From Actinocatenispora sera (GTDB lineage: Bacteria; Actinomycetota; Actinomycetes; Mycobacteriales; Micromonosporaceae), in NCBI RefSeq assembly GCF_018324685.1, contig NZ_AP023354.1:3286001-3350000 (forward strand): DNA of 64,000 nt. Direction: 5' to 3'. Of this stretch, positions 1 through 64,000 are shown in pieces (within the stretch, counting starts at the first letter, position 1; the number at the start of each line of letters is the position of its first letter). The notes under the pieces were generated by a model. It saw nothing but the letters and a program-made list of their open reading frames with translations, was not told the origin of the DNA and did no database searches. A program made the position numbers and the translations under genes.

Positions 1-429
1 CGGGCGTACCTGCCGGTGCGGGCCAACGGCGCCACGGTCGTGGCGACCGACCAGCACGGCAACCCGGCGCTGCTGCGGTACCGGGTGGGTGCCGGCGAGA
101 CGATCCTGTGCACGTACCCGTTGGAACACATGGCATCGAAGCAGGGCCGGGTCAATCCGGAGGACACCCATCGGATCTACGACGCGCTGGCCACGGTGGC
201 CGGCGTTTCTCGTGCGGTGACGGTCGACGATCCGAGCGTGTTCACCGACGTGCTGGAGCACACCGACGGGCGGCGGTTCGTCTGGTTCGTCAGCCAGCAC
301 GCGGCCGAGCACAAGGTGACCCCGGTACTGCCCGGTGGCGGCACGCTGCGCCCGATCGGTGGCGGCGAGCCGGTGTCGCAGTTCACCCTGCCGGCGTACG
401 GCGTCGGCGTGTATGCGCTGGAGGTCTGA
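1..429 (+). CDS. Glycoside hydrolase C-terminus (GH5-like), cut by window edge
   Basis: This is the last 142 codons of a gene that starts before the window; the frame is open from base 1. The visible part has no catalytic motif. It reads as a terminal beta-sandwich: a segment with GETILCTYPLEHMA, then VTVDDPSVFTDVLEHTDGRRF and a closing PAYGVGVYALEV. From memory this resembles the end of actinobacterial GH5-like endo-beta-mannosidase/cellulase-superfamily proteins, but the family call is an inference. The stop codon lies one base before the GTG of the GH1 gene, so the two are almost certainly co-transcribed and act on the same glycosides. A trimming domain of a GH42 or GH2 enzyme is an alternative. 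Confidence 0.5.
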   Translation, partial: RAYLPVRANGATVVATDQHGNPALLRYRVGAGETILCTYPLEHMASKQGRVNPEDTHRIYDALATVAGVSRAVTVDDPSVFTDVLEHTDGRRFVWFVSQHAAEHKVTPVLPGGGTLRPIGGGEPVSQFTLPAYGVGVYALEV

Positions 430-430
430 C

Positions 431-1807
431 GTGACCGGGCAACTTCCCCGTCTCCCCAAGGGTTTCCTGTTCGGCGCGGCCACCGCGTCGTACCAGATCG
501 AGGGCGCCGTCGATGCCGACGGCCGCGGACCGTCCATCTGGGACACGTTCGCGCACACCCCGGGCGCCGTCGCCGGTGGCGACACCGGCGACGTGGCCTG
601 CGACCACTACCACCGGTACGCCGAGGACGTCGAGCTGCTCAAGCAGCTCGGCGCCGGCGCGTACCGCTTCTCGATCGCCTGGCCGCGGATCCAGCCGGAC
701 GGCAAGGGCGGCGTCAACGCGGCCGGGCTGGACTTCTACCAGCGGTTGGTCGACGAGCTGATCGACGCCGGCATCACCCCGATGGCGACGCTGTACCACT
801 GGGACCTGCCGCAGCCGCTGGAGGACGCCGGCGGTTGGCGGGAGCGCGACACCGCGGAGCGGTTCGCCGACTACGCGGCGATCGTGCACGAGGCGCTGGC
901 CGACCGGGTGCCGTACTGGATCACCCTGAACGAGCCGTTCTGCAGCTCGTTCATCGGGTACGCCGAGGGCCGGCACGCGCCGGGCGCCCGGGAGGGCCAC
1001 GGCGCGCTCGCCGCCGCACACCACCTGCTCGTCGCCCACGGCCTCGCGGTACGGGCGATGCGCGCGCAGCGCAAGAACGACGAGCGGTTCGGCATCACGC
1101 TCAACATGAACCACGTGACGCCGGCGACCGACGCGCCGGCCGACGTAGCCGCCGCCGCCCGGGCCGAGCTGCTGGCCAACCGGGTCTTCTCCGACCCGGT
1201 CCTCGCCGGTCGATACCCGGAGGGCGAGGTCGAGCTGTGGGGCGAGATCAGCGACTTCTCCTTCCGCCGCGACGGTGACCTGGCACTCGCGCACGAGCCG
1301 ATCGACTTCCTCGGCGTGAACAACTACTTCCCGCAGTACGCCAAGGACGCGCCGTCGCAGGAGCCGGACCTGTCCCGCCGGGTGGCCACCGACATCGGGG
1401 TGGTCGACGTGCCGCCGGGGAGCCTGCCGCAGACCGCGATGCCGTGGCCGGCCGAGCCGGACGGGCTGCGCCGGCTGCTCGTCTGGCTGCGCGACACGTA
1501 CCGGGACCTCCCGCCGATCTACATCACCGAGAACGGCGCGGCCTACCCGGACACCGTCGCCGACGGCGCGGTCGACGACCGGGCGCGGATCGGTTACCTG
1601 GACGGGCACCTGCGCGCCGTCGGCCAGGCGATCGAGGCGGGCGTGGACGTGCGCGGCTACTTCTGCTGGTCGCTGCTGGACAACTTCGAGTGGGCGTACG
1701 GCTATGCCAAGCGGTTCGGCCTGATCTACGTCGACTACCAGACGCAGCAACGCATCCCGAAGGCCAGCTACCACTGGTACCGCCAGCTGATCGAGCAGCA
1801 CGCCTGA
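431..1807 (+). CDS. GH1 family beta-glucosidase (or beta-galactosidase)
   Basis: A 458-residue retaining glycosidase that removes terminal beta-linked sugars from short glycosides in the cytoplasm. Length and order fit GH1: the N-terminal PKGFLFGAATASYQIEG signature, the acid/base glutamate in TLNEP (about E168) and the nucleophile in ITENG (about E367), followed by the usual C-terminal YFCWSLLDNFEW. There is no signal peptide, so it works on imported disaccharides. I chose the GTG one base after the previous stop because MTGQLPRLPKGF is the normal GH1 beginning; the frame stays open upstream but only in shadow of the previous gene. Function is firm; substrate is not. Confidence 0.93.
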   Translation: MTGQLPRLPKGFLFGAATASYQIEGAVDADGRGPSIWDTFAHTPGAVAGGDTGDVACDHYHRYAEDVELLKQLGAGAYRFSIAWPRIQPDGKGGVNAAGLDFYQRLVDELIDAGITPMATLYHWDLPQPLEDAGGWRERDTAERFADYAAIVHEALADRVPYWITLNEPFCSSFIGYAEGRHAPGAREGHGALAAAHHLLVAHGLAVRAMRAQRKNDERFGITLNMNHVTPATDAPADVAAAARAELLANRVFSDPVLAGRYPEGEVELWGEISDFSFRRDGDLALAHEPIDFLGVNNYFPQYAKDAPSQEPDLSRRVATDIGVVDVPPGSLPQTAMPWPAEPDGLRRLLVWLRDTYRDLPPIYITENGAAYPDTVADGAVDDRARIGYLDGHLRAVGQAIEAGVDVRGYFCWSLLDNFEWAYGYAKRFGLIYVDYQTQQRIPKASYHWYRQLIEQHA

Positions 1808-1817
1808 CCCCCGGCCG

Positions 1818-1869
1818 CCCCGTTGATCACGATGGTGCCGCCGGTACGCGCGGCCCGTGGTCAACGGGG
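1818..1869. terminator. Stem-loop in the convergent GH1/ROK gap
   Basis: Arms CCCCGTTGATCAC (1818-1830) and GTGGTCAACGGGG (1857-1869) pair at 12 of 13 positions, with a 26-base loop. The stem covers the ROK stop codon, and the GH1 gene ends only 10 bases before it, so it could end transcription in both directions. There is no T tail. The GTTGATCA core recurs at other gene ends in the window. Confidence 0.4.
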
Positions 1870-3251
1870 TGGGCGGTGGCGAACAGGTCGTCGCGCAGCA
1901 GGTCGAGGGCGGTGAGGACGGCGCCGCGGCGCGCCGGATCACCGGTGACGGTGCCGGCCAGTACCTGGGTGGGCAGCGGGATCGCGGCGGCGACCTCGGC
2001 GGCGACCGCCTCGGCCAGCGGGGCGCCGCCGGCGTGGCCGATCGGCCCGCCGAGCACGACGGTGCCCGGGTCGAGCACCGCGCACAGTCCGACCACCGCG
2101 ACCGCCACCAGCTCGGCCAGCTCGGCCAGGAACTCGGGTGTCTCGACCGCGGCGCGCACCGCGTCGATCGGTTCGGCCGGGGGAGCACCCGGCAGGTACC
2201 GGGCCGCGACGGCGGCCAGCGCCGGCCCACCGATCAGGCTCTGCAGCCCGTGCGGCGGCCGCTCCGGCCCACCGGTCCGGTTCTGCGGGCCATGGGACCG
2301 CCGATCCGGCCCGTCCCGGTCCGGCAGCTCACCCGGCGCCCGACCCGGGCGGTACGGCAGGTAGCCGATCTCGCCGGCGCCGCCGGACGCGCCGCGATGC
2401 ATCCGCCCGCCCAGCAGCACCGCGACCCCGACCCCCGAGCCGAGCGACAGCAGGCAGAAGGTGTCGGTACCGCGGGCGGCGCCGATCCGGTGCTCGGCGA
2501 CGCCGGCCAGGTTGACCTCGTTGTCCACCAGCACCGGTACGCCCAGCCGCTCGTGCAGCGCCGAGCGCAGGTCACCGTGCCAGCCGGGCAGCCCGGCCGC
2601 GAACGTCACCGCGCCGCTGCCCGGATCGACCAGCCCCGGCGTACCGACCGCGACCGCCCCGAGCGGAGCTCGCCTGCCGAGCGCGCGGTCCTCTCCCGCC
2701 GGCGGCAGCCGCGCACCGGTGAGCGCCCGGCCCTCGCCCGTCAGCGGCGCCCGGCCCTCTTCCGCCGGCGCGGGCCTCGCGCCGGCGGGTGCGCGGCCCT
2801 CTCCCGCCCGCGTGCCCACGGTCGTGGCGGGGCGCCCGGTTGCCGCGGCCGATGCGGGGCGCTCGGTGGCCGCGAGCGCGGCGAGTACCTGCGACGTCGG
2901 GTCGGCGCCCGGGTCGACCGGCACTTCCGCGGTGCCGACGGTACGGCCGGTCGCGTCGGCCCGGGTGACCACGATGCGGTGGGTGTCGACGGCGACGCCG
3001 GCCACGTGCGCACGATCCGGCAGTACCCCGTACAGGGCCGCGTTGGGGCCGCGGCGCTCGGCGCCGGACTCGCCGAGCCGGCCGATGAGCCCGCCGGCGG
3101 CGAGCCGGTCGATCAGGTCGGCGACGGTGGGCCGGGACAGCCCGGTCAGCGCGCGCAGCTGGGTGCGGGTGAGCGGGCCGCGATCGAGCAGCAGCTGGTA
3201 GGCGCTGCGGTCGTTGATCAGCCGCGCGGTGCGCGGTGTCGCCGGTGGCAC
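1827..3251 (-). CDS. ROK family transcriptional repressor with expanded linker
   Basis: A 474-residue sugar-responsive repressor. Residues 1-65 form a winged helix-turn-helix (LTRTQLRALTGLSRPTVADLIDRL); the rest is a ROK sugar-kinase-like fold with AVAVGTPGLVD, VDNEVNLAGVAEH and LLSLGSGVGVAVLLGG. The cysteine zinc motif of many ROK proteins is absent. It is about 80 residues longer than usual owing to a Gly/Ala/Arg/Pro-rich stretch at about residues 140-190 built of four GEGRA-like repeats, encoded by imperfect 20-base DNA repeats at 2681-2810, plus a second insert near residues 300-325. The GTG start follows a GGGGG ribosome site. It is divergent from the GH20 gene and convergent with GH1, so it probably controls this sugar cluster. 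Confidence 0.88.
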   Translation of the reverse strand: MPPATPRTARLINDRSAYQLLLDRGPLTRTQLRALTGLSRPTVADLIDRLAAGGLIGRLGESGAERRGPNAALYGVLPDRAHVAGVAVDTHRIVVTRADATGRTVGTAEVPVDPGADPTSQVLAALAATERPASAAATGRPATTVGTRAGEGRAPAGARPAPAEEGRAPLTGEGRALTGARLPPAGEDRALGRRAPLGAVAVGTPGLVDPGSGAVTFAAGLPGWHGDLRSALHERLGVPVLVDNEVNLAGVAEHRIGAARGTDTFCLLSLGSGVGVAVLLGGRMHRGASGGAGEIGYLPYRPGRAPGELPDRDGPDRRSHGPQNRTGGPERPPHGLQSLIGGPALAAVAARYLPGAPPAEPIDAVRAAVETPEFLAELAELVAVAVVGLCAVLDPGTVVLGGPIGHAGGAPLAEAVAAEVAAAIPLPTQVLAGTVTGDPARRGAVLTALDLLRDDLFATAHPVDHGPRVPAAPS

Positions 3252-3440
3252 GGCCCGACCCCCTTTTCAGCAGGAACCCTCCCTGTTAGTTTCTGATCGT
3301 ACGACGGCGGCGCCCCCGGCACCGCCCCGCCCGTCCGCCCCGGCACCACGGCACCCGCCCGGTTCCGGGCGCACGGATGCCCGGTCACACCGGGAGACCC
3401 GCACGACCGACGAGACACTCCCCGCCGCGGAGGAGACCGC
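3252..3440. promoter_or_regulatory. Divergent promoter region of ROK repressor and GH20
   Basis: This 189-base gap holds the promoters of both genes. The only AT-rich part is 3283-3302, containing TTAGTTTCTGATCGTA, flanked by a partly matching CAGGAA element at 3270-3276. ROK repressors commonly bind AT-rich inverted repeats, so this is the best operator candidate, although no perfect palindrome is seen. A GGAGGAG ribosome site precedes the GH20 ATG. Confidence 0.45.
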
Positions 3441-5069
3441 ATGACCGACCGGTACGAGACCCTGGTTCCCCGAGCGCGCGAGGCCCGACGGCTTCCCGGC
3501 ACGCTCACCCTGACCGCCGACACCCGGCTGACCGGCCCGGACGAGGCGACCGAACCGGTACGCCGGCTGCTCGCCCCGCTCGGCCTGCCGCTGCGCCCCA
3601 CCGGCGACGGCACCGAGATCGCCGTCGGGTTCGACGCCACGATCACCGACCCCGAGGGCTACCGGCTGCACGTCGGTACCGCCGGGGTCACCCTCACCGC
3701 CGCCGGCGTCGACGGCCTGCGGCACGGCGTACGGACGCTGCGGCAGCTGCTGCCGGACGCGGCCTGGCGTGCCGCCTCGGCCGGTACCGGGTGGACGCTG
3801 GACTGCGGCGAGGTCGCGGACGCGCCCGCGCTGCCGTGGCGCGGCGGGATGCTCGACGTGTCCCGGCACTTCCTGCCCAAGCGGGAGGTGCTGCGCTACC
3901 TCGACCTGTTCGCCATGCACGGGTTGAACCGGCTGCACCTGCACCTGTCCGACGACCAGGGGTGGCGGGTGCAGTCCGCGCGGTACCCGAAGCTGACCGA
4001 ACTCGGCGCGCACCGGCCCGGCAGCCAGGTCGGCCGGACCCGGGACGGCAGCCACGACCACGTCCCGCACGGCGGCTACTACACCCTGGACGACCTGGCC
4101 GAGATCAACGCGTACGCGACCGGGCTCGGCGTCACCGTGGTGCCCGAGCTCGACCTGCCCGGGCACGCGTCCGCGCTGCTCGCCGCCTATCCCGAGTACG
4201 GCATCGGCACGCACCGGGTGCTCACCGGCTGGGGCATCTCGGCCGGCGTGGTCACCCCGCTGCCGCGCACCCTGGCGTTCCTCGGCGAGGTGCTGGACGA
4301 GCTGACCGAGGCGCTACCGGTGCCGTACGTGCACCTCGGCGGCGACGAGTGCGTGCTGCGCGACTGGGCCGCGGACGCCGAAGTGATGGGGTACCTCGCC
4401 GAGCAGGGGATCACCGAACCGGTCGGCGGGCACGGGTACTTCCTGCGCCGCCTCGGCGAGCACCTGGCCGCCGGCGGCCGCCGGATGGTGGTGTGGGACG
4501 AGGGTTTCGTCACCGGCGGGATGCTGCCCGACTCGATCGTCACCGCCTGGCGCGGCTCGTCGGTGGGCCGGCGCGCCGCAGCCGCCGGGTACGACGTGGT
4601 GCGCAGCCCCGTCTACCCGACGTATCTGGACTACGACCAGTCCGACGGGCCGGACGAGCCGCTGGCGATCGGCGGGCCGCTCACCCTCGACGACGTCGCC
4701 GCCTTCGATCCGGTACCGGCCGACTGGGCCGCGGCCGAGCGCGAGCACGTGCTCGGTGTGCAGTTCCAGGCCTGGTCGGAGTACATCCCGGACGCCCGGC
4801 ACCTGGACTACCTGGTGTTCCCGCGGGCCTGCGCGCTGGCCGACGTGGCCTGGACCGGCGCACCGGCGACGCGGCTGACCGAGCGGCTCGCCGCGCACCT
4901 GCCGCGGCTGGACGCGGCCGGCGTCGAGTACCGGCCGCTGACCGGTCCGCGGCCGTGGCAGGCCGGCGGTGACGGCCCGCGCCGGCGGGTCCCGGGCGCC
5001 GAGATGGCGAAGGTCCGCGAGCACCTGGAGCAGGTCTCCACCAGCGGCGACGCCGAGCAGAGCGCCTGA
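3441..5069 (+). CDS. GH20 beta-N-acetylhexosaminidase
   Basis: A 542-residue exo-hydrolase releasing GlcNAc/GalNAc from non-reducing ends by substrate-assisted catalysis. An N-terminal GH20b-type domain (about residues 1-125) precedes a TIM barrel starting at WRGGMLDVSRHFLPKREV, with HLHLSDDQGWR and the catalytic Asp-Glu pair in HLGGDEC (D302, E303). A late aromatic site is in VQFQAWSEYI. It lacks a signal peptide, so it should act on imported amino-sugar oligosaccharides such as chitobiose. Start is an ATG with a strong GGAGGAG site. Divergent from the ROK gene, hence likely repressed by it. A 21-base-pair hairpin follows the stop. Confidence 0.93.
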   Translation: MTDRYETLVPRAREARRLPGTLTLTADTRLTGPDEATEPVRRLLAPLGLPLRPTGDGTEIAVGFDATITDPEGYRLHVGTAGVTLTAAGVDGLRHGVRTLRQLLPDAAWRAASAGTGWTLDCGEVADAPALPWRGGMLDVSRHFLPKREVLRYLDLFAMHGLNRLHLHLSDDQGWRVQSARYPKLTELGAHRPGSQVGRTRDGSHDHVPHGGYYTLDDLAEINAYATGLGVTVVPELDLPGHASALLAAYPEYGIGTHRVLTGWGISAGVVTPLPRTLAFLGEVLDELTEALPVPYVHLGGDECVLRDWAADAEVMGYLAEQGITEPVGGHGYFLRRLGEHLAAGGRRMVVWDEGFVTGGMLPDSIVTAWRGSSVGRRAAAAGYDVVRSPVYPTYLDYDQSDGPDEPLAIGGPLTLDDVAAFDPVPADWAAAEREHVLGVQFQAWSEYIPDARHLDYLVFPRACALADVAWTGAPATRLTERLAAHLPRLDAAGVEYRPLTGPRPWQAGGDGPRRRVPGAEMAKVREHLEQVSTSGDAEQSA

Positions 5070-5076
5070 TCCGAAA

Positions 5077-5121
5077 CGCCGAACGCCGGCCCCCGCACTG
5101 TGCGGGGACCGGCGTTCGGCG
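5077..5121. terminator. Strong hairpin after GH20
   Basis: A 21-base stem (5077-5097 with 5101-5121) pairs at all but one position around a CTG loop, starting 7 bases after the GH20 stop. It has no T-run, as is usual for actinomycete terminators. It sits between convergent genes and could stop transcription from both sides. Its 3' arm is reused in the tandem repeats that follow. Confidence 0.75.
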
Positions 5122-5230
5122 TGCTGGCCGCGGGCTGTGCGGGGCCGGCGTTCGTTCGTGCTGGCCCGCGGTGCGGGGCCGGCGTTCGGCCGTGCTGGCC
5201 CGCGGTGCCGGGGACCGGCGGTCGTGCCGG
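5100..5230. repeat. Imperfect 34-37-base tandem repeat
   Basis: Four units, 5100-5136, 5137-5170, 5171-5204 and a diverged 5205-5230, each open with GTGCGGGG(A)CCGGCGTTCG and continue with GTGCTGGCC. The first unit is the 3' arm of the GH20 terminator, so the array looks like serial duplication of half a terminator. It fills the convergent gap and contains no gene. Confidence 0.75.
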
Positions 5231-5234
5231 TCGC

Positions 5235-6047
5235 TCAGGCGGCCAACAGCTGGTTCAGCCAGTCCGGCTTGTTCAGGTCGCTGATCTGGACCTGCTTGCC
5301 GTTCTGCACCACGGTCGGCGTGCCCTGGTAGCCGGCGGCCTGGAAGTCCTTCAACTGCTGCGCCGGATACTTCTTGTAGGTGCCGTCCTTGGCGATCTTG
5401 CTGATCTTGTCCTTGTCCGCACCGAGCCGGTCGGCCAGGTCGATCATCTGCTCGTCGGAGTAGCCGGGGCCGCCCTCGGCCGGCTGCTTGTGGTACAGGC
5501 TCCAGTGGAACTGCGCGAACTTGCCTTCGGCCACCGTGCCGAGCGCGATGTTCGCCGCCCGGTCGGAGTAGCCGGCCGGCGTCGAGCTGCCGTTGAGCAG
5601 ATCGACGATGTGGTACCGGACCTGCAACGTGCCACCGTTCAGGCCCTTCTGCAGCTCCGTGTGGCTACCGCGCTCCAGCTCGCCGCAGTACGGGCACATG
5701 AAGTCCTCGTAGATGTCGATCTTGACCTTGGCGCTGTCCTTGCCGGCCACCACCACGCCGTTGTCGAGCTTCACCGGATAGTTCGCGGTGATCGACTGGG
5801 CCGCGATCGTCTTCGGCTTGTTCGACTCGTACACCGCCCAGGACACCGCACCGACCACGACGATGAGCAGCACCGCGCAGATGGAGGCGGTGATGATGAT
5901 CCGATTTCGGCGCTGCCGCTCGGCGCGTGCCGCGGCGACCGCCTTCGCGGCCCTGGCCCGCTGCTTCGCCGTACCGCCGCCGCCCTTGCCCCGGTTCGCT
6001 CCGGCGGCCGGGGGGCTCGCGCTCTTCGGTTTGTTCTTGCTCGCCAT
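5235..6047 (-). CDS. Membrane-anchored DsbA-like thioredoxin-fold protein
   Basis: A 270-residue thiol-disulfide oxidoreductase. Residues 1-48 are a cytoplasmic tail rich in Lys, Arg, Gly and Ala; one membrane helix (about 49-70, ITASICAVLLIVVVGAV) follows; the rest is an extracellular DsbA/DSBA-like thioredoxin domain with a CPYC active site at C118-C121 (DFMCPYCGELE) and the cis-proline region GTPTVVQNGKQV. Proteins of this layout catalyse disulfide formation or exchange in secreted proteins of actinobacteria. The ATG follows a GGAGG site nine bases away. It stands alone, convergent with GH20, so its partner oxidase is not visible here. Family is firm; whether it oxidises or isomerises cannot be read. 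Confidence 0.85.
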   Translation of the reverse strand: MASKNKPKSASPPAAGANRGKGGGGTAKQRARAAKAVAAARAERQRRNRIIITASICAVLLIVVVGAVSWAVYESNKPKTIAAQSITANYPVKLDNGVVVAGKDSAKVKIDIYEDFMCPYCGELERGSHTELQKGLNGGTLQVRYHIVDLLNGSSTPAGYSDRAANIALGTVAEGKFAQFHWSLYHKQPAEGGPGYSDEQMIDLADRLGADKDKISKIAKDGTYKKYPAQQLKDFQAAGYQGTPTVVQNGKQVQISDLNKPDWLNQLLAA

Positions 6048-6499
6048 GTCGGGTTAATCCTCCGGGTGGTCCGTTGGCCGCTGCCATCGGTGGGTGCCGC
6101 TGACATCCATGGTGACCGGCGCCCGTGCGGACGCCCACGTCCGGTGTCCGGCACCCTCTGGGACGAGGTACGGTCCCCGTTCGGTTCCGGACGTGCGGGG
6201 AGACACAGGTCACGCCGCAGGTACGCTACCGCGCCACCCTGCGCCCGGCGGTACCGCACACCTGCCAGACGCCCGTACCGGGCCTGTCGGGCAATCCGGA
6301 CGCGCGACCGCTCTTCGCCGCGGATGTGGCCGTCCGGGTGGCGCGAAACCGCCCCGCGTTTCCTCGCCGGACCGCACAATCTAGAAGGTCCCACCGGATG
6401 AACCTCGACGTCGGCCAAGCCCAGCCATGGACCCGCCGGGCATCCGGCGCCGCCCGGTGGAGCCTCCATCGGTGCCCGCGATCGACGAAGGGTGTCGCG
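6048..6499. other. Gap between divergent genes, no gene seen
   Basis: This 452-base stretch separates the DsbA-like gene from the OB-fold gene. An open frame crosses it in the frame of the latter, but its residues (Arg/Pro-rich) show no family features. A 9-base inverted repeat, CACGTCCGG at 6136-6144 and CCGGACGTG at 6187-6195, lies 42 bases apart. An AT-rich spot (AATCTAGAAGG, 6380-6390) is the best promoter candidate for the downstream gene. Confidence 0.4.
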
Positions 6500-6901
6500 G
6501 TGAGCGTTTCCAATCTCTATCTCGGTCGACTGCCGGAGGACCCGGCACGGGAGTACAGCCTGGCCGGGGAGTCGGTGGCGAGCTTCGCGCTGCGCTGCCC
6601 GGTCTCCGCGGCCCCGGCGGGTGTCGGCCGGCCCGGCGAGGCCGAGGTGGTCGTCGCCGTGCAGGCCACCGGCGCACTCGCCGAGCAGGTACTGGGGCAG
6701 TTGCGGGCCGGCGATCGGGTGCTGGTGGCCGGCGCGCTCGCCGCGAGCCCGCCTGACCCGGACCGGCTCGGGGCGAGCGACGTGCGGGTGCACGCCCAGC
6801 ACGTCGGCCTCGACCTCGACACCGGCGGGTGGCACCGCGACCCGGTGCCCGTCGCGGTCGGCGAGACCGCCTCGACCGGGCATCCCGAGTACCACTGGTG
6901 A
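6500..6901 (+). CDS. Single-stranded DNA-binding (OB-fold) like protein
   Basis: A 133-residue protein. The central part (AEVVVAVQATGALAEQVLGQLRAGDRVLVAGALAAS then VRVHAQHVGLDLD) follows the strand-helix-strand pattern of the OB fold of Ssb proteins, with the typical LRAGDRVLVAG turn and a final strand mentioning position and lineage like Ssb paralogues of actinobacteria. The acidic DDDIPF tail of main replicative Ssb is absent (it ends GHPEYHW), so it is not the essential Ssb and may be an SsbB-like paralogue. GTG start chosen because MSVSNLYLGRL begins the first strand; GAAGGG lies upstream. A non-DNA-binding OB protein is possible. Confidence 0.55.
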   Translation: MSVSNLYLGRLPEDPAREYSLAGESVASFALRCPVSAAPAGVGRPGEAEVVVAVQATGALAEQVLGQLRAGDRVLVAGALAASPPDPDRLGASDVRVHAQHVGLDLDTGGWHRDPVPVAVGETASTGHPEYHW

Positions 6902-6977
6902 CCGCCGCCCGCCGGAGGCTGGGACGGCGGTAACCCGCTGTACCGGCGGCGATCCCCGACGGTACGGTGCGCAGGCG

Positions 6978-8111
6978 ATGGACGGTGCAGAACGACACGC
7001 CCGGGCCGCGGCCGTCGCCGCCGCCCGGTGCGTCGTGGTCAAGGTCGGTTCCTCGTCGCTGACCACCCGGGCCGGCGGCCTCGACCCGGCCCGGCTGGAC
7101 GCGCTGGTCGACGCGCTCGCCGCGCGCCGCGCCGCCGGCAGCGACGTCATCCTCGTCTCGTCCGGCGCGATCGCCGCCGGGCTCGCCCCGCTGGGTCTGG
7201 CCCGCCGACCGCGTGACCTCGCCACGCAGCAGGCGGCGGCCAGCGTCGGCCAGGTGGCGCTGACCCACCGGTATGCGAACTCGTTCGGCCGGTACGGCCA
7301 GCGGGTCGGCCAGGTGCTGCTCACCGTCGACGAGGTGATCCGCCGCAGTCGGTACCGCAACGCGTTGCGCACCCTGCACCGGCTGCTGGATCTCGGCGTG
7401 CTGCCGATCGTGAACGAGAACGACACCGTCGCCACCGAGGAGATCCGGTTCGGGGACAACGACCGGCTCGCCGCTCTGGTCGCCGCGCTGGTCCGGGCCG
7501 ACCTGCTGGTGCTGCTGTCCGATGTGGACGCGCTGTACGACGGGGACCCGCGCCGGCCCGACGCCCACCGGGTGGAGCTGGTACGCGGGCCGGACGACCT
7601 GGCGGGCATCGAGATCGGCGGTGCCGGGCGGGCCGGCCTCGGTACCGGGGGGATGGCCACCAAGGTCGACGCGGCCCGGATCGCCTCCGGCTCCGGTGTA
7701 CCGGTGGTGCTGACCGGGGCGCCGCTCGCCGCCGCGGCGCTGACCGGCGAGCCGGTCGGTACGTTCTTCGCCGCCGCGGCCCGCCGCCCCCGGCAGCGGC
7801 TGTTCTGGCTGGCGCACGCGACCACCCCGCGCGGCCGGCTGCACCTGGACGCCGGTGCCGTCGCCGCGGTGGTCGAGCGGCGCCTGTCGCTGCTGCCGGC
7901 CGGGGTGCACGCGGTCGAGGGCACCTTCACCGCCGGCGACCCGGTCGACCTGGTCGACGAGTCCGGCCGGCCGGTGGCCCGCGGCCTGGTCAACTACGAC
8001 GCCGCCGAACTGCCCCGGCTGCTCGGCCGCTCCACCCGGGAACTCGCCGCCGAACTCGGCACCTCGTACGAGCGGGAACTGATCCACCGCGACGACCTCG
8101 TCCTGCTCTGA
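6978..8111 (+). CDS. proB: Glutamate 5-kinase
   Basis: A 377-residue enzyme making gamma-glutamyl phosphate from glutamate and ATP, the first step of proline synthesis. The amino acid kinase domain shows VVVKVGSSSLTT near the start, VSSGAIAAG, VNENDTVA and the nucleotide-binding GTGGMATKVDAA; a C-terminal PUA domain (about residues 275-370, VVERRLSLLPAGVHAVEG through ARGLVNYDA) is present as in most long forms. ATG chosen because it gives the usual family start; TACGGT lies nine bases upstream, a possible -10 box with no clear ribosome site. In many actinobacteria proB follows obg directly; here it is more than 50 kb from obg in the window and 3.6 kb before proA. Confidence 0.96.
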   Translation: MDGAERHARAAAVAAARCVVVKVGSSSLTTRAGGLDPARLDALVDALAARRAAGSDVILVSSGAIAAGLAPLGLARRPRDLATQQAAASVGQVALTHRYANSFGRYGQRVGQVLLTVDEVIRRSRYRNALRTLHRLLDLGVLPIVNENDTVATEEIRFGDNDRLAALVAALVRADLLVLLSDVDALYDGDPRRPDAHRVELVRGPDDLAGIEIGGAGRAGLGTGGMATKVDAARIASGSGVPVVLTGAPLAAAALTGEPVGTFFAAAARRPRQRLFWLAHATTPRGRLHLDAGAVAAVVERRLSLLPAGVHAVEGTFTAGDPVDLVDESGRPVARGLVNYDAAELPRLLGRSTRELAAELGTSYERELIHRDDLVLL

Positions 8112-8118
8112 CCCGGAT

Positions 8119-8131
8119 TACCCTGTCTGGC
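8119..8131 (+). promoter_or_regulatory. Leaderless-type -10 box for the DinB-like gene
   Basis: TACCCT (8119-8124) followed by a 7-base spacer directly before the ATG at 8132, with no ribosome site. This spacing places the transcript start on the first base of the start codon. Confidence 0.55.
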
Positions 8132-8752
8132 ATGGATGTGCTGGCCGCCGCCCGCGCCGAACGGGCCGAGCTCGCCGACCTGCTCGACACGCTCACCGAC
8201 GAGCAGTGGGAGGCGCCGAGCCTGTGCGCCGGCTGGCGCGTCCGGGACGTCGCGGCGCACGTGATCAGCTACGAGGAGCACGGCACCGCCGACCTGGCCC
8301 GGCGGCTCTGGGCGGCCCGGCTGCGCATCGGCCGGGTCAACGACGTCGCGCTGCGCGAGTACCGCGGGCTCGACCGCGCCGAGCTGGCCCGGTTCGTCCG
8401 CGACCACCTCGAACCGCGGGGCGCCACCGCCCGGTTCGGTGGTCGGGTCGGCCTCGCCGACTGCCTGATCCACCAGCAGGACATCCGCCGCCCGCTCGGG
8501 CTGTCCCGCGAGATCCCGGCGGACCGGCTGCGCTGCGTCCTCGACTTCGCGGTCACCGCGCCGCCGTTGCGCGGCTTCTGGCACGCCCGCGGTGTCCGCC
8601 TGGTCGCCACCGACCTGGACTGGCAGCGTGGCCGCGGCCCGCTCGCCCGCGGTCCGGGCGAGGCGCTCGTGCTGACCCTGGCCGGCCGCCGCGGCGTCGC
8701 CGCCGATCTCACCGGCCCGGGCGCCACCGTGCTGCAACACCGCCTCGGCTGA
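8132..8752 (+). CDS. Maleylpyruvate isomerase/DinB-like family protein (TIGR03083)
   Basis: A 206-residue protein of the large actinobacterial DinB-like superfamily whose characterised members use mycothiol or bind a metal. The N-terminal four-helix bundle region contains LTDEQWEAPSLCAGWRVRDVAAHV with the conserved histidine, and a second helix pair ending in GLADCLIHQQDIRRPLG, where histidine and the HQQD motif complete the usual triple-His-like metal site. The C-terminal part (residues 135-206) has the small beta domain ending in LAGRRGVAADLTGPG. No substrate can be named; thiol transfer or isomerisation is the family theme. It follows proB by 20 bases but has its own leaderless promoter. 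Confidence 0.82.
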   Translation: MDVLAAARAERAELADLLDTLTDEQWEAPSLCAGWRVRDVAAHVISYEEHGTADLARRLWAARLRIGRVNDVALREYRGLDRAELARFVRDHLEPRGATARFGGRVGLADCLIHQQDIRRPLGLSREIPADRLRCVLDFAVTAPPLRGFWHARGVRLVATDLDWQRGRGPLARGPGEALVLTLAGRRGVAADLTGPGATVLQHRLG

Positions 8753-8811
8753 CGCTCCCGGGTGGAGTTGCCGCACGACCGCAGCCGTCTCCGCGCTCGG
8801 TGGCCACGCGG

Positions 8812-8828
8812 TGCTACCACGGGTAGCA
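8812..8828. promoter_or_regulatory. Toxin-antitoxin operator overlapping the -10 box
   Basis: TGCTACC (8812-8818) and GGTAGCA (8822-8828) form a perfect 7-base inverted repeat around ACG. The right arm overlaps TAGCAT (8824-8829), a -10 box exactly 7 bases before the ATG at 8837. A protein bound here, as expected for the antitoxin or its toxin complex, would block the promoter. Confidence 0.6.
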
Positions 8829-8836
8829 TCATGAGT

Positions 8837-9058
8837 ATGAAGATGAGTGTGAGCCTCCCCGACGAGGACGTCGCCTTCATCGACGAGCATGCCGCCCGCA
8901 CCGATGCGCCCGGCCGGTCGGCGGTGCTGCACGAGGCCATCCGGCTGTTGCGCGACCGGGAGCTGGAAGACCAGTACGAACGGGCCTGGGACGAGTGGTC
9001 GACCGACGCGGACGGGTGGAACGCGACCAGCGCGGATGGCCTCGATGCGGCGCGGTGA
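8837..9058 (+). CDS. MazE-like ribbon-helix-helix antitoxin
   Basis: A 73-residue antitoxin. The first 40 residues (MSVSLPDEDVAFIDEHAARTD then SAVLHEAIRLLRDRELEDQY) are a ribbon-helix-helix DNA-binding module; the acidic, Trp-rich tail (YERAWDEWSTDADGWNAT) is the usual toxin-neutralising part. Three in-frame ATGs lie at 8831, 8837 and 8843; I chose 8837 because TAGCAT stands 7 bases before it, the spacing of a leaderless message. The gene ends inside the toxin gene, so the two are translated together. It should repress its own promoter at the overlapping inverted repeat and hold the toxin inactive until proteolysis. Confidence 0.85.
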   Translation: MKMSVSLPDEDVAFIDEHAARTDAPGRSAVLHEAIRLLRDRELEDQYERAWDEWSTDADGWNATSADGLDAAR

Positions 9059-9392
9059 CGTCTACTGGGTCAATCTCGACCCGGCCTGGCCGGCCGAGTG
9101 CAACAAGATCCGTCCGGCCGTGATCGTCAGCAACGACGGAGCGAACCGGCGTGCCGAGCAACTGGGCCGCGGCGTGCTCACGGTGGTCCCGGTCACGTCC
9201 AACACCACCCGGATCTACCCGTTCCAGGTGCTGCTCCCCGAAGGCGCCGGCGGCCTGCGCGGCGCAGCCAAGGCCCAGGCCGAGCAGGTCCGGTCGGTGT
9301 CGGTGGGCCGGCTCACCCAGCGCCTCGGCACCCTGGACCAGCCGCTGCTGGCCGATCTCGACCGGGCCCTGCGCCTCCACCTCGCCCTCTGA
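9045..9392 (+). CDS. mazF: MazF/PemK family toxin (endoribonuclease)
   Basis: A 115-residue toxin that cuts mRNA at short sequence motifs and halts growth when freed from its antitoxin. The family hallmarks are all present: RRGDVYWVNLDPAWPAE at the start, RPAVIVSNDGAN, LTVVPVTSNTTRIYPFQVLLP and the C-terminal AKAQAEQVRSVSVGRL with the conserved Gln-Arg helix. Start at 9045 gives the canonical MRRGDVYW; an in-frame ATG three codons earlier (9036) is possible. It overlaps the antitoxin gene by 14 bases. One base separates its stop from the stop of the convergent AraC gene. Confidence 0.92.
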   Translation: MRRGDVYWVNLDPAWPAECNKIRPAVIVSNDGANRRAEQLGRGVLTVVPVTSNTTRIYPFQVLLPEGAGGLRGAAKAQAEQVRSVSVGRLTQRLGTLDQPLLADLDRALRLHLAL

Positions 9393-9393
9393 C

Positions 9394-10200
9394 TCACCGC
9401 AGCCGAAAGCCGTCGGGCAGGGTGCGCTGGTAGGCGGCGGGGGTGGTGCCGAAGGCGGCGCGGAACGCGGCGATGTACGCGCTGGCGTTGCGCCAGCCGC
9501 ACCGGTGCGCGGTGTCGGTGACCGTGGCGCCGTCGGTGAGCAGCAGCAGCGAGGCGGCCAGCCGGTACTGGGACCGCCAGGACGGCACGGTCAACCCGAG
9601 CCGCTCGGCGACCAGCCGGGTGAGCGTGCGGGGACTGATCGCCGCCGCGGCCGCCAGCGAGGCGAGGGTGGCACCGGCCGGGTCGGCGGCCAGCGCGTCG
9701 GCCGCCGCCGCGAGCCGCGGCTCGGTGGGCCGGGGAAGCGCCAGCGTCGGCAGCGGATCGCCGGCCAGCTCGTCGGCGACGACGGCGAGCAGCCGGTCCC
9801 GGCGGTCGTCGCCGAGGTCGGGGGCGCGCAGCGCGGCGAGCAGCTCGCGCAGCAGCGGCGACACCGGCAGCACCCGGGGACCCTCCAGCCGTCGCGGGTC
9901 GCGGGCGAGGCGCAGGTCGGGGGCCGGCACGTCGGGCCGCGGGTGATCGGCGGGTAGCAGCAGGGTGTGCAGCCGGGTACGGCGGTGGGCCCGGTGCGCG
10001 TGCCGCACACCGGCGGGCAGGTAGAGGCCGCGGCCGGCGGAGGGCAGCACGTACGTCTGCGCCTGCGTGAGGGCGGAGATCACCCCGCTCGCCGGGTACA
10101 CGAACTGGTCGACCGGGTGCTCGTGCCAGTCGATGGCGTCGCCGCGTAGCAGCTCGCCGCCGCCGACCCGGGTCTGCCGGCCCTGGCGGATTATGGGCAT
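9394..10200 (-). CDS. AraC family regulator with cupin sensor
   Basis: A 268-residue regulator. The N-terminal cupin half (IDWHEHPVDQFVYPASGVISALT, then LYLPAGVRHAHRA) has the His pairs of a small-molecule or metal-binding pocket; the C-terminal half is a double helix-turn-helix with SPRTLTRLVAERLGL and VTDTAHRCGWRNASAYIAAFRAAFGTTPAAY. Such proteins often control the divergent transporter; here that is the Fsr-like exporter 55 bases away, so regulation of that gene and itself is the simplest reading. ATG chosen; an immediately preceding GTG is equally possible. TAAGGT lies 5-8 bases upstream. Confidence 0.88.
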   Translation of the reverse strand: MPIIRQGRQTRVGGGELLRGDAIDWHEHPVDQFVYPASGVISALTQAQTYVLPSAGRGLYLPAGVRHAHRAHRRTRLHTLLLPADHPRPDVPAPDLRLARDPRRLEGPRVLPVSPLLRELLAALRAPDLGDDRRDRLLAVVADELAGDPLPTLALPRPTEPRLAAAADALAADPAGATLASLAAAAAISPRTLTRLVAERLGLTVPSWRSQYRLAASLLLLTDGATVTDTAHRCGWRNASAYIAAFRAAFGTTPAAYQRTLPDGFRLR

Positions 10201-10255
10201 CACCTGGCACCTTAGCGGCTATCGGTCGGCCCGGCACGGCGCCAGGATCGAGCCC

Positions 10256-11452
10256 GTGAGCATCCGGACCGAACGCACCACCACCACCACCACCACCCGC
10301 CGGCGGGGCTGGCTGCCGCTGCTGGTGACCGGGCACGGCGTCGACGACCTGTACCAGGGGTCGGTGGCGGCGCTGGTGCCGTACTTCGTCGCCCGGTACC
10401 ACTGGAGCTACGCGGCGGTGAGCGGGCTGACGCTGGCCGCGACGCTGATCTCGTCCGCCGCGCAGCCGGCGTTCGGCGCCGCCACCGACCGGTCCCCGAA
10501 GCCGTGGCTGGTGCCGCTCGGGATGGGGCTCGCCGGCATCGGCATCGGGGTCGCCGGGCTGTCCGGCAGCTACCTCGCGATCTGGTTCGCGGTGGCCGCC
10601 TCCGGCCTCGGCGTCGCCGCCTACCACCCGGAGTCGGCGCGGCTGGCCCGCATCGCGTCCGCCGGAAGCCACGTCGGGATGAGCTGGTTCTCGGTCGGCG
10701 GCAACGTCGGGTTCGCGCTGGCGCCGCTGCTGGTCGCGGTCGTGATCGGGCCGCTCGGGCTGACCGGTACCCCGCTGCTCGCGCTGCCGGCGCTGGCCTG
10801 CGCGCTGGTCACCGCGTGGGCGCTGCGCGGCAACGGTCGCGGCCGGGTCGCGGTGACCGCCCGGGCCGGCCGCGGCGGTACCGACGACTGGCGGCAGTTC
10901 GGCCTGCTCACGGCGGGGATCGTGGCGCGCTCCGTGGTCACCTTCAGCCTCGGTACCTTCCTCGCCCTGTCGGTGATGGCCCGGCTGCACGCCTCGCACG
11001 CGGTCGGTGAGGCGGCGCTGTTCACCCTGTACGCGGCGGGTGCGGCCGGCACCATGCTGGGCGGCCGGCTGGCCCACCGGATGCCCCGGGTACGGGCGAT
11101 GCGGATCGCCGCCGCGGCCTCGGTACCGGCGGTGCTCGCGGTGGCGTACCTGCCCGGTTGGGCGGTGTTCGGGGCGATCGCGGTGGCTGCGATCGGTTTG
11201 TACGTCCCGTTCTCGCTGTCGGTCACGCTCGGCCAGGACTACCTGCCGAGCCGGCTCGGTACCGCCTCCGGGGTGACCCTCGGGCTGTCGATGAGCCTCG
11301 GTGGCCTCGCCGCCCCGCTGCTCGGCCTGCTCGCCGACCGGACCACCCTGACCGCCGCGCTCGCGGTGCTCGCCGGCTTCGCCGCGATCCTGGCGATCGC
11401 CACCGCCCTGCTGCGGGAGCCGGCGCCGGCCCCCCTCGCCAGCACCGGTTGA
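10256..11452 (+). CDS. MFS exporter of the fosmidomycin-resistance (Fsr) type
   Basis: A 398-residue, 12-helix transporter. After a short cytoplasmic tail comes GHGVDDLYQGSVAALVPYFV, the Fsr-family signature of helix 1, then ATLISSAAQPAFGAATDRS (loop 2-3 motif) and AAYHPESARLARIA, also typical of Fsr. Family members export fosmidomycin or other small toxins by proton antiport; the real substrate is unknown. The tail carries seven threonines from an (ACC)7 run at 10277-10297. The GTG has no ribosome site but CAGGAT exactly 7 bases before it, suggesting a leaderless message. It is divergent from the AraC gene. Its stop codon lies inside the first unit of a 20-base tandem repeat. Confidence 0.88.
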   Translation: MSIRTERTTTTTTTRRRGWLPLLVTGHGVDDLYQGSVAALVPYFVARYHWSYAAVSGLTLAATLISSAAQPAFGAATDRSPKPWLVPLGMGLAGIGIGVAGLSGSYLAIWFAVAASGLGVAAYHPESARLARIASAGSHVGMSWFSVGGNVGFALAPLLVAVVIGPLGLTGTPLLALPALACALVTAWALRGNGRGRVAVTARAGRGGTDDWRQFGLLTAGIVARSVVTFSLGTFLALSVMARLHASHAVGEAALFTLYAAGAAGTMLGGRLAHRMPRVRAMRIAAAASVPAVLAVAYLPGWAVFGAIAVAAIGLYVPFSLSVTLGQDYLPSRLGTASGVTLGLSMSLGGLAAPLLGLLADRTTLTAALAVLAGFAAILAIATALLREPAPAPLASTG

Positions 11453-11560
11453 CCAAGGCCCGCGCCGGTTGATCAAGGGCCGCGCCGGTTGATCAAGGGC
11501 CGCGCCGGTTGATCAAGGGCCGCGCCGGTTGATCAAGGGCCGCGTCGGTTGATCAAGGGA
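11441..11560. repeat. 20-base tandem repeat, six units
   Basis: Units of CGCGCCGGTTGATCAAGGGC: four perfect copies at 11461-11540, a variant at 11541-11560 and a diverged first unit at 11441-11460 that contains the exporter's stop codon. Each unit holds the palindrome TTGATCAA. No spacers, so it is not CRISPR. Confidence 0.92.
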
Positions 11561-11592
11561 TCGGGTCGGATTCACCCAGCCCGATGTGTCCA

Positions 11593-11641
11593 GATCCCTT
11601 GATCGACGGCCGGGGTCGCGCCGGATCCCTTGATCGACGGC
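11593..11641. repeat. Pair of GATCCCTTGATCGACGGC repeats
   Basis: Two identical 18-base copies (11593-11610 and 11624-11641), 31 bases apart, between the 20-base array and proA. They are related in the opposite orientation to the GGTTGATCAAGGG unit upstream, and to sequences at 19190-19270. Confidence 0.75.
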
Positions 11642-11659
11642 TCTGCCGAGCGGGTGGAT

Positions 11660-11672
11660 TAGGGTTGGCCGC
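11660..11672 (+). promoter_or_regulatory. Leaderless-type -10 box for proA
   Basis: TAGGGT (11660-11665) with a 7-base spacer before the ATG at 11673. No ribosome site is seen in front of proA, which supports a leaderless message and independent transcription from the exporter gene. Confidence 0.6.
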
Positions 11673-12938
11673 ATGGGTGAGCAGGCGGTACGGGACGCGG
11701 CGGTACGGGCTGGCGAGGCCGCCGTGGAGCTCGCGGTGGCCTCGCGCGCGGCCAAGGACGCGGCGCTGTCGGCGATGGCCGACGCGCTGGTCTCGCGCCG
11801 GGCCGAGATCATCGCGGCCAACGAGACCGATGTGCGCGGAGCGCGTGCCGCCGGTACCGGCGCGGCGATGCTGGACCGGCTGTCGCTCGACGCCGACCGC
11901 ATCGACGGGATGGCCGCCGGGTTGCGCCAGGTGGCCGGCCTGCCCGACCCCGTCGGCGAGGTGGTGCGCGGCTCGACCCTGCCCAACGGCCTGGAGCTGC
12001 GGCAGGTCCGGGTGCCGTTCGGGGTCGTCGGCATCATCTACGAGGGCCGGCCGAACGTCACCGCCGACGCCGCCGGGCTCACCCTCAAGTCCGGCAACGC
12101 CGTCCTGCTGCGCGGATCCTCCTCGGCCCGGCACTCCAACGCGGCGATCGTCGCCGTGCTGCGCGACGCGCTGACCTCAGTCGGGCTGCCCGCGGACGCG
12201 ATCGGCCTGCTGCCCGGCGAGTCCCGGGACGAGGTGACGCACCTGATGCACGCCCGCGGGCTGGTCGACGTGCTGATCCCGCGCGGCGGCGCCGAGTTGA
12301 TCCGGCACGTCGTCGAGGGCTCGACCGTACCGGTGATCGAGACCGGCGTCGGCAACTGCCACATCTACGTCGACGCCAGCGCCGACGTGGCGATGGCGCG
12401 CGACATCGTGCTCAACGCCAAGACCCAGCGCCCGTCGGTCTGCAACGCCGCCGAGACCCTGCTCGTACACGCCGCTGCCGCCGACGCCGTGCTGCCGGTG
12501 CTGCTGCCCGCACTCGACGCCGCCGGCGTCACCGTGCACGGGGACGAGACCGTTGCGGCGCAAGGGAAGGCGCTGGACATCGCGGTGACCCCGGCGACGG
12601 AGGAAGACTGGGGCGGTGAGTACCTGTCACTGGATCTCGCGGTCGCGGTGGTGCCGAGCCTGGGCGCGGCGCTGGCGCACATCCGCCGCTGGTCGACCGG
12701 GCACAGCGAGGCCATCGTCACCGGCTCGCAGGCCGCCGCGCGTACCTTCACCGCCCGGGTCGACGCCGCCGCGGTCCTGGTCAACGCGTCCACCCGGTTC
12801 ACCGACGGCAGTGAGTTCGGCTTCGGTGCCGAGATCGGCATCTCCACCCAGAAGCTGCACGCCCGCGGGCCGATGGGGCTGCCCGAGCTGACCAGCACCA
12901 AGTACGTCGTCACCGGCGACGGGCACGTCCGCGGCTGA
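11673..12938 (+). CDS. proA: Glutamate-5-semialdehyde dehydrogenase (gamma-glutamyl phosphate reductase)
   Basis: A 421-residue NADPH enzyme reducing gamma-glutamyl phosphate to the semialdehyde, the second proline step after ProB. It has the aldehyde dehydrogenase fold: the cofactor region [44 protein letters not shown] and the catalytic cysteine in [15 protein letters not shown] (about C257), ending in [16 protein letters not shown]. Length is normal. It does not form an operon with proB, which lies 3.6 kb upstream beyond a toxin-antitoxin pair, a regulator and an exporter; repeat arrays flank it on both sides. Confidence 0.97.
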
Positions 12939-12950
12939 CCCGAGCGCCCG

Positions 12951-13130
12951 GGTGGGCGCCGCGATGCCGCGCCGGGTCCGGGTGGGCGCCGCGATGCCGC
13001 GCCGGGTCCGGGTGGGCGCCGCGATGCCGCGCCGGGTCCGGGTGGGCGCCGCGATGCCGCGCCGGGTCCGGGTGGGCGCCGCGATGCCGCGCCGGGTCCG
13101 AGTCGGTGCCGGAGGGCCGGCCCGGGTCCG
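12951..13130. repeat. 30-base tandem repeat, five perfect units plus one diverged
   Basis: The unit GGTGGGCGCC GCGATGCCGC followed by GCCGGGTCCG is repeated without change at 12951-13100; a sixth unit (13101-13130) is diverged and decay continues to about 13170. The period is a multiple of three, so it creates a false reading frame of 10-residue repeats. It fills the gap between proA and the convergent membrane-protein gene. Confidence 0.93.
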
Positions 13131-13179
13131 TCCGGTACGGGTCGATGCCGCCGTGGCGCCCGGGCCGCCTCGGTACGAG

Positions 13180-13734
13180 TCAGGGCCGCGGGGTCGCGCC
13201 GGGCCCGGTCGGGCCGCCGGACGCCGGGGCGTGTGCCTGGATCAGCTGGATGAGCTGTCGGGCGTTCTCGGTCAGGCCGTTGATGGCCACCTTTCGCCCG
13301 TCCGCGAGCGTGACGAGGCAGTAGTAGTCGCCGCCGGCCCACCGGGAGAGGGCGTTGTCCTTGCCCGGACGCACGGTGACGCGGTCGATGTCGGCCCACC
13401 GCGCCGCGAACGTCCGGCCGGGGCGGACGTTCGCCAACCCGTTCTCGTACACGGTGAACGACTCGTCCCGGTGCGTGTGGTACGCCACGGCGAACAGCAC
13501 ACCCAGCAGCAGCATGCCGATGCCCAGCCCGAGTACGGCGGCGGGCACCAGCTCCGGGTCGGCTCCACTCGGGATGCTGCGGGCGGCCACCTCCGCGGTC
13601 ACGATCCACAGCAGTACGGCGGCGCCGGTCACCACGGCCCCCACCGGCAAAAGGATCACCGCGATCGTGCCACGCCGGCCGTTGTTGGTGCGGTGTGTCG
13701 CCACCGCCGCGCCGAGCTCCGCCGCTGTCACCAT
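13180..13734 (-). CDS. Membrane protein with two helices and a PH-like domain
   Basis: A 184-residue protein of unknown function. Two membrane helices occupy about residues 24-47 (IAVILLPVGAVVTGAAVLLWIV) and 64-84 (VPAAVLGLGIGMLLLGVLFAVAY). The rest is cytoplasmic and reads like a small beta-rich PH domain: FTVYENGLANVRPGRTFAARWADIDRV, TVRPGK and YCLVTLADGRKVAINGLTENARQLIQLI, the pattern of YcxB/DUF6585-like proteins. The ATG follows AGGAG. It is convergent with proA and about 80 bases from the SDR gene that lies on the same strand upstream. No substrate or partner can be named. Confidence 0.65.
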   Translation of the reverse strand: MVTAAELGAAVATHRTNNGRRGTIAVILLPVGAVVTGAAVLLWIVTAEVAARSIPSGADPELVPAAVLGLGIGMLLLGVLFAVAYHTHRDESFTVYENGLANVRPGRTFAARWADIDRVTVRPGKDNALSRWAGGDYYCLVTLADGRKVAINGLTENARQLIQLIQAHAPASGGPTGPGATPRP

Positions 13735-13813
13735 CTGCCGCTCCTGCCGTCCTCGCCGGGGAACGCGAGGCTAGCCCCCGGCGCCGGGACCGGCCCCGCC
13801 ACCGGCCGACGCA

Positions 13814-14527
13814 TCAGCGGCTGGGGAAGGCGCCACCGTTGACGTTGATCACCTGGGCGGTGATGTGCCGGGCACCCGGCGAGGCGAGGTACTCGATCAG
13901 CGCCGCCACGTCGTCCGGGGTACCGGCCCGGCCTGTCTTGGTCTGCCCGACGAGGGTGGCGCGCCGCTCGTCGGTGAGCCGGTCGGCGAAGAACTCGGTC
14001 TCGGCGATGTAGCCGCAGGAGACCACGTTCGCCGTGATGCCGCGCGGCCCGAGCTGCCCGGCCAGGTCGATGTTCCAGGTCGCGAGCCCGGCCTTGGTGG
14101 CCCCGTACGCCCCGCCGCCGCTGCCCCGGTCGGCGGCGATCGAGCCGATGCCGACCACGGTGCCGCCGGCCTGCAGCCGGTCGGCGAGCAGCGTGGTGGT
14201 CAGCACCGCGCTGAGCAGGTTGGCGTCCAGGTTGGCCCGCCAGGCGGCAGCCACGTCGGCGAGCGTGCCGGCCGCCGGGCGCTGCAGGTCGGTGTTGCCG
14301 CCGGCGTTGTTGACCAGCACGTCGACCTGGGCCGGTAGCTGGGGGAGCGCCGCGGTCAGCGCCTCGGGGTCGCTGACGTCGCAGACCACGGCGGTGGCGC
14401 CGAGCTGGGCGGCGGTCTCGGCCAGCACGTCGGCGCGCCGGCCGAGGATGGTGACCGCCTCGCCGGCGGCGGCGAAGCGGGCGGCGGTGGCCCGGCCGAT
14501 GCCGGTGACGACGATGCTGCGGGTCAT
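13814..14527 (-). CDS. Short-chain dehydrogenase/reductase with shortened cofactor loop
   Basis: A 237-residue Rossmann-fold oxidoreductase. NNAG (VDVLVNNAGG), the catalytic Ser (VVGIGSIAA) and YxxxK (AYGATKAGLATW) are present, as is the C-terminal INVNGGAF. The glycine-rich cofactor loop is abnormal: the family TGxxxGIG appears as VTGIGRAT, three to four residues short, so NAD(P) binding may be altered or lost. Whether this is natural variation or a 12-base deletion cannot be told from one sequence. It is divergent from a MarR regulator across a 26-base palindrome, so it is the likely regulated target. Substrate unknown. Confidence 0.85.
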   Translation of the reverse strand: MTRSIVVTGIGRATAARFAAAGEAVTILGRRADVLAETAAQLGATAVVCDVSDPEALTAALPQLPAQVDVLVNNAGGNTDLQRPAAGTLADVAAAWRANLDANLLSAVLTTTLLADRLQAGGTVVGIGSIAADRGSGGGAYGATKAGLATWNIDLAGQLGPRGITANVVSCGYIAETEFFADRLTDERRATLVGQTKTGRAGTPDDVAALIEYLASPGARHITAQVINVNGGAFPSR

Positions 14528-14546
14528 GTTCTCGCCCTCGTCCGTG

Positions 14547-14572
14547 GGTTATGTTTAGGCCTAAACATAACC
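14547..14572. promoter_or_regulatory. 26-base perfect palindrome, MarR operator
   Basis: The half-site GGTTATGTTTAGG is followed at once by its exact complement, centred at 14559/14560. It is the only AT-rich part of the SDR/MarR gap and lies 19 bases before the SDR start. MarR proteins bind such palindromes as dimers, so it should control both genes. Confidence 0.85.
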
Positions 14573-14637
14573 GTGCTGCGCGGCACCGTCCAGTGACGAG
14601 CCGCACGCCGCACCGTCCGCGACGAGAGGGGACGCCG

Positions 14638-15162
14638 ATGGCCCGGCCCGACGAGGTGGAACAGATCGCGACCGCCTGGCGTCGCGAGAGCCCCGGCACG
14701 CCGACCGACTCCATCGGCGTGGTGACCAGGATCTGGCGGCTGGGCAAGCTGTTCGCCGACGACCGCCGCCGGCTGCTGGCCGAACTCGGCATCGACCGCG
14801 GCACCATGGACCTGCTGTCGGTGCTGCGCCGGTCCGGCCCGCCGTACGCGCTGACCACCCGGGCGCTCGCCGACCGTACCCTCGTCACCGCCGGGGCGAT
14901 CTCGCAGCGGGTGGCCCGGGCGGAGGCGGCCGGCCTGGTGGTCCGGGCGCCGGGCGGTCCCGGCCGGCGGGCCGTCACCGTGACGCTCACCGCCGCAGGC
15001 CATGCGGAGATCGAGCGGGTCGTCGACCGGGTGCTGCGCCGCGAGGTGGACCTGCTGTCCGGGCTGACCGCGTCCGTTCGGGCGGACCTCGCCGACGGTC
15101 TGGCGGTCCTGCTCGACGATCTGATCGACCGGCTCGGCCCGCCGGCCCGCAACGACGTCTGA
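14638..15162 (+). CDS. MarR family transcriptional regulator
   Basis: A 174-residue winged-helix regulator. Helices around GVVTRIWRLGKLFADDRRRLLAELGIDRGTMDLL form the dimer and ligand region; ALTTRALADRTLVTAGAISQRVARAEAAGLVVR is the recognition helix, and RRAVTVTLTAAGHAEIERVV the wing. MarR dimers release DNA when they bind aromatic or oxidative signals. ATG chosen after GAGAGGGGAC; an upstream in-frame ATG at 14551 lies inside the operator palindrome and is unlikely. Divergent from the SDR gene. The inducer is unknown. Confidence 0.9.
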   Translation: MARPDEVEQIATAWRRESPGTPTDSIGVVTRIWRLGKLFADDRRRLLAELGIDRGTMDLLSVLRRSGPPYALTTRALADRTLVTAGAISQRVARAEAAGLVVRAPGGPGRRAVTVTLTAAGHAEIERVVDRVLRREVDLLSGLTASVRADLADGLAVLLDDLIDRLGPPARNDV

Positions 15163-15326
15163 CCGCACCGATGACCGACGGGGGTGGGCGGCGGACGGCG
15201 CTGCGCTGCCGTGCGTGCGCTGGCGGGCACCGCGAACGGCCGGCGTCGTCCGGCCGCGCGCGCTGGCGGGCAGGACCAATCGGTGTCGTCCGGTCGACCG
15301 ACGAACCGGCGCGCGCGGACGGTCGC

Positions 15327-15338
15327 TACGGTTTCCGC
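15327..15338 (+). promoter_or_regulatory. Leaderless-type -10 box for the beta-lactamase-fold gene
   Basis: TACGGT (15327-15332) with a 6-base spacer before the ATG at 15339; no ribosome site. It decides the start codon against the much longer upstream frame. Confidence 0.55.
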
Positions 15339-16223
15339 ATGGTGGATGCGGGGGAGGTCTTCCGCCGGGCCGGCGGGCACGGCTGGTGGCACGTACGATG
15401 CGTCGACTGCGACCGGCAGGACGGCGACGCGGCGACCGAACCGGTGGTACTCGCCTCGATGGTCAAGGTGCCGCTGGTGCTGGAATTCGCCCGGCAGGTG
15501 GTCGCCGGCCAGCTCGATCCGACCACCCGGGTCCGGTTGCGGGCCGCCGATCGGTTGGGCGGCAGCGGTACCGCGGGCTGCGCCGACGACGTCGAGATGA
15601 GCCTGCGCGACCTCGCCCGGTTCGCGCTGTCGATCAGCGACAACACCGCCGCCGACGCGCTGTTCGCGGCGGTCGGCGTGGCGAACGTGCGGTCCCTGGT
15701 CCGGGAGCTGGGGCTGGCGGACACCCGGATCATCGGTGGGCCGCGGCAGGTCGTCGCGTCGATCGTGGGCGAGGTCAGCGGTACCGATCCGGCCCGGTTC
15801 GCGAGCGACTACGCCGGCCTCGACGAGTCCCGGATGCGCGCGCTTCGTGCGCTGGATCCCTCGCGCACCAACGCGAGTACCGGACGGGACCTCACCCGGT
15901 TGCTCGCCGCGGTGTGGCGGGACGAGGCGGCACCGGCGGCGGCCTGCGCGATGCTGCGCGGGCTGATGGCGACGCAGCTGACCGCCCACCGACTGGCATC
16001 CGGTTTCCCGGACGAGGTCGAGGTGGTGGGAAAGACGGGCACGCTGCTCGCGGTTCGGGCCGAGGCGGGCGTGGTGTCGCGTCCGGACGGTGGCCGGTAC
16101 GCGGTTGCCGTCGGCATCCGGCTGGACCGGATGTCCGGCCGGCAACCGGCCGCCGACCGCGCGCTCGGCACGGCGGCGTATCGAGCGGTCGAGTCGCTGC
16201 GCGCCGGCTGCCGGCACACCTGA
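15339..16223 (+). CDS. Class A beta-lactamase-like serine hydrolase, probably cytoplasmic
   Basis: A 294-residue protein with the serine beta-lactamase/DD-peptidase fold. SxxK is SMVK (nucleophile about S42), the SDN motif is in ALSISDNTAADALF and KTG is in VVGKTGTLLAVRAEAG. The omega-loop glutamate of true class A enzymes (E166 in ExxLN) is not evident; the region reads DESRMRALRALDPSRTN. No signal peptide is visible from the chosen start, unlike secreted lactamases. It may be a lactonase, esterase or amidase rather than an antibiotic-resistance enzyme. The ATG is chosen on the -10 box 6 bases upstream. Confidence 0.75.
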   Translation: MVDAGEVFRRAGGHGWWHVRCVDCDRQDGDAATEPVVLASMVKVPLVLEFARQVVAGQLDPTTRVRLRAADRLGGSGTAGCADDVEMSLRDLARFALSISDNTAADALFAAVGVANVRSLVRELGLADTRIIGGPRQVVASIVGEVSGTDPARFASDYAGLDESRMRALRALDPSRTNASTGRDLTRLLAAVWRDEAAPAAACAMLRGLMATQLTAHRLASGFPDEVEVVGKTGTLLAVRAEAGVVSRPDGGRYAVAVGIRLDRMSGRQPAADRALGTAAYRAVESLRAGCRHT

Positions 16224-16249
16224 CCGCCGGCCGACCCCGCCGCGCTGGA

Positions 16250-16322
16250 GACCGCCGCCGGCGAACTCCGCCGCGCTTGGGACCGCCGCCGGCGAACTCC
16301 GCCGCGGTTGGGACCGCCGCTG
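16250..16322. repeat. 31-base tandem repeat, two units plus part
   Basis: 16250-16280 and 16281-16311 differ at one position (GACCGCCGCCGGCGAACTCC then GCCGCGCTTGG or GCCGCGGTTGG), followed by a partial third copy; a partial copy also precedes them. They fill the gap between the beta-lactamase-fold gene and the convergent LysR gene. Confidence 0.8.
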
Positions 16323-16385
16323 GTCGACCTGCTGCTCTGCCGACCGCCGCCGGCGGGCGGCGCGCGCGGCGTGGCTGGCCGGGCG

Positions 16386-17339
16386 TCAGTCGGCGCGGCC
16401 GTGCACGACGTCCCACGGTGTCGGCGTGCCCGGCGGTACGACGAGGTCACCGGTGCCGTCGTCGCGCAGGATGCCGGCGGCGAGCCAGCACAGCGACGCC
16501 GCGGCCGGGTGCGGCTGGGCCGGCCACACGAACGACGTCCGCCAGCTGATCGGGGTGCCGGCCAGCCGCCGCCACACCACCCGCGGCTCGCGGCGTACCG
16601 CGCCGGCCGGTACCAGGGCGACGCCGTGCTCGGCGAGGACCAGCCCCACCACGAACTCCGGACTGCGCGCGTGCACCACCCGGCCGGGCCGGAAACCGTT
16701 GCTGCGGCAGGCATCCAGCGTCTCGTCGTACCGGCCGGGTGCGGTGTCACGGGGGAACAGCACCAGGTCGTGGCCGGCGAGGTCGGCCAGGTCGAGCTCG
16801 TCGGCGCCGGCGAGCGGTGCGTCCCGCGGCACCAGCACGCCGACCGGTTCGGTCACGCCGGGGCCGACGACGAGACCGGTGAGCTGCGCCGGCTGCTGCA
16901 GCAGCCCGACGTCCAGTGCCCGGTCGGCGAGCAGCCGGAGCTGTTCGCCGGTGGTCAGCTCGCGCAGGTCCAGCCGTACCGCGGGGTTGTGCTCGGCGAA
17001 CGCCCGGACGATGGTGGCGAGGACCGCGCCCGGTACGTCCGGCGGTACCCCGACACGCAGCTCGCCCAGTTCGCCCCGATCGGCCCGGGTGACCATGGCG
17101 CGCACCCGGTCGGCGCGGTCCAGCAACGGTCCGGCCTCGGCCAGCAGTACGCTGCCGGCCACCGTGAGCCGGACACCGCGGCTGTTGCGGTCGAACAGCC
17201 GGGCGCCGAGCTCGTTCTCCAGCCGGCGGATGCGTTGGCTCAGCGGCGGCTGCGCCATGCCGAGCCGTTCCGCCGCCCGACCGAAGTGACGTTCCTCCGC
17301 CACCACCCGGAACAGCGCCAACGCTCGTAGCAGGTCCAC
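16386..17339 (-). CDS. LysR family transcriptional regulator
   Basis: A 317-residue regulator: N-terminal winged helix-turn-helix (LALFRVVAEERHFGRAAERLGMAQPPLSQ), linker helix, then a two-lobed effector domain with ELRVGVPPDVPGAVLATIV, LDVGLLQQP and VVGLVLAEHGVALVPAG. The GTG start has no ribosome site but TATCGT 6 bases before it, another leaderless arrangement. A short inverted repeat overlaps that -10 box, so it probably represses itself. It is divergent from the exported metallo-beta-lactamase-fold gene, the likely target. Confidence 0.9.
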   Translation of the reverse strand: MDLLRALALFRVVAEERHFGRAAERLGMAQPPLSQRIRRLENELGARLFDRNSRGVRLTVAGSVLLAEAGPLLDRADRVRAMVTRADRGELGELRVGVPPDVPGAVLATIVRAFAEHNPAVRLDLRELTTGEQLRLLADRALDVGLLQQPAQLTGLVVGPGVTEPVGVLVPRDAPLAGADELDLADLAGHDLVLFPRDTAPGRYDETLDACRSNGFRPGRVVHARSPEFVVGLVLAEHGVALVPAGAVRREPRVVWRRLAGTPISWRTSFVWPAQPHPAAASLCWLAAGILRDDGTGDLVVPPGTPTPWDVVHGRAD

Positions 17340-17345
17340 GCTGCA

Positions 17346-17364
17346 ACGATATCGGCCGCGATAT
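17346..17364 (-). promoter_or_regulatory. LysR promoter with overlapping inverted repeat
   Basis: On the minus strand TATCGT (complement of 17346-17351) stands 6 bases before the LysR GTG. ATATCG (17349-17354) and CGATAT (17359-17364) form an inverted repeat with a 4-base gap across this box, a fitting site for autorepression. Confidence 0.5.
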
Positions 17365-17524
17365 GGCCGGATCCGGTCGGCGGTCTTGGACAGCCGCGGC
17401 GGCGACGTGCTCTGCTACCGCCGATCCGCGCCGCGGGACGCGCGGAGCGGCCGACGAGGTTTCGTCCGGTGGCATCGCCCTGCGCGAATTCCGCGGTGCG
17501 GGCCCCGGCAGGAGGGGGACAGGA

Positions 17525-18508
17525 ATGGCGACCAGGTTGACCCGACGGGGCGTGCTGGCCGGTTCGGTGGCGGGTGCCGCCGGGCTCGCCGTGGGCTCGG
17601 CCGCGACGGCCGCACCGGGGTACCGGCCGACCGGTACGGCGACCCGGGTGTCGGCGGGCGGGAGCGGCGCGGTGGGCCGGCCGCGGCTGCGGTGGCTCGG
17701 CAACAACGGGTGGGAGATCAGGTTCGACACGCCGAACGGGCGGCGCACCGTGCTGATCGACCCGTGGCTGACCCGCTTCCACACCGGCACCTACACCGAG
17801 CAGGGCGCCGACCCGAACACGCCGCTGTCGGTGCGGCCGGACGTGATCGACCGGTACCACCTGGCGGCCGATCACATCCTGGTCACCCACGGGCACTACG
17901 ACCACCTGACCGACGTGCCGTACCTGGCCGGCAGGACCGGCGCGACGGTGCTCGGTACCGAGACGCACGTGAACCTGATGACCGCGCTCGGCGCTCCCGC
18001 CGACCAGCTCAGCGTGGTACGCGGCGGCGAGTACCTGGAGTGCGACGGCTACACGATCCAGGTGCTGCGGTCGCTGCACTCGATGACCGGGGAGCGGTCC
18101 CGGGTGGCGTTCGCCGGTACCCGGCCGGGTCACCCGCCGGCCACCCCGAAGGTCATCGCCGACCTGGTGGAGGGGGAGACGCTGGCCTACCTGATCACGG
18201 TCGGCGAGGTGGGCATCATCGACTTCGGCGGGTCCAACTACATCAGCGCCGAACTGGCCGGGCTGCGGCCGACGGTGGCCCTGGTGCCGGCCGGCGGCGG
18301 CGCGATCCACCGGTACGTGCCGCGGCTGCTCGACACGCTCGGTCACCCCCGCTACGTGCTGCCGACGCACTGGGACGACTTCGACTACCCGCTGGACGAG
18401 CCGGCTCGCGACTACGGTGGCCTCGCCCCGCTGCGTACCGCGGTGCGGCAGGCGAGCCCGGCGAGCCGCTTCGTGGTCGTGGACCACCTGGAAACGTTCA
18501 CGCCGTGA
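17525..18508 (+). CDS. Tat-exported metallo-beta-lactamase-fold hydrolase
   Basis: A 327-residue protein. The start MATRLTRRGVLAGSVAGAAG is a twin-arginine signal ending near AATAAPG. The mature part has the fold's metal motif HGHYDH (ILVTHGHYDHLTDVPYL), a later His (RSLHSMTGERSR), Asp in GIIDFGGSNY and a final His in PTHWDDF, enough for a dinuclear zinc site. The pattern matches UlaG-like/secreted MBL-fold proteins; substrate unknown, and a lactonase or phosphodiesterase role is as likely as any. The ATG follows AGGAGGGGGACAGG. Divergent from LysR, which probably controls it. Confidence 0.85.
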   Translation: MATRLTRRGVLAGSVAGAAGLAVGSAATAAPGYRPTGTATRVSAGGSGAVGRPRLRWLGNNGWEIRFDTPNGRRTVLIDPWLTRFHTGTYTEQGADPNTPLSVRPDVIDRYHLAADHILVTHGHYDHLTDVPYLAGRTGATVLGTETHVNLMTALGAPADQLSVVRGGEYLECDGYTIQVLRSLHSMTGERSRVAFAGTRPGHPPATPKVIADLVEGETLAYLITVGEVGIIDFGGSNYISAELAGLRPTVALVPAGGGAIHRYVPRLLDTLGHPRYVLPTHWDDFDYPLDEPARDYGGLAPLRTAVRQASPASRFVVVDHLETFTP

Positions 18509-18629
18509 GGCGCGGGCACCGGGCGGGCGAGATCGTCCACGCGGGACCGTCCAACGGTGGCCCGTCCGACCGGCGGAACGCGGCGACGACCCGCCCACCG
18601 GTACGCTCGACGTTCCGCCGGGAGGACGC

Positions 18630-19118
18630 ATGGGGTACCTGATGTGCGCGGCCGGGGTTGCCGCGCTGGCGCTCACCGGCGGCCTGCTGCTCGCCGGGTA
18701 CCGGGAGAACCGCCCCGGCGCCGGCGTCCCGGGAGCCGACCGGGCCCGCCGCGCCGGACGGTCGCTGCACCGGCCCCGCACCATGGCCGTGCTGGGCCTG
18801 CTGGCGCTGGTCCTGGCCGCCGCCTGCTACGGCGTCGGGGTCACCCGCGGTCAGTACCTGCTCGACCCGGACCAGATGTGCTCGCTGTCGCCGGGGAGGT
18901 GGCTGCCACCCGACGACAGCCCGCCGCACGACCTCGCCATCGAGCGCCGGTACGCGCCGGTCAGCGTGGTGTGCGCCTGGCCGGACGGCCGCCGTACCGA
19001 GCTGGTGCCGCAGTGGGTCAACCCGGCCGCCGGCCTGCTGCTGCTGACCGGCCTCGGCGCGATCGCCGGCGCCGTCGCCTGGTCGCTGCGCCGGCCGCGG
19101 GTCGCCGCCCGCCCCTGA
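18630..19118 (+). CDS. Small membrane protein with three helices
   Basis: A 162-residue protein of unknown function. Helices at about residues 1-22, 51-73 and 133-154; between the second and third lies an extracellular loop with two cysteines (MCSLSPGRW and VVCAWPDGR) that may form a disulfide. The last residues are basic, so the C-terminus is inside. The ATG follows a GGGAGGAC site. It follows the metallo-beta-lactamase-fold gene by 121 bases on the same strand and may be co-transcribed. I do not recognise the family. Confidence 0.6.
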   Translation: MGYLMCAAGVAALALTGGLLLAGYRENRPGAGVPGADRARRAGRSLHRPRTMAVLGLLALVLAAACYGVGVTRGQYLLDPDQMCSLSPGRWLPPDDSPPHDLAIERRYAPVSVVCAWPDGRRTELVPQWVNPAAGLLLLTGLGAIAGAVAWSLRRPRVAARP

Positions 19119-19275
19119 CGCGGGACCCGGGACGCGGCTGCGGATCCGCCGTCGAGCACGGACCCGTGCCGGCCGGAGCGCCGATCAAGGAGTGCCGATC
19201 GCGGCGTGACCCGCCGCCACGACCCCTTGATCGACGCTGCCTCGGGCACGGCTCCTCGATCGACGCTGCGGCGCG
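19119..19275. repeat. Convergent gap with TTGATCGACG repeats
   Basis: GATCGACGCTGC occurs at about 19227 and 19257, preceded by CCCTTGATC-type sequence, and GATCAAGGAGTG at about 19186 is the opposite orientation. They belong with the GTTGATCA-type elements near 1823 and 11441-11641. No gene is present. Confidence 0.5.
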
Positions 19276-20904
19276 TCAGGCGAGCCAGGCGGTGGCGTCG
19301 CCGGGCAGCTCGCCGTCGGCGGTGAGCGGCACGCTGGTCAGCACCGGGGTACCGGCGGGCAGCGCGACAGGCGTGTTGCCCGCGTTGACGAAGCAGGTCA
19401 GCCCGCCGTCGCGGCGGAAGGCCAGGCAGTCCGCCGGGGCGTCCACGAAGGACAGCCCGCCGGTGAACCCGTCGTGCTCGCGCCGCAGCCGCAGCGCGGT
19501 GCGGTACAGCTCCAGGGTGGACTCCGGCTGGCCCTGCTGGGACTCGACCGCGAGCGGCGACCAGCCGGCCGGCATCGGCAGCCAGGTCTCGGACGTCGTG
19601 GAGAACCCGTACGCCGGCTCACCGGGCTCCCACGGCAGCGGGATCCGGCAGTTGTCCCGGCCGCGCCGGGTGTGCCCGCTGCGCTCCCAGGTCGGGTCGG
19701 TGAGCGCCTCGTCCGGCGGCTCGACGCTCTCCAGGCCCAGCTCGTCGCCCTGGTACAGGTACGCCACGCCGGGCAGCGCCAGCTGCAGCAGCGCCGCGGC
19801 GCGACCCCGGCGGGTGCCGACCAGGCCGCCGCCGTACCGGGTGACGTGCCGGACCACGTCGTGGTTGGACAGCACCCAGGTGGTCGGCGAACCGGTGCCC
19901 GCCACGGTGGCCAGCGCCGAGGAGACGGTCTCGCGCAGCTCGTCGGCGCGCCACCGGGACTGCACCATCCGGAAGTCGAACGCGAGCGGCAGCTCGTCCG
20001 GCCGCAGGTACCGGCGCAGCCGGTCGGTGTCGGTGACCCACACCTCGCCGACCGCCATCGCGCCGGGGTAGTCGGCCAGCACCTTGCGGATGAACCGGTG
20101 GATGTCGTGCACCCCCTCGGCGTCCCAGCGGATGTCCCGCGAGGTGTGCGGGTTCTCCCCGGCCTCGATCTCGGCCAGTACGTCCTGGGCCAGATCCGGC
20201 AGCCCCGCGGGTTTGGCCATCCCGTGGGCCACGTCGATGCGGAACCCGTCGACGCCGCGGTCCAGCCAGAACCGCAGGGTGGCCTCCAGATCGGCCCACA
20301 CCTCCGGGTTCTCCCAGTTCAGGTCGGGCTGCTTGGCGTCGAACAGGTGCAGGTACCACTGGCCGGGCGTGCCGTCCGGCTCGGTGATGCGGTGCCAGGC
20401 CGGCCCGCCGAACGCCGAGGGCCAGTTGTTCGGCGGCTGCTCGCCGTTCGCTCCCCGGCCGTCGCGGAACACGTACCGGTCCCGCTCCGGGCTGCCCGGT
20501 GCGGCCCGCAGCGCCTGCTGGAACCACACGTGCTCGTCCGAGGAGTGGTTCGGCACCAGGTCGATGGTCACCCTGATGTCGCGCGCGTGCGCCTCGGCGA
20601 CGAGCCGGTCGAACGCGGCGAGGTCACCGAACACCGGGTCGACGTCGCGCGGGTCGGCCACGTCGTACCCGTGGTCGGCCATCGGCGAGGTGAAGAACGG
20701 GCTGAGCCAGATCGCGTCCACGCCGAGCCCGGCGAGGTGGTCGAGCCGGCTGCGGATGCCGTCCAGGTCGCCGACGCCGTCGCCGTTCGCATCGGCGAAG
20801 CTGCGCGGATAGATCTGGTAGAAGACGGCGTCGCGCCACCAGTCGGGGTTGGCGGCGGAGTCGCCGGCGGGCCGTGCCGTGGGGGCCGAGACCTCGTTGC
20901 CCAC
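19276..20904 (-). CDS. GH13 alpha-glucosidase
   Basis: A 542-residue retaining alpha-glucosidase acting on maltose, sucrose-like or isomalto-oligosaccharides in the cytoplasm. The GH13 conserved regions are clear: DLVPNHSS, the nucleophile in GFRIDVAHG, the acid/base in AVGEVWV and the stabilising Asp in VLSNHDVVRH. The N-terminal DWWRDAVFYQIYPRSFADANGDG is typical of oligo-1,6-/alpha-glucosidases. GTG start after GAGGAGG. The order glbO then alpha-glucosidase recalls Rv2470-Rv2471 (aglA) of M. tuberculosis. A LacI-type operator lies 19 bases before the start, though no LacI gene is in the window. Confidence 0.94.
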   Translation of the reverse strand: MGNEVSAPTARPAGDSAANPDWWRDAVFYQIYPRSFADANGDGVGDLDGIRSRLDHLAGLGVDAIWLSPFFTSPMADHGYDVADPRDVDPVFGDLAAFDRLVAEAHARDIRVTIDLVPNHSSDEHVWFQQALRAAPGSPERDRYVFRDGRGANGEQPPNNWPSAFGGPAWHRITEPDGTPGQWYLHLFDAKQPDLNWENPEVWADLEATLRFWLDRGVDGFRIDVAHGMAKPAGLPDLAQDVLAEIEAGENPHTSRDIRWDAEGVHDIHRFIRKVLADYPGAMAVGEVWVTDTDRLRRYLRPDELPLAFDFRMVQSRWRADELRETVSSALATVAGTGSPTTWVLSNHDVVRHVTRYGGGLVGTRRGRAAALLQLALPGVAYLYQGDELGLESVEPPDEALTDPTWERSGHTRRGRDNCRIPLPWEPGEPAYGFSTTSETWLPMPAGWSPLAVESQQGQPESTLELYRTALRLRREHDGFTGGLSFVDAPADCLAFRRDGGLTCFVNAGNTPVALPAGTPVLTSVPLTADGELPGDATAWLA

Positions 20905-20923
20905 TGTGCCTCCTCGTGAGGGG

Positions 20924-20938
20924 TTTTAACGTTCAAAA
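20924..20938 (-). promoter_or_regulatory. LacI-type operator before the alpha-glucosidase
   Basis: TTTTAACGTTCAAAA is an imperfect palindrome with a central CG, matching the TTGAACGTTCAA-like sites bound by maltose/alpha-glucoside LacI repressors of actinobacteria. It lies 19 bases before the GH13 start codon. The cognate regulator must be encoded elsewhere. Confidence 0.6.
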
Positions 20939-20983
20939 GCCGGCGTGACGCCTGCGGCGCCGATCCGACTCGTACGGGGGTGG

Positions 20984-21415
20984 TCAGTCCGGGGAGTTCA
21001 CCATGAACTGTGCCGCGCGCTCGAGGTAGGCCCACAGCTCCGCCTCGTACTGCGGGGCGAGGCCGAGGGTGTCGAGCGCGTCACGCATGTGCGTCAGCCA
21101 CGCGTCCCGCTCCACCGGACCGATCTTGAACGGCACGTGCCGCATCCGCAACCGCGGATGCCCACGCTGCTCGGAGTAGGTGTGCGGACCGCCCCAGTAC
21201 TGCTCCAGGAACATCCGCAACCGGTTCGCGGCCGGGCCGAGGTCCTCCTCCGGGTACATCGGGCGCAGCACCGGGTCGTCCGCGACGCCGGCGTAGAACT
21301 CGTCCACCAGCTTGCGGAACGTCGGCTCGCCGCCCACCGCGTCGTAGAACGTCACGGTGGGCACGGACGGCTGCGCGGCGGAACCCGTGGAGATCGGGAT
21401 CGGTTGATCGGACAC
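20984..21415 (-). CDS. glbO: Group II truncated haemoglobin
   Basis: A 143-residue haem protein (trHbO family) that binds oxygen and may detoxify nitric oxide or serve respiration. [39 protein letters not shown] opens the 2-on-2 globin fold; distal and proximal regions are [25 protein letters not shown], with the proximal His in RMRHVPF, and WG8-type Trp in LWAYLERAA. Start is a GTG directly after GGAGGT; CACCAT six bases upstream hints at a leaderless start instead. It is 79 bases upstream of the alpha-glucosidase gene on the same strand, as in mycobacteria. Confidence 0.93.
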
Positions 21416-21511
21416 ACCTCCATGGTGCCAGTGCCACCCCGCCCACCCGCCAGGCAGCCCGGCCCGACGCCGAGGAGACCCGCCTCACAGCACGGGCGAC
21501 GGTGGCCGCGG

Positions 21512-22963
21512 TCACGGGCGCTCGGCGCCGACCCGGCCGGTCCGGCGGCGCGACTGCACCGGGCCGACGCGGCGCTCGGAGGCGTCCTGCGCGGCCGAGG
21601 GGGCACCCGCGTCGTCGGCGTCGGCGGACTCCCGGCTGCGCCGCTCGGCCGCCTCGGCGGCCGCCTCGTTGCGCGCCCGGGTCTCGGCGAACGCCTTGTC
21701 GAAGGTGCCCGACTTCGGCCACAACATCGACACCAGGCCCATCACCAGCAGCCCCAGCAGCGACCAGAGCCCGACCGTCCGGGCGACTCCGACGTGGTCG
21801 GCGACCGCGCCGGCGAGCACGATCGCCCCGCCCTGCACCAGCTGCAACCCGCCCTGCATGACGCCGAACGCACGAGCCCGGTAGCCGTTCGGCAGCGCCT
21901 GCACGAACAGCCCGTTCGCCGGGATGATCACCGACATCGCGAACCCGGTCAGCGCGGTCAACACCATCACCACCGGCAGTGGCGGCGACAGCAGCGCGGC
22001 GACCAGCGACAGCGGTACCAGTGCGGCGAGCGGCCGGATCAGCTTGCGCCGCGGCCCGGGCGGCACCAGACGGCCGATCACCACCCCGCCGATCGCCGCG
22101 CCGATCGGCATCGCGGCCATGATCCACCCCTGCCCACGGGCGCCGGTGCCCAGCTCGCCGGACCAGCTGGCGGCGAGCCCCTCCGGCAGGATCGCGAACG
22201 CCGCGCCGGCCAGGATCACCACCGCGATCGAGCGCAGCACCGGGGTACCGAACACCACGGTGAACCCCTCCGCGGTGTCGCGCAGCAGGCTGGTGTCGGT
22301 GCGCAGTCGCGGCTCCGCCGGCCGTGCCCGCACCCAGGTCCGGATCAGCAGCGCGGACAGCCCGAAGGTGGCGGCGTCGACCAGCAGCGCCAGCCGCGGG
22401 TCCACCGCCGAGATCAGGCCACCCGCCGCGTACCCGCCGACCTGGGTGGCCTGGTTGAGCACGCCGGTGATCGACAACCCCAGCACGTACCGGTCGCCGC
22501 TCAGGATCTGCGGCAGCATCGCCGAGCGGCTGGAGTCGAACGGCGGCGTCAGCATCGCCGAGACGTACATCAGCACGGGTAAGAGCAGCAGCGGCACGCC
22601 GGGGATCGCCGCCACCGCGACGATCGCCATCCGGGCCAGGTCGCAGCCGAGCATCACCCGCCGGTACGGGTACCGCTCGGCCAGCGCGACGAGCACCGGC
22701 GCACCGGTCAGCCAGGGCAGGTAGGTGACCGCGAAGCCGGCCGCGGAGGCGAGCGCGGAGCCGGTCGCGTGGTAGATCAACGCGGCGAGCGCGACCCGAC
22801 CCAGGTAGTCACCGATCGAGGAGAGCGCGCTGGCGCCGAACACGGCGCGGAACTCGCGCACCGCGAACACCTCGCGGTAGGTGGCGGGCCGGTCGGGATC
22901 GTCGGTCGTGTCCGGTGGATCCGCCGGCCGGCCCGCCCCGGCCTGACCTGGCTCTTCGGACAC
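21512..22963 (-). CDS. MFS transporter
   Basis: A 483-residue, 12-helix transporter of the enterobactin-exporter/MefA-like branch. It starts with a short acidic-proline tail, then YREVFAVREFRAVFGASALSSIGDYLGRVALA, typical of helix 1 of this branch, and continues with PFDSSRSAMLPQIL and GFAMSVIIPANGLFVQAL. A 60-residue charged tail rich in Glu, Arg and Ser follows the last helix. The GTG at 22963 follows GAGGAGGGAACGGGGAC; a longer frame upstream has no support. Efflux of small molecules is likely; substrate unknown. Confidence 0.85.
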   Translation of the reverse strand: MSEEPGQAGAGRPADPPDTTDDPDRPATYREVFAVREFRAVFGASALSSIGDYLGRVALAALIYHATGSALASAAGFAVTYLPWLTGAPVLVALAERYPYRRVMLGCDLARMAIVAVAAIPGVPLLLLPVLMYVSAMLTPPFDSSRSAMLPQILSGDRYVLGLSITGVLNQATQVGGYAAGGLISAVDPRLALLVDAATFGLSALLIRTWVRARPAEPRLRTDTSLLRDTAEGFTVVFGTPVLRSIAVVILAGAAFAILPEGLAASWSGELGTGARGQGWIMAAMPIGAAIGGVVIGRLVPPGPRRKLIRPLAALVPLSLVAALLSPPLPVVMVLTALTGFAMSVIIPANGLFVQALPNGYRARAFGVMQGGLQLVQGGAIVLAGAVADHVGVARTVGLWSLLGLLVMGLVSMLWPKSGTFDKAFAETRARNEAAAEAAERRSRESADADDAGAPSAAQDASERRVGPVQSRRRTGRVGAERP

Positions 22964-23335
22964 GTCCCCGTTCCCTCCTCGGCTGTGGCGCGCGCAACTT
23001 CGCACGTCCGAGTCTGCCCGATTGGTGGGCGTATCGGTAGGCCGAACGGACGAGGTGTGGTTAACAAGGATCCGCTGCGCATTTCACAATCTGTAAGTTA
23101 GCTGCGGTATATGAGCCGCTTTCTCGGGGAGGCCGGCACGCTCCGCGACGATCGTGCTGGTCACGGGGCTCGTGGACGCGACGTTGCTATCCGAGTTCCG
23201 TACGGTCACCGTTCGGCCGCGATTCGTCCAGCGGTGTAACGACGTCCGTCGATGTCTCCGATGTCGGAGACATCGACGCTGCGTTCTCGGACAGGTGACT
23301 CACAGGCGGCGCACGAGTGGGGCCGAGGCGAGCGG
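22964..23335. other. Gap between MscS and MFS genes, with AT-rich promoter region
   Basis: This 372-base gap has no gene. Its part near 23040-23115 (GTTAACAAGG, ATTTCACAATCTG, TAAGTTAGC, GGTATATG) is the most AT-rich of the region and is a likely promoter for the MFS gene on the minus strand; a small RNA cannot be excluded. A long perfect palindrome follows at 23247-23278. Confidence 0.45.
23247..23278. terminator. Perfect 15-base inverted repeat with two-base centre
   Basis: CGTCGATGTCTCCGA (23247-23261) and its exact complement (23264-23278) flank TG. It lies 58-89 bases downstream of the mscS stop and about 280 bases before the MFS start. It may terminate mscS; a two-base centre and high symmetry would also suit a DNA-bound dimer. 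Confidence 0.45.
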
Positions 23336-24373
23336 CTACTCGGGCGCACCATCCTCCTGGGCGAGGAAGCGGCGCGGGTCCAGCCCGAGCGACAGCCCGG
23401 CCCGCTCCATCTCGGTGACCATCCGGCGGCGCAGCTCGCGGCCGACCTTCCACTGCGAGTCCGAGGCGGTCTTCGCGGTCACCCGCAGCAGCGCACCCTC
23501 CGGGGTCAGCTGCTGCACGCCCAGCACCTCGGGCTTGTCGATGAAGTCGGCCGCCCAGTCCTCGTCGTCGCCGAGCGAGTCGGCCGCCCGCTGCAGGGCG
23601 TCGGTGGCCTCGCCCACCGGCGCGCCGAAGCCGACCGGTACGTCGATGATCACCATCGCCCAGCTCTGGCTGTAGTTGCCGATCCGGGCCACCTCGCCGT
23701 TGCGGATGTACCACAACACGCCGGCACCGTCGCGCACCGTGGTGATGCGCAGGCCGACCGCCTCCACGGTGCCGGTCACCTCACCGACGTTGATCAGGTC
23801 GCCCACCCCGTACTGGTCCTCCAGCAGCATGAACATGCCCGAGATGACGTCCTTGACCAGTGACTGTGCACCGAAGCCGAGTGCCACACCGGCGATGCCG
23901 GCGCTGGCCAGCAGCGGCGCGAGGTCCATCCCCAGCTCGCTGAGGATCATCATCACCGCGATCGAGAACACCACGATCGAGGTGACGTTGCGCAGTACCG
24001 AGCCGATCGTCGCGGAACGCTGCCGGCGCCGCTCGGACAGCACGCCGTTCTCCCGCAACGACGCGTCCACCCGTTCCTTGAGCGGCCGCAGTACCGCCGG
24101 GGTGCCGCCGTTGCCCCTGGGCCGGGTGAACCGGCGGATCATCCGGTGCAGGATCCAGCGCGCCAGCAGCGCCACGACCAGGATCAGGATGATCCGGAAC
24201 GGCTTGACCAGCAGCCACTCGCTGCTCGCCGCGAGCCAGCCGAAGCGCGGGTTCTGGCCGGTCCAGTTCCAGACCGTCTGGCAGAACGAGTCCGGGTCGG
24301 TGGCGCACTCGGGCTTGCCGGCCAGCTTCAGGGCGTGTGGCATGGCGGAAACCAGCGCTTCCGCGGACAACAT
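23336..24373 (-). CDS. Small-conductance mechanosensitive channel (MscS family)
   Basis: A 345-residue channel releasing solutes under low-osmolarity stress. After an extracellular segment with two cysteines come helices near residues 57-76 and 132-150, then the pore helix LLASAGIAGVALGFGAQSLVKDVISGMFMLLEDQYGVGDLI, the MscS signature, followed by the beta domain (TGTVEAVGLRITTVRDGAGVLWYIRNGEV) and the C-terminal alpha/beta domain. ATG chosen since AGGTG precedes it; a GTG two codons earlier is possible. It is divergent from the HNH gene. Confidence 0.92.
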   Translation of the reverse strand: MLSAEALVSAMPHALKLAGKPECATDPDSFCQTVWNWTGQNPRFGWLAASSEWLLVKPFRIILILVVALLARWILHRMIRRFTRPRGNGGTPAVLRPLKERVDASLRENGVLSERRRQRSATIGSVLRNVTSIVVFSIAVMMILSELGMDLAPLLASAGIAGVALGFGAQSLVKDVISGMFMLLEDQYGVGDLINVGEVTGTVEAVGLRITTVRDGAGVLWYIRNGEVARIGNYSQSWAMVIIDVPVGFGAPVGEATDALQRAADSLGDDEDWAADFIDKPEVLGVQQLTPEGALLRVTAKTASDSQWKVGRELRRRMVTEMERAGLSLGLDPRRFLAQEDGAPE

Positions 24374-24583
24374 GGGCACCTGACCTCGTGGTAGCGAATC
24401 GTCTCGGCGCGCCGCGGTACGACCGCGCCGCGCCGACGGTACGTGACCGACCGGGCCCGCTGCACACCACCTCCGGGCCCGCCGTTCGGTGCTACCGGGG
24501 ATCGGCCGCTTGGTTTGTCACCGGATTAGTACGTGCATCCGGCGCCCCGGTCGGGGAGGATGGGCGCGGACGGAGGTGGGGCG

Positions 24584-25144
24584 ATGTCCGGGTTACGGCC
24601 CTCCACCAGCTACGGGGCGTTGGTGCTCAACGCGACGTACGAGCCGATGTGCGTCGTGTCGGTGCGCCGGGCCGCCGTGCTGGTGCTTGCCGCCAAGGCG
24701 ATCGCGGTCAGCGACGGCGACGGTTTCCTGCACAGCGCCAGACGCGTCCTGCCGACCCCGTGTGTGGTCCGCCTCACCCGGTACGTGCGGGTGCCCTACC
24801 GCGCGCACATCGGCATGACCCGGCGCGCGATCTTCGCCCGGGACCGCTGGGTCTGCGCGTACTGCGACGGCCCGGCCGAGACGATCGACCACGTGCTGCC
24901 CCGCAGCCGCGGCGGGCCGCACGCCTGGGAGAACGTGGTCGCGGCCTGTGCCCGGTGCAACCACCGCAAGGGCGACCGCACCCCGGCCGAGATGGGCTGG
25001 CGGCTGCGCTCGGCGCCGGTGGCGCCGAGCGGGCCGGCCTGGCGGGTACTCGGTCACCGCACCCCGGACCCGCGCTGGGCCTCCTGGCTCGGCCTGCCGC
25101 CGCAGCGCACCGACCCGCTCGGCCTGGGCGAGGCCACCGCCTGA
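24584..25144 (+). CDS. HNH endonuclease family protein
   Basis: A 186-residue protein. The N-terminal half (LVLNATYEPMCVVSVRRAAVLVLAAKA then YVRVPYRA) is the typical actinobacterial lead-in of this housekeeping-like HNH family. The nuclease domain has CAYC, IDHVLPRSRGGPHAWENVVAACARCNHRKGDR: two CxxC pairs for a structural zinc and the His-Asn-His metal centre (DH, N, H). Its cellular role is unknown although it is widely conserved near glbO; from memory Rv2469c is the mycobacterial counterpart. The ATG follows GGAGGTGGGGCG; an ATG eight codons earlier is possible. Confidence 0.88.
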   Translation: MSGLRPSTSYGALVLNATYEPMCVVSVRRAAVLVLAAKAIAVSDGDGFLHSARRVLPTPCVVRLTRYVRVPYRAHIGMTRRAIFARDRWVCAYCDGPAETIDHVLPRSRGGPHAWENVVAACARCNHRKGDRTPAEMGWRLRSAPVAPSGPAWRVLGHRTPDPRWASWLGLPPQRTDPLGLGEATA

Positions 25145-25318
25145 CCGTCGGCGCCACCCGCGATCGCGCGGGCGCCACCGGCTCGGCTCACCTGGCCGGG
25201 CGGGCAAGGGACGGCGCCGCCGGGGTGCAGCCCCACCTTCGCCGAACTGTCGACGGGCTGCGGGTCCAGATCTCGGTGGGCCGGCGGGGCGCCGAGATCG
25301 CCGGTCGGTCACGGCACG

Positions 25319-25330
25319 TAGGTTTCGGGC
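25319..25330 (+). promoter_or_regulatory. Leaderless-type -10 box for the EamA gene
   Basis: TAGGTT (25319-25324) with a 6-base spacer before the GTG at 25331, and no ribosome site. Confidence 0.55.
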
Positions 25331-26185
25331 GTGGGTATCGTCCTCGCGCTCTGCGCCGCTGCCTGTTACGGCTGTTCGGACTTCCTCGGTGGGCTGCTGT
25401 CCCGGCGGTCCAGCCCGTACGCGGTGGCGGTCGTGGCGCAGTGCGCCGCGTTCCTGGTCGTGGCGCTCGTCGCCGCGGTCGCCGGGAACGGCATGCCGGC
25501 CGCGGCGGCGCTCGGCTGGGGTGCGCTGTCCGGCATCGGCAACGGGCTCGGCACCGTGTTCCTCTACCGCGGCCTCGGCTCGGCGCGGATGAGCGTGGTG
25601 GCGCCGCTGTCCGCGGTCGGCTCCGCCGGGCTGCCGGTGCTGGCGGGCGTCGCCCAGGGGGACCGGCCGGCGCCGCTGGCGATCGCCGGTATCGTCCTCG
25701 CGCTCCCGGCGGTCGCGCTCATCTCCCGCGGCGCCGACGAACCCGCCGGGCCGGAGGCGGGCTCGACCGCGCGGCGGCGGTCCGGGGTACTCGACGGGCT
25801 GCTGGCCGGTGCCGGGTTCGCGCTGCTGTTCGTCGCGCTCGACCGGGTACCGCACGACGCCGGGCTGTGGCCACTCGCCGGCGGCCAGGCGGTCGCGACG
25901 GTCAGCATCCTGATCGCCGGGCTGGCCGTGGGGGCCGGCCTGCGGTTGCCGGCCCGCCGGCTCGCGCCGGGCGCCAGCGTCGGGCTCCTCGGCGGCGCGG
26001 CCACCGTGCTGTTCGTGTTCGCCACCCACCGGGCGCTGCTGTCCATCGCGGCCGTGGTCACCTCGCTGTACCCGGCGCTGACGGTGCTTGCGGCGATGCT
26101 CGTGTTGCGGGAGCGGATCGCCCGGGGGCAGGCGGTCGGCCTGGCCGCCGCGGCCGCCGCCGTCGTGCTCATCGCGCTGGGCTGA
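25331..26185 (+). CDS. EamA/DMT superfamily transporter
   Basis: A 284-residue membrane protein with ten predicted helices in two homologous halves of five, the drug/metabolite transporter plan. The first half starts GIVLALCAAACYGCSDFLGGLL and includes YRGLGSARMSVVAPLSAVGSAGLPVL; the second half has VTSLYPALTVLAAMLVLRERIARGQAVGL, the EamA signature. Such proteins export amino acids, purines or small metabolites. The GTG start follows a leaderless-type promoter. A perfect 15-base-pair hairpin terminates it 61 bases downstream. Confidence 0.87.
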   Translation: MGIVLALCAAACYGCSDFLGGLLSRRSSPYAVAVVAQCAAFLVVALVAAVAGNGMPAAAALGWGALSGIGNGLGTVFLYRGLGSARMSVVAPLSAVGSAGLPVLAGVAQGDRPAPLAIAGIVLALPAVALISRGADEPAGPEAGSTARRRSGVLDGLLAGAGFALLFVALDRVPHDAGLWPLAGGQAVATVSILIAGLAVGAGLRLPARRLAPGASVGLLGGAATVLFVFATHRALLSIAAVVTSLYPALTVLAAMLVLRERIARGQAVGLAAAAAAVVLIALG

Positions 26186-26200
26186 CACACCGCCCGCCGG

Positions 26201-26243
26201 TACGCCCGTCGCACCACACCGGCAGCCGTACGCCCGTCGCACC
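26201..26243. repeat. Two copies of TACGCCCGTCGCACC
   Basis: Identical 15-base copies at 26201-26215 and 26229-26243, period 28, between the EamA stop and the bidirectional hairpin. Confidence 0.6.
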
Positions 26244-26246
26244 GGA

Positions 26247-26280
26247 CCGGCCGCCGGAACGCTCTCGTTCCGGCGGCCGG
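26247..26280. terminator. Bidirectional hairpin between EamA and peptidase genes
   Basis: A perfect 15-base stem (26247-26261 with 26266-26280) around CTCT, between two convergent genes and 20 bases from the peptidase stop. No T-run. Confidence 0.8.
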
Positions 26281-26299
26281 CGGACACCGCCCGTACGGG

Positions 26300-27499
26300 T
26301 CAGAAGGCGGCGATGCCGTTCGGGGTGCCGTTGCCGGTCAGCCCGTCGTAGCCGGGCAGGGCGGTGCACAGGTAGTCGCCGCCGCAGTCGACCCCCTCGG
26401 CCGCGCCGGTGACGATGTCGTGCAGTTGCTCGCCGTGCGCGTAGAAGTACGACGCGTCCGGGTACCGGTCCGGATTGCCGGCCAGCGCGATGATCCCGGC
26501 GACGATCGGGGACGACGCGCTGGTACCGCCGGCCACGATCCAGCCGGTCTCCTGCTCGGTCTCGTACACCGCCACCCCGGTGTTGGGGTCCGCGACCGCC
26601 GCGATGTCGGCGATCATCCGGTTGGGGCAGTTCGGATCGTGCTGCCAGGCCGGTTTGGCGAGGTAGGCCGAGCAGCCGGTGCCCGACCCGCTCCACGCGC
26701 TCTCGGCCCAGCCCCGGGCGCTGCCGTCCCGGTGCAGGCTGGTACCGCCGACCGCGATCACGCTCGGGTACTCGGCCGGCGCGGTCGGGTTGCCGTAGCC
26801 CGAGTCCCCGGAGGACGCGACGACCGCGACACCGGGATGGCGGTAGCTGGCCGCGTACTGGTCGACGCCGTGGCCGTCACCGCCGCCGTAGCTGTTGGAG
26901 ATCTCGGTGGCGCCGAGTGCCGCCGCGGTGTCCACCGCGGTGGACAGCGAGCCGGCATCGGGGTAATCGGCCTCCACCAGCAGGATGTGGCAGTCGGGGC
27001 AGACCGCGGACACCATGTCCAGGTCGAGCGCGATCTCGACCGACCAGCCTGCGTCCTCCGGCAGCGGGCTCGCCTGGCCGTCCTGGTTGACCTTCCGGAA
27101 GCAGCCGTTGGCCGTGGTGCAGGCGGGCAGCCCGTACGTGTCGCGGTAGACGGCGAGGTCGGCCTCGGCGTTCGCCGCGTCACCCGCGTCCACGATCGCG
27201 ACCGTCTGGTCCGCCCCGCCGGTGGTCGGCAGATCGTAGGCGGACCGCAGGTCGGCCGGGCCGTACCCGGCGGGCAGCGCGGTACCGCTCGCCGGGCCGC
27301 GGACGCCATGCCCGCCGCGCAGGTCGGACCGTACCTTCGCCAGGCAGCGGAGCTGGCCGGGCCGGGCGGTCGGGCAGACGTCGCGGACCGAGCCGGCGCC
27401 GCCGGCCGCGGCCGCGGGCCCGGTGCCGGCGGCGACACCGGCCACCGCGGCGATCAGCGCCGCCACCAGTGCGGTACGGCGGATGGGGGAACGTCGCAT
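26300..27499 (-). CDS. Secreted sedolisin-type (S53) serine peptidase without propeptide
   Basis: A 399-residue exported peptidase. Signal peptide at about residues 1-32 (ALVAALIAAVAGVAAGTGPAAAA). The sedolisin catalytic set is intact: ExxxD as E155 and D159 in VEIALDLDM, oxyanion Asp D232 in ASSGDSGYG, nucleophile about S327 in GGTSASSP, and a C-terminal calcium-site-like DIVTG with GYDGLTGNGTP. The usual 170-200-residue pro-domain is missing; only about 45 residues separate signal and catalytic domain. It starts 20 bases after the stop of the upstream secreted gene, so the two form an operon. ATG follows GGAGGTGATCAGG. Confidence 0.87.
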   Translation of the reverse strand: MRRSPIRRTALVAALIAAVAGVAAGTGPAAAAGGAGSVRDVCPTARPGQLRCLAKVRSDLRGGHGVRGPASGTALPAGYGPADLRSAYDLPTTGGADQTVAIVDAGDAANAEADLAVYRDTYGLPACTTANGCFRKVNQDGQASPLPEDAGWSVEIALDLDMVSAVCPDCHILLVEADYPDAGSLSTAVDTAAALGATEISNSYGGGDGHGVDQYAASYRHPGVAVVASSGDSGYGNPTAPAEYPSVIAVGGTSLHRDGSARGWAESAWSGSGTGCSAYLAKPAWQHDPNCPNRMIADIAAVADPNTGVAVYETEQETGWIVAGGTSASSPIVAGIIALAGNPDRYPDASYFYAHGEQLHDIVTGAAEGVDCGGDYLCTALPGYDGLTGNGTPNGIAAF

Positions 27500-27519
27500 C
27501 CTGATCACCTCCACGGGGT

Positions 27520-29784
27520 TCACTGGGCCGCCGCGAGCTGGTACGCGGCAGTGATGGTCTGCTCGATCGCGTCACCGTTCGCGTCGGTGGCGCGGACCCG
27601 CAGCATCGGCGCGGTGCCGGCGGCGCTGGCCGGATTGCGCCAGGTCACCGCGTAGGTGCCGGCCGCGCCGAGGACGTGCGCGGGGCGCCAGGTGTCGCCG
27701 TGGTCGAAGGAGACGGACACCTTCGCCGAGGCGATCGGCGAGGAGGATCCGGCCCCGTCGTAGCTGACGTGTCCGACCCGCAGTCCCATCGCCTGGATCG
27801 CGGCGGAACTGGTGTTTTGCCGGTCGACCGCCAGCCGGTAGTTCAGGGTCAGGACCGGCAGCACCTGGCAGGGTGTGTCGCCGTCCTGAATGGCGCAGTA
27901 GTCCCCCGCCGGCAGCGGACTCCCGGTCGTGCCGGGCGAGTACTTGACGGTCACCTCGGTGTGGGTCTTCGTCCACAGGGTGGCCCCGCTGTCGGCGGGC
28001 ATGGTGGTGTCGAGCACGCCGCGGTAGGTGGCGTCGCTGTCCGGGACACCGGTGACCGTCGCGCCCAACGCGCGGTCCTGGTCGGCGATCAGGGTCCCGT
28101 TGCGGTACAGGATGAAGTGGGCCTGGGCCGGGTACAGGGCGGAGCCGCTGGTGTGGTCCGGCACGGCGTCGTGCTGCATCGGCATGCCGAGCGAGAGCGC
28201 ATCGCCGGCGCTGCACGAGTAGCAGACGTGCCGGGCGCCGGTGAACTGGCCGAGGCCGGGAACGATCGGACCGCGTCCCCACTCGATCGAGTACTCGTGA
28301 CCGGCCAGGTAGGTGTGCCCGTCACCGGCGAGGTCGGCGGTCGCCGTGGCCACCGCGTTACCCCACTGCCCGCTGTCGGCGGTGCCGACGTACATGGTCA
28401 CGTCCGCAGGCAGCTGCTGGGCCGGGATCGGGCTCGCCATCGCCGGAACACCCCACTGCGGCGCGATCTGCGGGTCGGTCGGTCCGCCGAGCAGCGTCGT
28501 GTACCGGCCGTCGTCGCCGGGGTCGTGGTACAGGTGATGATGCACGGTGGCCAGTTGATCCGACCGCACCCGGTAGCTCTGATCGGCCGCGACGCCGTCG
28601 TCCGAAGCGAACGCGACGTCGTAGCGGTAGCTCTGGTCGGCCGGCGCGCCGATCCAGTGCACCAGGTAGTGCAGCCGGCCGGTGGTCGCCGCCGGCTGCG
28701 GGTTGACGTAGATGGGCGCGTCGCCCGACTGGTTGTTCTCGAAGCCGAAGCTGGCGCCGGTCGCGTCGAAGCGGTAGTACGTGGTCACCAGCACGTCCTG
28801 GACGGCCGGTTTCGGTGTGCTCACCGTGACCGGTGACGTCGCGGTGCGCAGGTCCAGGGTGACCTGGCTGGGCGCGGTCGAGGCGGCGACGGTGAAGTCG
28901 TCGACCACCACGGTCAGGTTCTTGCTCTGGTCGCCCTGCTCGTCGAAGGAGTCACCGAAGGTCTGCGCGGTGTAGTGCCCGGCGGGCACCATCACCCGCT
29001 CCGAGGATCCCTGCAGCTCCACGACCGGATCCGCACGGGCGGCCGAGTCCGTGTTGGTGATGAACACCGGCAGGTAGTCCGGCGTGTTCCCGTCCGCGTC
29101 GATCCCGTTGACCTGCAACGTGTACAGCGGGTAGTGCGGCGTCACGGTCTTCGCGGTGACGCTGGCCGCGTCCAGGCTCATCCGGGTCATGCCGGCGAAC
29201 AGCGGCGTGCTGCCCGGGGCACGACCGGCGGCGACGTCGGCGCCGATCCGGTGGCGGGCCGCCGTGGCGAGTGCGCTCGCGGACTTCGCGGTCAGGTACC
29301 CGCGGGCGGTGGTACCGCGCACCGCGGTCAGCGTGACCCCGGCCGGCGCCGTGGGAGTCACCCCGTCGGCGAACGACAGCCGGACCGGGATCCGCGCCCC
29401 GTCGTCGATGCCGCGCGCGGCCATCGTGGTCACGTCGAACAGCGACAGGTCCAGCTGCCGCCCCAGGTAGGGGGTGGCGACCGCCGGAATGACGTAGTGG
29501 TCGCCGGCGGCGGTCTGCACCGAGTGCACGCCGCCGTGCCGGCTGGGCTCGACCGTGTACGTCGGCTTGCCGGTGCCCGCGCCACTGACCGTGACGTGGT
29601 CACCGGTCGGCAGCGTCACCGTCGTGGTGTCGGTGGCGGGCAGCGGCGTCGCCGTCGGCGTCGTCGGTGCCGCGCCGGCCGGCGCGGACAGCCCGAGCAA
29701 CGCGGCCACCGCACCGCCGGCCCACAGCGCCCACCAGCGCCGCGGCAGCCCTGGAACCGTCCTTCTTTCCGGATCTCGTCGCAT
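27520..29784 (-). CDS. Large secreted protein resembling a subtilase without its catalytic domain
   Basis: A 754-residue exported protein. After a signal peptide (WWALWAGGAVAALLGLSAPAGAA) comes TVTLPTGDHVTVSG, VHSVQTAAGDHYVIPAVA, LDLSLFDVTTMAARG and IPVRLSFADG, wording typical of the N-terminal prodomain of large actinobacterial S8 peptidases, ending near residue 185 with RGYLTAKSASALATAARH. Those enzymes then have DTG, HGTH and GTSMA motifs; none is here. Instead it continues into beta-rich sequence like their C-terminal half (YTLQVNGIDADGNTPDYLPVF; PAGHYTAQTFGD). ATG follows AAGGGG. It is the first gene of an operon with the S53 peptidase and may chaperone or target it. The family parallel is from memory. 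Confidence 0.6.
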   Translation of the reverse strand: MRRDPERRTVPGLPRRWWALWAGGAVAALLGLSAPAGAAPTTPTATPLPATDTTTVTLPTGDHVTVSGAGTGKPTYTVEPSRHGGVHSVQTAAGDHYVIPAVATPYLGRQLDLSLFDVTTMAARGIDDGARIPVRLSFADGVTPTAPAGVTLTAVRGTTARGYLTAKSASALATAARHRIGADVAAGRAPGSTPLFAGMTRMSLDAASVTAKTVTPHYPLYTLQVNGIDADGNTPDYLPVFITNTDSAARADPVVELQGSSERVMVPAGHYTAQTFGDSFDEQGDQSKNLTVVVDDFTVAASTAPSQVTLDLRTATSPVTVSTPKPAVQDVLVTTYYRFDATGASFGFENNQSGDAPIYVNPQPAATTGRLHYLVHWIGAPADQSYRYDVAFASDDGVAADQSYRVRSDQLATVHHHLYHDPGDDGRYTTLLGGPTDPQIAPQWGVPAMASPIPAQQLPADVTMYVGTADSGQWGNAVATATADLAGDGHTYLAGHEYSIEWGRGPIVPGLGQFTGARHVCYSCSAGDALSLGMPMQHDAVPDHTSGSALYPAQAHFILYRNGTLIADQDRALGATVTGVPDSDATYRGVLDTTMPADSGATLWTKTHTEVTVKYSPGTTGSPLPAGDYCAIQDGDTPCQVLPVLTLNYRLAVDRQNTSSAAIQAMGLRVGHVSYDGAGSSSPIASAKVSVSFDHGDTWRPAHVLGAAGTYAVTWRNPASAAGTAPMLRVRATDANGDAIEQTITAAYQLAAAQ

Positions 29785-29937
29785 GGACGTGCCCCTTCGG
29801 TAGGGAGTACTTCCTCCCACCGGTTGTCCGATGGGTGCGGAAGTGTTCACGTCCCTTCAATGCCGTCCCGTTGCGGAAGGGTTCACTCCGGCCGGAATCC
29901 TCGCGCTGCGTCGCTGATGTGGACCTGACGGTGACGG

Positions 29938-31200
29938 TCAGGTGACCCGGCGCCGTGTCACCGGGTACGACCGGTAACTGCCGCTCGCGAGGATCTCGCG
30001 TAGCCGGTGGAACGCCTCGTACACATCGACGAACCGGGTGTACAGCGGGGCGAGGCCGATGCGCAGCCGGTCCGGGGTGCGGAAGTCCGGGAGCACGCCG
30101 GCGTCCTGCCAGGCCTGGCACAGCTGCCAGGCGTTCGGGTGGTACAGCGTGACGTGCGCGCCGCGCCGCTGCGGATCCCGCGGGCTCGCCAGCCGGCAGC
30201 CGTGCTCGGCCAGCCACGCGTCGTGCAACTCCACCGCGTACGAGGTCAGCGCCATCCCCTTGGCGCGCACCGGTTCGATGCCGACCTCGGCCGCGATCCG
30301 AGCGCCGGCCCGCGCCCCGTACGCGGACAGCACCGGCGGGGTGCCGACCAGGAACCGGTCGATGCCGTCCGCGGGGGCGTAGCGGGAGTCCATCTCGAAC
30401 TGGTCCGCCTGGCCGAACCAGCCGGTGATCGGCTGCCGCAGCTGCGCCTGCAACTCGCGCCGCACGTACAGGAACGCCGGCGAGCCGGGGCCGCCGTTGA
30501 GGTACTTGTACGTGCAGCCGACCGCGAGATCGACCTCGGCGGCGCGCAGCGGCACCGGTACCGAGCCGGCCGAGTGGCACAGGTCCCACAGCACCAGCGC
30601 GCCGACCTCGTGTGCGGCGGCCGTGATCGCGGGCAGATCGGCGATGGCGCCGGACCGGTACGCCACGTGCGACAGCAGCACCAGGGCCACGTCGTCGTCC
30701 AGCGCGGCGAGTACCTGCTCGGTGTCCAGTCCGGCGTCGAGGTCGGCGGTGACCGGCCGCAGCGTCAGCCCGCGTTCGGCCGCGAGCGACTGCAGCAGGT
30801 ACTGATCGGTGGGGAAGTTGTCCTGGTCGACCACGACGACGTGCCGGTCCGGCCGCGCCGACAGCGCGGCCGCGGCCAGCTTGTACAGGTTGACGCTGGT
30901 CGAGTCGCTGAGTACCAGTTCGCCCGGCTCGGCGTCCAGCACCGGCCCGGCAAGCAGGTCACCGACCTCGCGGCCGAGCTCGATCCAGTGCGACCAGCCA
31001 CGGATCAGCTCGCCGCCCCACTCGCCCCGGACCGCCGTCGCGAACTCGTCGACCGCCGCCACCGGCAGCCGGCCGAGCGAGTTGCCGTCCAGGTAGATCG
31101 GCCCGTCCGGCTCGATCACGAACCGCTCCCGCCAGCCCGCCAACGGATCCGCGGTATCGCGCCGCTGCGCGTCCGCCACCCCGAACCCCGCACTCTGCAT
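29938..31200 (-). CDS. kynU: Kynureninase
   Basis: A 420-residue PLP enzyme cleaving kynurenine to anthranilate and alanine. Motifs: YLDGNSLGRLP near the start, LSDSTSVNLYKL, VVVDQDNFPTDQYL, LSHVAYRSG, WDLCHSAGSVP, the PLP lysine in GCTYKYLNGGPGSPAF (about K225) and PITGWFGQ. All regions known for KynU are present. ATG at 31200 gives the normal start; the frame stays open far upstream as an artefact. It is divergent from an amidase gene across 75 bases. No tryptophan dioxygenase or kynurenine formamidase gene is adjacent, though the amidase may be functionally linked. Confidence 0.94.
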   Translation of the reverse strand: MQSAGFGVADAQRRDTADPLAGWRERFVIEPDGPIYLDGNSLGRLPVAAVDEFATAVRGEWGGELIRGWSHWIELGREVGDLLAGPVLDAEPGELVLSDSTSVNLYKLAAAALSARPDRHVVVVDQDNFPTDQYLLQSLAAERGLTLRPVTADLDAGLDTEQVLAALDDDVALVLLSHVAYRSGAIADLPAITAAAHEVGALVLWDLCHSAGSVPVPLRAAEVDLAVGCTYKYLNGGPGSPAFLYVRRELQAQLRQPITGWFGQADQFEMDSRYAPADGIDRFLVGTPPVLSAYGARAGARIAAEVGIEPVRAKGMALTSYAVELHDAWLAEHGCRLASPRDPQRRGAHVTLYHPNAWQLCQAWQDAGVLPDFRTPDRLRIGLAPLYTRFVDVYEAFHRLREILASGSYRSYPVTRRRVT

Positions 31201-31263
31201 GCCGCCATCCTCGCAGTCCGGCGCCCCCCTCACCAGGCGGTGAGGGGGCCGGGGCCGGGGAAC

Positions 31264-31275
31264 TACCGTGGCGGA
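31264..31275 (+). promoter_or_regulatory. Leaderless-type -10 box for the amidase
   Basis: TACCGT (31264-31269) with a 6-base spacer before the GTG at 31276; no ribosome site. Confidence 0.55.
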
Positions 31276-32712
31276 GTGACCCCACTGCACGAGCTGACCG
31301 CGCTGCAACAGGCCGCGGCGATCCGGTCCGGCGAGCTGTCGCCGGTGGAGCTGGTCGAGCACTACCTGGCCCGGATCGCGGCGTTCGACTCCCGGCTCGG
31401 TGCGTTCGTCACGGTCACCGACCAGGCGGCCCGGGACGCGGCGAAGCGCGCCGAGGTGGCGGTCACGATGGCCGAGCCGTTGCCGGCGCTGCACGGGGTG
31501 CCCACCGCGATCAAGGACCTGGCGGCGACCGCCGGCGTGCCCACCTCGTACGGCTGCGTCGCGCTCGCGCAGCACGTACCGGACGCCGACGCGCCGGTGG
31601 TCACCGCGCTGAGCTCGGCCGGCACCATCAGCCTCGGCAAGACCGCGACCAGCGAGTTCGGTACCACGCTGTACACCGAGGCGACCGGCTTCGTGCCGAC
31701 CGCGAACCCGTGGCGGCGGGGTGCGAGCCCGGGTGGCTCGTCCGGTGGTGCCGCCGCCGCGGTGGCGGCCGGGCTGGTACCGGTGGCGCACGGCAGCGAC
31801 GGGGGCGGCTCGCTGCGGGTGCCGGCGGCGCTGTGCGGGCTCATCGGGTACAAGCCGAGCCGCGGGCTGATCCCCGGCGCCGGCGGGTTCGGCCTGGCCA
31901 GCCAGGGGCCGATCGCGCGCACCGTGCCGGACGCGGCGGCGCTGCTCGACGCGATGGCGGTGGCGGCGCCGGGGGAGCCGTACCTGCCACCCCCGCCACC
32001 CGAGGGCGGGTACCGGGCGGCGGCGACCCGGGCGACCGGGCCGTTGCGGATCGCCGCGTACCTGGATCCGCCGCTGTTCGACACGACGGTGCACCCGGAC
32101 TGCGTCGCCGCCTATCGCCGGGCCGCGGAGCTGCTCACCGGCCTCGGGCACGACGTCGTCGAGGTACCCGGGCCGTACGACCCGGCGATGCTCGCCGACT
32201 TCCGGGTGGTGGCGTGCCTGCTCGGCCGGCCCGACGCGGTCGGCAAGATGGCCCGGTGGATGGCCGGCGAGGCGAGGCGGCACTCGGCCGCCGACCTGCT
32301 CGCCGCGCACGGCCGGCTGCTCGCCGCGATCCGGGCCGGATCGGCGGAGCTGGCCGGATACGACCTGGTGCTCACCCCGACGTTGGCCCGGCCGGGTGTC
32401 GGCATCGGGCATTTCAACCAGATGAGTCCGGAGGAGGATTTCGACGCGCAGACCGCGCTGTCGCCGTACTGCTCCGTGCACAACCTGTCCGGGGCGCCGG
32501 CGGTGAGCGTGCCGATCGGCGCGGATCGCACCGGCCTGCCGGTCGGGGTGCAGCTGTCCGCGCCGCTGGGCGGCGACGCGCGGCTTCTTGCGGCGGCTTC
32601 CGCCCTGCACGACGCGTCAGGGTGGAAAGAGCGGCACCCGCCCATCTGGACCAAGCTACCCTCGGCTACGGTGAATCTCGGTCCACGTTCGTTGGGCACC
32701 GAGCCCCGCTGA
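31276..32712 (+). CDS. Amidase signature family hydrolase
   Basis: A 478-residue amidase. The Ser-cisSer-Lys triad is visible: Lys in PTAIKDLAATAG (about K81), cis-Ser and nucleophile in GASPGGSSGGAAAAVAAG (about S155-S160 region) with GSDGGGSLRVPAALCG just after. Members cleave aryl or aliphatic amides, nitriles' amides or act as GatA. It is not GatA: no gatB or gatC is near. Divergent from kynU, so action on an aromatic amide such as formylkynurenine is a guess only. The GTG is chosen on the -10 box and on the usual LHELTALQQAAAIRSGELSPVEL start. Confidence 0.9.
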   Translation: MTPLHELTALQQAAAIRSGELSPVELVEHYLARIAAFDSRLGAFVTVTDQAARDAAKRAEVAVTMAEPLPALHGVPTAIKDLAATAGVPTSYGCVALAQHVPDADAPVVTALSSAGTISLGKTATSEFGTTLYTEATGFVPTANPWRRGASPGGSSGGAAAAVAAGLVPVAHGSDGGGSLRVPAALCGLIGYKPSRGLIPGAGGFGLASQGPIARTVPDAAALLDAMAVAAPGEPYLPPPPPEGGYRAAATRATGPLRIAAYLDPPLFDTTVHPDCVAAYRRAAELLTGLGHDVVEVPGPYDPAMLADFRVVACLLGRPDAVGKMARWMAGEARRHSAADLLAAHGRLLAAIRAGSAELAGYDLVLTPTLARPGVGIGHFNQMSPEEDFDAQTALSPYCSVHNLSGAPAVSVPIGADRTGLPVGVQLSAPLGGDARLLAAASALHDASGWKERHPPIWTKLPSATVNLGPRSLGTEPR

Positions 32713-32779
32713 CGGAGCTTCGGTCATGCCGACCGGACGAGTCGGCGAGGGTCGCAACGAGGCGAGGTGCGTTGAACCT

Positions 32780-33079
32780 GTGACAGTCTGGGAAGTTGTG
32801 CTCGTCTTCGTCGGTATCCCGGTCGGAGTGTTCCTGCTGCTGGCCGCCGCGGTGTACGGCGCCGGTTCGCGCCGCTCCCGCCGGTACCGGCCGGGTCGGC
32901 CGTTCGAGTTCGCGCCGGTGTGGTTCCTGGCGGCACCGGAGCGCATCCTGACCGCGGACGACGGGCCGGAGCCTGCCGAGCCCGGTACCGCGATGCTCCC
33001 CGCAGGTGAGGCCGCCGGTGCCGTCGCCACCGCTGGCACGGTCCGGGGCGTCAAGGGGGGCGCAAGTGGCAGTTGGTGA
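32780..33079 (+). CDS. Small membrane protein, CtaJ-like
   Basis: A 99-residue protein: one N-terminal helix (VVLVFVGIPVGVFLLLAAAVYG), a basic motif RRSRRYRPGRPFEFAPVWFLAAPE, then an Ala/Gly/Glu-rich tail. The RPGRPFEFAPVWF block is highly conserved in actinobacteria; from memory these proteins are annotated as a subunit (CtaJ) of the aa3 cytochrome oxidase, but no cox genes are near, so I keep that tentative. GTG at 32780 gives the usual MTVWE start; an upstream ATG at 32726 would add 18 residues. It overlaps or abuts the DUF5130 gene, with which it is co-transcribed. Confidence 0.6.
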   Translation: MTVWEVVLVFVGIPVGVFLLLAAAVYGAGSRRSRRYRPGRPFEFAPVWFLAAPERILTADDGPEPAEPGTAMLPAGEAAGAVATAGTVRGVKGGASGSW

Positions 33080-33086
33080 GGCAGCG

Positions 33087-33557
33087 ATGACCACCTCCGA
33101 CAGCGGCCGGCACGAGCTGAGCGAGCCGCACGTCACCAGTCACGGCGAACCGGTCGAGCATCCGCCGACCCGCGGCTCGCTGTTCGACGGCATCGCCGAC
33201 GGTCCGTTCAACGGCGGCCAGCTGGTGCGGCTCGACGAGGCGCTGCGCGCCGCGGACGAGCAGTCCGGGCTGGCGTTCAGCGTCTACGTGGGCGGGCTCG
33301 ACGGTGACGACCACCGCCGGGCGGCCGACGCGATGCACGACCGGTTGGCCAACCCCGATGTCGGTGTGCTGCTTGCGGTGTCGCCGAACCAGCGGGTGGT
33401 CGAGATCGTGACCGGCCCGGTCGCGGCGAAGAAGCTGCCGGACCGCGTCTGCGCGCTGGCCGCGCTGTCGATGACCGCGGCATTCTCCGGCGGCGACCTC
33501 GCCGGCGGCATCGTCACCGGCCTCCGCATGCTGAGCGACCAAGCCCGCGTTCCCTGA
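33087..33557 (+). CDS. DUF5130/TPM-domain protein
   Basis: A 156-residue protein. After a flexible start, FNGGQLVRLDEALRAADEQSGLAFSVYVGGLDGDDHRRAADAM and VGVLLAVSPNQRVVEIVTGPVAAKKLPDRVC make an alpha/beta TPM-like fold found as DUF5130 in actinobacteria. Related TPM proteins in plants and bacteria help maintain photosystem or membrane complexes; here the role is unknown. ATG at 33087 has GTGAGG in front; a GTG at 33066 has an even better AAGGGGGG site and would overlap the previous gene by 14 bases. A terminator hairpin follows two bases after the stop. Confidence 0.8.
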   Translation: MTTSDSGRHELSEPHVTSHGEPVEHPPTRGSLFDGIADGPFNGGQLVRLDEALRAADEQSGLAFSVYVGGLDGDDHRRAADAMHDRLANPDVGVLLAVSPNQRVVEIVTGPVAAKKLPDRVCALAALSMTAAFSGGDLAGGIVTGLRMLSDQARVP

Positions 33558-33559
33558 TC

Positions 33560-33587
33560 GGCTGGGGCGCTGCGCCGCGCCCCAGCC
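33560..33587. terminator. Hairpin after DUF5130 gene
   Basis: An 11-base stem GGCTGGGGCGC (33560-33570) with its complement (33577-33587) around TGCGCC, two bases past the stop and between convergent genes. Confidence 0.75.
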
Positions 33588-33720
33588 GCCCGCTGGACTG
33601 CGCCGATTCGAGGCTTGTGTGTTGTCGCACACGGCGCCTCGCCTCGGCTTGCCAGCGAACGGCTGGAGCACGGCTCGCTCGCGTCCCCTCACATCACCGT
33701 GAGACCAGACAACAGGCCGG

Positions 33721-33909
33721 TCAGTTGACGGAGCGGCGTCCGCGGCCGACGGTGGGACGTTGCTGGACGCCGGCTTCGGGGTCGCCGCAGTGCGGGCACG
33801 GCACGAACCCCTGCACGGTGCGGTAGCGGCCGTCCACGACAGCGGCGTGCATCTGGAGCACCTCACCGGACCCGAGGCACGTGGTGCACACGTTGCTTGG
33901 TGCCGACAT
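33721..33909 (-). CDS. Small zinc-ribbon protein
   Basis: A 62-residue protein with two CxxC knuckles, CTTCLGSGEV and CPHCGDPE, separated by LQMHAAVVDGRYRTVQGFV, so a single zinc ribbon like the cysteine-rich region of DnaJ. It ends with a basic tail (GRGRRSVN). ATG follows AAGGTGAGCGCC. It is convergent with the DUF5130 gene and stands alone. Similar orphan ribbons occur in many actinobacteria; role unknown. Confidence 0.75.
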   Translation of the reverse strand: MSAPSNVCTTCLGSGEVLQMHAAVVDGRYRTVQGFVPCPHCGDPEAGVQQRPTVGRGRRSVN

Positions 33910-34124
33910 GGCGCTCACCTTACTGGTCTGGCCGACAACGTCCAGTGCCGATTCTGGTACCGATCCGAACGCGTGTGCTGTCGGATTCCCGCGCGTGTCG
34001 CGCCGGCCACGGCACCGCTCGCCCACCGCGCGTTCGCGGACGCGTCGTGGCGCGACGACACCGCGTTCGGCCGCCACATCGTTGCTCGATCGCTCCGCGT
34101 TCGCCGGACCGCCGGCCCGGCCGG

Positions 34125-34559
34125 TCAATCCGAGCGGGTGGCCGGGGATCGGTCGGCGTCGCGGGCCCGCCGGTCGTAGCGCCGGCGGGAGGACCGGACG
34201 TCCGGCATGTGTTGCTCGGCCCAACGTTTGAGCGGTGCGATCACCGCGACGAGGCTCGCGCCGAGCGGCGTCAGCGTGTAGTCGACCCGGACCGGGACGC
34301 TCGCGGTGACGGTGCGGTCGACCAGTCCGTCGCGTTCCAGCTGGCGCAGCGTCTGGGTCAGCATCTTCTGGCTGACGCCGGCGATCTGGCGGCTCAGCTG
34401 GGAGTAGCGCGCCGGGCCGCCGTCCAGCGCGGCGAGCACCAGCGTGACCCACTTGTCGGCGATCGTGTCCAGCACCTGTCGGGACGGGCACTCCGCGATG
34501 AAGGCGTCGTACTCCTGCCTCGCCTCGGCCCGGCGCTGGCTGGCCGTCGTCGTCGCCAT
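34125..34559 (-). CDS. HxlR family transcriptional regulator
   Basis: A 144-residue winged-helix regulator. CPSRQVLDTIADKWVTLVLAALDGGPARYSQL carries the conserved N-terminal Cys seen in redox- or aldehyde-sensing HxlR proteins; GVSQKMLTQTLRQLERDGLVDRTV is the recognition helix and wing, and a basic tail follows. ATG with GGAGGTG site. It is divergent from a quinone oxidoreductase-like gene, the typical target of HxlR/QorR regulators that sense electrophiles or disulfide stress. Inverted repeats in the gap are the candidate operator. Confidence 0.9.
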   Translation of the reverse strand: MATTTASQRRAEARQEYDAFIAECPSRQVLDTIADKWVTLVLAALDGGPARYSQLSRQIAGVSQKMLTQTLRQLERDGLVDRTVTASVPVRVDYTLTPLGASLVAVIAPLKRWAEQHMPDVRSSRRRYDRRARDADRSPATRSD

Positions 34560-34583
34560 CGCACACCTCCACCCTCGTTACGC

Positions 34584-34616
34584 ACTCTCAGGTGCCTACT
34601 TCCCGATAGAGAGTAG
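34584..34616. promoter_or_regulatory. Candidate HxlR operator
   Basis: Nested inverted repeats lie in the divergent gap: ACTCTC (34584-34589) with GAGAGT (34609-34614), and CTACT (34596-34600) with AGTAG (34612-34616). This is also the AT-richest part of the gap. Confidence 0.45.
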
Positions 34617-34663
34617 CGGCCTTACGTTGGTGCGCACAACGCCCGTACGACGAGGGAGCAGTG

Positions 34664-35566
34664 ATGCGTGCAGCGATACGAGGTACCGGCGGCCCGGCCG
34701 TCGTCGAGGTGCCGGCACCGGTACCGGCGGCCGGCCAGGTACGGATCTCAGTGGCCGCGGCGGCCGTCAACCCGGTGGATCTGGCGACCCAGGACGGACT
34801 GTTCGGCGAGCTGGCCGCGGCCGGCCTCGGCTGGGACGTCGCCGGCACCGTCGACGCGATCGGCGCCGGCGTGGACGGCCTGGCACCCGGCGATGCGGTG
34901 TTCGCCTTCCGGGACCGGTTGTCCGCGGCGACCGGCAGCCACGCCGAACTGGTCGTGCTGGACGCCGCCGCGGTCGCCGCCGCACCCGGGCTCGACCCGG
35001 CACGGGCGGCGACGGTGCCGCTGAGCGCGACGACCGGCTGGCAGGGCCTGGACCGGCTGGACCTGCCGGCCGGCGACACGATCCTCGTCACCGGTGCGGC
35101 CGGTGCCGTCGGCCGGTTCACCAGCACGCTCGCCCGGCGGCGCGGCCTGCGGGTGGTGGCCGCGATCCGGCCCGGCACCGCCGATCGCGTCCCGGCCGGC
35201 GTCGAGCACGTGGTCGAGACCACGCCCGGCTGGCCGGACGCGGTACGAGCGCTGCGGCCGGGCGGCGTCGACGGGGTACTGGATGCCGCCGGGCTCGGTG
35301 CGCCGGCGCTCGACGCGGTGCGCGCCGGCGGCCGGTACCTGTCGGTGCTGCCGATGCTCCCGCTGCCGCCGGCGCTGCGCGGTACGCACACGTCCGCGGT
35401 CGCGGCGTACAGCGACGCGACGGTGCTCACCGAGCTGGCGAAGCTCGCCGTCGCGGGGGAGCTGGAGTTGCCGGCGGTGGAGCGGTTTCCGCTCGATGCG
35501 GCCGCCGCAGCCTACCGGCGGGCGGCGCAGCCGGGCCGCACCGCCGCCGTGGTCCTGGTGCCATAG
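34664..35566 (+). CDS. Zinc-independent quinone oxidoreductase (MDR superfamily)
   Basis: A 300-residue NADPH-dependent reductase. The GroES-like N-terminal domain (GPAVVEVPAPVPAAGQVRISVAAAAVNPVDL, GWDVAGTVDAIGAGV) lacks zinc-ligand cysteines; the Rossmann domain has ILVTGAAGAVGRFTSTLARRRG. It is the quinone/enone reductase type and shorter than usual zinc alcohol dehydrogenases. Divergent from HxlR, which is probably its redox-sensing regulator. ATG follows GAGGGAGCAGTG; the GTG directly before it is possible. Tandem repeats follow its stop. Confidence 0.9.
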   Translation: MRAAIRGTGGPAVVEVPAPVPAAGQVRISVAAAAVNPVDLATQDGLFGELAAAGLGWDVAGTVDAIGAGVDGLAPGDAVFAFRDRLSAATGSHAELVVLDAAAVAAAPGLDPARAATVPLSATTGWQGLDRLDLPAGDTILVTGAAGAVGRFTSTLARRRGLRVVAAIRPGTADRVPAGVEHVVETTPGWPDAVRALRPGGVDGVLDAAGLGAPALDAVRAGGRYLSVLPMLPLPPALRGTHTSAVAAYSDATVLTELAKLAVAGELELPAVERFPLDAAAAAYRRAAQPGRTAAVVLVP

Positions 35567-35615
35567 CGCCGGACCGGTCCGACGGCGCTATGGCCCGCGA
35601 TCGGCGCCGTCCACC

Positions 35616-35738
35616 CGCAACGAGCGGTCCCCGGTCCGCAGCGAGTGTCCCCGGTCCGCAACGAGCGGTCCCCGGTCCGCAGCGTGTGTCCCCGGTCCGC
35701 AGCGAGCGGTCTCCGGGCCGCAACGAGCGGTCGCCGGC
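35616..35738. repeat. 20/21-base tandem repeat, six units
   Basis: Alternating 21- and 20-base variants of CGCAACGAGCGGTCCCCGGTC and CGCAGCGAGTGTCCCCGGTC, decaying towards 35738; fragments (CAACGAGCGG) recur to 35773. The array fills the convergent gap between the oxidoreductase and pepN. Confidence 0.85.
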
Positions 35739-35818
35739 AGCGGGAGCGGCAAGTGGTCGCGGGCAACGAGCGGCGCCCGTCTCGCGTGGTGCGGAACGGG
35801 CGCCGGATCGTGCCGTGC

Positions 35819-38371
<2,553 letters not shown>

Positions 38372-38663
38372 GTCTCCTCCTTGGTGCGCCAGTCGGCCCG
38401 CGGAGGCCGCCCGCTGGGGGAGGTGGCATCGTCGCCGGCCGGAAGCATTTCTTTCGTATCGCCTAGGCGAGTGTTCCACGACGCATGCGCCAGCGTGCAG
38501 GGTCCCGTCGGACACGGCTTGGTTGCGGTAGCGGTGGGCGAGGCGTGTTGCGGGCGCAACATGGCCGGCAATGTTGTCTGCGCAATATTGTTCGATGACG
38601 ACTGAACCATCGAGTGCGGGCCCACGCGATGCCGCGGGGTCGCAGCGTGGAAATGAGGACATA
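38372..38663. other. Divergent promoter region of pepN and DsbA-fold gene
   Basis: No gene. CAACAT (38557-38562) and ATGTTG (38571-38576) form a small inverted repeat next to the AT-rich GCGCAATATTGTTCGATG (38579 on), likely part of the promoter for the DsbA-fold gene. AAGGAGGAGAC before pepN and GAGGA before the other gene are the ribosome sites. Confidence 0.4.
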
Positions 38664-39296
38664 GTGCCCGATACTCAGCAAAAAACCACCGTCGACATGT
38701 GGTTCGACCCGGCATGCCCGTGGGCCTGGCTGGCGTCCCGGTGGCTGCTGCAGGTCGAACAGGTCCGGCCGGTACACATCCGGTTCCATGTGATGAGTCT
38801 CGCGGTGCTGAACGAGGACAAGGACATCCCGGACGGCTATCGCACCATGCTCGCCGACACCTGGGGCGCGGTCCGGGTGTGCATCGCCGCCGAGCAGGAC
38901 CACGGCACCGAGGTGTTGCGCGACCTGTACACCGCGCTCGGTACCCGCATCCACGTCAAGAAGCAGGCGAAGGACCGCCAGCTGCTGGTCGACGCGCTGA
39001 CCGACGCCGGCCTGCCGGCCGACCTCGCCGACGCCGCCGAGACCGACAAGTACGACGCGCAGCTGCGGGAGAGCCACCACCAGGGGATGGACCCGGTCGG
39101 CTACGACGTGGGTACCCCGGTGATCCACGTACCGGGCGCCGACGGCGAGCAGATCGCGTTCTTCGGCCCGGTGATCACCCCGGCGCCGAAGGGCGAGGCC
39201 GCCGGGCGGCTCTGGGACGGGGTGCTCGCGGTCGCCGGTACCGACGGGTTCTTCGAGATCAAGCGGACCCGCACCCGCGAGCCGATCTTCGACTGA
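38664..39296 (+). CDS. Mycothiol-type DsbA-fold nitroreductase, single-cysteine active site
   Basis: A 210-residue thioredoxin-superfamily protein. VDMWFDPACPWAWLASRWLLQVE carries the active site; the mycobacterial homologue (Rv2466c, from memory) has CPWC, while here the second cysteine is Ala, giving a monothiol CPWA, which fits mycothiol-linked reduction. The cis-Pro region is DVGTPVIHVPGADGEQIAFFGPV. Members reduce mycothiol disulfides or nitro compounds. The GTG with a GAGGA site is chosen; a longer frame upstream is unlikely. pepN and this gene are divergent, matching the mycobacterial order. Confidence 0.82.
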   Translation: MPDTQQKTTVDMWFDPACPWAWLASRWLLQVEQVRPVHIRFHVMSLAVLNEDKDIPDGYRTMLADTWGAVRVCIAAEQDHGTEVLRDLYTALGTRIHVKKQAKDRQLLVDALTDAGLPADLADAAETDKYDAQLRESHHQGMDPVGYDVGTPVIHVPGADGEQIAFFGPVITPAPKGEAAGRLWDGVLAVAGTDGFFEIKRTRTREPIFD

Positions 39297-39365
39297 CCGG
39301 CGGCGTCTCGCCGCCTGCTCCGGCCCGGACCGTACGGCATCGCCGCGGTCCGGGCCGGCGGCCCG

Positions 39366-40139
39366 TCAGGGCAGGTAGTACATCGGGTTGGGCATCTTGA
39401 AGGTGCGCTGCGCGTGGCCGCCCTTCAGATCCGAGTACTGGTCGCCGGCGTTCGCCACGATGGTGTAGCCCAGCGACTCGATGTGCGCCCGGGTGCCCGA
39501 CTTGTACTCGATGGTCGAGCAGTTCGGCGAGCACGTCAGGTACGGCGGGTACGGCGCGGTCTTCACCTTGGTGAAGATCCCCGCCGGCGTCGGGAAGCCC
39601 TGGTCGGCCAGGTTGTCCAGGGTCGCCTGCTGCTGGTCGTGCGGGCGGCCGGTGACGTAGAAGACCGCGTACCCGTGCGTGCTGGCCCAGGTGACCAGCG
39701 CCGGCATGCCGAAGATCGCCGGGAAGCACTTCGCCTCGACGCACGCGGCGTTGGTCACCGGGTCGTACCCGAAGTCGTGCGACGCCTCGTAGTTGTAGTT
39801 CGACAGCACGGTGTCGTCCACGTCGAGCACCAGCGCCTTCTTGCCGTGCTCGTGCGAGCGCGCCGTCAGCCAGTGCTTGAGCTGCGACTCGACCCGCTTG
39901 GCGTCCCGCGCGTACGCGGAGTCGGCGGACGGCTGGTGGTCGCCGTCGTCGCCGTAGTACGCCTTGATCTCGTTCTTGACCAGGCCGAGGTTCTCGATCG
40001 AGGAGTCGTGCTTCGGCGTGGCCTGGCCCGCGCCGTGCTGGTCGGCCCCGGCCATGCTGGCCCCGCCGACGCCGACGACCAGCGCGGCACCCAGCGCGAC
40101 CGCCGCGGTCAGCACCCGCTTCCTGGCGGACTTGAGCAT
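39366..40139 (-). CDS. Secreted HAD family acid phosphatase
   Basis: A 257-residue exported phosphatase of the class B/IIIB acid phosphatase family. Signal peptide at about residues 1-33 (VLTAAVALGAALVVGVGGASMAGA). The HAD motif I is ALVLDVDDTVLSNYNYE, where the first Asp is the nucleophile; motif II lies in YAVFYVTGRPHDQQ, motif III Lys near AHIESLGYT and motif IV in VANAGDQYSDL. It hydrolyses phosphomonoesters outside the cell. ATG follows GGAAGGGACGATGG. It is divergent from the DUF1015 gene. Confidence 0.9.
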   Translation of the reverse strand: MLKSARKRVLTAAVALGAALVVGVGGASMAGADQHGAGQATPKHDSSIENLGLVKNEIKAYYGDDGDHQPSADSAYARDAKRVESQLKHWLTARSHEHGKKALVLDVDDTVLSNYNYEASHDFGYDPVTNAACVEAKCFPAIFGMPALVTWASTHGYAVFYVTGRPHDQQQATLDNLADQGFPTPAGIFTKVKTAPYPPYLTCSPNCSTIEYKSGTRAHIESLGYTIVANAGDQYSDLKGGHAQRTFKMPNPMYYLP

Positions 40140-40447
40140 CCATCGTCCCTTCCGGCCGGCATCCGGCCTTCGTTCACGAGGTCCAGGCAGCAACGCCGTC
40201 GATGCCGGGACCTCTGGGGAGTCGACCGCCGGGGGTCGTGCCACTGCGCGGATCCGGCGGGCGACGGCCGGTTGGTACGCGGGGTGCGCACGCCGGCCGT
40301 AGCGAGGGTTGTGGTTGCGTACCGCGCTGTCAACGCCCCTCGCCGGGCCGATGCGATACCGGAATCCGCGGTACCGGTAGCGTCCAGGGCGACGACACGA
40401 GCCAGACTGGCGCCGGTCCACCCGGCGCCGAGCCACAGGGAGACGTG
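40140..40447. other. Divergent gap between phosphatase and DUF1015 genes
   Basis: This 308-base gap holds both promoters. I see ribosome sites at each end (GGAAGGG and GGGAGACG) but no convincing -10 box, palindrome or repeat. Confidence 0.35.
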
Positions 40448-41683
40448 ATGCAGTCGCCGGCGCACCCGATCGGTCGGGCCTGGATCTCCGCCGGGGGCAC
40501 CGGCGCGCAGAACTACGACGAGTTCGCCGACGACGGCGAGATCACCGAGATCGTGCGGGCCAACCCGGCCAGCGCGCTCGCCATCGAGATGCCGCACCGC
40601 ACCCCGGAGGCGGTCGCCGCCGGCCTGTCGTTCACCGACTCGCTGCCCGCCGCCGCGGCGCGGTTCGCCGCGCTGTGCGAGCAGAGCCGGTACCGGGCGG
40701 CCGAACAGGTTGTCGGCCTGTACCGGATCGCCGAGCCAGCCGGCAGCGCGGGCCGGGGTGCCGGCGACGGCGCGGTCAGCTACGGGGTGTTCTGCCTGGT
40801 CGACACCGACCAGATCTCCGCCAGCGCGGACGAGCCGGGGCTGGTGATCCGCAACGAGGACGTGTTCGTCGCCAAGGTGAAGGAGCGGGTCGCGCTGGCC
40901 GACGCGATCGGCCACCTGCTCAGCCCGATCCTGCTGCTGCAGACCGGATCCGGCGAGGCGCTGCAGGCGTTGCTGGTCGAGCTGACCGGCCGGCTCGGCG
41001 CCCCGGACGTCACCGACACCGACCCGCAGGGCCGCAGCCACCAGCTCTGGGCGCTGGGCCCGGGCGCCGACCAGGACCGGGTGCTGGCCGCCGCCGGCGG
41101 CGGTGAGCTGATCGTTGCGGACGGCAACCACCGCAGCCTGGCCGCCCAGGTCGGCGGGCTGCCCCGGTTCCTCGCCGTGGTCACCACGCCGGAGTCGGTG
41201 CACATCCAGCCGTACCACCGGTTGATCCGCGACGTGCCGCAGGCCGCCGAGTTGCCCGACCGGCTGCGCGCCGCCGGTGCCACCGTCGAACCGCTGCCGG
41301 CGCCCGCCGAGGTACCCCCGCCCGGCACCGTGCACCTGCACACCGCCGCCGGCTCGTACGCGGTGCGGTTGCCGGTGCCGTCCGGCGCCGGCGTGGTGGA
41401 CCGGCTGGACTACAGCGCGGTCGAGGCGGTGCTGGTCCGCGACGTGCTCGAACTGGACCCCTCGGACAAGCGGATCAGCTACGTGGGCGGCGACTACCCG
41501 GCGAGCTGGCTGCGCGGCGAGGTGGACGCCGGCCGCGCCGACCTGGCCGTGCTGATCGCGCCGGTCAGCGTGGCCGACTTCGTCGCGGTCAACCTGGCCC
41601 GGGCGAAGATGCCGCGCAAGTCCACCTGGTTCACCCCGAAGGCGCGCGCCGGCCTGCTCGCCGCCGAACTCTCCACCCCCTGA
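40448..41683 (+). CDS. DUF1015 family protein
   Basis: A 411-residue cytoplasmic protein of the DUF1015 family. The family pattern is clear: an N-terminal region with NPASALAIEMPHRTPEA, LCEQSRYRAAEQVVGLYRI, then KVKERVALADAIGHLLSPILLL, LIVADGNHRSLAAQVGGL (the family's strongest motif, DGNHR) and MPRKSTWFTPKARAGLL at the end, similar to the PRKSTYFEPK ending seen in homologues. No biochemical function is established that I can cite; a link with serine/phosphoserine metabolism is sometimes suggested by context. ATG follows GGGAGACG. Confidence 0.88.
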   Translation: MQSPAHPIGRAWISAGGTGAQNYDEFADDGEITEIVRANPASALAIEMPHRTPEAVAAGLSFTDSLPAAAARFAALCEQSRYRAAEQVVGLYRIAEPAGSAGRGAGDGAVSYGVFCLVDTDQISASADEPGLVIRNEDVFVAKVKERVALADAIGHLLSPILLLQTGSGEALQALLVELTGRLGAPDVTDTDPQGRSHQLWALGPGADQDRVLAAAGGGELIVADGNHRSLAAQVGGLPRFLAVVTTPESVHIQPYHRLIRDVPQAAELPDRLRAAGATVEPLPAPAEVPPPGTVHLHTAAGSYAVRLPVPSGAGVVDRLDYSAVEAVLVRDVLELDPSDKRISYVGGDYPASWLRGEVDAGRADLAVLIAPVSVADFVAVNLARAKMPRKSTWFTPKARAGLLAAELSTP

Positions 41684-41700
41684 CCCGACGACGCCGCGGT

Positions 41701-42672
41701 TCAGTCGGTGTCGGCGAGCAGCGACTCGGCGACCGCGGTGCGTGCGTAGAGCACCGACCGGCCGGCCCGGTGGGTACTGACGATGCCGGCGTCGCGCAGC
41801 GCGGTGAGATGCTGTGAGACGCCGGCGGCGGAGATTCCGGTGCGGCGGGCCAGATCGGTGGTGGAGGTCGGCGTCTCCAGCTCGGTGAGCAGCAGCGCCC
41901 GGGACCGGCCGAGTACCGCGGCGATGGCCGCGTGGTGCCGGACCGGCTGGTGCTCCCAGAGCGTCGCCGCGCCGCGGGCCGGGTAGAGCAGCTGCGGCGG
42001 GTGCGGCGGGCGTGACCAGGTCAGCACCCGGCCGACGAAGGCCGACGGCACGAGCACCAGGCCGGCGCCGATCCCGTCCCGGGTGAGCGCGCACTGCCGG
42101 CGCACCAGCTGGAGGGTGTTGTTGTCCCAGCTCAGAGTCTCGTGCAGGGAGTTGAACAGGTGGCCGGTGCCACGCTCGGCGACCTGCCGGGCACGGCGGA
42201 ACACGTCGGCGTCCAGCACCGCCCGTACCTTCGCCCAGTACGGGCCGAGTGCGAGGTCCCAGTAGGTCGCGACCTCGTCGGCGAGCTGCGCCAGCCGGCC
42301 CGGCGGGTCCGCCCGCAGCGCCTGGGCCCTGGGGTTGCTGGTGGGGTACTGGTCGAGATCGGTGCGCACGTCGCGCGGCGCGGTGGCGCGGATGGCGGCG
42401 AGCTCGGCGGCCAGGGTGGGCGCCGGGTCGTCCGGTAGCGGGGTGAGGAAGTCCGGCACGTAGCCCTGGGCCGGCACCAGCGCGGCGAGCCACCCGGCGT
42501 CCAGGCCCGCGGCGGCGACCCGCGGCCGTACCTGATCCAGCCATGGCTGGTGCAGCGGGTGCCGGGCCGGCGAGGCCAGCAGCTGGTAGCTCGCGACGAC
42601 CTCCCACATCGGGGAGACCGCGAACCGGGTGCGGGCCAGGTCGTCGGCCGAGAAGGCCAGCTCGGAGCGCAT
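41701..42672 (-). CDS. ArsR-type regulator with N-terminal DUF5937-like domain
   Basis: A 323-residue regulator. The first 230 residues (FSADDLARTRFAVSPMWEVVASY, LVLVPSAFVGRVLTWSRPPHPPQLLYPARG) form the large domain usual in this actinobacterial group; the last 80 (RSRALLLTELETPTSTTDLARRTGISAAGVSQHLTALRDAGIVSTHRAGRSVLYARTAVAESLL) are a winged helix of the ArsR type. No metal-binding cysteines are visible, so it senses something else. ATG after GGGGGGCAC. Divergent from an MFS exporter, its probable target; the gap contains TTAATCAATGG. Confidence 0.87.
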   Translation of the reverse strand: MRSELAFSADDLARTRFAVSPMWEVVASYQLLASPARHPLHQPWLDQVRPRVAAAGLDAGWLAALVPAQGYVPDFLTPLPDDPAPTLAAELAAIRATAPRDVRTDLDQYPTSNPRAQALRADPPGRLAQLADEVATYWDLALGPYWAKVRAVLDADVFRRARQVAERGTGHLFNSLHETLSWDNNTLQLVRRQCALTRDGIGAGLVLVPSAFVGRVLTWSRPPHPPQLLYPARGAATLWEHQPVRHHAAIAAVLGRSRALLLTELETPTSTTDLARRTGISAAGVSQHLTALRDAGIVSTHRAGRSVLYARTAVAESLLADTD

Positions 42673-42742
42673 GTGCCCCCCGTGGATTCGTTCTGGGCTT
42701 AATCAATGGTGTCGAGCATACGCCGGGCCCGACGATCGGCTC

Positions 42743-43960
42743 GTGTTCACCACGTTCAACGGCCTGCCTCGCGCCGCCTGGGTCCTGTTCGCCGGGACCG
42801 TCGTCAACCGGCTCGGCTTCGTCGTCGGCCCGTTCCTGGTCTTCTTCCTCGGTTCGCGCGGCATCGACACCGCGCAGATCCCGTACGTGCTCACCGCGCT
42901 CGGCGCGGGCAACCTGGTCGGTCCGGCGGTCGGCGGGATTCTCGCAGACCGGCTCGGTCGGCGCGCCACGGTCCTCGCCGGACTGATCGGTACCGCGGCC
43001 GCGCAGGCCTGCCTGTTCGCGGCGCCCAACGTGGCCCTGCTCGCGCTGTCCGCGGTGCTGCTCAGCTCCACCGCCACGATGGTCGCGCCGGCCGCCGCCG
43101 CGCTGCTGTCCGACGCCGTGCCCGCGCCCCGCCGCTACGCCGCCTTCGCGCTGCTGCACTGGGCGATCAACATCGGTACGGCGGTTGCCGGCGTCCTCGG
43201 CGGCTACCTCGCCACGTACGGCTACTGGCTGCTGTTCGTGGTGGACGGGGTCAGCTCGCTGGCGTTCGCCGCCATCGCCGCGGCGCTGCTACCGGCCGGC
43301 CGGTCCGTCCCGCCGACCGCCGCCACCTCCGGTATCGGTTACGCGGTGGTGCTGCGCGACCCGCTGGCGCGGGTGCTGCTGCCGCTGCTCGGCGTCGGGC
43401 TGATGATCTACTCCCTGACCGAGGTTTGCCTGCCACTCGCGATCCGCGACGACGGCCTGTCCACTCGCACGTACGGAGCGCTGGCGGCGCTCAACGCGGT
43501 CCTGGTGGTGGTCCTGCAGCCGGTCGCCACCCGCGTGCTGGCCCGGTTCCGGCAGATCCGCGTCTACTTCCTCGCCTCGGTACTGGTCGCCGTCGGGGTC
43601 GGCGCGACCGGCTTGGCGCACCACCCGTGGTCCTACGCGGTGACCGTGGTGATCTGGTCGGTCGGCGAGGCGATGGCGAGCGGCATCGCCGATGCGGTCG
43701 TCGCCGGGCTGGCACCAGTGGACGCGCGCGGCCGCTACCAGGGCAGTTTCCGCTGGATGTGGGGGCTGGGCCGGTTCTGCGCGCTGTCGGTGGCGACCGC
43801 CGTGTACGCCGCGGCCGGACCGGAGTTCGTCTGGTGGTTCGCCGTCGGCGGCGGGGTGGCCGCCGCGGTCGGCATGCTCGCCCTCGGCTCGGCGACAGCC
43901 CGCCGCACCGCCGAGCTCGACCGCGCAACCGCGACCACACCGGCTCCGGTCGCAGCCTGA
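42743..43960 (+). CDS. MFS transporter
   Basis: A 405-residue, 12-helix transporter. Helix 1 and loop FNGLPRAAWVLFAGTVVNRLGFVVGPFLVFFL and the loop 2-3 motif GGILADRLGRRATVLAGLIG are typical of multidrug exporters such as the YqgE/MDR group. The GTG at 42743 is chosen as it leads straight into helix 1; an upstream ATG at 42671 would overlap the divergent regulator's start. Divergent from the ArsR-type gene and presumably induced through it. Confidence 0.85.
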   Translation: MFTTFNGLPRAAWVLFAGTVVNRLGFVVGPFLVFFLGSRGIDTAQIPYVLTALGAGNLVGPAVGGILADRLGRRATVLAGLIGTAAAQACLFAAPNVALLALSAVLLSSTATMVAPAAAALLSDAVPAPRRYAAFALLHWAINIGTAVAGVLGGYLATYGYWLLFVVDGVSSLAFAAIAAALLPAGRSVPPTAATSGIGYAVVLRDPLARVLLPLLGVGLMIYSLTEVCLPLAIRDDGLSTRTYGALAALNAVLVVVLQPVATRVLARFRQIRVYFLASVLVAVGVGATGLAHHPWSYAVTVVIWSVGEAMASGIADAVVAGLAPVDARGRYQGSFRWMWGLGRFCALSVATAVYAAAGPEFVWWFAVGGGVAAAVGMLALGSATARRTAELDRATATTPAPVAA

Positions 43961-44152
43961 TGCCGCGCCGGGTGAGTTCCGCCGTCGCCGGATGCCGGCC
44001 CGGTGCGTCCCGCCGCCCGCGGTGGCCGCGCCCGCGGCGGCCCCCGCGGCGGCCGCGCCCGAGGCGAGGGGGCGTCGGCGCCGGGCCGCCGCCTCCCCAC
44101 GGCGACCCGGCACGCTTTCCTCGGCGGCTGCCCGCGCCACCGGCGCCGCCGG

Positions 44153-46435
44153 TCACTCGGTGCGCATCGCCTCCGGCCGCATCATCCGCCACAGCACCGG
44201 GATGTTGAGCAGGGTGACCAGCGCGACGACCGCGGCGGCGGCGCCGGTCAGGCCGAGTATGCCGGCCGCGTCGAACCAGACCGTCTCGCGCGCCAGGCGC
44301 AGCAGCGCGGCGCCGAGGACCAGCCCGGCTGCCACCGCGAGCAGCAACCCGAGGAACATCGGAATGGCGGTCTGCCACAGTACCGAGCCGGTCAGCGTGC
44401 GGCGCCGGGCGCCGAACGCGCTGAGCACGGCGAGTGGCCGGCGCCGGGACCGCAACTGCTCCAACACCGTGGTGAGCAGGCTCGCGCCGATGACCAGCAG
44501 TACCGCGATCGCGCCGAGCAGCAGCCCGCGCCGTACCGTGTCGAACCGCGCGTCCACCTGCGTGCCCTGCAGGGAGAACACCGACGCGGTCGGGTCGACG
44601 CGCATCGTCGTGGTCACCACGTGGTCGTACGCGTCCGGTACGGCCGGGTCGGTGGCGACGAACCCGGAGGTCGGCAGCCGCCCGCCGAGCACCGGCAGCC
44701 GGCGCGCCGCGGCCGGGGTGAGCAGCAACCCGGCGTGCGTGATGCCGCTCGGATCCGAGCGTGCCGCAACGGTACGCAGCCGCGCCGGCAGCCGCAGCCG
44801 CGCACCGTGCGGTGAGTCGGTGGTCCGGACCGCCTCCCCGGGCCGCGGCGCCCGGGCGTCGGGGTCGTGTACCCCGAACGCGTCCCCGTCGGCGCAGTCG
44901 CCGAGCGCGGCGAACGTGCGCAAGGTGGCGCAGTCGGCGACCACCACGCTGAAGAACAGGTCCGGGTCGTCGACCGCCGCGACGGTGTCGGAACCGTACG
45001 CCTCGACCCGGCGCACGCCGTCGGTGTGCCGCAGCCGGGCGGCGAACCGGGCGCGCTGGCCGGCGGTCATCGGCACGGTGTTCTCGATCACCACCGGCCG
45101 CCGGCTCGCCGCCGGCCCGGTGCGATGCACGTAACCGTGGCTGACGCCGGCGAACACGGTCTGCAGCGCGATCGCGCCGGCCACCGCGACGGTGATGCCG
45201 GTGACTGCGCGCGCCGCGGTACCGCCGTCGAGCTGGAGCCGCCGCACGGCGAGCTGACCCGACACCCCGGCACCGGGCAGCCGCCGCACCACGAACTCGA
45301 CCAGCCACGGCAGCAGCACCGCGGCGCCGGCCAGCAGCAGCAACACCCCCGCCACGGTCGCCTGTAGCTTGAGGCCACCGGCGCCGTCGCGGCCGACCCC
45401 GGCCAGGACCAGCACCGCCAATCCCAGCGCGGTGACCGCGAGCCGCCACCACAGCCGGCGGCGCCGGCCGGCCTCCTGCCGTACCACCCCGAGCGGCTCG
45501 GCCACCACCCGGCGCAGCGCGACCAGCGTGACGGCGACCGCCGCCACCGGCAACGCCACCGCGACCAGCGCGGCCAGTACCGGTTGGGGTCGCACGTCGG
45601 AACCGAAGACGCTGATGCCGTCGAACTCGACCAGCTCGACCAGCTGGCGCCCGGCGAAGAACAGCACCGCGCCGACGACGAGGCCGGCGAGCGCGCCGAG
45701 CAGCGCCTCGGCCGCGGCGATCCGCCGGGTCATCGCCCGGTCCGCGCCGACCAGCCGCGGCGCCGCCTGCTGCCGGTCCCGGGCCGCCGATCCGAACCGC
45801 ACCGCGGTCGCGACGAACACCGCCACCGGCACCAGCAGCACGGTGACGCCGACGACGGTGAGCAGCAGCAGCGTCGGATCCAGCGGCTGGCGGGGCTGGT
45901 CGGTACCGAAGCGGGTGATCCGGTGGCCCTCCCCGGTGAGCCGGTCGGTGCCGAGATAGAACGCGTACTCGCGGGGTCCGGCCAGGCCGGCGTCGCCGAT
46001 GGTGCCGACCACCCGGGCGGCCGGGTACCGGCGGCGCAGCTCGGCGCCGTCCGGCCCGGCGAGCAGCTGCCGCAGCGCCGGCGACACCACCATCTCGCCG
46101 GGCCGCGGCAGCCGGGCCAGGCCCGGCGGTACCGAGGGGTCGGCGCCGTCCGGCTGGACCAGCACGCCGTGGATCCGATGGCTCCGGTAGCTGCCCGGTG
46201 TCTGGCGGATCAGCACCGTGTGCGCGGTGGCCGGGCCGTCGGTGAAGGCGAAGTCACGGGCGTCGCTGCGCGCCCGGTGCCCGGCCAGAATCGTCGGCGC
46301 CGCGGTCGCGAGCAGCAGCAGCGCGACGCCCAGCCCGACCCCGACCGCGGTCATCGCGAGCCGCAGCCACGCGGTCGGACCGCCGCCGACGACCAGCCGG
46401 GTGCCCAGCGCCAGGTCGTGCCCCCAGCGCCTCAT
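44153..46435 (-). CDS. FtsX-type ABC transporter permease
   Basis: A 760-residue permease. Eight or more helices: one at the N-terminus (LRLAMTAVGVGLGVALLLLAT), a large extracellular domain, then blocks near residues 200-230, 255-280, 305-330, 350-405 and three at the C-terminus (LLLGAIAVLLVIGASLLTTVLEQLR; ETAIPMFLGLLLAVAAGLVLG region; ILGLTGAAAAVVALVTLL) that match the FtsX/MacB permease core, with the typical LRSRRRPLAVLSAFGARRRTL coupling loop. Its ATG overlaps the ATPase stop in ATGA, so expression is coupled. It probably exports an antibiotic or lipid-type molecule, under PadR control. Confidence 0.87.
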   Translation of the reverse strand: MRRWGHDLALGTRLVVGGGPTAWLRLAMTAVGVGLGVALLLLATAAPTILAGHRARSDARDFAFTDGPATAHTVLIRQTPGSYRSHRIHGVLVQPDGADPSVPPGLARLPRPGEMVVSPALRQLLAGPDGAELRRRYPAARVVGTIGDAGLAGPREYAFYLGTDRLTGEGHRITRFGTDQPRQPLDPTLLLLTVVGVTVLLVPVAVFVATAVRFGSAARDRQQAAPRLVGADRAMTRRIAAAEALLGALAGLVVGAVLFFAGRQLVELVEFDGISVFGSDVRPQPVLAALVAVALPVAAVAVTLVALRRVVAEPLGVVRQEAGRRRRLWWRLAVTALGLAVLVLAGVGRDGAGGLKLQATVAGVLLLLAGAAVLLPWLVEFVVRRLPGAGVSGQLAVRRLQLDGGTAARAVTGITVAVAGAIALQTVFAGVSHGYVHRTGPAASRRPVVIENTVPMTAGQRARFAARLRHTDGVRRVEAYGSDTVAAVDDPDLFFSVVVADCATLRTFAALGDCADGDAFGVHDPDARAPRPGEAVRTTDSPHGARLRLPARLRTVAARSDPSGITHAGLLLTPAAARRLPVLGGRLPTSGFVATDPAVPDAYDHVVTTTMRVDPTASVFSLQGTQVDARFDTVRRGLLLGAIAVLLVIGASLLTTVLEQLRSRRRPLAVLSAFGARRRTLTGSVLWQTAIPMFLGLLLAVAAGLVLGAALLRLARETVWFDAAGILGLTGAAAAVVALVTLLNIPVLWRMMRPEAMRTE

Positions 46436-47115
46436 CCGACCAGCTCCACGTCCCGGCTGCGGCCGTCGCGCACGGTCACCTCGCGGTCGGCGTACGCGGC
46501 GACCCGCGCCTCGTGCGTGACCAGCACGACCGACGCGCCGGTCTGCCGGGCCGCCGCGGTCAGCAGCCGCATCACCTGCTCGCCGTGGTACGAGTCGAGG
46601 GCGCCGGTCGGTTCGTCGGCGAACACCACGCGCGGCTCGGTGACCAGCGCGCGAGCCACCGCGACCCGCTGGCCCTGCCCGCCGGACACCTCGCCCGGCC
46701 GCTTACCGGCCACGTCGGCCGCCTCCAGCCGCTCCAACCACCCCAGCGCGGTACCTTCCGCCGGCCGGCGGCGGGCACCGGCCAGCCGCAGCGGCAGCGC
46801 CACGTTCTCCAGGCAGGTCAGCTCCGGCACCAGCTGGCCGAACTGGAACACGAACCCGAACTCGGTACGCCGCAGCGCGCTGCGGGTGGCGTCGGAGGCG
46901 GCCGAGACGTCGACCTCGCCGTACCGGACCTGGCCGGCGTCGGGCCGCAGGATGCCGGCCAGGCAGTGCAGCAGCGTCGACTTGCCGGACCCGGACGGGC
47001 CCATCACGGCGACGATCTCGGCCGGCCGGATCGCGATGCTCGCACCGGCGAGCGCCGGCGTCGCGCCGAACGTGCGGTGCAGGTCGCGGCCGACCAGCAG
47101 CGGCGTCTCGGTCAT
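46432..47115 (-). CDS. ABC transporter ATP-binding protein (MacB/LolD type)
   Basis: A 227-residue ATPase. Walker A is MGPSGSGKSTLL, Q-loop in VFQFGQLVPELTCLENV, signature is VSGGQGQRVAVARAL, Walker B VVFADEPTGALD and H-loop in VLVTHEARVAA; the sequence class matches LolD/MacB ATPases that power FtsX-type permeases. Its stop overlaps the permease start and its start overlaps the PadR stop, both as ATGA, so the three genes are one tight operon. Confidence 0.95.
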   Translation of the reverse strand: MTETPLLVGRDLHRTFGATPALAGASIAIRPAEIVAVMGPSGSGKSTLLHCLAGILRPDAGQVRYGEVDVSAASDATRSALRRTEFGFVFQFGQLVPELTCLENVALPLRLAGARRRPAEGTALGWLERLEAADVAGKRPGEVSGGQGQRVAVARALVTEPRVVFADEPTGALDSYHGEQVMRLLTAAARQTGASVVLVTHEARVAAYADREVTVRDGRSRDVELVG

Positions 47116-47636
47116 CGGACGACCTCCCGGGCGAGCGCGTCGAGTCGGGCGGCGGTCAGTTCCAGCCAGCGCAGGTCGGCTTCCAGGTGGAACAGCGCGT
47201 GGTCGCAGATGAGCTGGTCGGCGAGGTCGCCGCCGGCCTTGCGGCGGGTCAGTGTGCGCATCTGGGCGAGGTGCGCGGTGCGCTGGGTGTCCAGGATCTC
47301 CGCCGCGGACCGGCCGCTCAGCAGCGCCAGCACCACCTTGGTGTAGAGCGTGCTGGACAGGTAGGGCTCGGGCTGTTCGGGCCGGCCCAGCCAGCCGTCC
47401 AGGTCGGTCACGCCGTCGTCGGTGATCGCGTAGCGCTTGCGGTCCGGGCCGGCGCCCGGCTCCACTGCGGTCAGCTCCACCAGCCCGTTCTTCAGCAGCC
47501 GGGACAGCGTCGCGTACACCTGCCCGTAGTGCAGCGGGTGGTCCTTGCCGAAGTGCTCGTCGTAGGCGCGTTTCAGGTCGTACCCGTGCCGTGGGCCGGG
47601 CTCGAGCAGGCCCAGCAGCGTCAGACCGATCGACAT
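47112..47636 (-). CDS. PadR family transcriptional regulator
   Basis: A 174-residue repressor. GLTLLGLLEPGPRHGYDLKRAYDEHFGKDHPLHYGQVYATLSRLLKNGLVEL is the PadR winged helix with the YDLK and PLHYGQVYATLSRL signatures; the C-terminal helices (EPYLSSTLYTKVVLALLSGRS) are the dimer and ligand part of the larger PadR subfamily. First gene of the operon with the ABC ATPase and FtsX permease; typical of self-regulated multidrug/peptide exporters such as LmrCD-LmrR or BceAB-like sets. ATG at 47636 sits 7 bases after TATAGT, a leaderless start. Confidence 0.92.
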   Translation of the reverse strand: MSIGLTLLGLLEPGPRHGYDLKRAYDEHFGKDHPLHYGQVYATLSRLLKNGLVELTAVEPGAGPDRKRYAITDDGVTDLDGWLGRPEQPEPYLSSTLYTKVVLALLSGRSAAEILDTQRTAHLAQMRTLTRRKAGGDLADQLICDHALFHLEADLRWLELTAARLDALAREVVR

Positions 47637-47643
47637 GCCCGCG

Positions 47644-47675
47644 ACTATACACATGGTTTATACACGTGGTGTATA
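47644..47675 (-). promoter_or_regulatory. PadR promoter and operator with three half-sites
   Basis: TATAGT on the minus strand (47644-47649) is a -10 box 7 bases before the PadR ATG. TATACAC occurs at 47646-47652 and 47659-47665, and GTGTATA at 47669-47675, so one half-site sits on the -10 box and the other two form an inverted repeat just upstream. PadR proteins bind TATAC-type sites of this kind. Confidence 0.75.
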
Positions 47676-47732
47676 CGTACCGGCCGGGCACCGCGCGACG
47701 TGGCCGGCGCGGGTGCCTGACAGACTGGCGAC

Positions 47733-48200
47733 ATGCGCGTCTATCTCGGTTCCGACCACGCGGGCTTCGAGCTGAAGGCACACTTGCTGGCGGCGCTCGC
47801 CGCCGCCGGCCACGACGTCGTCGACGTCGGCGCGGCACGCTACGACGAGAACGACGACTACCCGGCGTTCTGCCTCGTCACCGGCGCCCGGGTGGTTGCC
47901 GACCCGGGCAGCCTCGGCGTCGTCATCGGCGGCTCCGGCAACGGCGAGCAGATCGCCGCGAACAAGGTCCCCGGGGTGCGCGCCGCGCTCGCCTGGAACA
48001 CCGAGACCGCCCGGCTCGCCCGCGAGCACAACGACGCCAACGTGGTCGGCATCGGCGCCCGGATGCACACCACCGAGCAGGCGGCCGAGCTGGTCCGTAC
48101 CTTCCTCGACACGCCGTTCTCGCAGGGCGAGCGGCACCGCCGGCGGATCGCCCAGGTCGCCGACTACGAGCGCACCCACGCGGTACCGCAACTGCCCTGA
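47733..48200 (+). CDS. rpiB: Ribose-5-phosphate isomerase B
   Basis: A 155-residue isomerase interconverting ribose 5-phosphate and ribulose 5-phosphate in the pentose phosphate pathway. MRVYLGSDHAGFELKAHLL with the catalytic Asp/His pair, VIGGSGNGEQIAANKVPGVRAALAWNTETARLAREHNDANVVGIGARM and a short C-terminus match the actinobacterial LacAB/RpiB family (the active-site loop has Ser rather than Cys in IGGSGNGEQ, as in mycobacteria). It is divergent from PadR; CAGACT six bases before the ATG is a weak -10 match. Counterpart of Rv2465c by memory. Confidence 0.93.
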   Translation: MRVYLGSDHAGFELKAHLLAALAAAGHDVVDVGAARYDENDDYPAFCLVTGARVVADPGSLGVVIGGSGNGEQIAANKVPGVRAALAWNTETARLAREHNDANVVGIGARMHTTEQAAELVRTFLDTPFSQGERHRRRIAQVADYERTHAVPQLP

Positions 48201-48257
48201 CCCGGGCCGCGCCGCCGGTCCGGCCGGTCGGCGGTCCGGGCGGGTCGGCGGCGACGG

Positions 48258-49061
48258 TCAGGGGCGGCGGGCGACCAGGGCGTAGATGTCGTGCACGGTC
48301 GCCGGCGGCTCCTCCGCCGCGGCGGGCCGCCAGTCCTGCGCCCAGGTGATGCCCGGCGGTACCAGCTCCAGGCCGGCGACCAGAGCGGCCAGCTCCGCCC
48401 TGGTGCGCGGCACCACCGGCGTGCTCGTGTTGCGCTGGTAGTTCTCGCCGGCTTTGCTCGCGTCCTGCTGCTGGTCGGCCTGCCAGGCGTCGGCGGTGTA
48501 GTGCGACAGCGCCAGGCAACTGCCGGGCGCCGTCCGGTCCAGGTACCCGGCGACGATGCCGGCCGGATCATCGGCGTCCGGCACGAAGTGCAGGACCGCC
48601 GCGAGCAGTACGGCGATCGGCCGGTCCGGGTCGAGCAGCCGCCGGGCCGCCTCGCTGCGCCAGACCGCGTCCGGGTCGCGGACGTCGGCGTCGACCATCT
48701 CGGTCTGCGGATCCTCGGCGAGCAACTGCTGCGCGTACGCCACGGCGACCGGCTCGTTGTCCACGTACACCACCCGGGCGGCCGGGTTCGTCTGGCGCGC
48801 GATCTCGTGCACGTTGCCGACGGTCGGGATGCCGGACCCCAGGTCGAGGAACTGGTCGATGCCCTGCTCGGCGAGGAACCGCACCGCCCGGCGCAGGAAC
48901 CCGCGGTTGACCCGGGCGGTCTGCCGCGCCGTCGGCAGCATCTGGTCGCCGGCGCGGCGGTCCACCTCGAAGTTGTGCGCGCCGCCGAGCAGGTAGTCGT
49001 AGATGCGGGCCGGGTTCGCCCGACTGGTGTCGAGCACCGACCGGGTCGGATCCTCCGCCAT
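48258..49061 (-). CDS. SAM-dependent methyltransferase, DUF574 (Methyltransf_19) family
   Basis: A 267-residue methyltransferase of a family expanded in actinomycetes. The opening NPARIYDYLLGGAHNFEVDRRAGDQML is the family hallmark; SAM-binding motif I is FLDLGSGIPTVGNVHEIA, motif II VYVDNEPVAV and motif III around MVDADVRDPD; LALSHYTADA follows. Members lie in natural-product and regulatory clusters (partners of whiB-type or antibiotic regulons) but few substrates are known. ATG with GGAGGGACGAC site. Confidence 0.9.
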   Translation of the reverse strand: MAEDPTRSVLDTSRANPARIYDYLLGGAHNFEVDRRAGDQMLPTARQTARVNRGFLRRAVRFLAEQGIDQFLDLGSGIPTVGNVHEIARQTNPAARVVYVDNEPVAVAYAQQLLAEDPQTEMVDADVRDPDAVWRSEAARRLLDPDRPIAVLLAAVLHFVPDADDPAGIVAGYLDRTAPGSCLALSHYTADAWQADQQQDASKAGENYQRNTSTPVVPRTRAELAALVAGLELVPPGITWAQDWRPAAAEEPPATVHDIYALVARRP

Positions 49062-49318
49062 GTCGTCCCTCCGTATGCCGCTGCCTCGCCCGCCACGTTC
49101 CGCCCGGGCACCCTGCTCCAGGGTGCGCCGGAGCACCGGGCCCCGTCTCGTGCTTCGAACCCGGTTCCCCATCCTCCGTGTGCGGCCGGGACCCCCGACG
49201 TGCGCGTGGCGTGCTGTGCTTCGTGCAGAACCCCTGGCCCCGCGTACGTCCCGGAACCCCGGGCGCGGGCGTGCCTGCTGCGTGCGTCCGGAAGCGCCGG
49301 CTCCAGGGCGCGCCGTGC
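49062..49318. other. GC-rich gap with hairpin and decayed repeats
   Basis: No gene. GCACCCTG (49108-49115) and CAGGGTGC (49119-49126) form an 8-base hairpin. CTCCAGGG(T/C)GCGCC near 49116 and 49301, and CGTGC runs in between, look like a decayed repeat like those at other gene ends. Confidence 0.35.
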
Positions 49319-49900
49319 TCAGGCCGGATCGCGCGGGACCCAGTGCCGGCGCACGATGGTCAGGTCGCGCTCGGCGGCGGCCAGGTCGGCCTCGGTGGGC
49401 CGGGCCGCGTCGCGCGCCCGCAGCGCCGCACCGGTGTTCAGCTGCGAGTTGCCGGCGCCGACCAGGCCGCGCAGCCCGCGTTCGCCGTCCGCCGAGTCGT
49501 CGGCCGCCCGAGGCCGGGACCGCTGCTCCTCGGGCCGCCGCTCCGGCTCCGGGTGGTGCCGGGGTGGCCGCGGTACCGGCGTCTCCGGCGCCCGCCGCCG
49601 CTGCCGGCGCGGTGCAGCCGGCTCCGGCCGCGGCCGGGTGCCGCGGCCCGGCGTCGTGCCGTTGGCGAGCGACGTGCCCCCGGCCGCCGCCGTCCCGCTG
49701 GGGGGCGCTGTCCCGCTGGCGGGCGTCGCGCCGCCGCCCGCCAGCGGGACGCCGCCGGTCGGTGTGCCGGTGGCCGGGGCATCGATGGCCGACGGGGTGC
49801 CGGTGTCCGGCTGCTCGCCGGTGCCGGGCGGCGGCTCGGAGCGCTGCCGGGGCGAACCGTCCCGCCGCACCCGGCGCCGCCGCCGGTGATACTCCGCCAT
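49319..49900 (-). CDS. Disordered proline/arginine-rich protein with conserved C-terminus
   Basis: A 193-residue protein of unknown function. Residues 1-125 are basic and low-complexity (Arg, Pro, Gly, Thr; repeats of GTPTGG/GTAPP type). The last 55 residues, GERGLRGLVGAGNSQLNTGAALRARDAARPTEADLAAAERDLTIVRRHWVPRDPA, look folded and, from memory, are conserved at the C-termini of proteins in Micromonosporaceae. No membrane segment. The ATG has no ribosome site but TACCGT six bases before it, a leaderless promoter. A binding partner role is plausible; nothing more can be said. Confidence 0.6.
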   Translation of the reverse strand: MAEYHRRRRRVRRDGSPRQRSEPPPGTGEQPDTGTPSAIDAPATGTPTGGVPLAGGGATPASGTAPPSGTAAAGGTSLANGTTPGRGTRPRPEPAAPRRQRRRAPETPVPRPPRHHPEPERRPEEQRSRPRAADDSADGERGLRGLVGAGNSQLNTGAALRARDAARPTEADLAAAERDLTIVRRHWVPRDPA

Positions 49901-49912
49901 CCCGCGACGGTA
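49901..49912 (-). promoter_or_regulatory. Leaderless-type -10 box for the disordered-protein gene
   Basis: TACCGT on the minus strand (49907-49912) with a 6-base spacer before the ATG; no ribosome site. Confidence 0.5.
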
Positions 49913-49915
49913 CCG

Positions 49916-50024
49916 CGCGACCGGCCCGCGGCCGGCGGCGCGCGATGCGCCGCAGCGGTCAGAGTCGGGTCGCGACCGGCCCGCGGCCGGCGGCGCGCGA
50001 TGCGCCGCAGCGGTCAGAGTCGGG
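49916..50024. repeat. 54-base direct duplication covering a gene end
   Basis: Positions 49916-49969 and 49971-50024 are identical. The second copy includes the stop and last codons of the phosphotransferase gene; the first is a free-standing copy of that gene end. Each contains GCGGCGC and GCGCCGC around GCGAT, a possible terminator stem. Confidence 0.9.
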
Positions 50025-50958
50025 CACGCAGCAGGTCGACCGCGGGCAGCGCCTGGGCGCGCTGGAACTCGCGGATGCGCGGCAGCCGGGCGGGTGCCGG
50101 GAGCAGCGACTGGGAGACGAAGTACCCGCTGACCGCGACCAGGCCGGCGGTCAGCGCGTCCGGGTCGACCTCCGCGGTGAGCGGGTGGGTGGCGAGGATC
50201 TGCGCCCCGTCGCCGCCGCCCTGCATCAGCAGGCTGGGCAGGAAACTGACCAGGTCGAACCAGGCAACCCCGCGCACCGCGCTCGGCCAGTCCACGAACA
50301 GCACCCGGTCGTCGGTCAGCAGCAGGTTGTCGGCGCGCAGGTCACCGTGGAGCAGGGTGTCGCCGCCGGCGACCGATGGCCACCGCGCCTCCCACCCGGC
50401 CAGCGCGTCCAGCTCGGCGGCCACCCACGGGTACGCGTCCGCGAGCCCCGGATGCGGGTCGGCGGCGAGGGTACGGAACCCGTCGAGTCCGTCCTGGTCG
50501 CCGAGCTGTGACACCGGTACGTCCGGCGCCGGCGTCAGATCCGCCACCAGGCCGGTGAGGGCGGCCAGCACCCGGTCCCGGTCGGTACGCCGCCAGGGCA
50601 TCGCCGGCGGTGCGCCCGCGGCCTCGTCGAACGCCAGTACCACCCAGTCGCCGTCGTCGAACCACCAGCGCAGCCGCGGTACCGGGGCGTGCTCGGGCAG
50701 CCCGGCGACGATTCGCGCCTCGTGCCGGAACGCGGTACCGATGTACGCCTCGTCGGCGGCGCTGCCGGCCTTGACGAACACCCGCCCGCCGCCGGCGAGC
50801 CGCAGCCGGCCGGCGAAGGCGGGGGAGAACCCGCCGTCCTGCACGTGCGCGGCGACGACCCGGCCGCCGAGCCGTCGCTCCACCTCGTCGCGGATCCGTT
50901 CGGGCAGCTGGTCCCAGCGCAGCCGGGTGCCGCCGGATCCGGTCAACAACGCGTCCAT
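50014..50958 (-). CDS. Aminoglycoside phosphotransferase-like kinase
   Basis: A 314-residue protein of the APH/choline kinase fold. The N-lobe has GGFSPAFAGRLRLAGGGRVFVKAG with the ATP-binding Lys; the catalytic loop is LLHGDLRADNLLLTDDRVLFVDW, containing the invariant H-G-D, Asn and the metal-binding Asp of DW. It phosphorylates a small alcohol; aminoglycoside, macrolide or choline-type substrates are all possible, so resistance cannot be assumed. ATG at 50958 chosen because it gives the normal lobe length; the frame runs open for another 280 codons without family features. CATCCT lies 6 bases upstream. Divergent from the NUDIX gene. Confidence 0.87.
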   Translation of the reverse strand: MDALLTGSGGTRLRWDQLPERIRDEVERRLGGRVVAAHVQDGGFSPAFAGRLRLAGGGRVFVKAGSAADEAYIGTAFRHEARIVAGLPEHAPVPRLRWWFDDGDWVVLAFDEAAGAPPAMPWRRTDRDRVLAALTGLVADLTPAPDVPVSQLGDQDGLDGFRTLAADPHPGLADAYPWVAAELDALAGWEARWPSVAGGDTLLHGDLRADNLLLTDDRVLFVDWPSAVRGVAWFDLVSFLPSLLMQGGGDGAQILATHPLTAEVDPDALTAGLVAVSGYFVSQSLLPAPARLPRIREFQRAQALPAVDLLRARL

Positions 50959-51056
50959 CCGCAGAGGATGGCGGAGGCTGGACCGGTTTGCACCGCAATT
51001 CCGGCGCCGGTGCGCGCGAAGTCCGGCCGGCGGGCCCGCGTGGCAGGATGCGGAGC

Positions 51057-51704
51057 ATGGCTCAGGATGTGGCGGGCAGGTTGCACGAGATGGCGATCGA
51101 GCTCGGCGCGATGGCGCAGAACGGTCTGCACTACTCGACCGACAAGTACGAGCTCGACCGTTACCGGCGGATCCAGGAGCTGACCGCGGAACTGTACGCG
51201 ATGATCGCCCGGGCCGACCCGGAGCAGTTCCACCGGGCGATCGTGGCCGAGGTGGGGCACGCCACGCCGAAGCTCGACTGCCGCGGTGCGCTGTTCGACG
51301 AGGCGGGCCGGGTGCTGCTGGTCCGGGAGAAGGTGGACGGCCGGTGGACCCTGCCGGGCGGCTGGATCGACGCGCTGGACACCCCGCGGCACGCGACCGA
51401 GCGCGAGTTCGCCGAGGAGGCGGGGCTGCGGGTCCGCGCCGAGCACCTGGCCGCGATCTTCGACGGTACCCTCCACAATGGACACATGGTGCGCGGGATG
51501 TGGCACATCTACAAGATGTTCTTCGTGTGTGACCGGCTCGACGACGCCGAACCGCAGGCCGGGCTGGACGGCGAGACCACCGGCGTCGGCTTCTTCGCGC
51601 TCGACGACCTGCCCGAGCTGTCCGACCGCCGTACCAACGCGGCGGAGCTGGCGCTGCTCGCCCGCCACCACGCGGACCGCACCCTGCAGCCCGAGGTCGA
51701 CTGA
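51057..51704 (+). CDS. NUDIX hydrolase with N-terminal helical domain
   Basis: A 215-residue hydrolase of nucleoside diphosphate-linked molecules. Residues 1-65 form the helical Nudix_hydro_N domain (VAGRLHEMAIELGAMAQNGLHYSTDKYELDRYRRI). The NUDIX box lies in LPGGWIDALDTPRHATEREFAEEAGL: the REx2EExG metal ligands are present, but the first Glu of GX5EX7REUXEEXGU is Asp. Such proteins often act on UDP/CDP-sugars or on NAD-like substrates. The ATG has CAGGAT 7 bases before it and no ribosome site. Divergent from the phosphotransferase gene. Confidence 0.9.
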   Translation: MAQDVAGRLHEMAIELGAMAQNGLHYSTDKYELDRYRRIQELTAELYAMIARADPEQFHRAIVAEVGHATPKLDCRGALFDEAGRVLLVREKVDGRWTLPGGWIDALDTPRHATEREFAEEAGLRVRAEHLAAIFDGTLHNGHMVRGMWHIYKMFFVCDRLDDAEPQAGLDGETTGVGFFALDDLPELSDRRTNAAELALLARHHADRTLQPEVD

Positions 51705-51973
51705 GCGCGCCGCGGCCCGCCCGGCGATCGCTCGAGCGGGTCGTGGCCCACCGGGGACACCAGGGCGAAACGTGCTGTCCCGCGATCGGCGTGTCTCGCG
51801 GCATATGTCCTGATCACCCGGGCGTGCCGGCGGTGCTCGGGCGGCGGACCACGGGCCGAACCCGGCCGCGTAGTCTGGGGGTTTGTGCCGGCCGGCGCCG
51901 CCAGCGAGCAGCGTCCGGCCACAGCCCAGCAGTCGAGCACAGACCAGCAGCCGAGCACGGGAGCCCGAGAACC

Positions 51974-53938
51974 ATGTCCGACACCGCCACCCGGCGCCGC
52001 GGCCAGAGCGTCTTCGACCGCCTGGAGTCGCTGCTACCGAGGGTGCAGAAGCCGATCCAGTACGTCGGCGGCGAACTCGGCGCGGTCACCAAGCAGTGGG
52101 ACGACGCCGCGGTGCGGTGGGCCCTGATGTACCCCGACGCGTACGAGGTGGGCCAGCCCAACCAGGGCGTGCAGATCCTGTACGAGGTGCTCAACGAGCA
52201 GCCGGACGTGCTCGCCGAGCGCACCTACTCGGTGTGGCCCGACATGGAGGCGCTGCTGCGTGAGCACCGGGTGCCGCAGTTCACCGTGGACGCGCACCGG
52301 CCGGTCGGCGACTTCGACCTGTTCGGTGTCTCGTTCTCCACCGAGCTGGGCTACACCAACCTGCTCACCGCGCTGGACCTCGCCGGGATCCCGCTGCACG
52401 CCGCCGACCGCGACGACAGCCAGCCGATCGTGCTGGCCGGCGGGCACGCCGCGTTCAACCCGGAGCCGATCGCCGACTTCCTGGACGCCGCGGTGCTCGG
52501 CGACGGCGAGGAGGCGGTCCTGGAGATCACCGACATCGTCCGCGCCTTCAAGGCCGAGGGCAGCCCGGGCGGGCGGGACGAGCTGCTGCTGCGGCTGGCC
52601 CGCACCGAGTCGGTGTACGTGCCGCGCTTCTACGACGTGGAATACCTGCCCGACGGCCGGATCCAGCGCATCGTGCCGAACCGGCCGGACGTGCCGTTCC
52701 GGGTGCACAAGCGCACCACGATGGACCTCGACGCCTGGCCGTACCCGAAGAAGCCGCTGGTGCCGCTGGCCGAGACGGTGCACGAGCGGTACGCGGTGGA
52801 GATCTTCCGCGGCTGCACCCGCGGCTGCCGGTTCTGCCAGGCGGGCATGATCACCCGCCCGGTGCGGGAGCGCTCCATCACCACCATCGGCGACATGGTG
52901 GAGAACGGGCTGAAGGAGTCCGGCTTCAACGAGGTCGGGCTGCTGTCGCTGTCGAGCGCCGACCACTCGGAGATCGGTGCGGTCGCGCACGGGCTGGCCG
53001 ACCGGTACCAGGGCTCGAACGTCTCGCTGTCGCTGCCGTCCACCCGGGTCGACGCGTTCAACGTCGAGCTGGCCGAGGAGCTGGCCCGCAACGGCCGGCG
53101 TACCGGTCTGACGTTCGCGCCGGAGGGCGGCTCGGAACGCATCCGCAAGGTGATCAACAAGATGGTCACCGAGGACGACCTGATCCGCACCGTGGTCACC
53201 GCGTACTCCGGTGGCTGGCGGCAGGTGAAGCTCTACTTCATGTGCGGCCTGCCCACCGAGACCGACGAGGACGTGCTGCAGATCGCCGACCTCGCGCACC
53301 GGGTGATCACCACCGGCCGCGAGACCACCGGCAGCAAGGACATCCGCTGCACGGTGTCGATCGGCGGGTTCGTCCCGAAGGCGCACACCCCGTTCCAGTG
53401 GGCGGCGATGGCCGACCCGGAGACGATCGACCGGCGGCTCAAGGCGCTGCGCGACGCGATCAACAGCAACCGGTCGCTGGGCCGCGCCATCGGCTACCGG
53501 TACCACGACGGGCGGCCGAGCCACATCGAGGGGCTGCTGTCGCGCGGCGACCGCCGGGTCGGCCGGGTCATCGAGCACGTGTGGCGCGACGGCGGCCGGT
53601 TCGACGGCTGGTCCGAGCACTTCTCGTACGACCGGTGGGTGGCGGCGTGCGACGCCGAGCTGCCGGCGCTCGGCGTGTCGCTCGCCTGGTACACCACCCG
53701 CGAGCGGCAGCAGGCCGAGGTGCTGCCCTGGGACCACCTCGACTCCGGCCTCGACCCCGACTGGCTGTGGGCCGACTGGCAGGACGCGCTCAGCGAGGTC
53801 GAGCAGGACGACTGCCGCTGGACCCCGTGCTTCGACTGCGGGGTGTGCCCGTCACTAGATACGGAAATACAAATCGGCCCAACTGGCCGCAAGCTGCTCC
53901 CGCTCACCGTCTTGTTCTCCTCGACCGGGGAGTCATAA
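51974..53938 (+). CDS. Radical SAM protein, TIGR03960 family, with replaced 3' end
   Basis: A 654-residue B12-binding-like radical SAM protein. The N-terminal domain (YPDAYEVGQPNQGVQILYEVLNE, DLFGVSFSTELGYTNLL, PIVLAGGHAAFNPEP) is the cobalamin-type fold; the radical SAM cluster motif is CTRGCRFCQAG, followed by LSLSSADHSEI and GLTFAPEGGSERIRKVINK. It partners the TIGR03936 protein encoded downstream in most actinobacteria. The ending CFDCGVCPSLDTEIQIGPTGRKLLPLTV is the family C-terminus, but from about base 53851 the codons turn AT-rich (CTA, ATA, CAA, ACT): the 3' end comes from an integrated element. The reaction is unknown. Confidence 0.9.
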   Translation: MSDTATRRRGQSVFDRLESLLPRVQKPIQYVGGELGAVTKQWDDAAVRWALMYPDAYEVGQPNQGVQILYEVLNEQPDVLAERTYSVWPDMEALLREHRVPQFTVDAHRPVGDFDLFGVSFSTELGYTNLLTALDLAGIPLHAADRDDSQPIVLAGGHAAFNPEPIADFLDAAVLGDGEEAVLEITDIVRAFKAEGSPGGRDELLLRLARTESVYVPRFYDVEYLPDGRIQRIVPNRPDVPFRVHKRTTMDLDAWPYPKKPLVPLAETVHERYAVEIFRGCTRGCRFCQAGMITRPVRERSITTIGDMVENGLKESGFNEVGLLSLSSADHSEIGAVAHGLADRYQGSNVSLSLPSTRVDAFNVELAEELARNGRRTGLTFAPEGGSERIRKVINKMVTEDDLIRTVVTAYSGGWRQVKLYFMCGLPTETDEDVLQIADLAHRVITTGRETTGSKDIRCTVSIGGFVPKAHTPFQWAAMADPETIDRRLKALRDAINSNRSLGRAIGYRYHDGRPSHIEGLLSRGDRRVGRVIEHVWRDGGRFDGWSEHFSYDRWVAACDAELPALGVSLAWYTTRERQQAEVLPWDHLDSGLDPDWLWADWQDALSEVEQDDCRWTPCFDCGVCPSLDTEIQIGPTGRKLLPLTVLFSSTGES

Positions 53939-53953
53939 CGATAGAGGCAGGCA

Positions 53954-55396
53954 TCAGCTGGCGAAGGCATCCGGTTTGATGGCCAGGCGATCACTAACAC
54001 CGTCGGGGATCTTCAGCTCCAACTCAATTTTCGGGGCTCTCGTTCCTGGAATCTTGCTCCTCGTGATCTCGCATGTGACGCCGGCTCGGCGGAGATCGGC
54101 GGCCAAGGTATCTGCGCCCTCGGCTGCCCAGCGTTCTCCAAACGTCTTGCCATTGTGCACAAATGTCCATCTTCCCGAGCTGTCGGTCGGAGATACGTCA
54201 TCCATCTCAGGTGTCGAGTCTCCTGGCTCGAAGAACGTGACGCCGTTGCGGAAGGCGGGTTTGTCGGCTCGCTCGGTGTAATAGGCGTACTCGCGCACGA
54301 AGACGGGGAGGTCGCCGAGGGCCGACACCGATTCTTCGACCAGCCGCGCATATACTTCTTCGGGGTTCGGGGCCCCGAGGCCACCGCTGCGGCAGTTGCG
54401 GCACCTGAGATATCGATAGAGCTTGCCGTTGTGGAAAGTATTCTGGACCGTCATGTTTGTTCCGCAAGCTGCGCAGAGCAGGATGCCGAGAAATTTGGTA
54501 CAGCCGCCCGATTGGCGTGCTGGTTGATTCCGTGATCGCTTAGCCAGTGCATCCTGAAGGCTATCGAATTCGATCTCGGTGAAGATCGGCTCGGCAATCC
54601 TGATCGGCCTTCCCTCCATGTCGAGGACGAGCTTGGAGCGTCGGATGCCGCCTTGCTTGTCCTCCTCGACGCGAAATCCCATCAAACCAGGGTTCCGCAA
54701 TCGGCGCAGCAGAGTGCTGACGGTCAAGCCCGGACCGCACAGACCAGATCGGACTAGCACCGTCGCAACTCGCCGAGCTGATGCGCCGGCAAGTATCCTC
54801 TCTCGGCTCCAGCGCAGAACTCGACCCGCAGTAATGTCCTGAACGAGAACTGTATGCCCATCCAAGTCGGTGGCTGTTGTGTAGCCATAGGTGGGCTTCC
54901 CGACGAGCCAATCAGTTTGGTGCTTGGCATAATCCCAAAGGCTTGTGAGGCGCGTCGAAACATTCGCTGCCTCGATTTCTGCAACACCCGCAATAAGTCG
55001 CGCCATTTCCTTTCCGGCCGGCGTAGTCAGATCCAACTGTTCGTTTCTGGATAGCAGGTTCTTTCCATTTTTCAGACACCACGTGACCATAGTGGCGAGA
55101 TCATCGATCCGTCGCACCAGTCTGTCCAGGCTCCAGGTCATGAGAACGTCGAACTCGGGGACTCTGTTGTTAAGCCACTCTCCGAGCTCTTTTCGTCGCC
55201 ATGGAGGGATCTTTGTCGCGCTCGTGTCCAAGTCACTGGCGACGCCAACGACCCGAAATCCGCGATCGATGGCGAGCCTTCGAAGATCCAACTCTTGTCG
55301 CACCGGGGACGTCGAGCGCCCGCTGAGAACTGATAGTCGTAGTGAAAGCAGGGCGCGCGGGGCATCGACGGGAACCTGAGTCTCGCTCTCCTTCAA
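53954..55396 (-). CDS. Large serine recombinase (phage-type integrase)
   Basis: A 480-residue site-specific recombinase. The resolvase domain has the nucleophile in SLRLSVLSGRS (about S22), DVLMTWSLDRLVRR and TTPAGKEMARLIAGVAEIEA; the Recombinase domain includes GKPTYGYTT and LLRRLRNPGLMGFRV, and the zinc ribbon is CAACGTNM plus CRNCRSGG, followed by a coiled-coil-poor tail. Size is normal for integrases of actinophages and integrative elements. It lies convergent to the radical SAM gene, 15 bases from its stop, the usual place beside an attachment site. Its TTG start abuts the IS left end, so its promoter or true start may have been displaced. Confidence 0.9.
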   Translation of the reverse strand: MKESETQVPVDAPRALLSLRLSVLSGRSTSPVRQELDLRRLAIDRGFRVVGVASDLDTSATKIPPWRRKELGEWLNNRVPEFDVLMTWSLDRLVRRIDDLATMVTWCLKNGKNLLSRNEQLDLTTPAGKEMARLIAGVAEIEAANVSTRLTSLWDYAKHQTDWLVGKPTYGYTTATDLDGHTVLVQDITAGRVLRWSRERILAGASARRVATVLVRSGLCGPGLTVSTLLRRLRNPGLMGFRVEEDKQGGIRRSKLVLDMEGRPIRIAEPIFTEIEFDSLQDALAKRSRNQPARQSGGCTKFLGILLCAACGTNMTVQNTFHNGKLYRYLRCRNCRSGGLGAPNPEEVYARLVEESVSALGDLPVFVREYAYYTERADKPAFRNGVTFFEPGDSTPEMDDVSPTDSSGRWTFVHNGKTFGERWAAEGADTLAADLRRAGVTCEITRSKIPGTRAPKIELELKIPDGVSDRLAIKPDAFAS

Positions 55397-55490
55397 TGAG
55401 CCCTTTTCATCGTGGTGGGGATGTGTTGGGCCGCTGGGGATCGAGACGGGTTCGTGACCGAGAGGGGCGTGTCGCGGTCGGGGATGTAGC

Positions 55491-55546
55491 GAAGCCCTTG
55501 CTATGACGGCGATCGACCAAGATCTGCTGTCGTCAGCAAGGGCTTC
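55491..55546 (+). promoter_or_regulatory. Inverted repeat masking the transposase ribosome site
   Basis: GAAGCCCTTGCT (55491-55502) is the exact complement of AGCAAGGGCTTC (55535-55546), which holds the AAGGG ribosome site seven bases before the transposase ATG. Transcripts from outside the IS would fold and hide the site. Confidence 0.6.
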
Positions 55547-55549
55547 TTC

Positions 55550-56320
55550 ATGTTGTTTTACCGTGCCGCGCTGCCGTTGTCATCTCAGACCCTGACCTTC
55601 GTGTCTGGACTCATCCGCCGCCATCGTCGGCAACTCGGCTCGCGGTGGCGGGCGCTGGATGCGGGGCAACAGGCGCTGCTGGTGCTGGTGTATCTGCGCA
55701 AAGGTGAACCGTTCACGCAGGTCGGGGCGGGTTTCGAGGTGTCCACAGCCACCTGCTGGCGCTACGTCAACGAGACGGTGGAGCTGCTGGCCGACCGGGC
55801 ACCGAAGCTGCAGGCGGCGCTGAAGACCGCGAGGCGGGCCGGCATGGCCTACGTGATCATCGACGGAACCCTGGTCCCGATCGATCGGGTGGCCGCCGAC
55901 CGGCCGTTCTACTCCGGCAAGCACCGGATGCACGGGATGAACCTGCAGGTGATCTCGGCACCCGACGGGGCCATCCTGTGGGTGTCGGGTGCGTTGCCCG
56001 GCAGCGTGCACGACACCGCCGCCGCCCGCATCTGGAACATTCTCGCCGCGCTACGCCAGGCCGGGCTGATCGCCCTGGGCGACAAGGGCTATCACGGGAT
56101 CGGCGAGCCGGTGATCACTCCGTACAAGGGCAAGGGTAAACCCGAGTCTCAGAAAGCTGCCAACCGGGCGCACGCGAGGCTGCGTGGCCCCGGCGAACGC
56201 GCCAACGCCCAGCTCAAAACCTGGCGCATCCTGCGCAAGCTACGCTCCAGCCCCCACCGCGCCGGCCGACTCGCCAAAGCCATCCACGTCCTTCAAGACC
56301 ACGAACTCGCAGCAGGATGA
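55550..56320 (+). CDS. IS5-family transposase (DDE_Tnp_4 type), intact
   Basis: A 256-residue DDE transposase. A helix-turn-helix-like N-terminus (QVGAGFEVSTATCWRYVNETVELL) precedes the catalytic triad: Asp in VIIDGTLVPI, Asp in GSVHDTAAA, Glu in GPGERANAQLKTWRILR. It ends LAKAIHVLQDHELAAG. No frameshift, so it is probably functional. The DNA is moderately GC-rich (about 63%), different from the integrase DNA next to it, so it came separately. Start ATG has an AAGGG site that sits within a hairpin. Confidence 0.92.
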   Translation: MLFYRAALPLSSQTLTFVSGLIRRHRRQLGSRWRALDAGQQALLVLVYLRKGEPFTQVGAGFEVSTATCWRYVNETVELLADRAPKLQAALKTARRAGMAYVIIDGTLVPIDRVAADRPFYSGKHRMHGMNLQVISAPDGAILWVSGALPGSVHDTAAARIWNILAALRQAGLIALGDKGYHGIGEPVITPYKGKGKPESQKAANRAHARLRGPGERANAQLKTWRILRKLRSSPHRAGRLAKAIHVLQDHELAAG

Positions 56321-56481
56321 AAAAGGCTCACTGTGTGGACACATAAACTCCAGTGCTGTGGAGTGTCCCGTCGTTGTCGAGGGGCGCCTCCGTAGACTCA
56401 TGACGGTTAGCAGGGCTACTCGGTAGGAGCACGACGATCAGCAGGCAACGACCCAGGCCGGACACCCAGCAGGCGCCGACG

Positions 56482-57270
56482 GTGCAGAAGATCCGCATCC
56501 GGTACGCCAAGCGGGGCCGCCTCGCGTTCACCTCGCACCGCGACTTTGCCCGCGCACTGGAGCGGGCCATGCGTCGCGCGGCGGTACCGATCGCCTATTC
56601 GTCCGGGTTCAGCCCGCACCCGAAGATCTCGTACGCCTCCGCCGCGCCGACCGGCGTGGCGAGCGAGGCCGAGTACTTCGAGGTCGGCCTGCAGGCGCCG
56701 GTCGAGCCGGACTGGCTGCGCACCGCGCTGGACGCGGCGCTGCCGCCCGGCCTGGACATCCTGGAGGCGGTCGAGGCCCGCACGTCCGACTTCGCCGACC
56801 GGCTCACCGGTTCGCACTGGCAGATCCGACTGCCCGAGGTGACCGACTCGGCTGCCGAGGCGGCGGTGGCCGCGTTCCTCGCCGCGGACGAGGTCCTGGT
56901 CGAGCGGATGACCAAGTCCGGCCGCCGCACGATGGACGCGCGCTCGCCGGTGGTACGCATGGCGGTCACCGAGCGTGGCCCCGACGCGGGTGGTCAGCCT
57001 GGTGAGGTGGGCAACACCACGCCGGAGCCGGCCGCCGGGGGCGCGGCCGGTCCGTGTGCCATACTCGATCTAGTCGTACGGCACGTAACCCCGTCCGTAC
57101 GGCCCGATGACGTCCTGGCCGGCCTGCGCGTGGTGGCCGAGTTGGCGCCGCCGGTCCCACCGAAGGTGATCAGGTTGGCGCAGGGCACGCTCACCGGGCA
57201 CGGCGAGATCACCGATCCGCTCGTGGTCGTCGGTGCGGACAGGGCAGTCAGCGGAACCCCGTCGACCTGA
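56482..57270 (+). CDS. TIGR03936 (DUF2344) radical SAM-linked protein
   Basis: A 262-residue protein that in most actinobacteria is encoded right behind the TIGR03960 radical SAM protein and is thought to act with it on tRNA or another RNA; the activity is not established. RIRYAKRGRLAFTSHRDFARALERAMRRAAVPIAYSSGFSPHPKISYASAAPTGVASEAEYFEVGL is the family signature. The GTG is the only start after an in-frame stop at 56401; no good ribosome site is visible, which may be a result of the insertion upstream having removed the original translation coupling. Confidence 0.88.
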   Translation: MQKIRIRYAKRGRLAFTSHRDFARALERAMRRAAVPIAYSSGFSPHPKISYASAAPTGVASEAEYFEVGLQAPVEPDWLRTALDAALPPGLDILEAVEARTSDFADRLTGSHWQIRLPEVTDSAAEAAVAAFLAADEVLVERMTKSGRRTMDARSPVVRMAVTERGPDAGGQPGEVGNTTPEPAAGGAAGPCAILDLVVRHVTPSVRPDDVLAGLRVVAELAPPVPPKVIRLAQGTLTGHGEITDPLVVVGADRAVSGTPST

Positions 57271-57394
57271 CGGCCGGGCCGCACGGCCCGGGTAGGCAGA
57301 CTTCGGGTGGCTCGGCAGAGCCGCTCGACCTGTGGACCACCCCCGCGTGGCTGCGCTCTCGCGCCCGGGGGCGGTAGAACTGGAGAACGCCCGG

Positions 57395-60298
57395 ATGCTC
57401 GACAACGAGCCGACAGGCAGCACGGACGCAGTGCAGGACGCCGCGTCCGACGCCGACCGGCCCACCGCAGACAGCCCCGCCGCGCCGGCCGCGAGCCGGA
57501 CCCGCCGGCGGGCCACCCGATCCGCGGGGCCACCCAAGCCGCTGGAACCGGCGACGACCGGCGCGGCGGCCACCGAACCGCCCGCCCACGCCGACCCCGG
57601 CATCCCGTCCCGCGGCACCGACACCGCCGCCGGGCCCGCCGAGGCGGCGCCGGCGACGAAGCCGCGCGGTCGCCGCGCCACCCGGCCGGCGGCCGCCCCC
57701 GCGACCAGCGCGACCGACGAGGCCGTCGCGATCAGCGCGAGCGCCCGCGGCAGCGGTCCGGACGACGCGGGACGCGGCGACGACGCCGGCGAGCCGGCGC
57801 CGCGCCGGACCCGTACCCGGAAGAAGGCGGCGGCACCGGCTGCCGAGCCCGCACCGGCAGAGCCCGCACCGGCCGAGGCCGCAGCCGGCGCCGAGGAGGC
57901 GCCGGCGCCGCGCAAGCGGGCCAGCCGCCGCCGGGCGACCGCAGCCAGCGAGGCCGACACGTCGGCCGGGCCCGCGGCGACCGAAAAGCCGGCCGAGCCG
58001 GCCGGGGACTCGACGGCCGAACCGGCCGCGGAGCAGCCGGCCGAACCGGAGCGACCCACCACCCGCCGGCGCCGGCGGGTCGCGGCGCCGGTGCTGTTCG
58101 TGGCGCCCGACGCGGCGGTCCCGGCGACCACGCCGACGAACGCGCCGGAGGACCAGGCGGAGCCGGCGGCCGAGACCGCCGAACCGGCGCCGGAGCGGTC
58201 CCGCGGGCGCCGGAAGCAGCAGGCCGAGCCGGCCGAGCAGGCCGAGCCGGAGCAGGCCGAACCGGCCGCCGAGGCGGACGAGGACGGCCTGGACGACGGC
58301 GACGGGAAGCACCGTCGGCGTCGCGGCCGGCGCGGTCGCGGTCGCGGCAAGGGCGCGGCGGAGGAGGCCGAGGCCGCCGAGACCGAGTCCGGCGCGGCCG
58401 ACGAAGCCGGCGAGTCCGCCGAGGCCGATGCCGGTGAGGAGTCGGCCGAGGGTGGCCGCCGCCGGCGTCGCCGGCGTCGCCGGGGCGCCGCGGGTGACAC
58501 CGAGCCGTCCCCGGACGACCCGCCGAACACCGTGGTCAAGGTCCGCGAGCCGCGCAGGGCGGTGGACGAGGTACAGGGCGTGTCGGGCTCGACCCGGCTG
58601 GAGGCCAAGCGGCAGCGCCGGCGCGACGGCCGCGAGCAGCGCCGTACCCGGCCGCCGATCCTGTCCGAGTCGGAGTTCCTGGCCCGGCGCGAGGCGGTCG
58701 ACCGCAGCATGGTGGTGCGCCAGCTCGGCGACCGCACCCAGATCGCCGTGCTGGAAGACGGCGTGCTGGTCGAGCACTACGTGTCCCAGTCGACCAGCAA
58801 CACCATGATCGGCAACGTCTACCTCGGCAAGGTGCAGAACGTCCTGCCCAGCATGGAGGCGGCGTTCATCGACATCGGCCGGGGCCGCAACGCGGTGCTC
58901 TACGCCGGCGAGGTCAACTGGGACTCCGCCGGCCTGGAGGGCCGCACCCGCGCGATCGAGCGGGCGCTGAAGCCCGGCGACAGCGTGCTGGTGCAGGTCA
59001 CCAAGGATCCGATCGGGCACAAGGGTGCCCGGCTGACCAGCCACGTCACCCTGTCCGGCCGCCACCTGGTGTACGTGCCGGGCGGGCACGCGTCCGGGAT
59101 CAGCCGCAAGCTGCCGGACACCGAGCGCAAGCGGCTGCGGGACGCGCTGAAGCGGCTGGTGCCCGAGCACGCCGGCGTGATCGTCCGCACCGCCGCGGAG
59201 GGCGCCAGCGAGGACGAGCTGTCCCGCGACGTGACGCGGCTGCAGGCGCTGTGGGAGACGATCGAGAAGAAGTCGACGTCCGCCTCCGCACCGTCCCTGC
59301 TGTACGAGGAGCCGGACCTGGTGATCCGGGTCGTCCGCGACCTGTTCAACGAGGACTTCAAGGAGCTGGTGGTCGCCGGCTCGGACGCCTGGGAGATGGT
59401 GCACGAGTACGTCGAGCACGTCTCGCCGGACCTGGTCGAGCGGCTGAGCCAGCACACCGGCAGCAAGGACGTGTTCACCGAGCTGCGCATCGACGAGCAG
59501 CTGTTGAAGGCGCTCGACCGCAAGGTGTACCTGCCCAGCGGCGGATCGCTGGTCATCGACCGCACCGAGGCGATGACCGTGATCGATGTCAACACCGGCA
59601 AGTTCATCGGCTCCGGCGGCAACCTGGAAGAGACGGTCACCCGCAACAACCTGGAGGCGGCCGAGGAGATCGTTCGCCAGCTGCGGCTGCGGGACGTCGG
59701 CGGCATCATCGTCATCGACTTCATCGACATGGTGCTGGAGAGCAACCGGGAGCTGGTGTTGCGCCGGTTGACCGAGTGCCTCGGCCGGGACCGGACCAAG
59801 CACCAGGTCACCGAGATCACCTCGCTGGGGCTGGTGCAGATGACCCGCAAGCGGGTCGGCCAGCCGCTGATCGACGCGTTCAGCGAGACCTGCGAGCACT
59901 GCAAGGGCCGCGGCGTGATCATCCACCTGGAGCCGGCCAAGCACGCCGGCAAGGGTGGCGGGTCGGACTCGGCGAAGCAGCAGCCCGCCGACGAGGGCAA
60001 GCGGACCGGTGAGGGCAAGCGCCGCCGCAAGGACAAGTCCGACAAGGACAAGCTTGAGAGCGCCGACAAGAACAAGTCGGACACGGTGGCCGAGGAGTCC
60101 GTCGACCAGCAGGCCGGCGCGGACGCGACGGCGGAGCAGCCGGTCGCAGCCGACAGCGGCAGCGGGTCGGCCGCGGTCGAGGCGGCGGACGGGCCAGCCC
60201 CGGACGCCGGGCCGGCCGAGACCCCGAACCGGCGCAAGCGGGCAGGTACCCGGCGGCGCAAGGTGGCCGAGGCCGAACCGGTCACCGCGGACAGCTGA
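57395..60298 (+). CDS. rne: Ribonuclease E/G
   Basis: A 967-residue endoribonuclease central to mRNA decay and rRNA processing. The long N-terminal tail (about 440 residues, Ala/Glu/Pro/Arg-rich, with basic RRRRR blocks) is disordered. Then come the S1 domain (GNVYLGKVQNVLPSMEAAFIDIGRGRNAVLY), the 5' sensor, and the DNase I-like catalytic site with Asp in TVIDVNTGKF (D731) and IIVIDFIDM (D775), and the zinc-link CEHCKGRG (about residue 833). A Lys/Glu-rich tail follows. ATG chosen after GGAG; a GTG at 57332 is possible. First gene of the L21-L27-Obg run. Confidence 0.95.
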   Translation: MLDNEPTGSTDAVQDAASDADRPTADSPAAPAASRTRRRATRSAGPPKPLEPATTGAAATEPPAHADPGIPSRGTDTAAGPAEAAPATKPRGRRATRPAAAPATSATDEAVAISASARGSGPDDAGRGDDAGEPAPRRTRTRKKAAAPAAEPAPAEPAPAEAAAGAEEAPAPRKRASRRRATAASEADTSAGPAATEKPAEPAGDSTAEPAAEQPAEPERPTTRRRRRVAAPVLFVAPDAAVPATTPTNAPEDQAEPAAETAEPAPERSRGRRKQQAEPAEQAEPEQAEPAAEADEDGLDDGDGKHRRRRGRRGRGRGKGAAEEAEAAETESGAADEAGESAEADAGEESAEGGRRRRRRRRRGAAGDTEPSPDDPPNTVVKVREPRRAVDEVQGVSGSTRLEAKRQRRRDGREQRRTRPPILSESEFLARREAVDRSMVVRQLGDRTQIAVLEDGVLVEHYVSQSTSNTMIGNVYLGKVQNVLPSMEAAFIDIGRGRNAVLYAGEVNWDSAGLEGRTRAIERALKPGDSVLVQVTKDPIGHKGARLTSHVTLSGRHLVYVPGGHASGISRKLPDTERKRLRDALKRLVPEHAGVIVRTAAEGASEDELSRDVTRLQALWETIEKKSTSASAPSLLYEEPDLVIRVVRDLFNEDFKELVVAGSDAWEMVHEYVEHVSPDLVERLSQHTGSKDVFTELRIDEQLLKALDRKVYLPSGGSLVIDRTEAMTVIDVNTGKFIGSGGNLEETVTRNNLEAAEEIVRQLRLRDVGGIIVIDFIDMVLESNRELVLRRLTECLGRDRTKHQVTEITSLGLVQMTRKRVGQPLIDAFSETCEHCKGRGVIIHLEPAKHAGKGGGSDSAKQQPADEGKRTGEGKRRRKDKSDKDKLESADKNKSDTVAEESVDQQAGADATAEQPVAADSGSGSAAVEAADGPAPDAGPAETPNRRKRAGTRRRKVAEAEPVTADS

Positions 60299-60641
60299 GC
60301 GATCGGCGGGATCGGGACCGCGTTCCGTCTCCCGCCGACTCGTACCGGCGCCAGAGGAGACGGTGGGTTCCGGGCGGGGTGGCCGGTGTGGGCGGCGGGC
60401 ACCCGATGCCGTACCCTTACCGGCGGTGCCTCGTGCGCCAGGGTCTTGGCTGCCCCGAGCTCGCACCGAGGACGCTGGATCTCGCAGGTGGTGGCCGCGG
60501 TCGCGGCTCGCTTGTGGGCCGGACAGCGCGGCGCCGCCATGCGGCGCAGCACCACCACGCCACGCAGCAACACCACACTGCGGGAGCACCGAGCTTGCGG
60601 TGACACCGTGACACTGAACCACTGAAGGAGACCTGCGTCCG
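60299..60641 (+). promoter_or_regulatory. Promoter and long leader of the L21-L27 operon
   Basis: No gene in these 343 bases. TACCCT at 60412-60417 is the best -10 box, giving a leader of about 220 bases. It contains GCGCCGC (60531-60537) and GCGGCGC (60541-60547) around CAT, a 7-base hairpin, then a CAC-rich unstructured part and the GAAGGAGACC ribosome site of rplU. L20/L21-type leaders are often bound by ribosomal proteins, but no known motif is recognisable. Confidence 0.5.
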
Positions 60642-60968
60642 ATGTACGCGATCGTCAAGACCGGCGGCAAGCAGTACAAGGTCGCCGAGGGCGACGTGAT
60701 CGAGGTCGAGAAGCTCCAGGGTGAGCCCGGCGACACGGTGACGCTGCCCACGGTGCTGCTCGTCGACGGCGAGGGTGACGCCACCACGGTCACCACCGAC
60801 CCGGCCACGCTGGCCGAGGTCGAGGTCACCGGCGAGCTGGTCGCCCACACCAAGGGCCCCAAGATCAAGATCCACAAGTTCAAGAACAAGACCGGCTACC
60901 ACAAGCGCCAGGGTCACCGCCAGCCGCTGACCCAGGTGAAGGTGACCGGCATCGAGAGCGGGAAGTAG
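60642..60968 (+). CDS. rplU: Ribosomal protein L21
   Basis: A 108-residue large-subunit protein binding 23S rRNA near domain [32 protein letters not shown] is the L21 signature, with the typical [31 protein letters not shown] at the end. It stands nine bases before rpmA. ATG follows GAAGGAGACC. Confidence 0.98.
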
Positions 60969-60977
60969 GGCGCCGAG

Positions 60978-61235
60978 ATGGCACACAAGAAGGGTGCGTC
61001 GAGTTCGCGCAACGGCCGCGACTCCAACGCTCAGCGGCTCGGCGTGAAGCGCTTCGGTGGTCAGCTGGTGAACGCCGGCGAGATCATCATTCGCCAGCGT
61101 GGCACCAAGTTCCACCCGGGTGACCTGGTCGGCCGGGGCAAGGACGACACGCTGTTCGCGCTCAGCGCCGGCAACGTCGAGTTCGGCCGCAAGCGCGGTC
61201 GCCGGGTGATCAGCATCGTTCCGGTGCAGCAGTAG
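60978..61235 (+). CDS. rpmA: Ribosomal protein L27
   Basis: An 85-residue protein of the peptidyl transferase region. [48 protein letters not shown] is the full signature; the unusual N-terminal tail reaching the tRNA acceptor end is uncut (no cleavable extension as in Firmicutes). Follows rplU directly and ends before a textbook terminator. Confidence 0.98.
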
Positions 61236-61253
61236 CATCGATCGAGACGTTCG

Positions 61254-61280
61254 CGGGCGGGCCGGACACCGGCCCGCCCG
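61254..61280 (+). terminator. Rho-independent terminator after rpmA
   Basis: A perfect 12-base stem (61254-61265 with 61269-61280) around ACA, followed by TTCTGTGTTT. The T-rich tail is rare in this window. It separates the ribosomal genes from obg, which must therefore have its own start or readthrough. Confidence 0.9.
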
Positions 61281-61347
61281 TTCTGTGTTTCGCGCCCTGG
61301 GTACGCCGTGACCGGCGCACGCCGGTGCGGGGTGAGGGAGGTCGGCG

Positions 61348-62784
61348 GTGACCACGTTCGTGGATCGGGCCGTACTGCACGTACAGGCCGGTAACGGTGG
61401 CCACGGCTGCATGTCGATCCACCGGGAGAAGTTCAAGCCGCTGGGCGGCCCGGACGGCGGCAACGGAGGCCGCGGCGGCGATGTGATCCTGGAGGTCGAC
61501 GCGGGCGTACACACCCTGTTGGACTTCCACTACCGACCGCACCTGAAGGCTGCGAACGGCAAGCCCGGCCAGGGCTCGAACCGGGACGGCGCGCAGGGCG
61601 AGGACCTGCGGGTCCGGGTACCGGACGGCACCGTGGTGCTGACCGCCGACGGTGAGGTGATCGCCGACCTGGTCGGTACCGGTACCAGCATCGTGATCGC
61701 GCACGGCGGTCGCGGCGGGCGGGGCAACGCGGCGCTGGCGAACTCGCGGCGCAAGGCGCCCGGGTTCGCAGAGCTGGGCGAGCCGGGCGACGCCTCCGAC
61801 GTGGTGGTGGAGCTCAAGAGCGTCGCCGACGTCGGCCTGGTCGGCTTCCCCAGCGCCGGCAAGTCGTCGCTGATCTCGGTGCTGTCCGCGGCCCGGCCGA
61901 AGATCGCCGACTACCCGTTCACCACGCTGCAGCCCAACCTCGGGGTGGTGCGCGCGGGCGAGGTCACGTTCACCATCGCCGACGTACCGGGGCTGATCCC
62001 GGGCGCCGCCACCGGCAAGGGCCTCGGCCTGGACTTCCTGCGCCACATCGAGCGGTGTGCGGTGCTGGTGCACGTGGTGGACCTGGCGACCGAGGAGCCG
62101 GGCCGGGACCCGGCCAGCGACATCGACGCGATCGAGGCCGAACTCGCCGCGTACGGCGGGCTCACCGACCGGCCGCGCATCGTGGTGCTGAACAAGCTGG
62201 ACGTGCCGCACGGGCGGGAGCTGGCCGAGATCGTCGCCGCCGACCTGGCCGAGCGCGGCTGGCCGATCTTCGAGCTGTCCGCGGTGACCCGGGAGGGGCT
62301 GCGGCGGTTCACGTTCGCGCTGGCCGACGCCGTCCGGCGGTACCGCGCGGAGCACCCGCCGACCGAGCCGACCCGCATCGTGCTGCGCCCGGCGGCGGTG
62401 GACGAGAGCCACTTCGAGGTGGCCGTCGACCCCGATGGGGTGTACGTGGTGACCGGACCGCGGCCGGAGCGCTGGGTGCGGCAGACCGACTTCTCCAACA
62501 ACGAGGCGATCGGCTACCTGGCCGACCGGCTGGCGCGGCTGGGGGTGGAGGAGGCGCTGGCGAAGGCCGGCGCGCAGCCCGGCGCACCGGTGCGGATCGG
62601 TGCGATCGAGTTCGACTGGCAGCCGACGCTGTTCTCGGACAAGGACTTCGTGCCGGGCCGGCTGGGTACCGACTACCGGCTGGACGCCGACGACCGGGTC
62701 GGGGCCGACGATCGGCTGGCGGCGCGCAAGGCCCGCCGGCAGCACGTCGAGGTCGAGGGCGAGTGGTCCGACGCGGACGCCTGA
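61348..62784 (+). CDS. obg: Obg GTPase (ribosome assembly)
   Basis: A 478-residue GTPase acting in 50S assembly and stress signalling. The glycine-rich Obg fold occupies residues 1-160 ([42 protein letters not shown]), then the G domain with [35 protein letters not shown] and the C-terminal OCT domain near residues 340-420 ([23 protein letters not shown]) that is typical of actinobacteria. GTG start after GGGAGGTCGGCG. proB, often next, is not here. Confidence 0.97.
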
Positions 62785-62965
62785 GCGGCACCCGCCCGCC
62801 GCATCGGGTGTACGAGCTGGTGGCGGCGTTGTGCGCGGCCGGATCGTCCGGGCGGTGGAGGACGGCGGTGGCGACCGCCGGGTACGGTGCGAGGGTCTGT
62901 ACGGGTCGACGATCCGTGCCGGGGGCGCGGTGGTGACCCCGGGGGCGACGCACGGGAGGCGGTAG

Positions 62966-64000
62966 ATGGGCGGCGGCCTGGCGCGGCGGGGCGGGTCGAT
63001 GCAGGACCGGTTCGGTGCCGAGCTGCTGGACAGATTCCGCGCCTGCCGGGGCGTGGCCGACAGCTGGTACTCCGCGGAGCGGTTCGCGATCGGCTACCGG
63101 CGCAGTCGCGGCGGTTCGGTCAGCTGGGCGTTTCTCGGCACGCTGTACGGCGAGTGTGCCGGTCTTGCCGGTGACCGGCGAGACGAGCTGCTCGCCCGGT
63201 ACGTGACCCGGATGACCGAGCCGGTGGCGGTGCCGACCCGCTGGGCGGAGGCGGCCCCGCTGCTGCGCCCGCTGCTCTACGGCACGGCGCAGGGCCGCTG
63301 GGTGCCCGGCGCGCCGCGGCGGCCGGAGGCCGAGTTGCTGCGCCGGCCGGCGTTGCCGCTGCTCGACGAGGTCGTGGTGGTCGACCTGCCGACCACGATC
63401 GGCTACGTCAGCACCGATCTGGTCGCCTCCTGGGGGGTGTCCAGCAGCGAGGTGTTCGCGACCGCGGCGGCCAACCTGGCGGCGGTGCCGGGCGATCAGG
63501 CCGCCGGGCAGCCGTCCGGCGCGCCGACGCTGCTGCGGTTCGTCGACGACGGCAGCACGTACTGGGTGTCCCGGCTGCTGCTGGACGGCTGGCTGGCCGG
63601 GTTCGAGGAGCGGCTGGGCGCCCGGCCGGTGGCGTTCGCGCCGGACCGGGACTGCCTGCTGGTGGTGGCCGACGGCCCCCGGCTGGCGGACGCGTTCGAC
63701 CTGGTCGCGGCCGAGTTCCGGGGTGCGTCGCGGCCGGTGTCGCCGGCCGGGTACACGGTGGACGAGGCCGGCCGGGTGGTGCCGTACCGGCCGCCGCTGG
63801 GCCACCCGGCGCATCATGCGGCGATGCGGGCCGACCGGTGGCTGGCCGCCGAGGCGTACGACGTGCAGGCCGATCTGCTGCGGGCGCACTGGCCGGTGGC
63901 GCAGCAGGTGTCGGTGGCGAGCTACCTGCTGGCCGAGCCGGTCGACGGCGCCGCGCCGTCGGTGAGCACCTGGCGCCAGGACGTCCCGACGCTGCTGCCG
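62966..64000 (+). CDS. Uncharacterised protein, cut by window edge
   Basis: At least 345 codons, open to the end of the window. The start MGGGLARRGGSMQDRFGAELLDRFRACRGVADSWY and the central LPTTIGYVSTDLVASWGVSSSEVFATAAANLAAVPG resemble the DUF1444/YtpQ pattern in which an N-terminal part is followed by a domain with a conserved wgvs-f..A..NL stretch, but I do not recognise the family with confidence. ATG follows GGGAGGCGGTAG. It follows obg by 181 bases on the same strand. Mostly Arg, Ala, Leu-rich, no membrane helix and no signal peptide in the part seen. Confidence 0.5.
   Translation, partial: MGGGLARRGGSMQDRFGAELLDRFRACRGVADSWYSAERFAIGYRRSRGGSVSWAFLGTLYGECAGLAGDRRDELLARYVTRMTEPVAVPTRWAEAAPLLRPLLYGTAQGRWVPGAPRRPEAELLRRPALPLLDEVVVVDLPTTIGYVSTDLVASWGVSSSEVFATAAANLAAVPGDQAAGQPSGAPTLLRFVDDGSTYWVSRLLLDGWLAGFEERLGARPVAFAPDRDCLLVVADGPRLADAFDLVAAEFRGASRPVSPAGYTVDEAGRVVPYRPPLGHPAHHAAMRADRWLAAEAYDVQADLLRAHWPVAQQVSVASYLLAEPVDGAAPSVSTWRQDVPTLLP

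What the first reader, a model, noticed from the sequence alone, without database searches (positions are those of the whole stretch)
26300..29784. Secreted two-gene peptidase set: subtilase shell without catalytic domain plus sedolisin without propeptide
The upstream gene reads as the prodomain of a large actinobacterial S8 peptidase followed directly by its C-terminal beta-rich part, with no DTG, HGTH or GTSMA motif. The gene 20 bases downstream encodes an S53 peptidase with all catalytic residues (E155, D159, D232, S327) but no pro-domain. Each protein appears to lack exactly what the other provides. The shell may act as a separate folding helper, inhibitor or substrate-targeting subunit. 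I know of no described system of this kind, but I cannot search.
Basis: partly seen in the sequence, partly recalled or inferred. Interest (0 to 1): 0.72.

Follow-up and report, generated by a model that had tools for sequence, protein, structure and literature searches.

The report
Peptidase paired with decatalysed subtilase shell
Soil actinobacteria secrete a protein-cutting enzyme together with a large partner that looks like an old protease with its cutting domain removed; the two genes have stayed side by side across many species, and what the partner does is still unknown.

Summary
Two minus-strand genes lie 20 bp apart: a secreted 754-aa protein (shell) matching the N- and C-terminal parts of large actinobacterial S8 peptidases with the catalytic domain missing, and a secreted 399-aa S53 peptidase with E155, D159, D232 and S327 intact and no Pro-kuma_activ prodomain. 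The pairing is not a local accident: of 44 non-redundant shell loci (all found by shell queries), 38 have an S53 gene directly downstream, one is a shell-S53 fusion, one keeps an S53 remnant and four have none. Shell-linked S53s fall on one side of the S53 tree, shells on one side of the S8-tail tree, and partners co-diverge. The S53 keeps a short two-cysteine pro-segment shared by the sampled subclass, with or without a shell, and a published S53 of the same layout (E40) is active when expressed alone. Some shells, and the fusion, lack the prodomain-like part. A folding helper is therefore unlikely; a dedicated non-catalytic accessory subunit (targeting, binding or stabilising) is the best reading. 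No structure or complex model was obtained; physical binding is inferred.

The parts
27520..29784 (-). Shell gene, 754 aa from ATG 29784; S8-peptidase architecture without catalytic domain
29671..29784 (-). Shell signal peptide (read by eye, about 38 aa)
   Evidence: inference
29166..29670 (-). Shell N-part, homologous to the N-terminal/prodomain-like part of large S8 peptidases (query residues about 36-229 in S8 hits)
29124..29166 (-). Approximate junction where S8 relatives carry the catalytic domain
27523..29124 (-). Shell C-part (ORF residues 243-776), tail shared with S8 peptidases; last ~110 aa weakly like the C-terminal part of sulfite dehydrogenases
27503..27512 (-). Ribosome-binding site GGAGGTGATC of the S53 gene (by eye)
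26300..27499 (-). S53 peptidase gene, 399 aa from ATG 27499
27278..27403 (-). Short pro-segment with two conserved Cys (C42, C52)
   Evidence: processing site inferred from E40
26303..27277 (-). S53 catalytic domain, aligned with mature kumamolisin-As
27035..27037 (-). Codon of catalytic E155
27023..27025 (-). Codon of catalytic D159
26804..26806 (-). Codon of D232 (oxyanion Asp)
26519..26521 (-). Codon of catalytic S327

Best explanation
A conserved two-gene secreted peptidase unit. An S8 peptidase gene lost its catalytic domain, most simply once, and its remaining N- and C-terminal parts became a separate secreted protein that works with an S53 peptidase made from the next gene. The S53 folds and matures with its own short two-cysteine pro-segment. 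The shell most likely binds the S53 outside the cell as a non-catalytic accessory subunit (substrate or surface targeting, or stabilisation), so that an old subtilase architecture now uses a foreign catalytic subunit in trans. Shown: sequence anatomy, gene order, fusion, phylogenetic pattern, co-divergence. Inferred: physical binding, location and role.
For: Shell N- and C-parts flank the S8 domain in S8 relatives. Of 44 non-redundant shell loci, 38 have an S53 directly downstream on the same strand (shell end to S53 core 135-467 bases in the 38 linked rows of the S53 set); called frames overlap by 4 bases in L117, L124 and L135. One natural fusion, L107, 998 aa, shell then S53 in one frame. 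In the S53 tree of 71 rows the 38 shell-linked rows lie on one side with one truncated row, L082; of the 46 rows that came by S53 queries, 15 are linked and all 15 lie there. In the tail tree of 107 rows, 43 of 44 shells and the fusion lie together with one long-branch S8 row. Partner distances correlate, Spearman 0.79 over 37 pairs, 0 of 2000 permutations as high; the 5 paralogous pairs of this genome, r 0.87, rank 3 of 120. Shell-linked S53s have no C-terminal extension (0 of 38, at most 6 aa), while 24 of the 33 non-linked rows, from this genome and its family, carry 246 aa or more. S53 was found in 0 of the 55 loci L136-L190 fetched by the same shell query; 53 of the 55 hold an S8-flagged frame. 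dN/dS against genus mate G050 by NG86 is 0.44 for the shell and 0.36 for the S53.
Against: No structure or complex was modelled. Four shell loci lack an S53 (L096, L099-L101) and L129 keeps an open shell frame beside a 31-aa S53 remnant. 10 of 11 S53 loci sampled in other genomes of the phylum have neither shell nor an extension above 57 aa, so the 'accessory part in cis or in trans' contrast does not hold outside the family sample and its rows are not phylogenetically independent. Co-divergence partly reflects species descent. All 44 shell loci were found by shell queries, so the 38 of 44 describes shells, not S53s. The dividing branches are weakly supported (77/96 and SH-aLRT 81). YN00 failed for the shell, so its constraint rests on one rough estimate.
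Confidence: 0.5

Rival explanations
1. The shell is a trans-acting folding helper or inhibitor: its S8-type prodomain-like part replaces the missing S53 prodomain.
For: The shell keeps the S8 N-part in most loci L111-L135. An S8 prodomain can act in trans (CspB prodomain co-expressed in trans, PMC3567191 passages). Stand-alone subtilisin propeptide-like inhibitors exist, one encoded beside subtilisin genes (SUB1-ProM, PMC6993865 passages).
Against: Shells of L095-L098 and L102 lack model positions about 151-226, and the fusion L107 lacks about 133-213, i.e. the prodomain-like stretch. The S53 rows sampled have only the short pro-segment, shell or not. E40 of the same layout is active alone.
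Confidence: 0.15
2. The shell has its own extracellular role (for example surface binding) and is only co-transcribed with the S53, without physical contact.
For: Shells exist without S53 in four loci; the one in L100 has an ECF-type sigma factor gene two genes away.
Against: The four exceptions nest within the S53-linked shell group, so they look like losses. Fusion in L107; single-origin pattern; correlated divergence.
Confidence: 0.22
3. The shell is the substrate or the anchoring target of the S53, for instance a decoy cleaved to release or activate the peptidase.
For: Co-secretion and fusion place the shell in reach of the active site; inference.
Against: No test was made here; no conserved cleavage linker was looked for.
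Confidence: 0.08
4. The shell is a decaying S8 pseudogene that happens to precede an S53 gene.
For: It lacks the whole catalytic domain.
Against: Open frame kept in the 43 rows of one group (L103 cut by a contig end) across Actinocatenispora, Streptomyces, Actinacidiphila, Catenulispora, Amycolatopsis and others; dN/dS below 1. L132 does look broken.
Confidence: 0.02

Closest known systems
Endopeptidase E40 of Actinoallomurus A8 (PMC6739405, passages)
   Same: S53, 398 aa, signal 1-27, putative pro 28-73, mature from 74, active-site positions 156/160/231/329; close to 155/159/232/327 in 399 aa here
   Different: Its sequence was not compared here; expressed from its gene alone and active; no partner is mentioned in the passages read
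Kumamolisin / kumamolisin-As (S53)
   Same: Whole mature catalytic domain aligns, E 2e-25
   Different: Classical S53s carry a large prodomain (PMC6278154, passages); here a short pro-segment and a separate shell gene
Large actinobacterial S8 peptidases (frames of about 1,050-1,460 aa)
   Same: Same N- and C-terminal parts as the shell
   Different: They keep the S8 catalytic domain, and none of the 55 loci L136-L190 has the S53 next door
SUB1-ProM and other stand-alone subtilisin propeptide-like inhibitors (PMC6993865, passages)
   Same: Catalytic-free relative of a subtilase precursor part encoded near a clan SB peptidase gene
   Different: Small I9-type proteins acting on S8; the shell is mostly C-terminal tail and is paired with S53
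CspBA/CspC of Clostridioides (PMC3567191 passages; PMC6636752 listing only)
   Same: Inactive subtilase relative encoded with an active one
   Different: Csp pseudoproteases keep a degenerate catalytic domain (recalled for CspC); the shell has none and the partner is S53
Lipase foldase Lif (PMC3352829, listing only)
   Same: Separate protein acting on a secreted enzyme
   Different: A folding role is not supported here

Membership tests
S53 (sedolisin/serine-carboxyl peptidase) | Catalytic Glu, Asp, oxyanion Asp and Ser at kumamolisin-equivalent places | tested here: met
   Profile aligned to 1sio residues 2-349; invariant in 11 of 11 rows of A5 and of A3
S53 (sedolisin/serine-carboxyl peptidase) | C-terminal calcium-site region (DI/DV...G...GYD...TG) | tested here: met
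   D361, G365, G383, D385 invariant in 11 of 11 rows; the ligand assignment is recalled, not from a call
S53 (sedolisin/serine-carboxyl peptidase) | Large N-terminal prodomain (Pro-kuma_activ) | tested here: not met
   No PF09286 hit in P0001 or in any of the 11 A5 rows; about 74 aa precede the catalytic domain. Three other loci of this genome do have it. The claim is therefore: S53 catalytic domain of a short-pro subclass
S53 (sedolisin/serine-carboxyl peptidase) | Proteolytic activity at acid pH | not testable with these tools
   E40 precedent only
S8 (subtilase), for the shell | Asp/His/Ser catalytic domain PF00082 | tested here: not met
   No Pfam hit, no DTG or HGT, no GTS downstream of the ATG
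S8 (subtilase), for the shell | Homology of flanking N- and C-parts to large S8 peptidases | tested here: met
I9-type propeptide inhibitor/chaperone | I9 fold docking onto the catalytic domain | tested here: inconclusive
   No Pfam I9 hit among the 40 A4 rows at E up to 0.01; no fold model was obtained
Steric foldase (Lif-like) | Partner inactive without it | not testable with these tools
   Bench test needed; E40 argues against

The most novel reading that the evidence does not exclude
Catalytic-subunit replacement between peptidase families: a subtilase lost its own catalytic domain once and recruited an S53 peptidase from the next gene, giving a two-subunit secreted holoenzyme that has been kept in several actinobacterial families, spread as paralogous cognate pairs, and re-fused at least once.
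Probability: 0.4. Interest if true: 0.7.

Novelty: new variant of a known kind. Interest (0 to 1): 0.52.

Why it matters
If the pair is a holoenzyme, an extracellular peptidase can exchange its catalytic domain for one of another family in trans while keeping its non-catalytic architecture, a route not described in the papers found by the searches. It also gives clean pairs for testing what the long uncharacterised tails of actinobacterial S8 peptidases do, since here the tail is a separate gene. Because the S53 E40 is studied as a glutenase, a natural partner for such enzymes could matter for stability or specificity (inference).

Tried and rejected
Folding-helper reading: tested through prodomain-like deletion in side lineages, shell-free short-pro S53s and E40; demoted. 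Hidden subtilase domain in the shell: no Pfam or motif support; one of the 40 A4 rows has a weak PF00082 hit (5.5e-05), and A4 includes 14 S8 fragments. 'Accessory part in cis or in trans' as a general rule: holds for the rows, not for the phylum sample. Solved-structure search with the shell profile gave only weak matches to sulfite oxidase/dehydrogenase, sialidase/Asp-box and FN3 chains (best E 0.008). The S53 C-terminal extensions gave no shell match in the own-genome gene calls; the one scanned, L023, is Kelch plus carboxypeptidase-regulatory-like, and L024, L028 and L031 look similar by eye. Gene calls in related loci come from a simple ORF and codon-position script, not a gene finder. 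Capped lists: the scan kept 80 of 98 relatives; searches scored 8 and 15 candidates a genome, seven and four. Papers: open-licence PMC only; searches listed no description of this pairing among the titles and abstracts seen; two searches gave nothing of use.
Full report
What is there. On the minus strand, a 754-aa protein with a signal peptide read by eye (ATG 29784, stop 27520) is followed after 20 bp by a 399-aa S53 peptidase, also with a signal peptide (ATG 27499, stop 26300), with its own ribosome site. Pfam sees no domain in the first and only PF00082 (E 3e-10) in the second; no Pro-kuma_activ.

What the shell is. Searching 121 genomes of the family, the shell's N-part (about residues 36-229) and C-part (about 243-775) match, apart from full-length shells, separately the two ends of open frames mostly of about 1,050-1,460 aa. 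In L104 the shell model matches residues 4-240 and 606-1136 of a 1,138-aa protein whose S8 domain is at 230-479. The scan of named genomes kept the best 80 of 98 relatives; of the 55 loci L136-L190, 53 hold an S8-flagged frame and L146 and L174 hold fragments. The shell is thus an S8 architecture from which the catalytic domain is absent at about window 29124-29166.

Where the genome lies. Shells are found in 4 of 4 genomes of the genus.

Is the pairing real. This genome has 18 short-pro S53 loci and 5 shell loci; all 5 shells sit directly upstream of an S53. Of the 25 shell loci L111-L135 (Streptomyces, Actinacidiphila, Actinocatenispora, Catenulispora, Amycolatopsis, Labedaea, Streptosporangiaceae, Tetrasphaera and unnamed Actinomycetes records), 24 have an S53 downstream (broken in L132) and L129 has only its last 31 aa. 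With the family sample and without two duplicates there are 44 shell loci: 38 linked, 1 fusion (L107), 1 remnant (L129), 4 without S53 (L096, L099, L100, L101). All 44 were found by shell queries, so the rate describes shells, not S53s. As a control, 0 of the 55 loci L136-L190 have an S53 at E 1e-10.

Seen from the S53 side, the 46 rows that came by S53 queries (18 of this genome, 28 of the family) include 15 with a shell upstream.

History. In a tree of 71 S53 catalytic domains the 38 shell-linked rows lie on one side, together with one row cut by a contig end (L082); the label needs 2 changes against a shuffled mean of 23.7 (the dividing branch has support 77/96 and the bootstrap had not settled). 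In a quick tree of 107 tails, 43 of 44 shells and the fusion group together with one long-branch S8 row (SH-aLRT 81), and L109 lies with S8 enzymes. The loci without S53 nest inside, which points to later loss. Distances of 37 partner pairs correlate at Spearman 0.79 (0 of 2000 permutations), and the five pairs inside this genome at r 0.87, rank 3 of 120. Species descent explains part of the first number. Pairwise dN/dS against genus mate G050 is 0.44 for the shell and 0.36 for the S53 by NG86; YN00 gave 0.10 for the S53 and failed for the shell.

What it does not show. The S53 is not short of a prodomain because of the shell. A pro-segment with two cysteines is present in 69 of 71 S53 rows, linked or not; the exceptions are L082 (truncated) and L083 (a TGA interrupts the segment). 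Across the phylum 9 of 246 genomes, this one included, have such an S53 at E 1e-60; the shell profile is found at E 1e-50 in 1 of 246, this genome, with four candidates scored per genome. 11 of 11 S53 loci fetched from the other 8 genomes have no shell within the stretch, and their six best matches in the 71-row set are all non-linked rows. E40 of Actinoallomurus, 398 aa with a putative 46-aa pro-segment, was secreted and active when its gene alone was expressed in S. lividans, and N-terminal sequencing confirmed the predicted mature form (PMC6739405, passages); its sequence could not be compared here. Shells of L095-L098 and L102 lack model positions about 151-226, and the fusion lacks about 133-213, the prodomain-like stretch.

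How it most likely works. The parts that persist are the first N-terminal segment and the C-terminal tail of the shell, and the S53 catalytic domain. Shell-linked S53s carry no C-terminal extension (0 of 38), while 24 of the 33 non-linked rows of this genome and family do; but 10 of 11 phylum-wide S53s have neither shell nor an extension above 57 aa. I read the shell as an accessory subunit that binds the S53 in trans, probably for targeting or stabilisation.

Novelty. Searches of the open PMC library listed stand-alone propeptide-like inhibitors, Csp pseudoproteases and lipase foldases but no S8-derived shell paired with an S53. The parts are known kinds; the pairing is a new variant.

Noticed in passing
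L019:3719-14230, L105:3338-13918; also L020, L021: A larger gene set: regulator of about 970 aa (AAA plus LuxR-type HTH by Pfam in L019; similar length and start in L020, L021, L105), shell, S53, a 400-aa protein with repeated 'DVWAVG'-like motifs (seen in L019 and L105; not checked in L020 and L021), and a second S53 with a long C-terminal extension that lies in the non-shell part of the tree.
   Followed up: partly
L099, L100, L101: Shells without S53, each next to a 374-386-aa protein (the one of L100 has no Pfam hit); in L100 an ECF-type sigma factor gene follows.
   Followed up: partly
own genome, 18 loci: Large expansion of short-pro S53 peptidases in one genome, several with long C-terminal extensions; the one scanned (L023) has Kelch and carboxypeptidase-regulatory-like domains.
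   Followed up: partly
L134:5848-11527: Two shell genes in tandem followed by one S53 in an uncultured Tetrasphaera record.
   Followed up: no
L092, TGA at 9360 (same place as L083): The S53 of the second pair in G050 has an in-frame TGA in its pro-segment and no signal peptide-like reading before it: pseudogene, frameshift or sequence error.
   Followed up: no
L104:6098-12547: A complete S8 peptidase with shell-like ends sits next to the same kind of AAA/LuxR-type regulator as the shell operon of L019.
   Followed up: no
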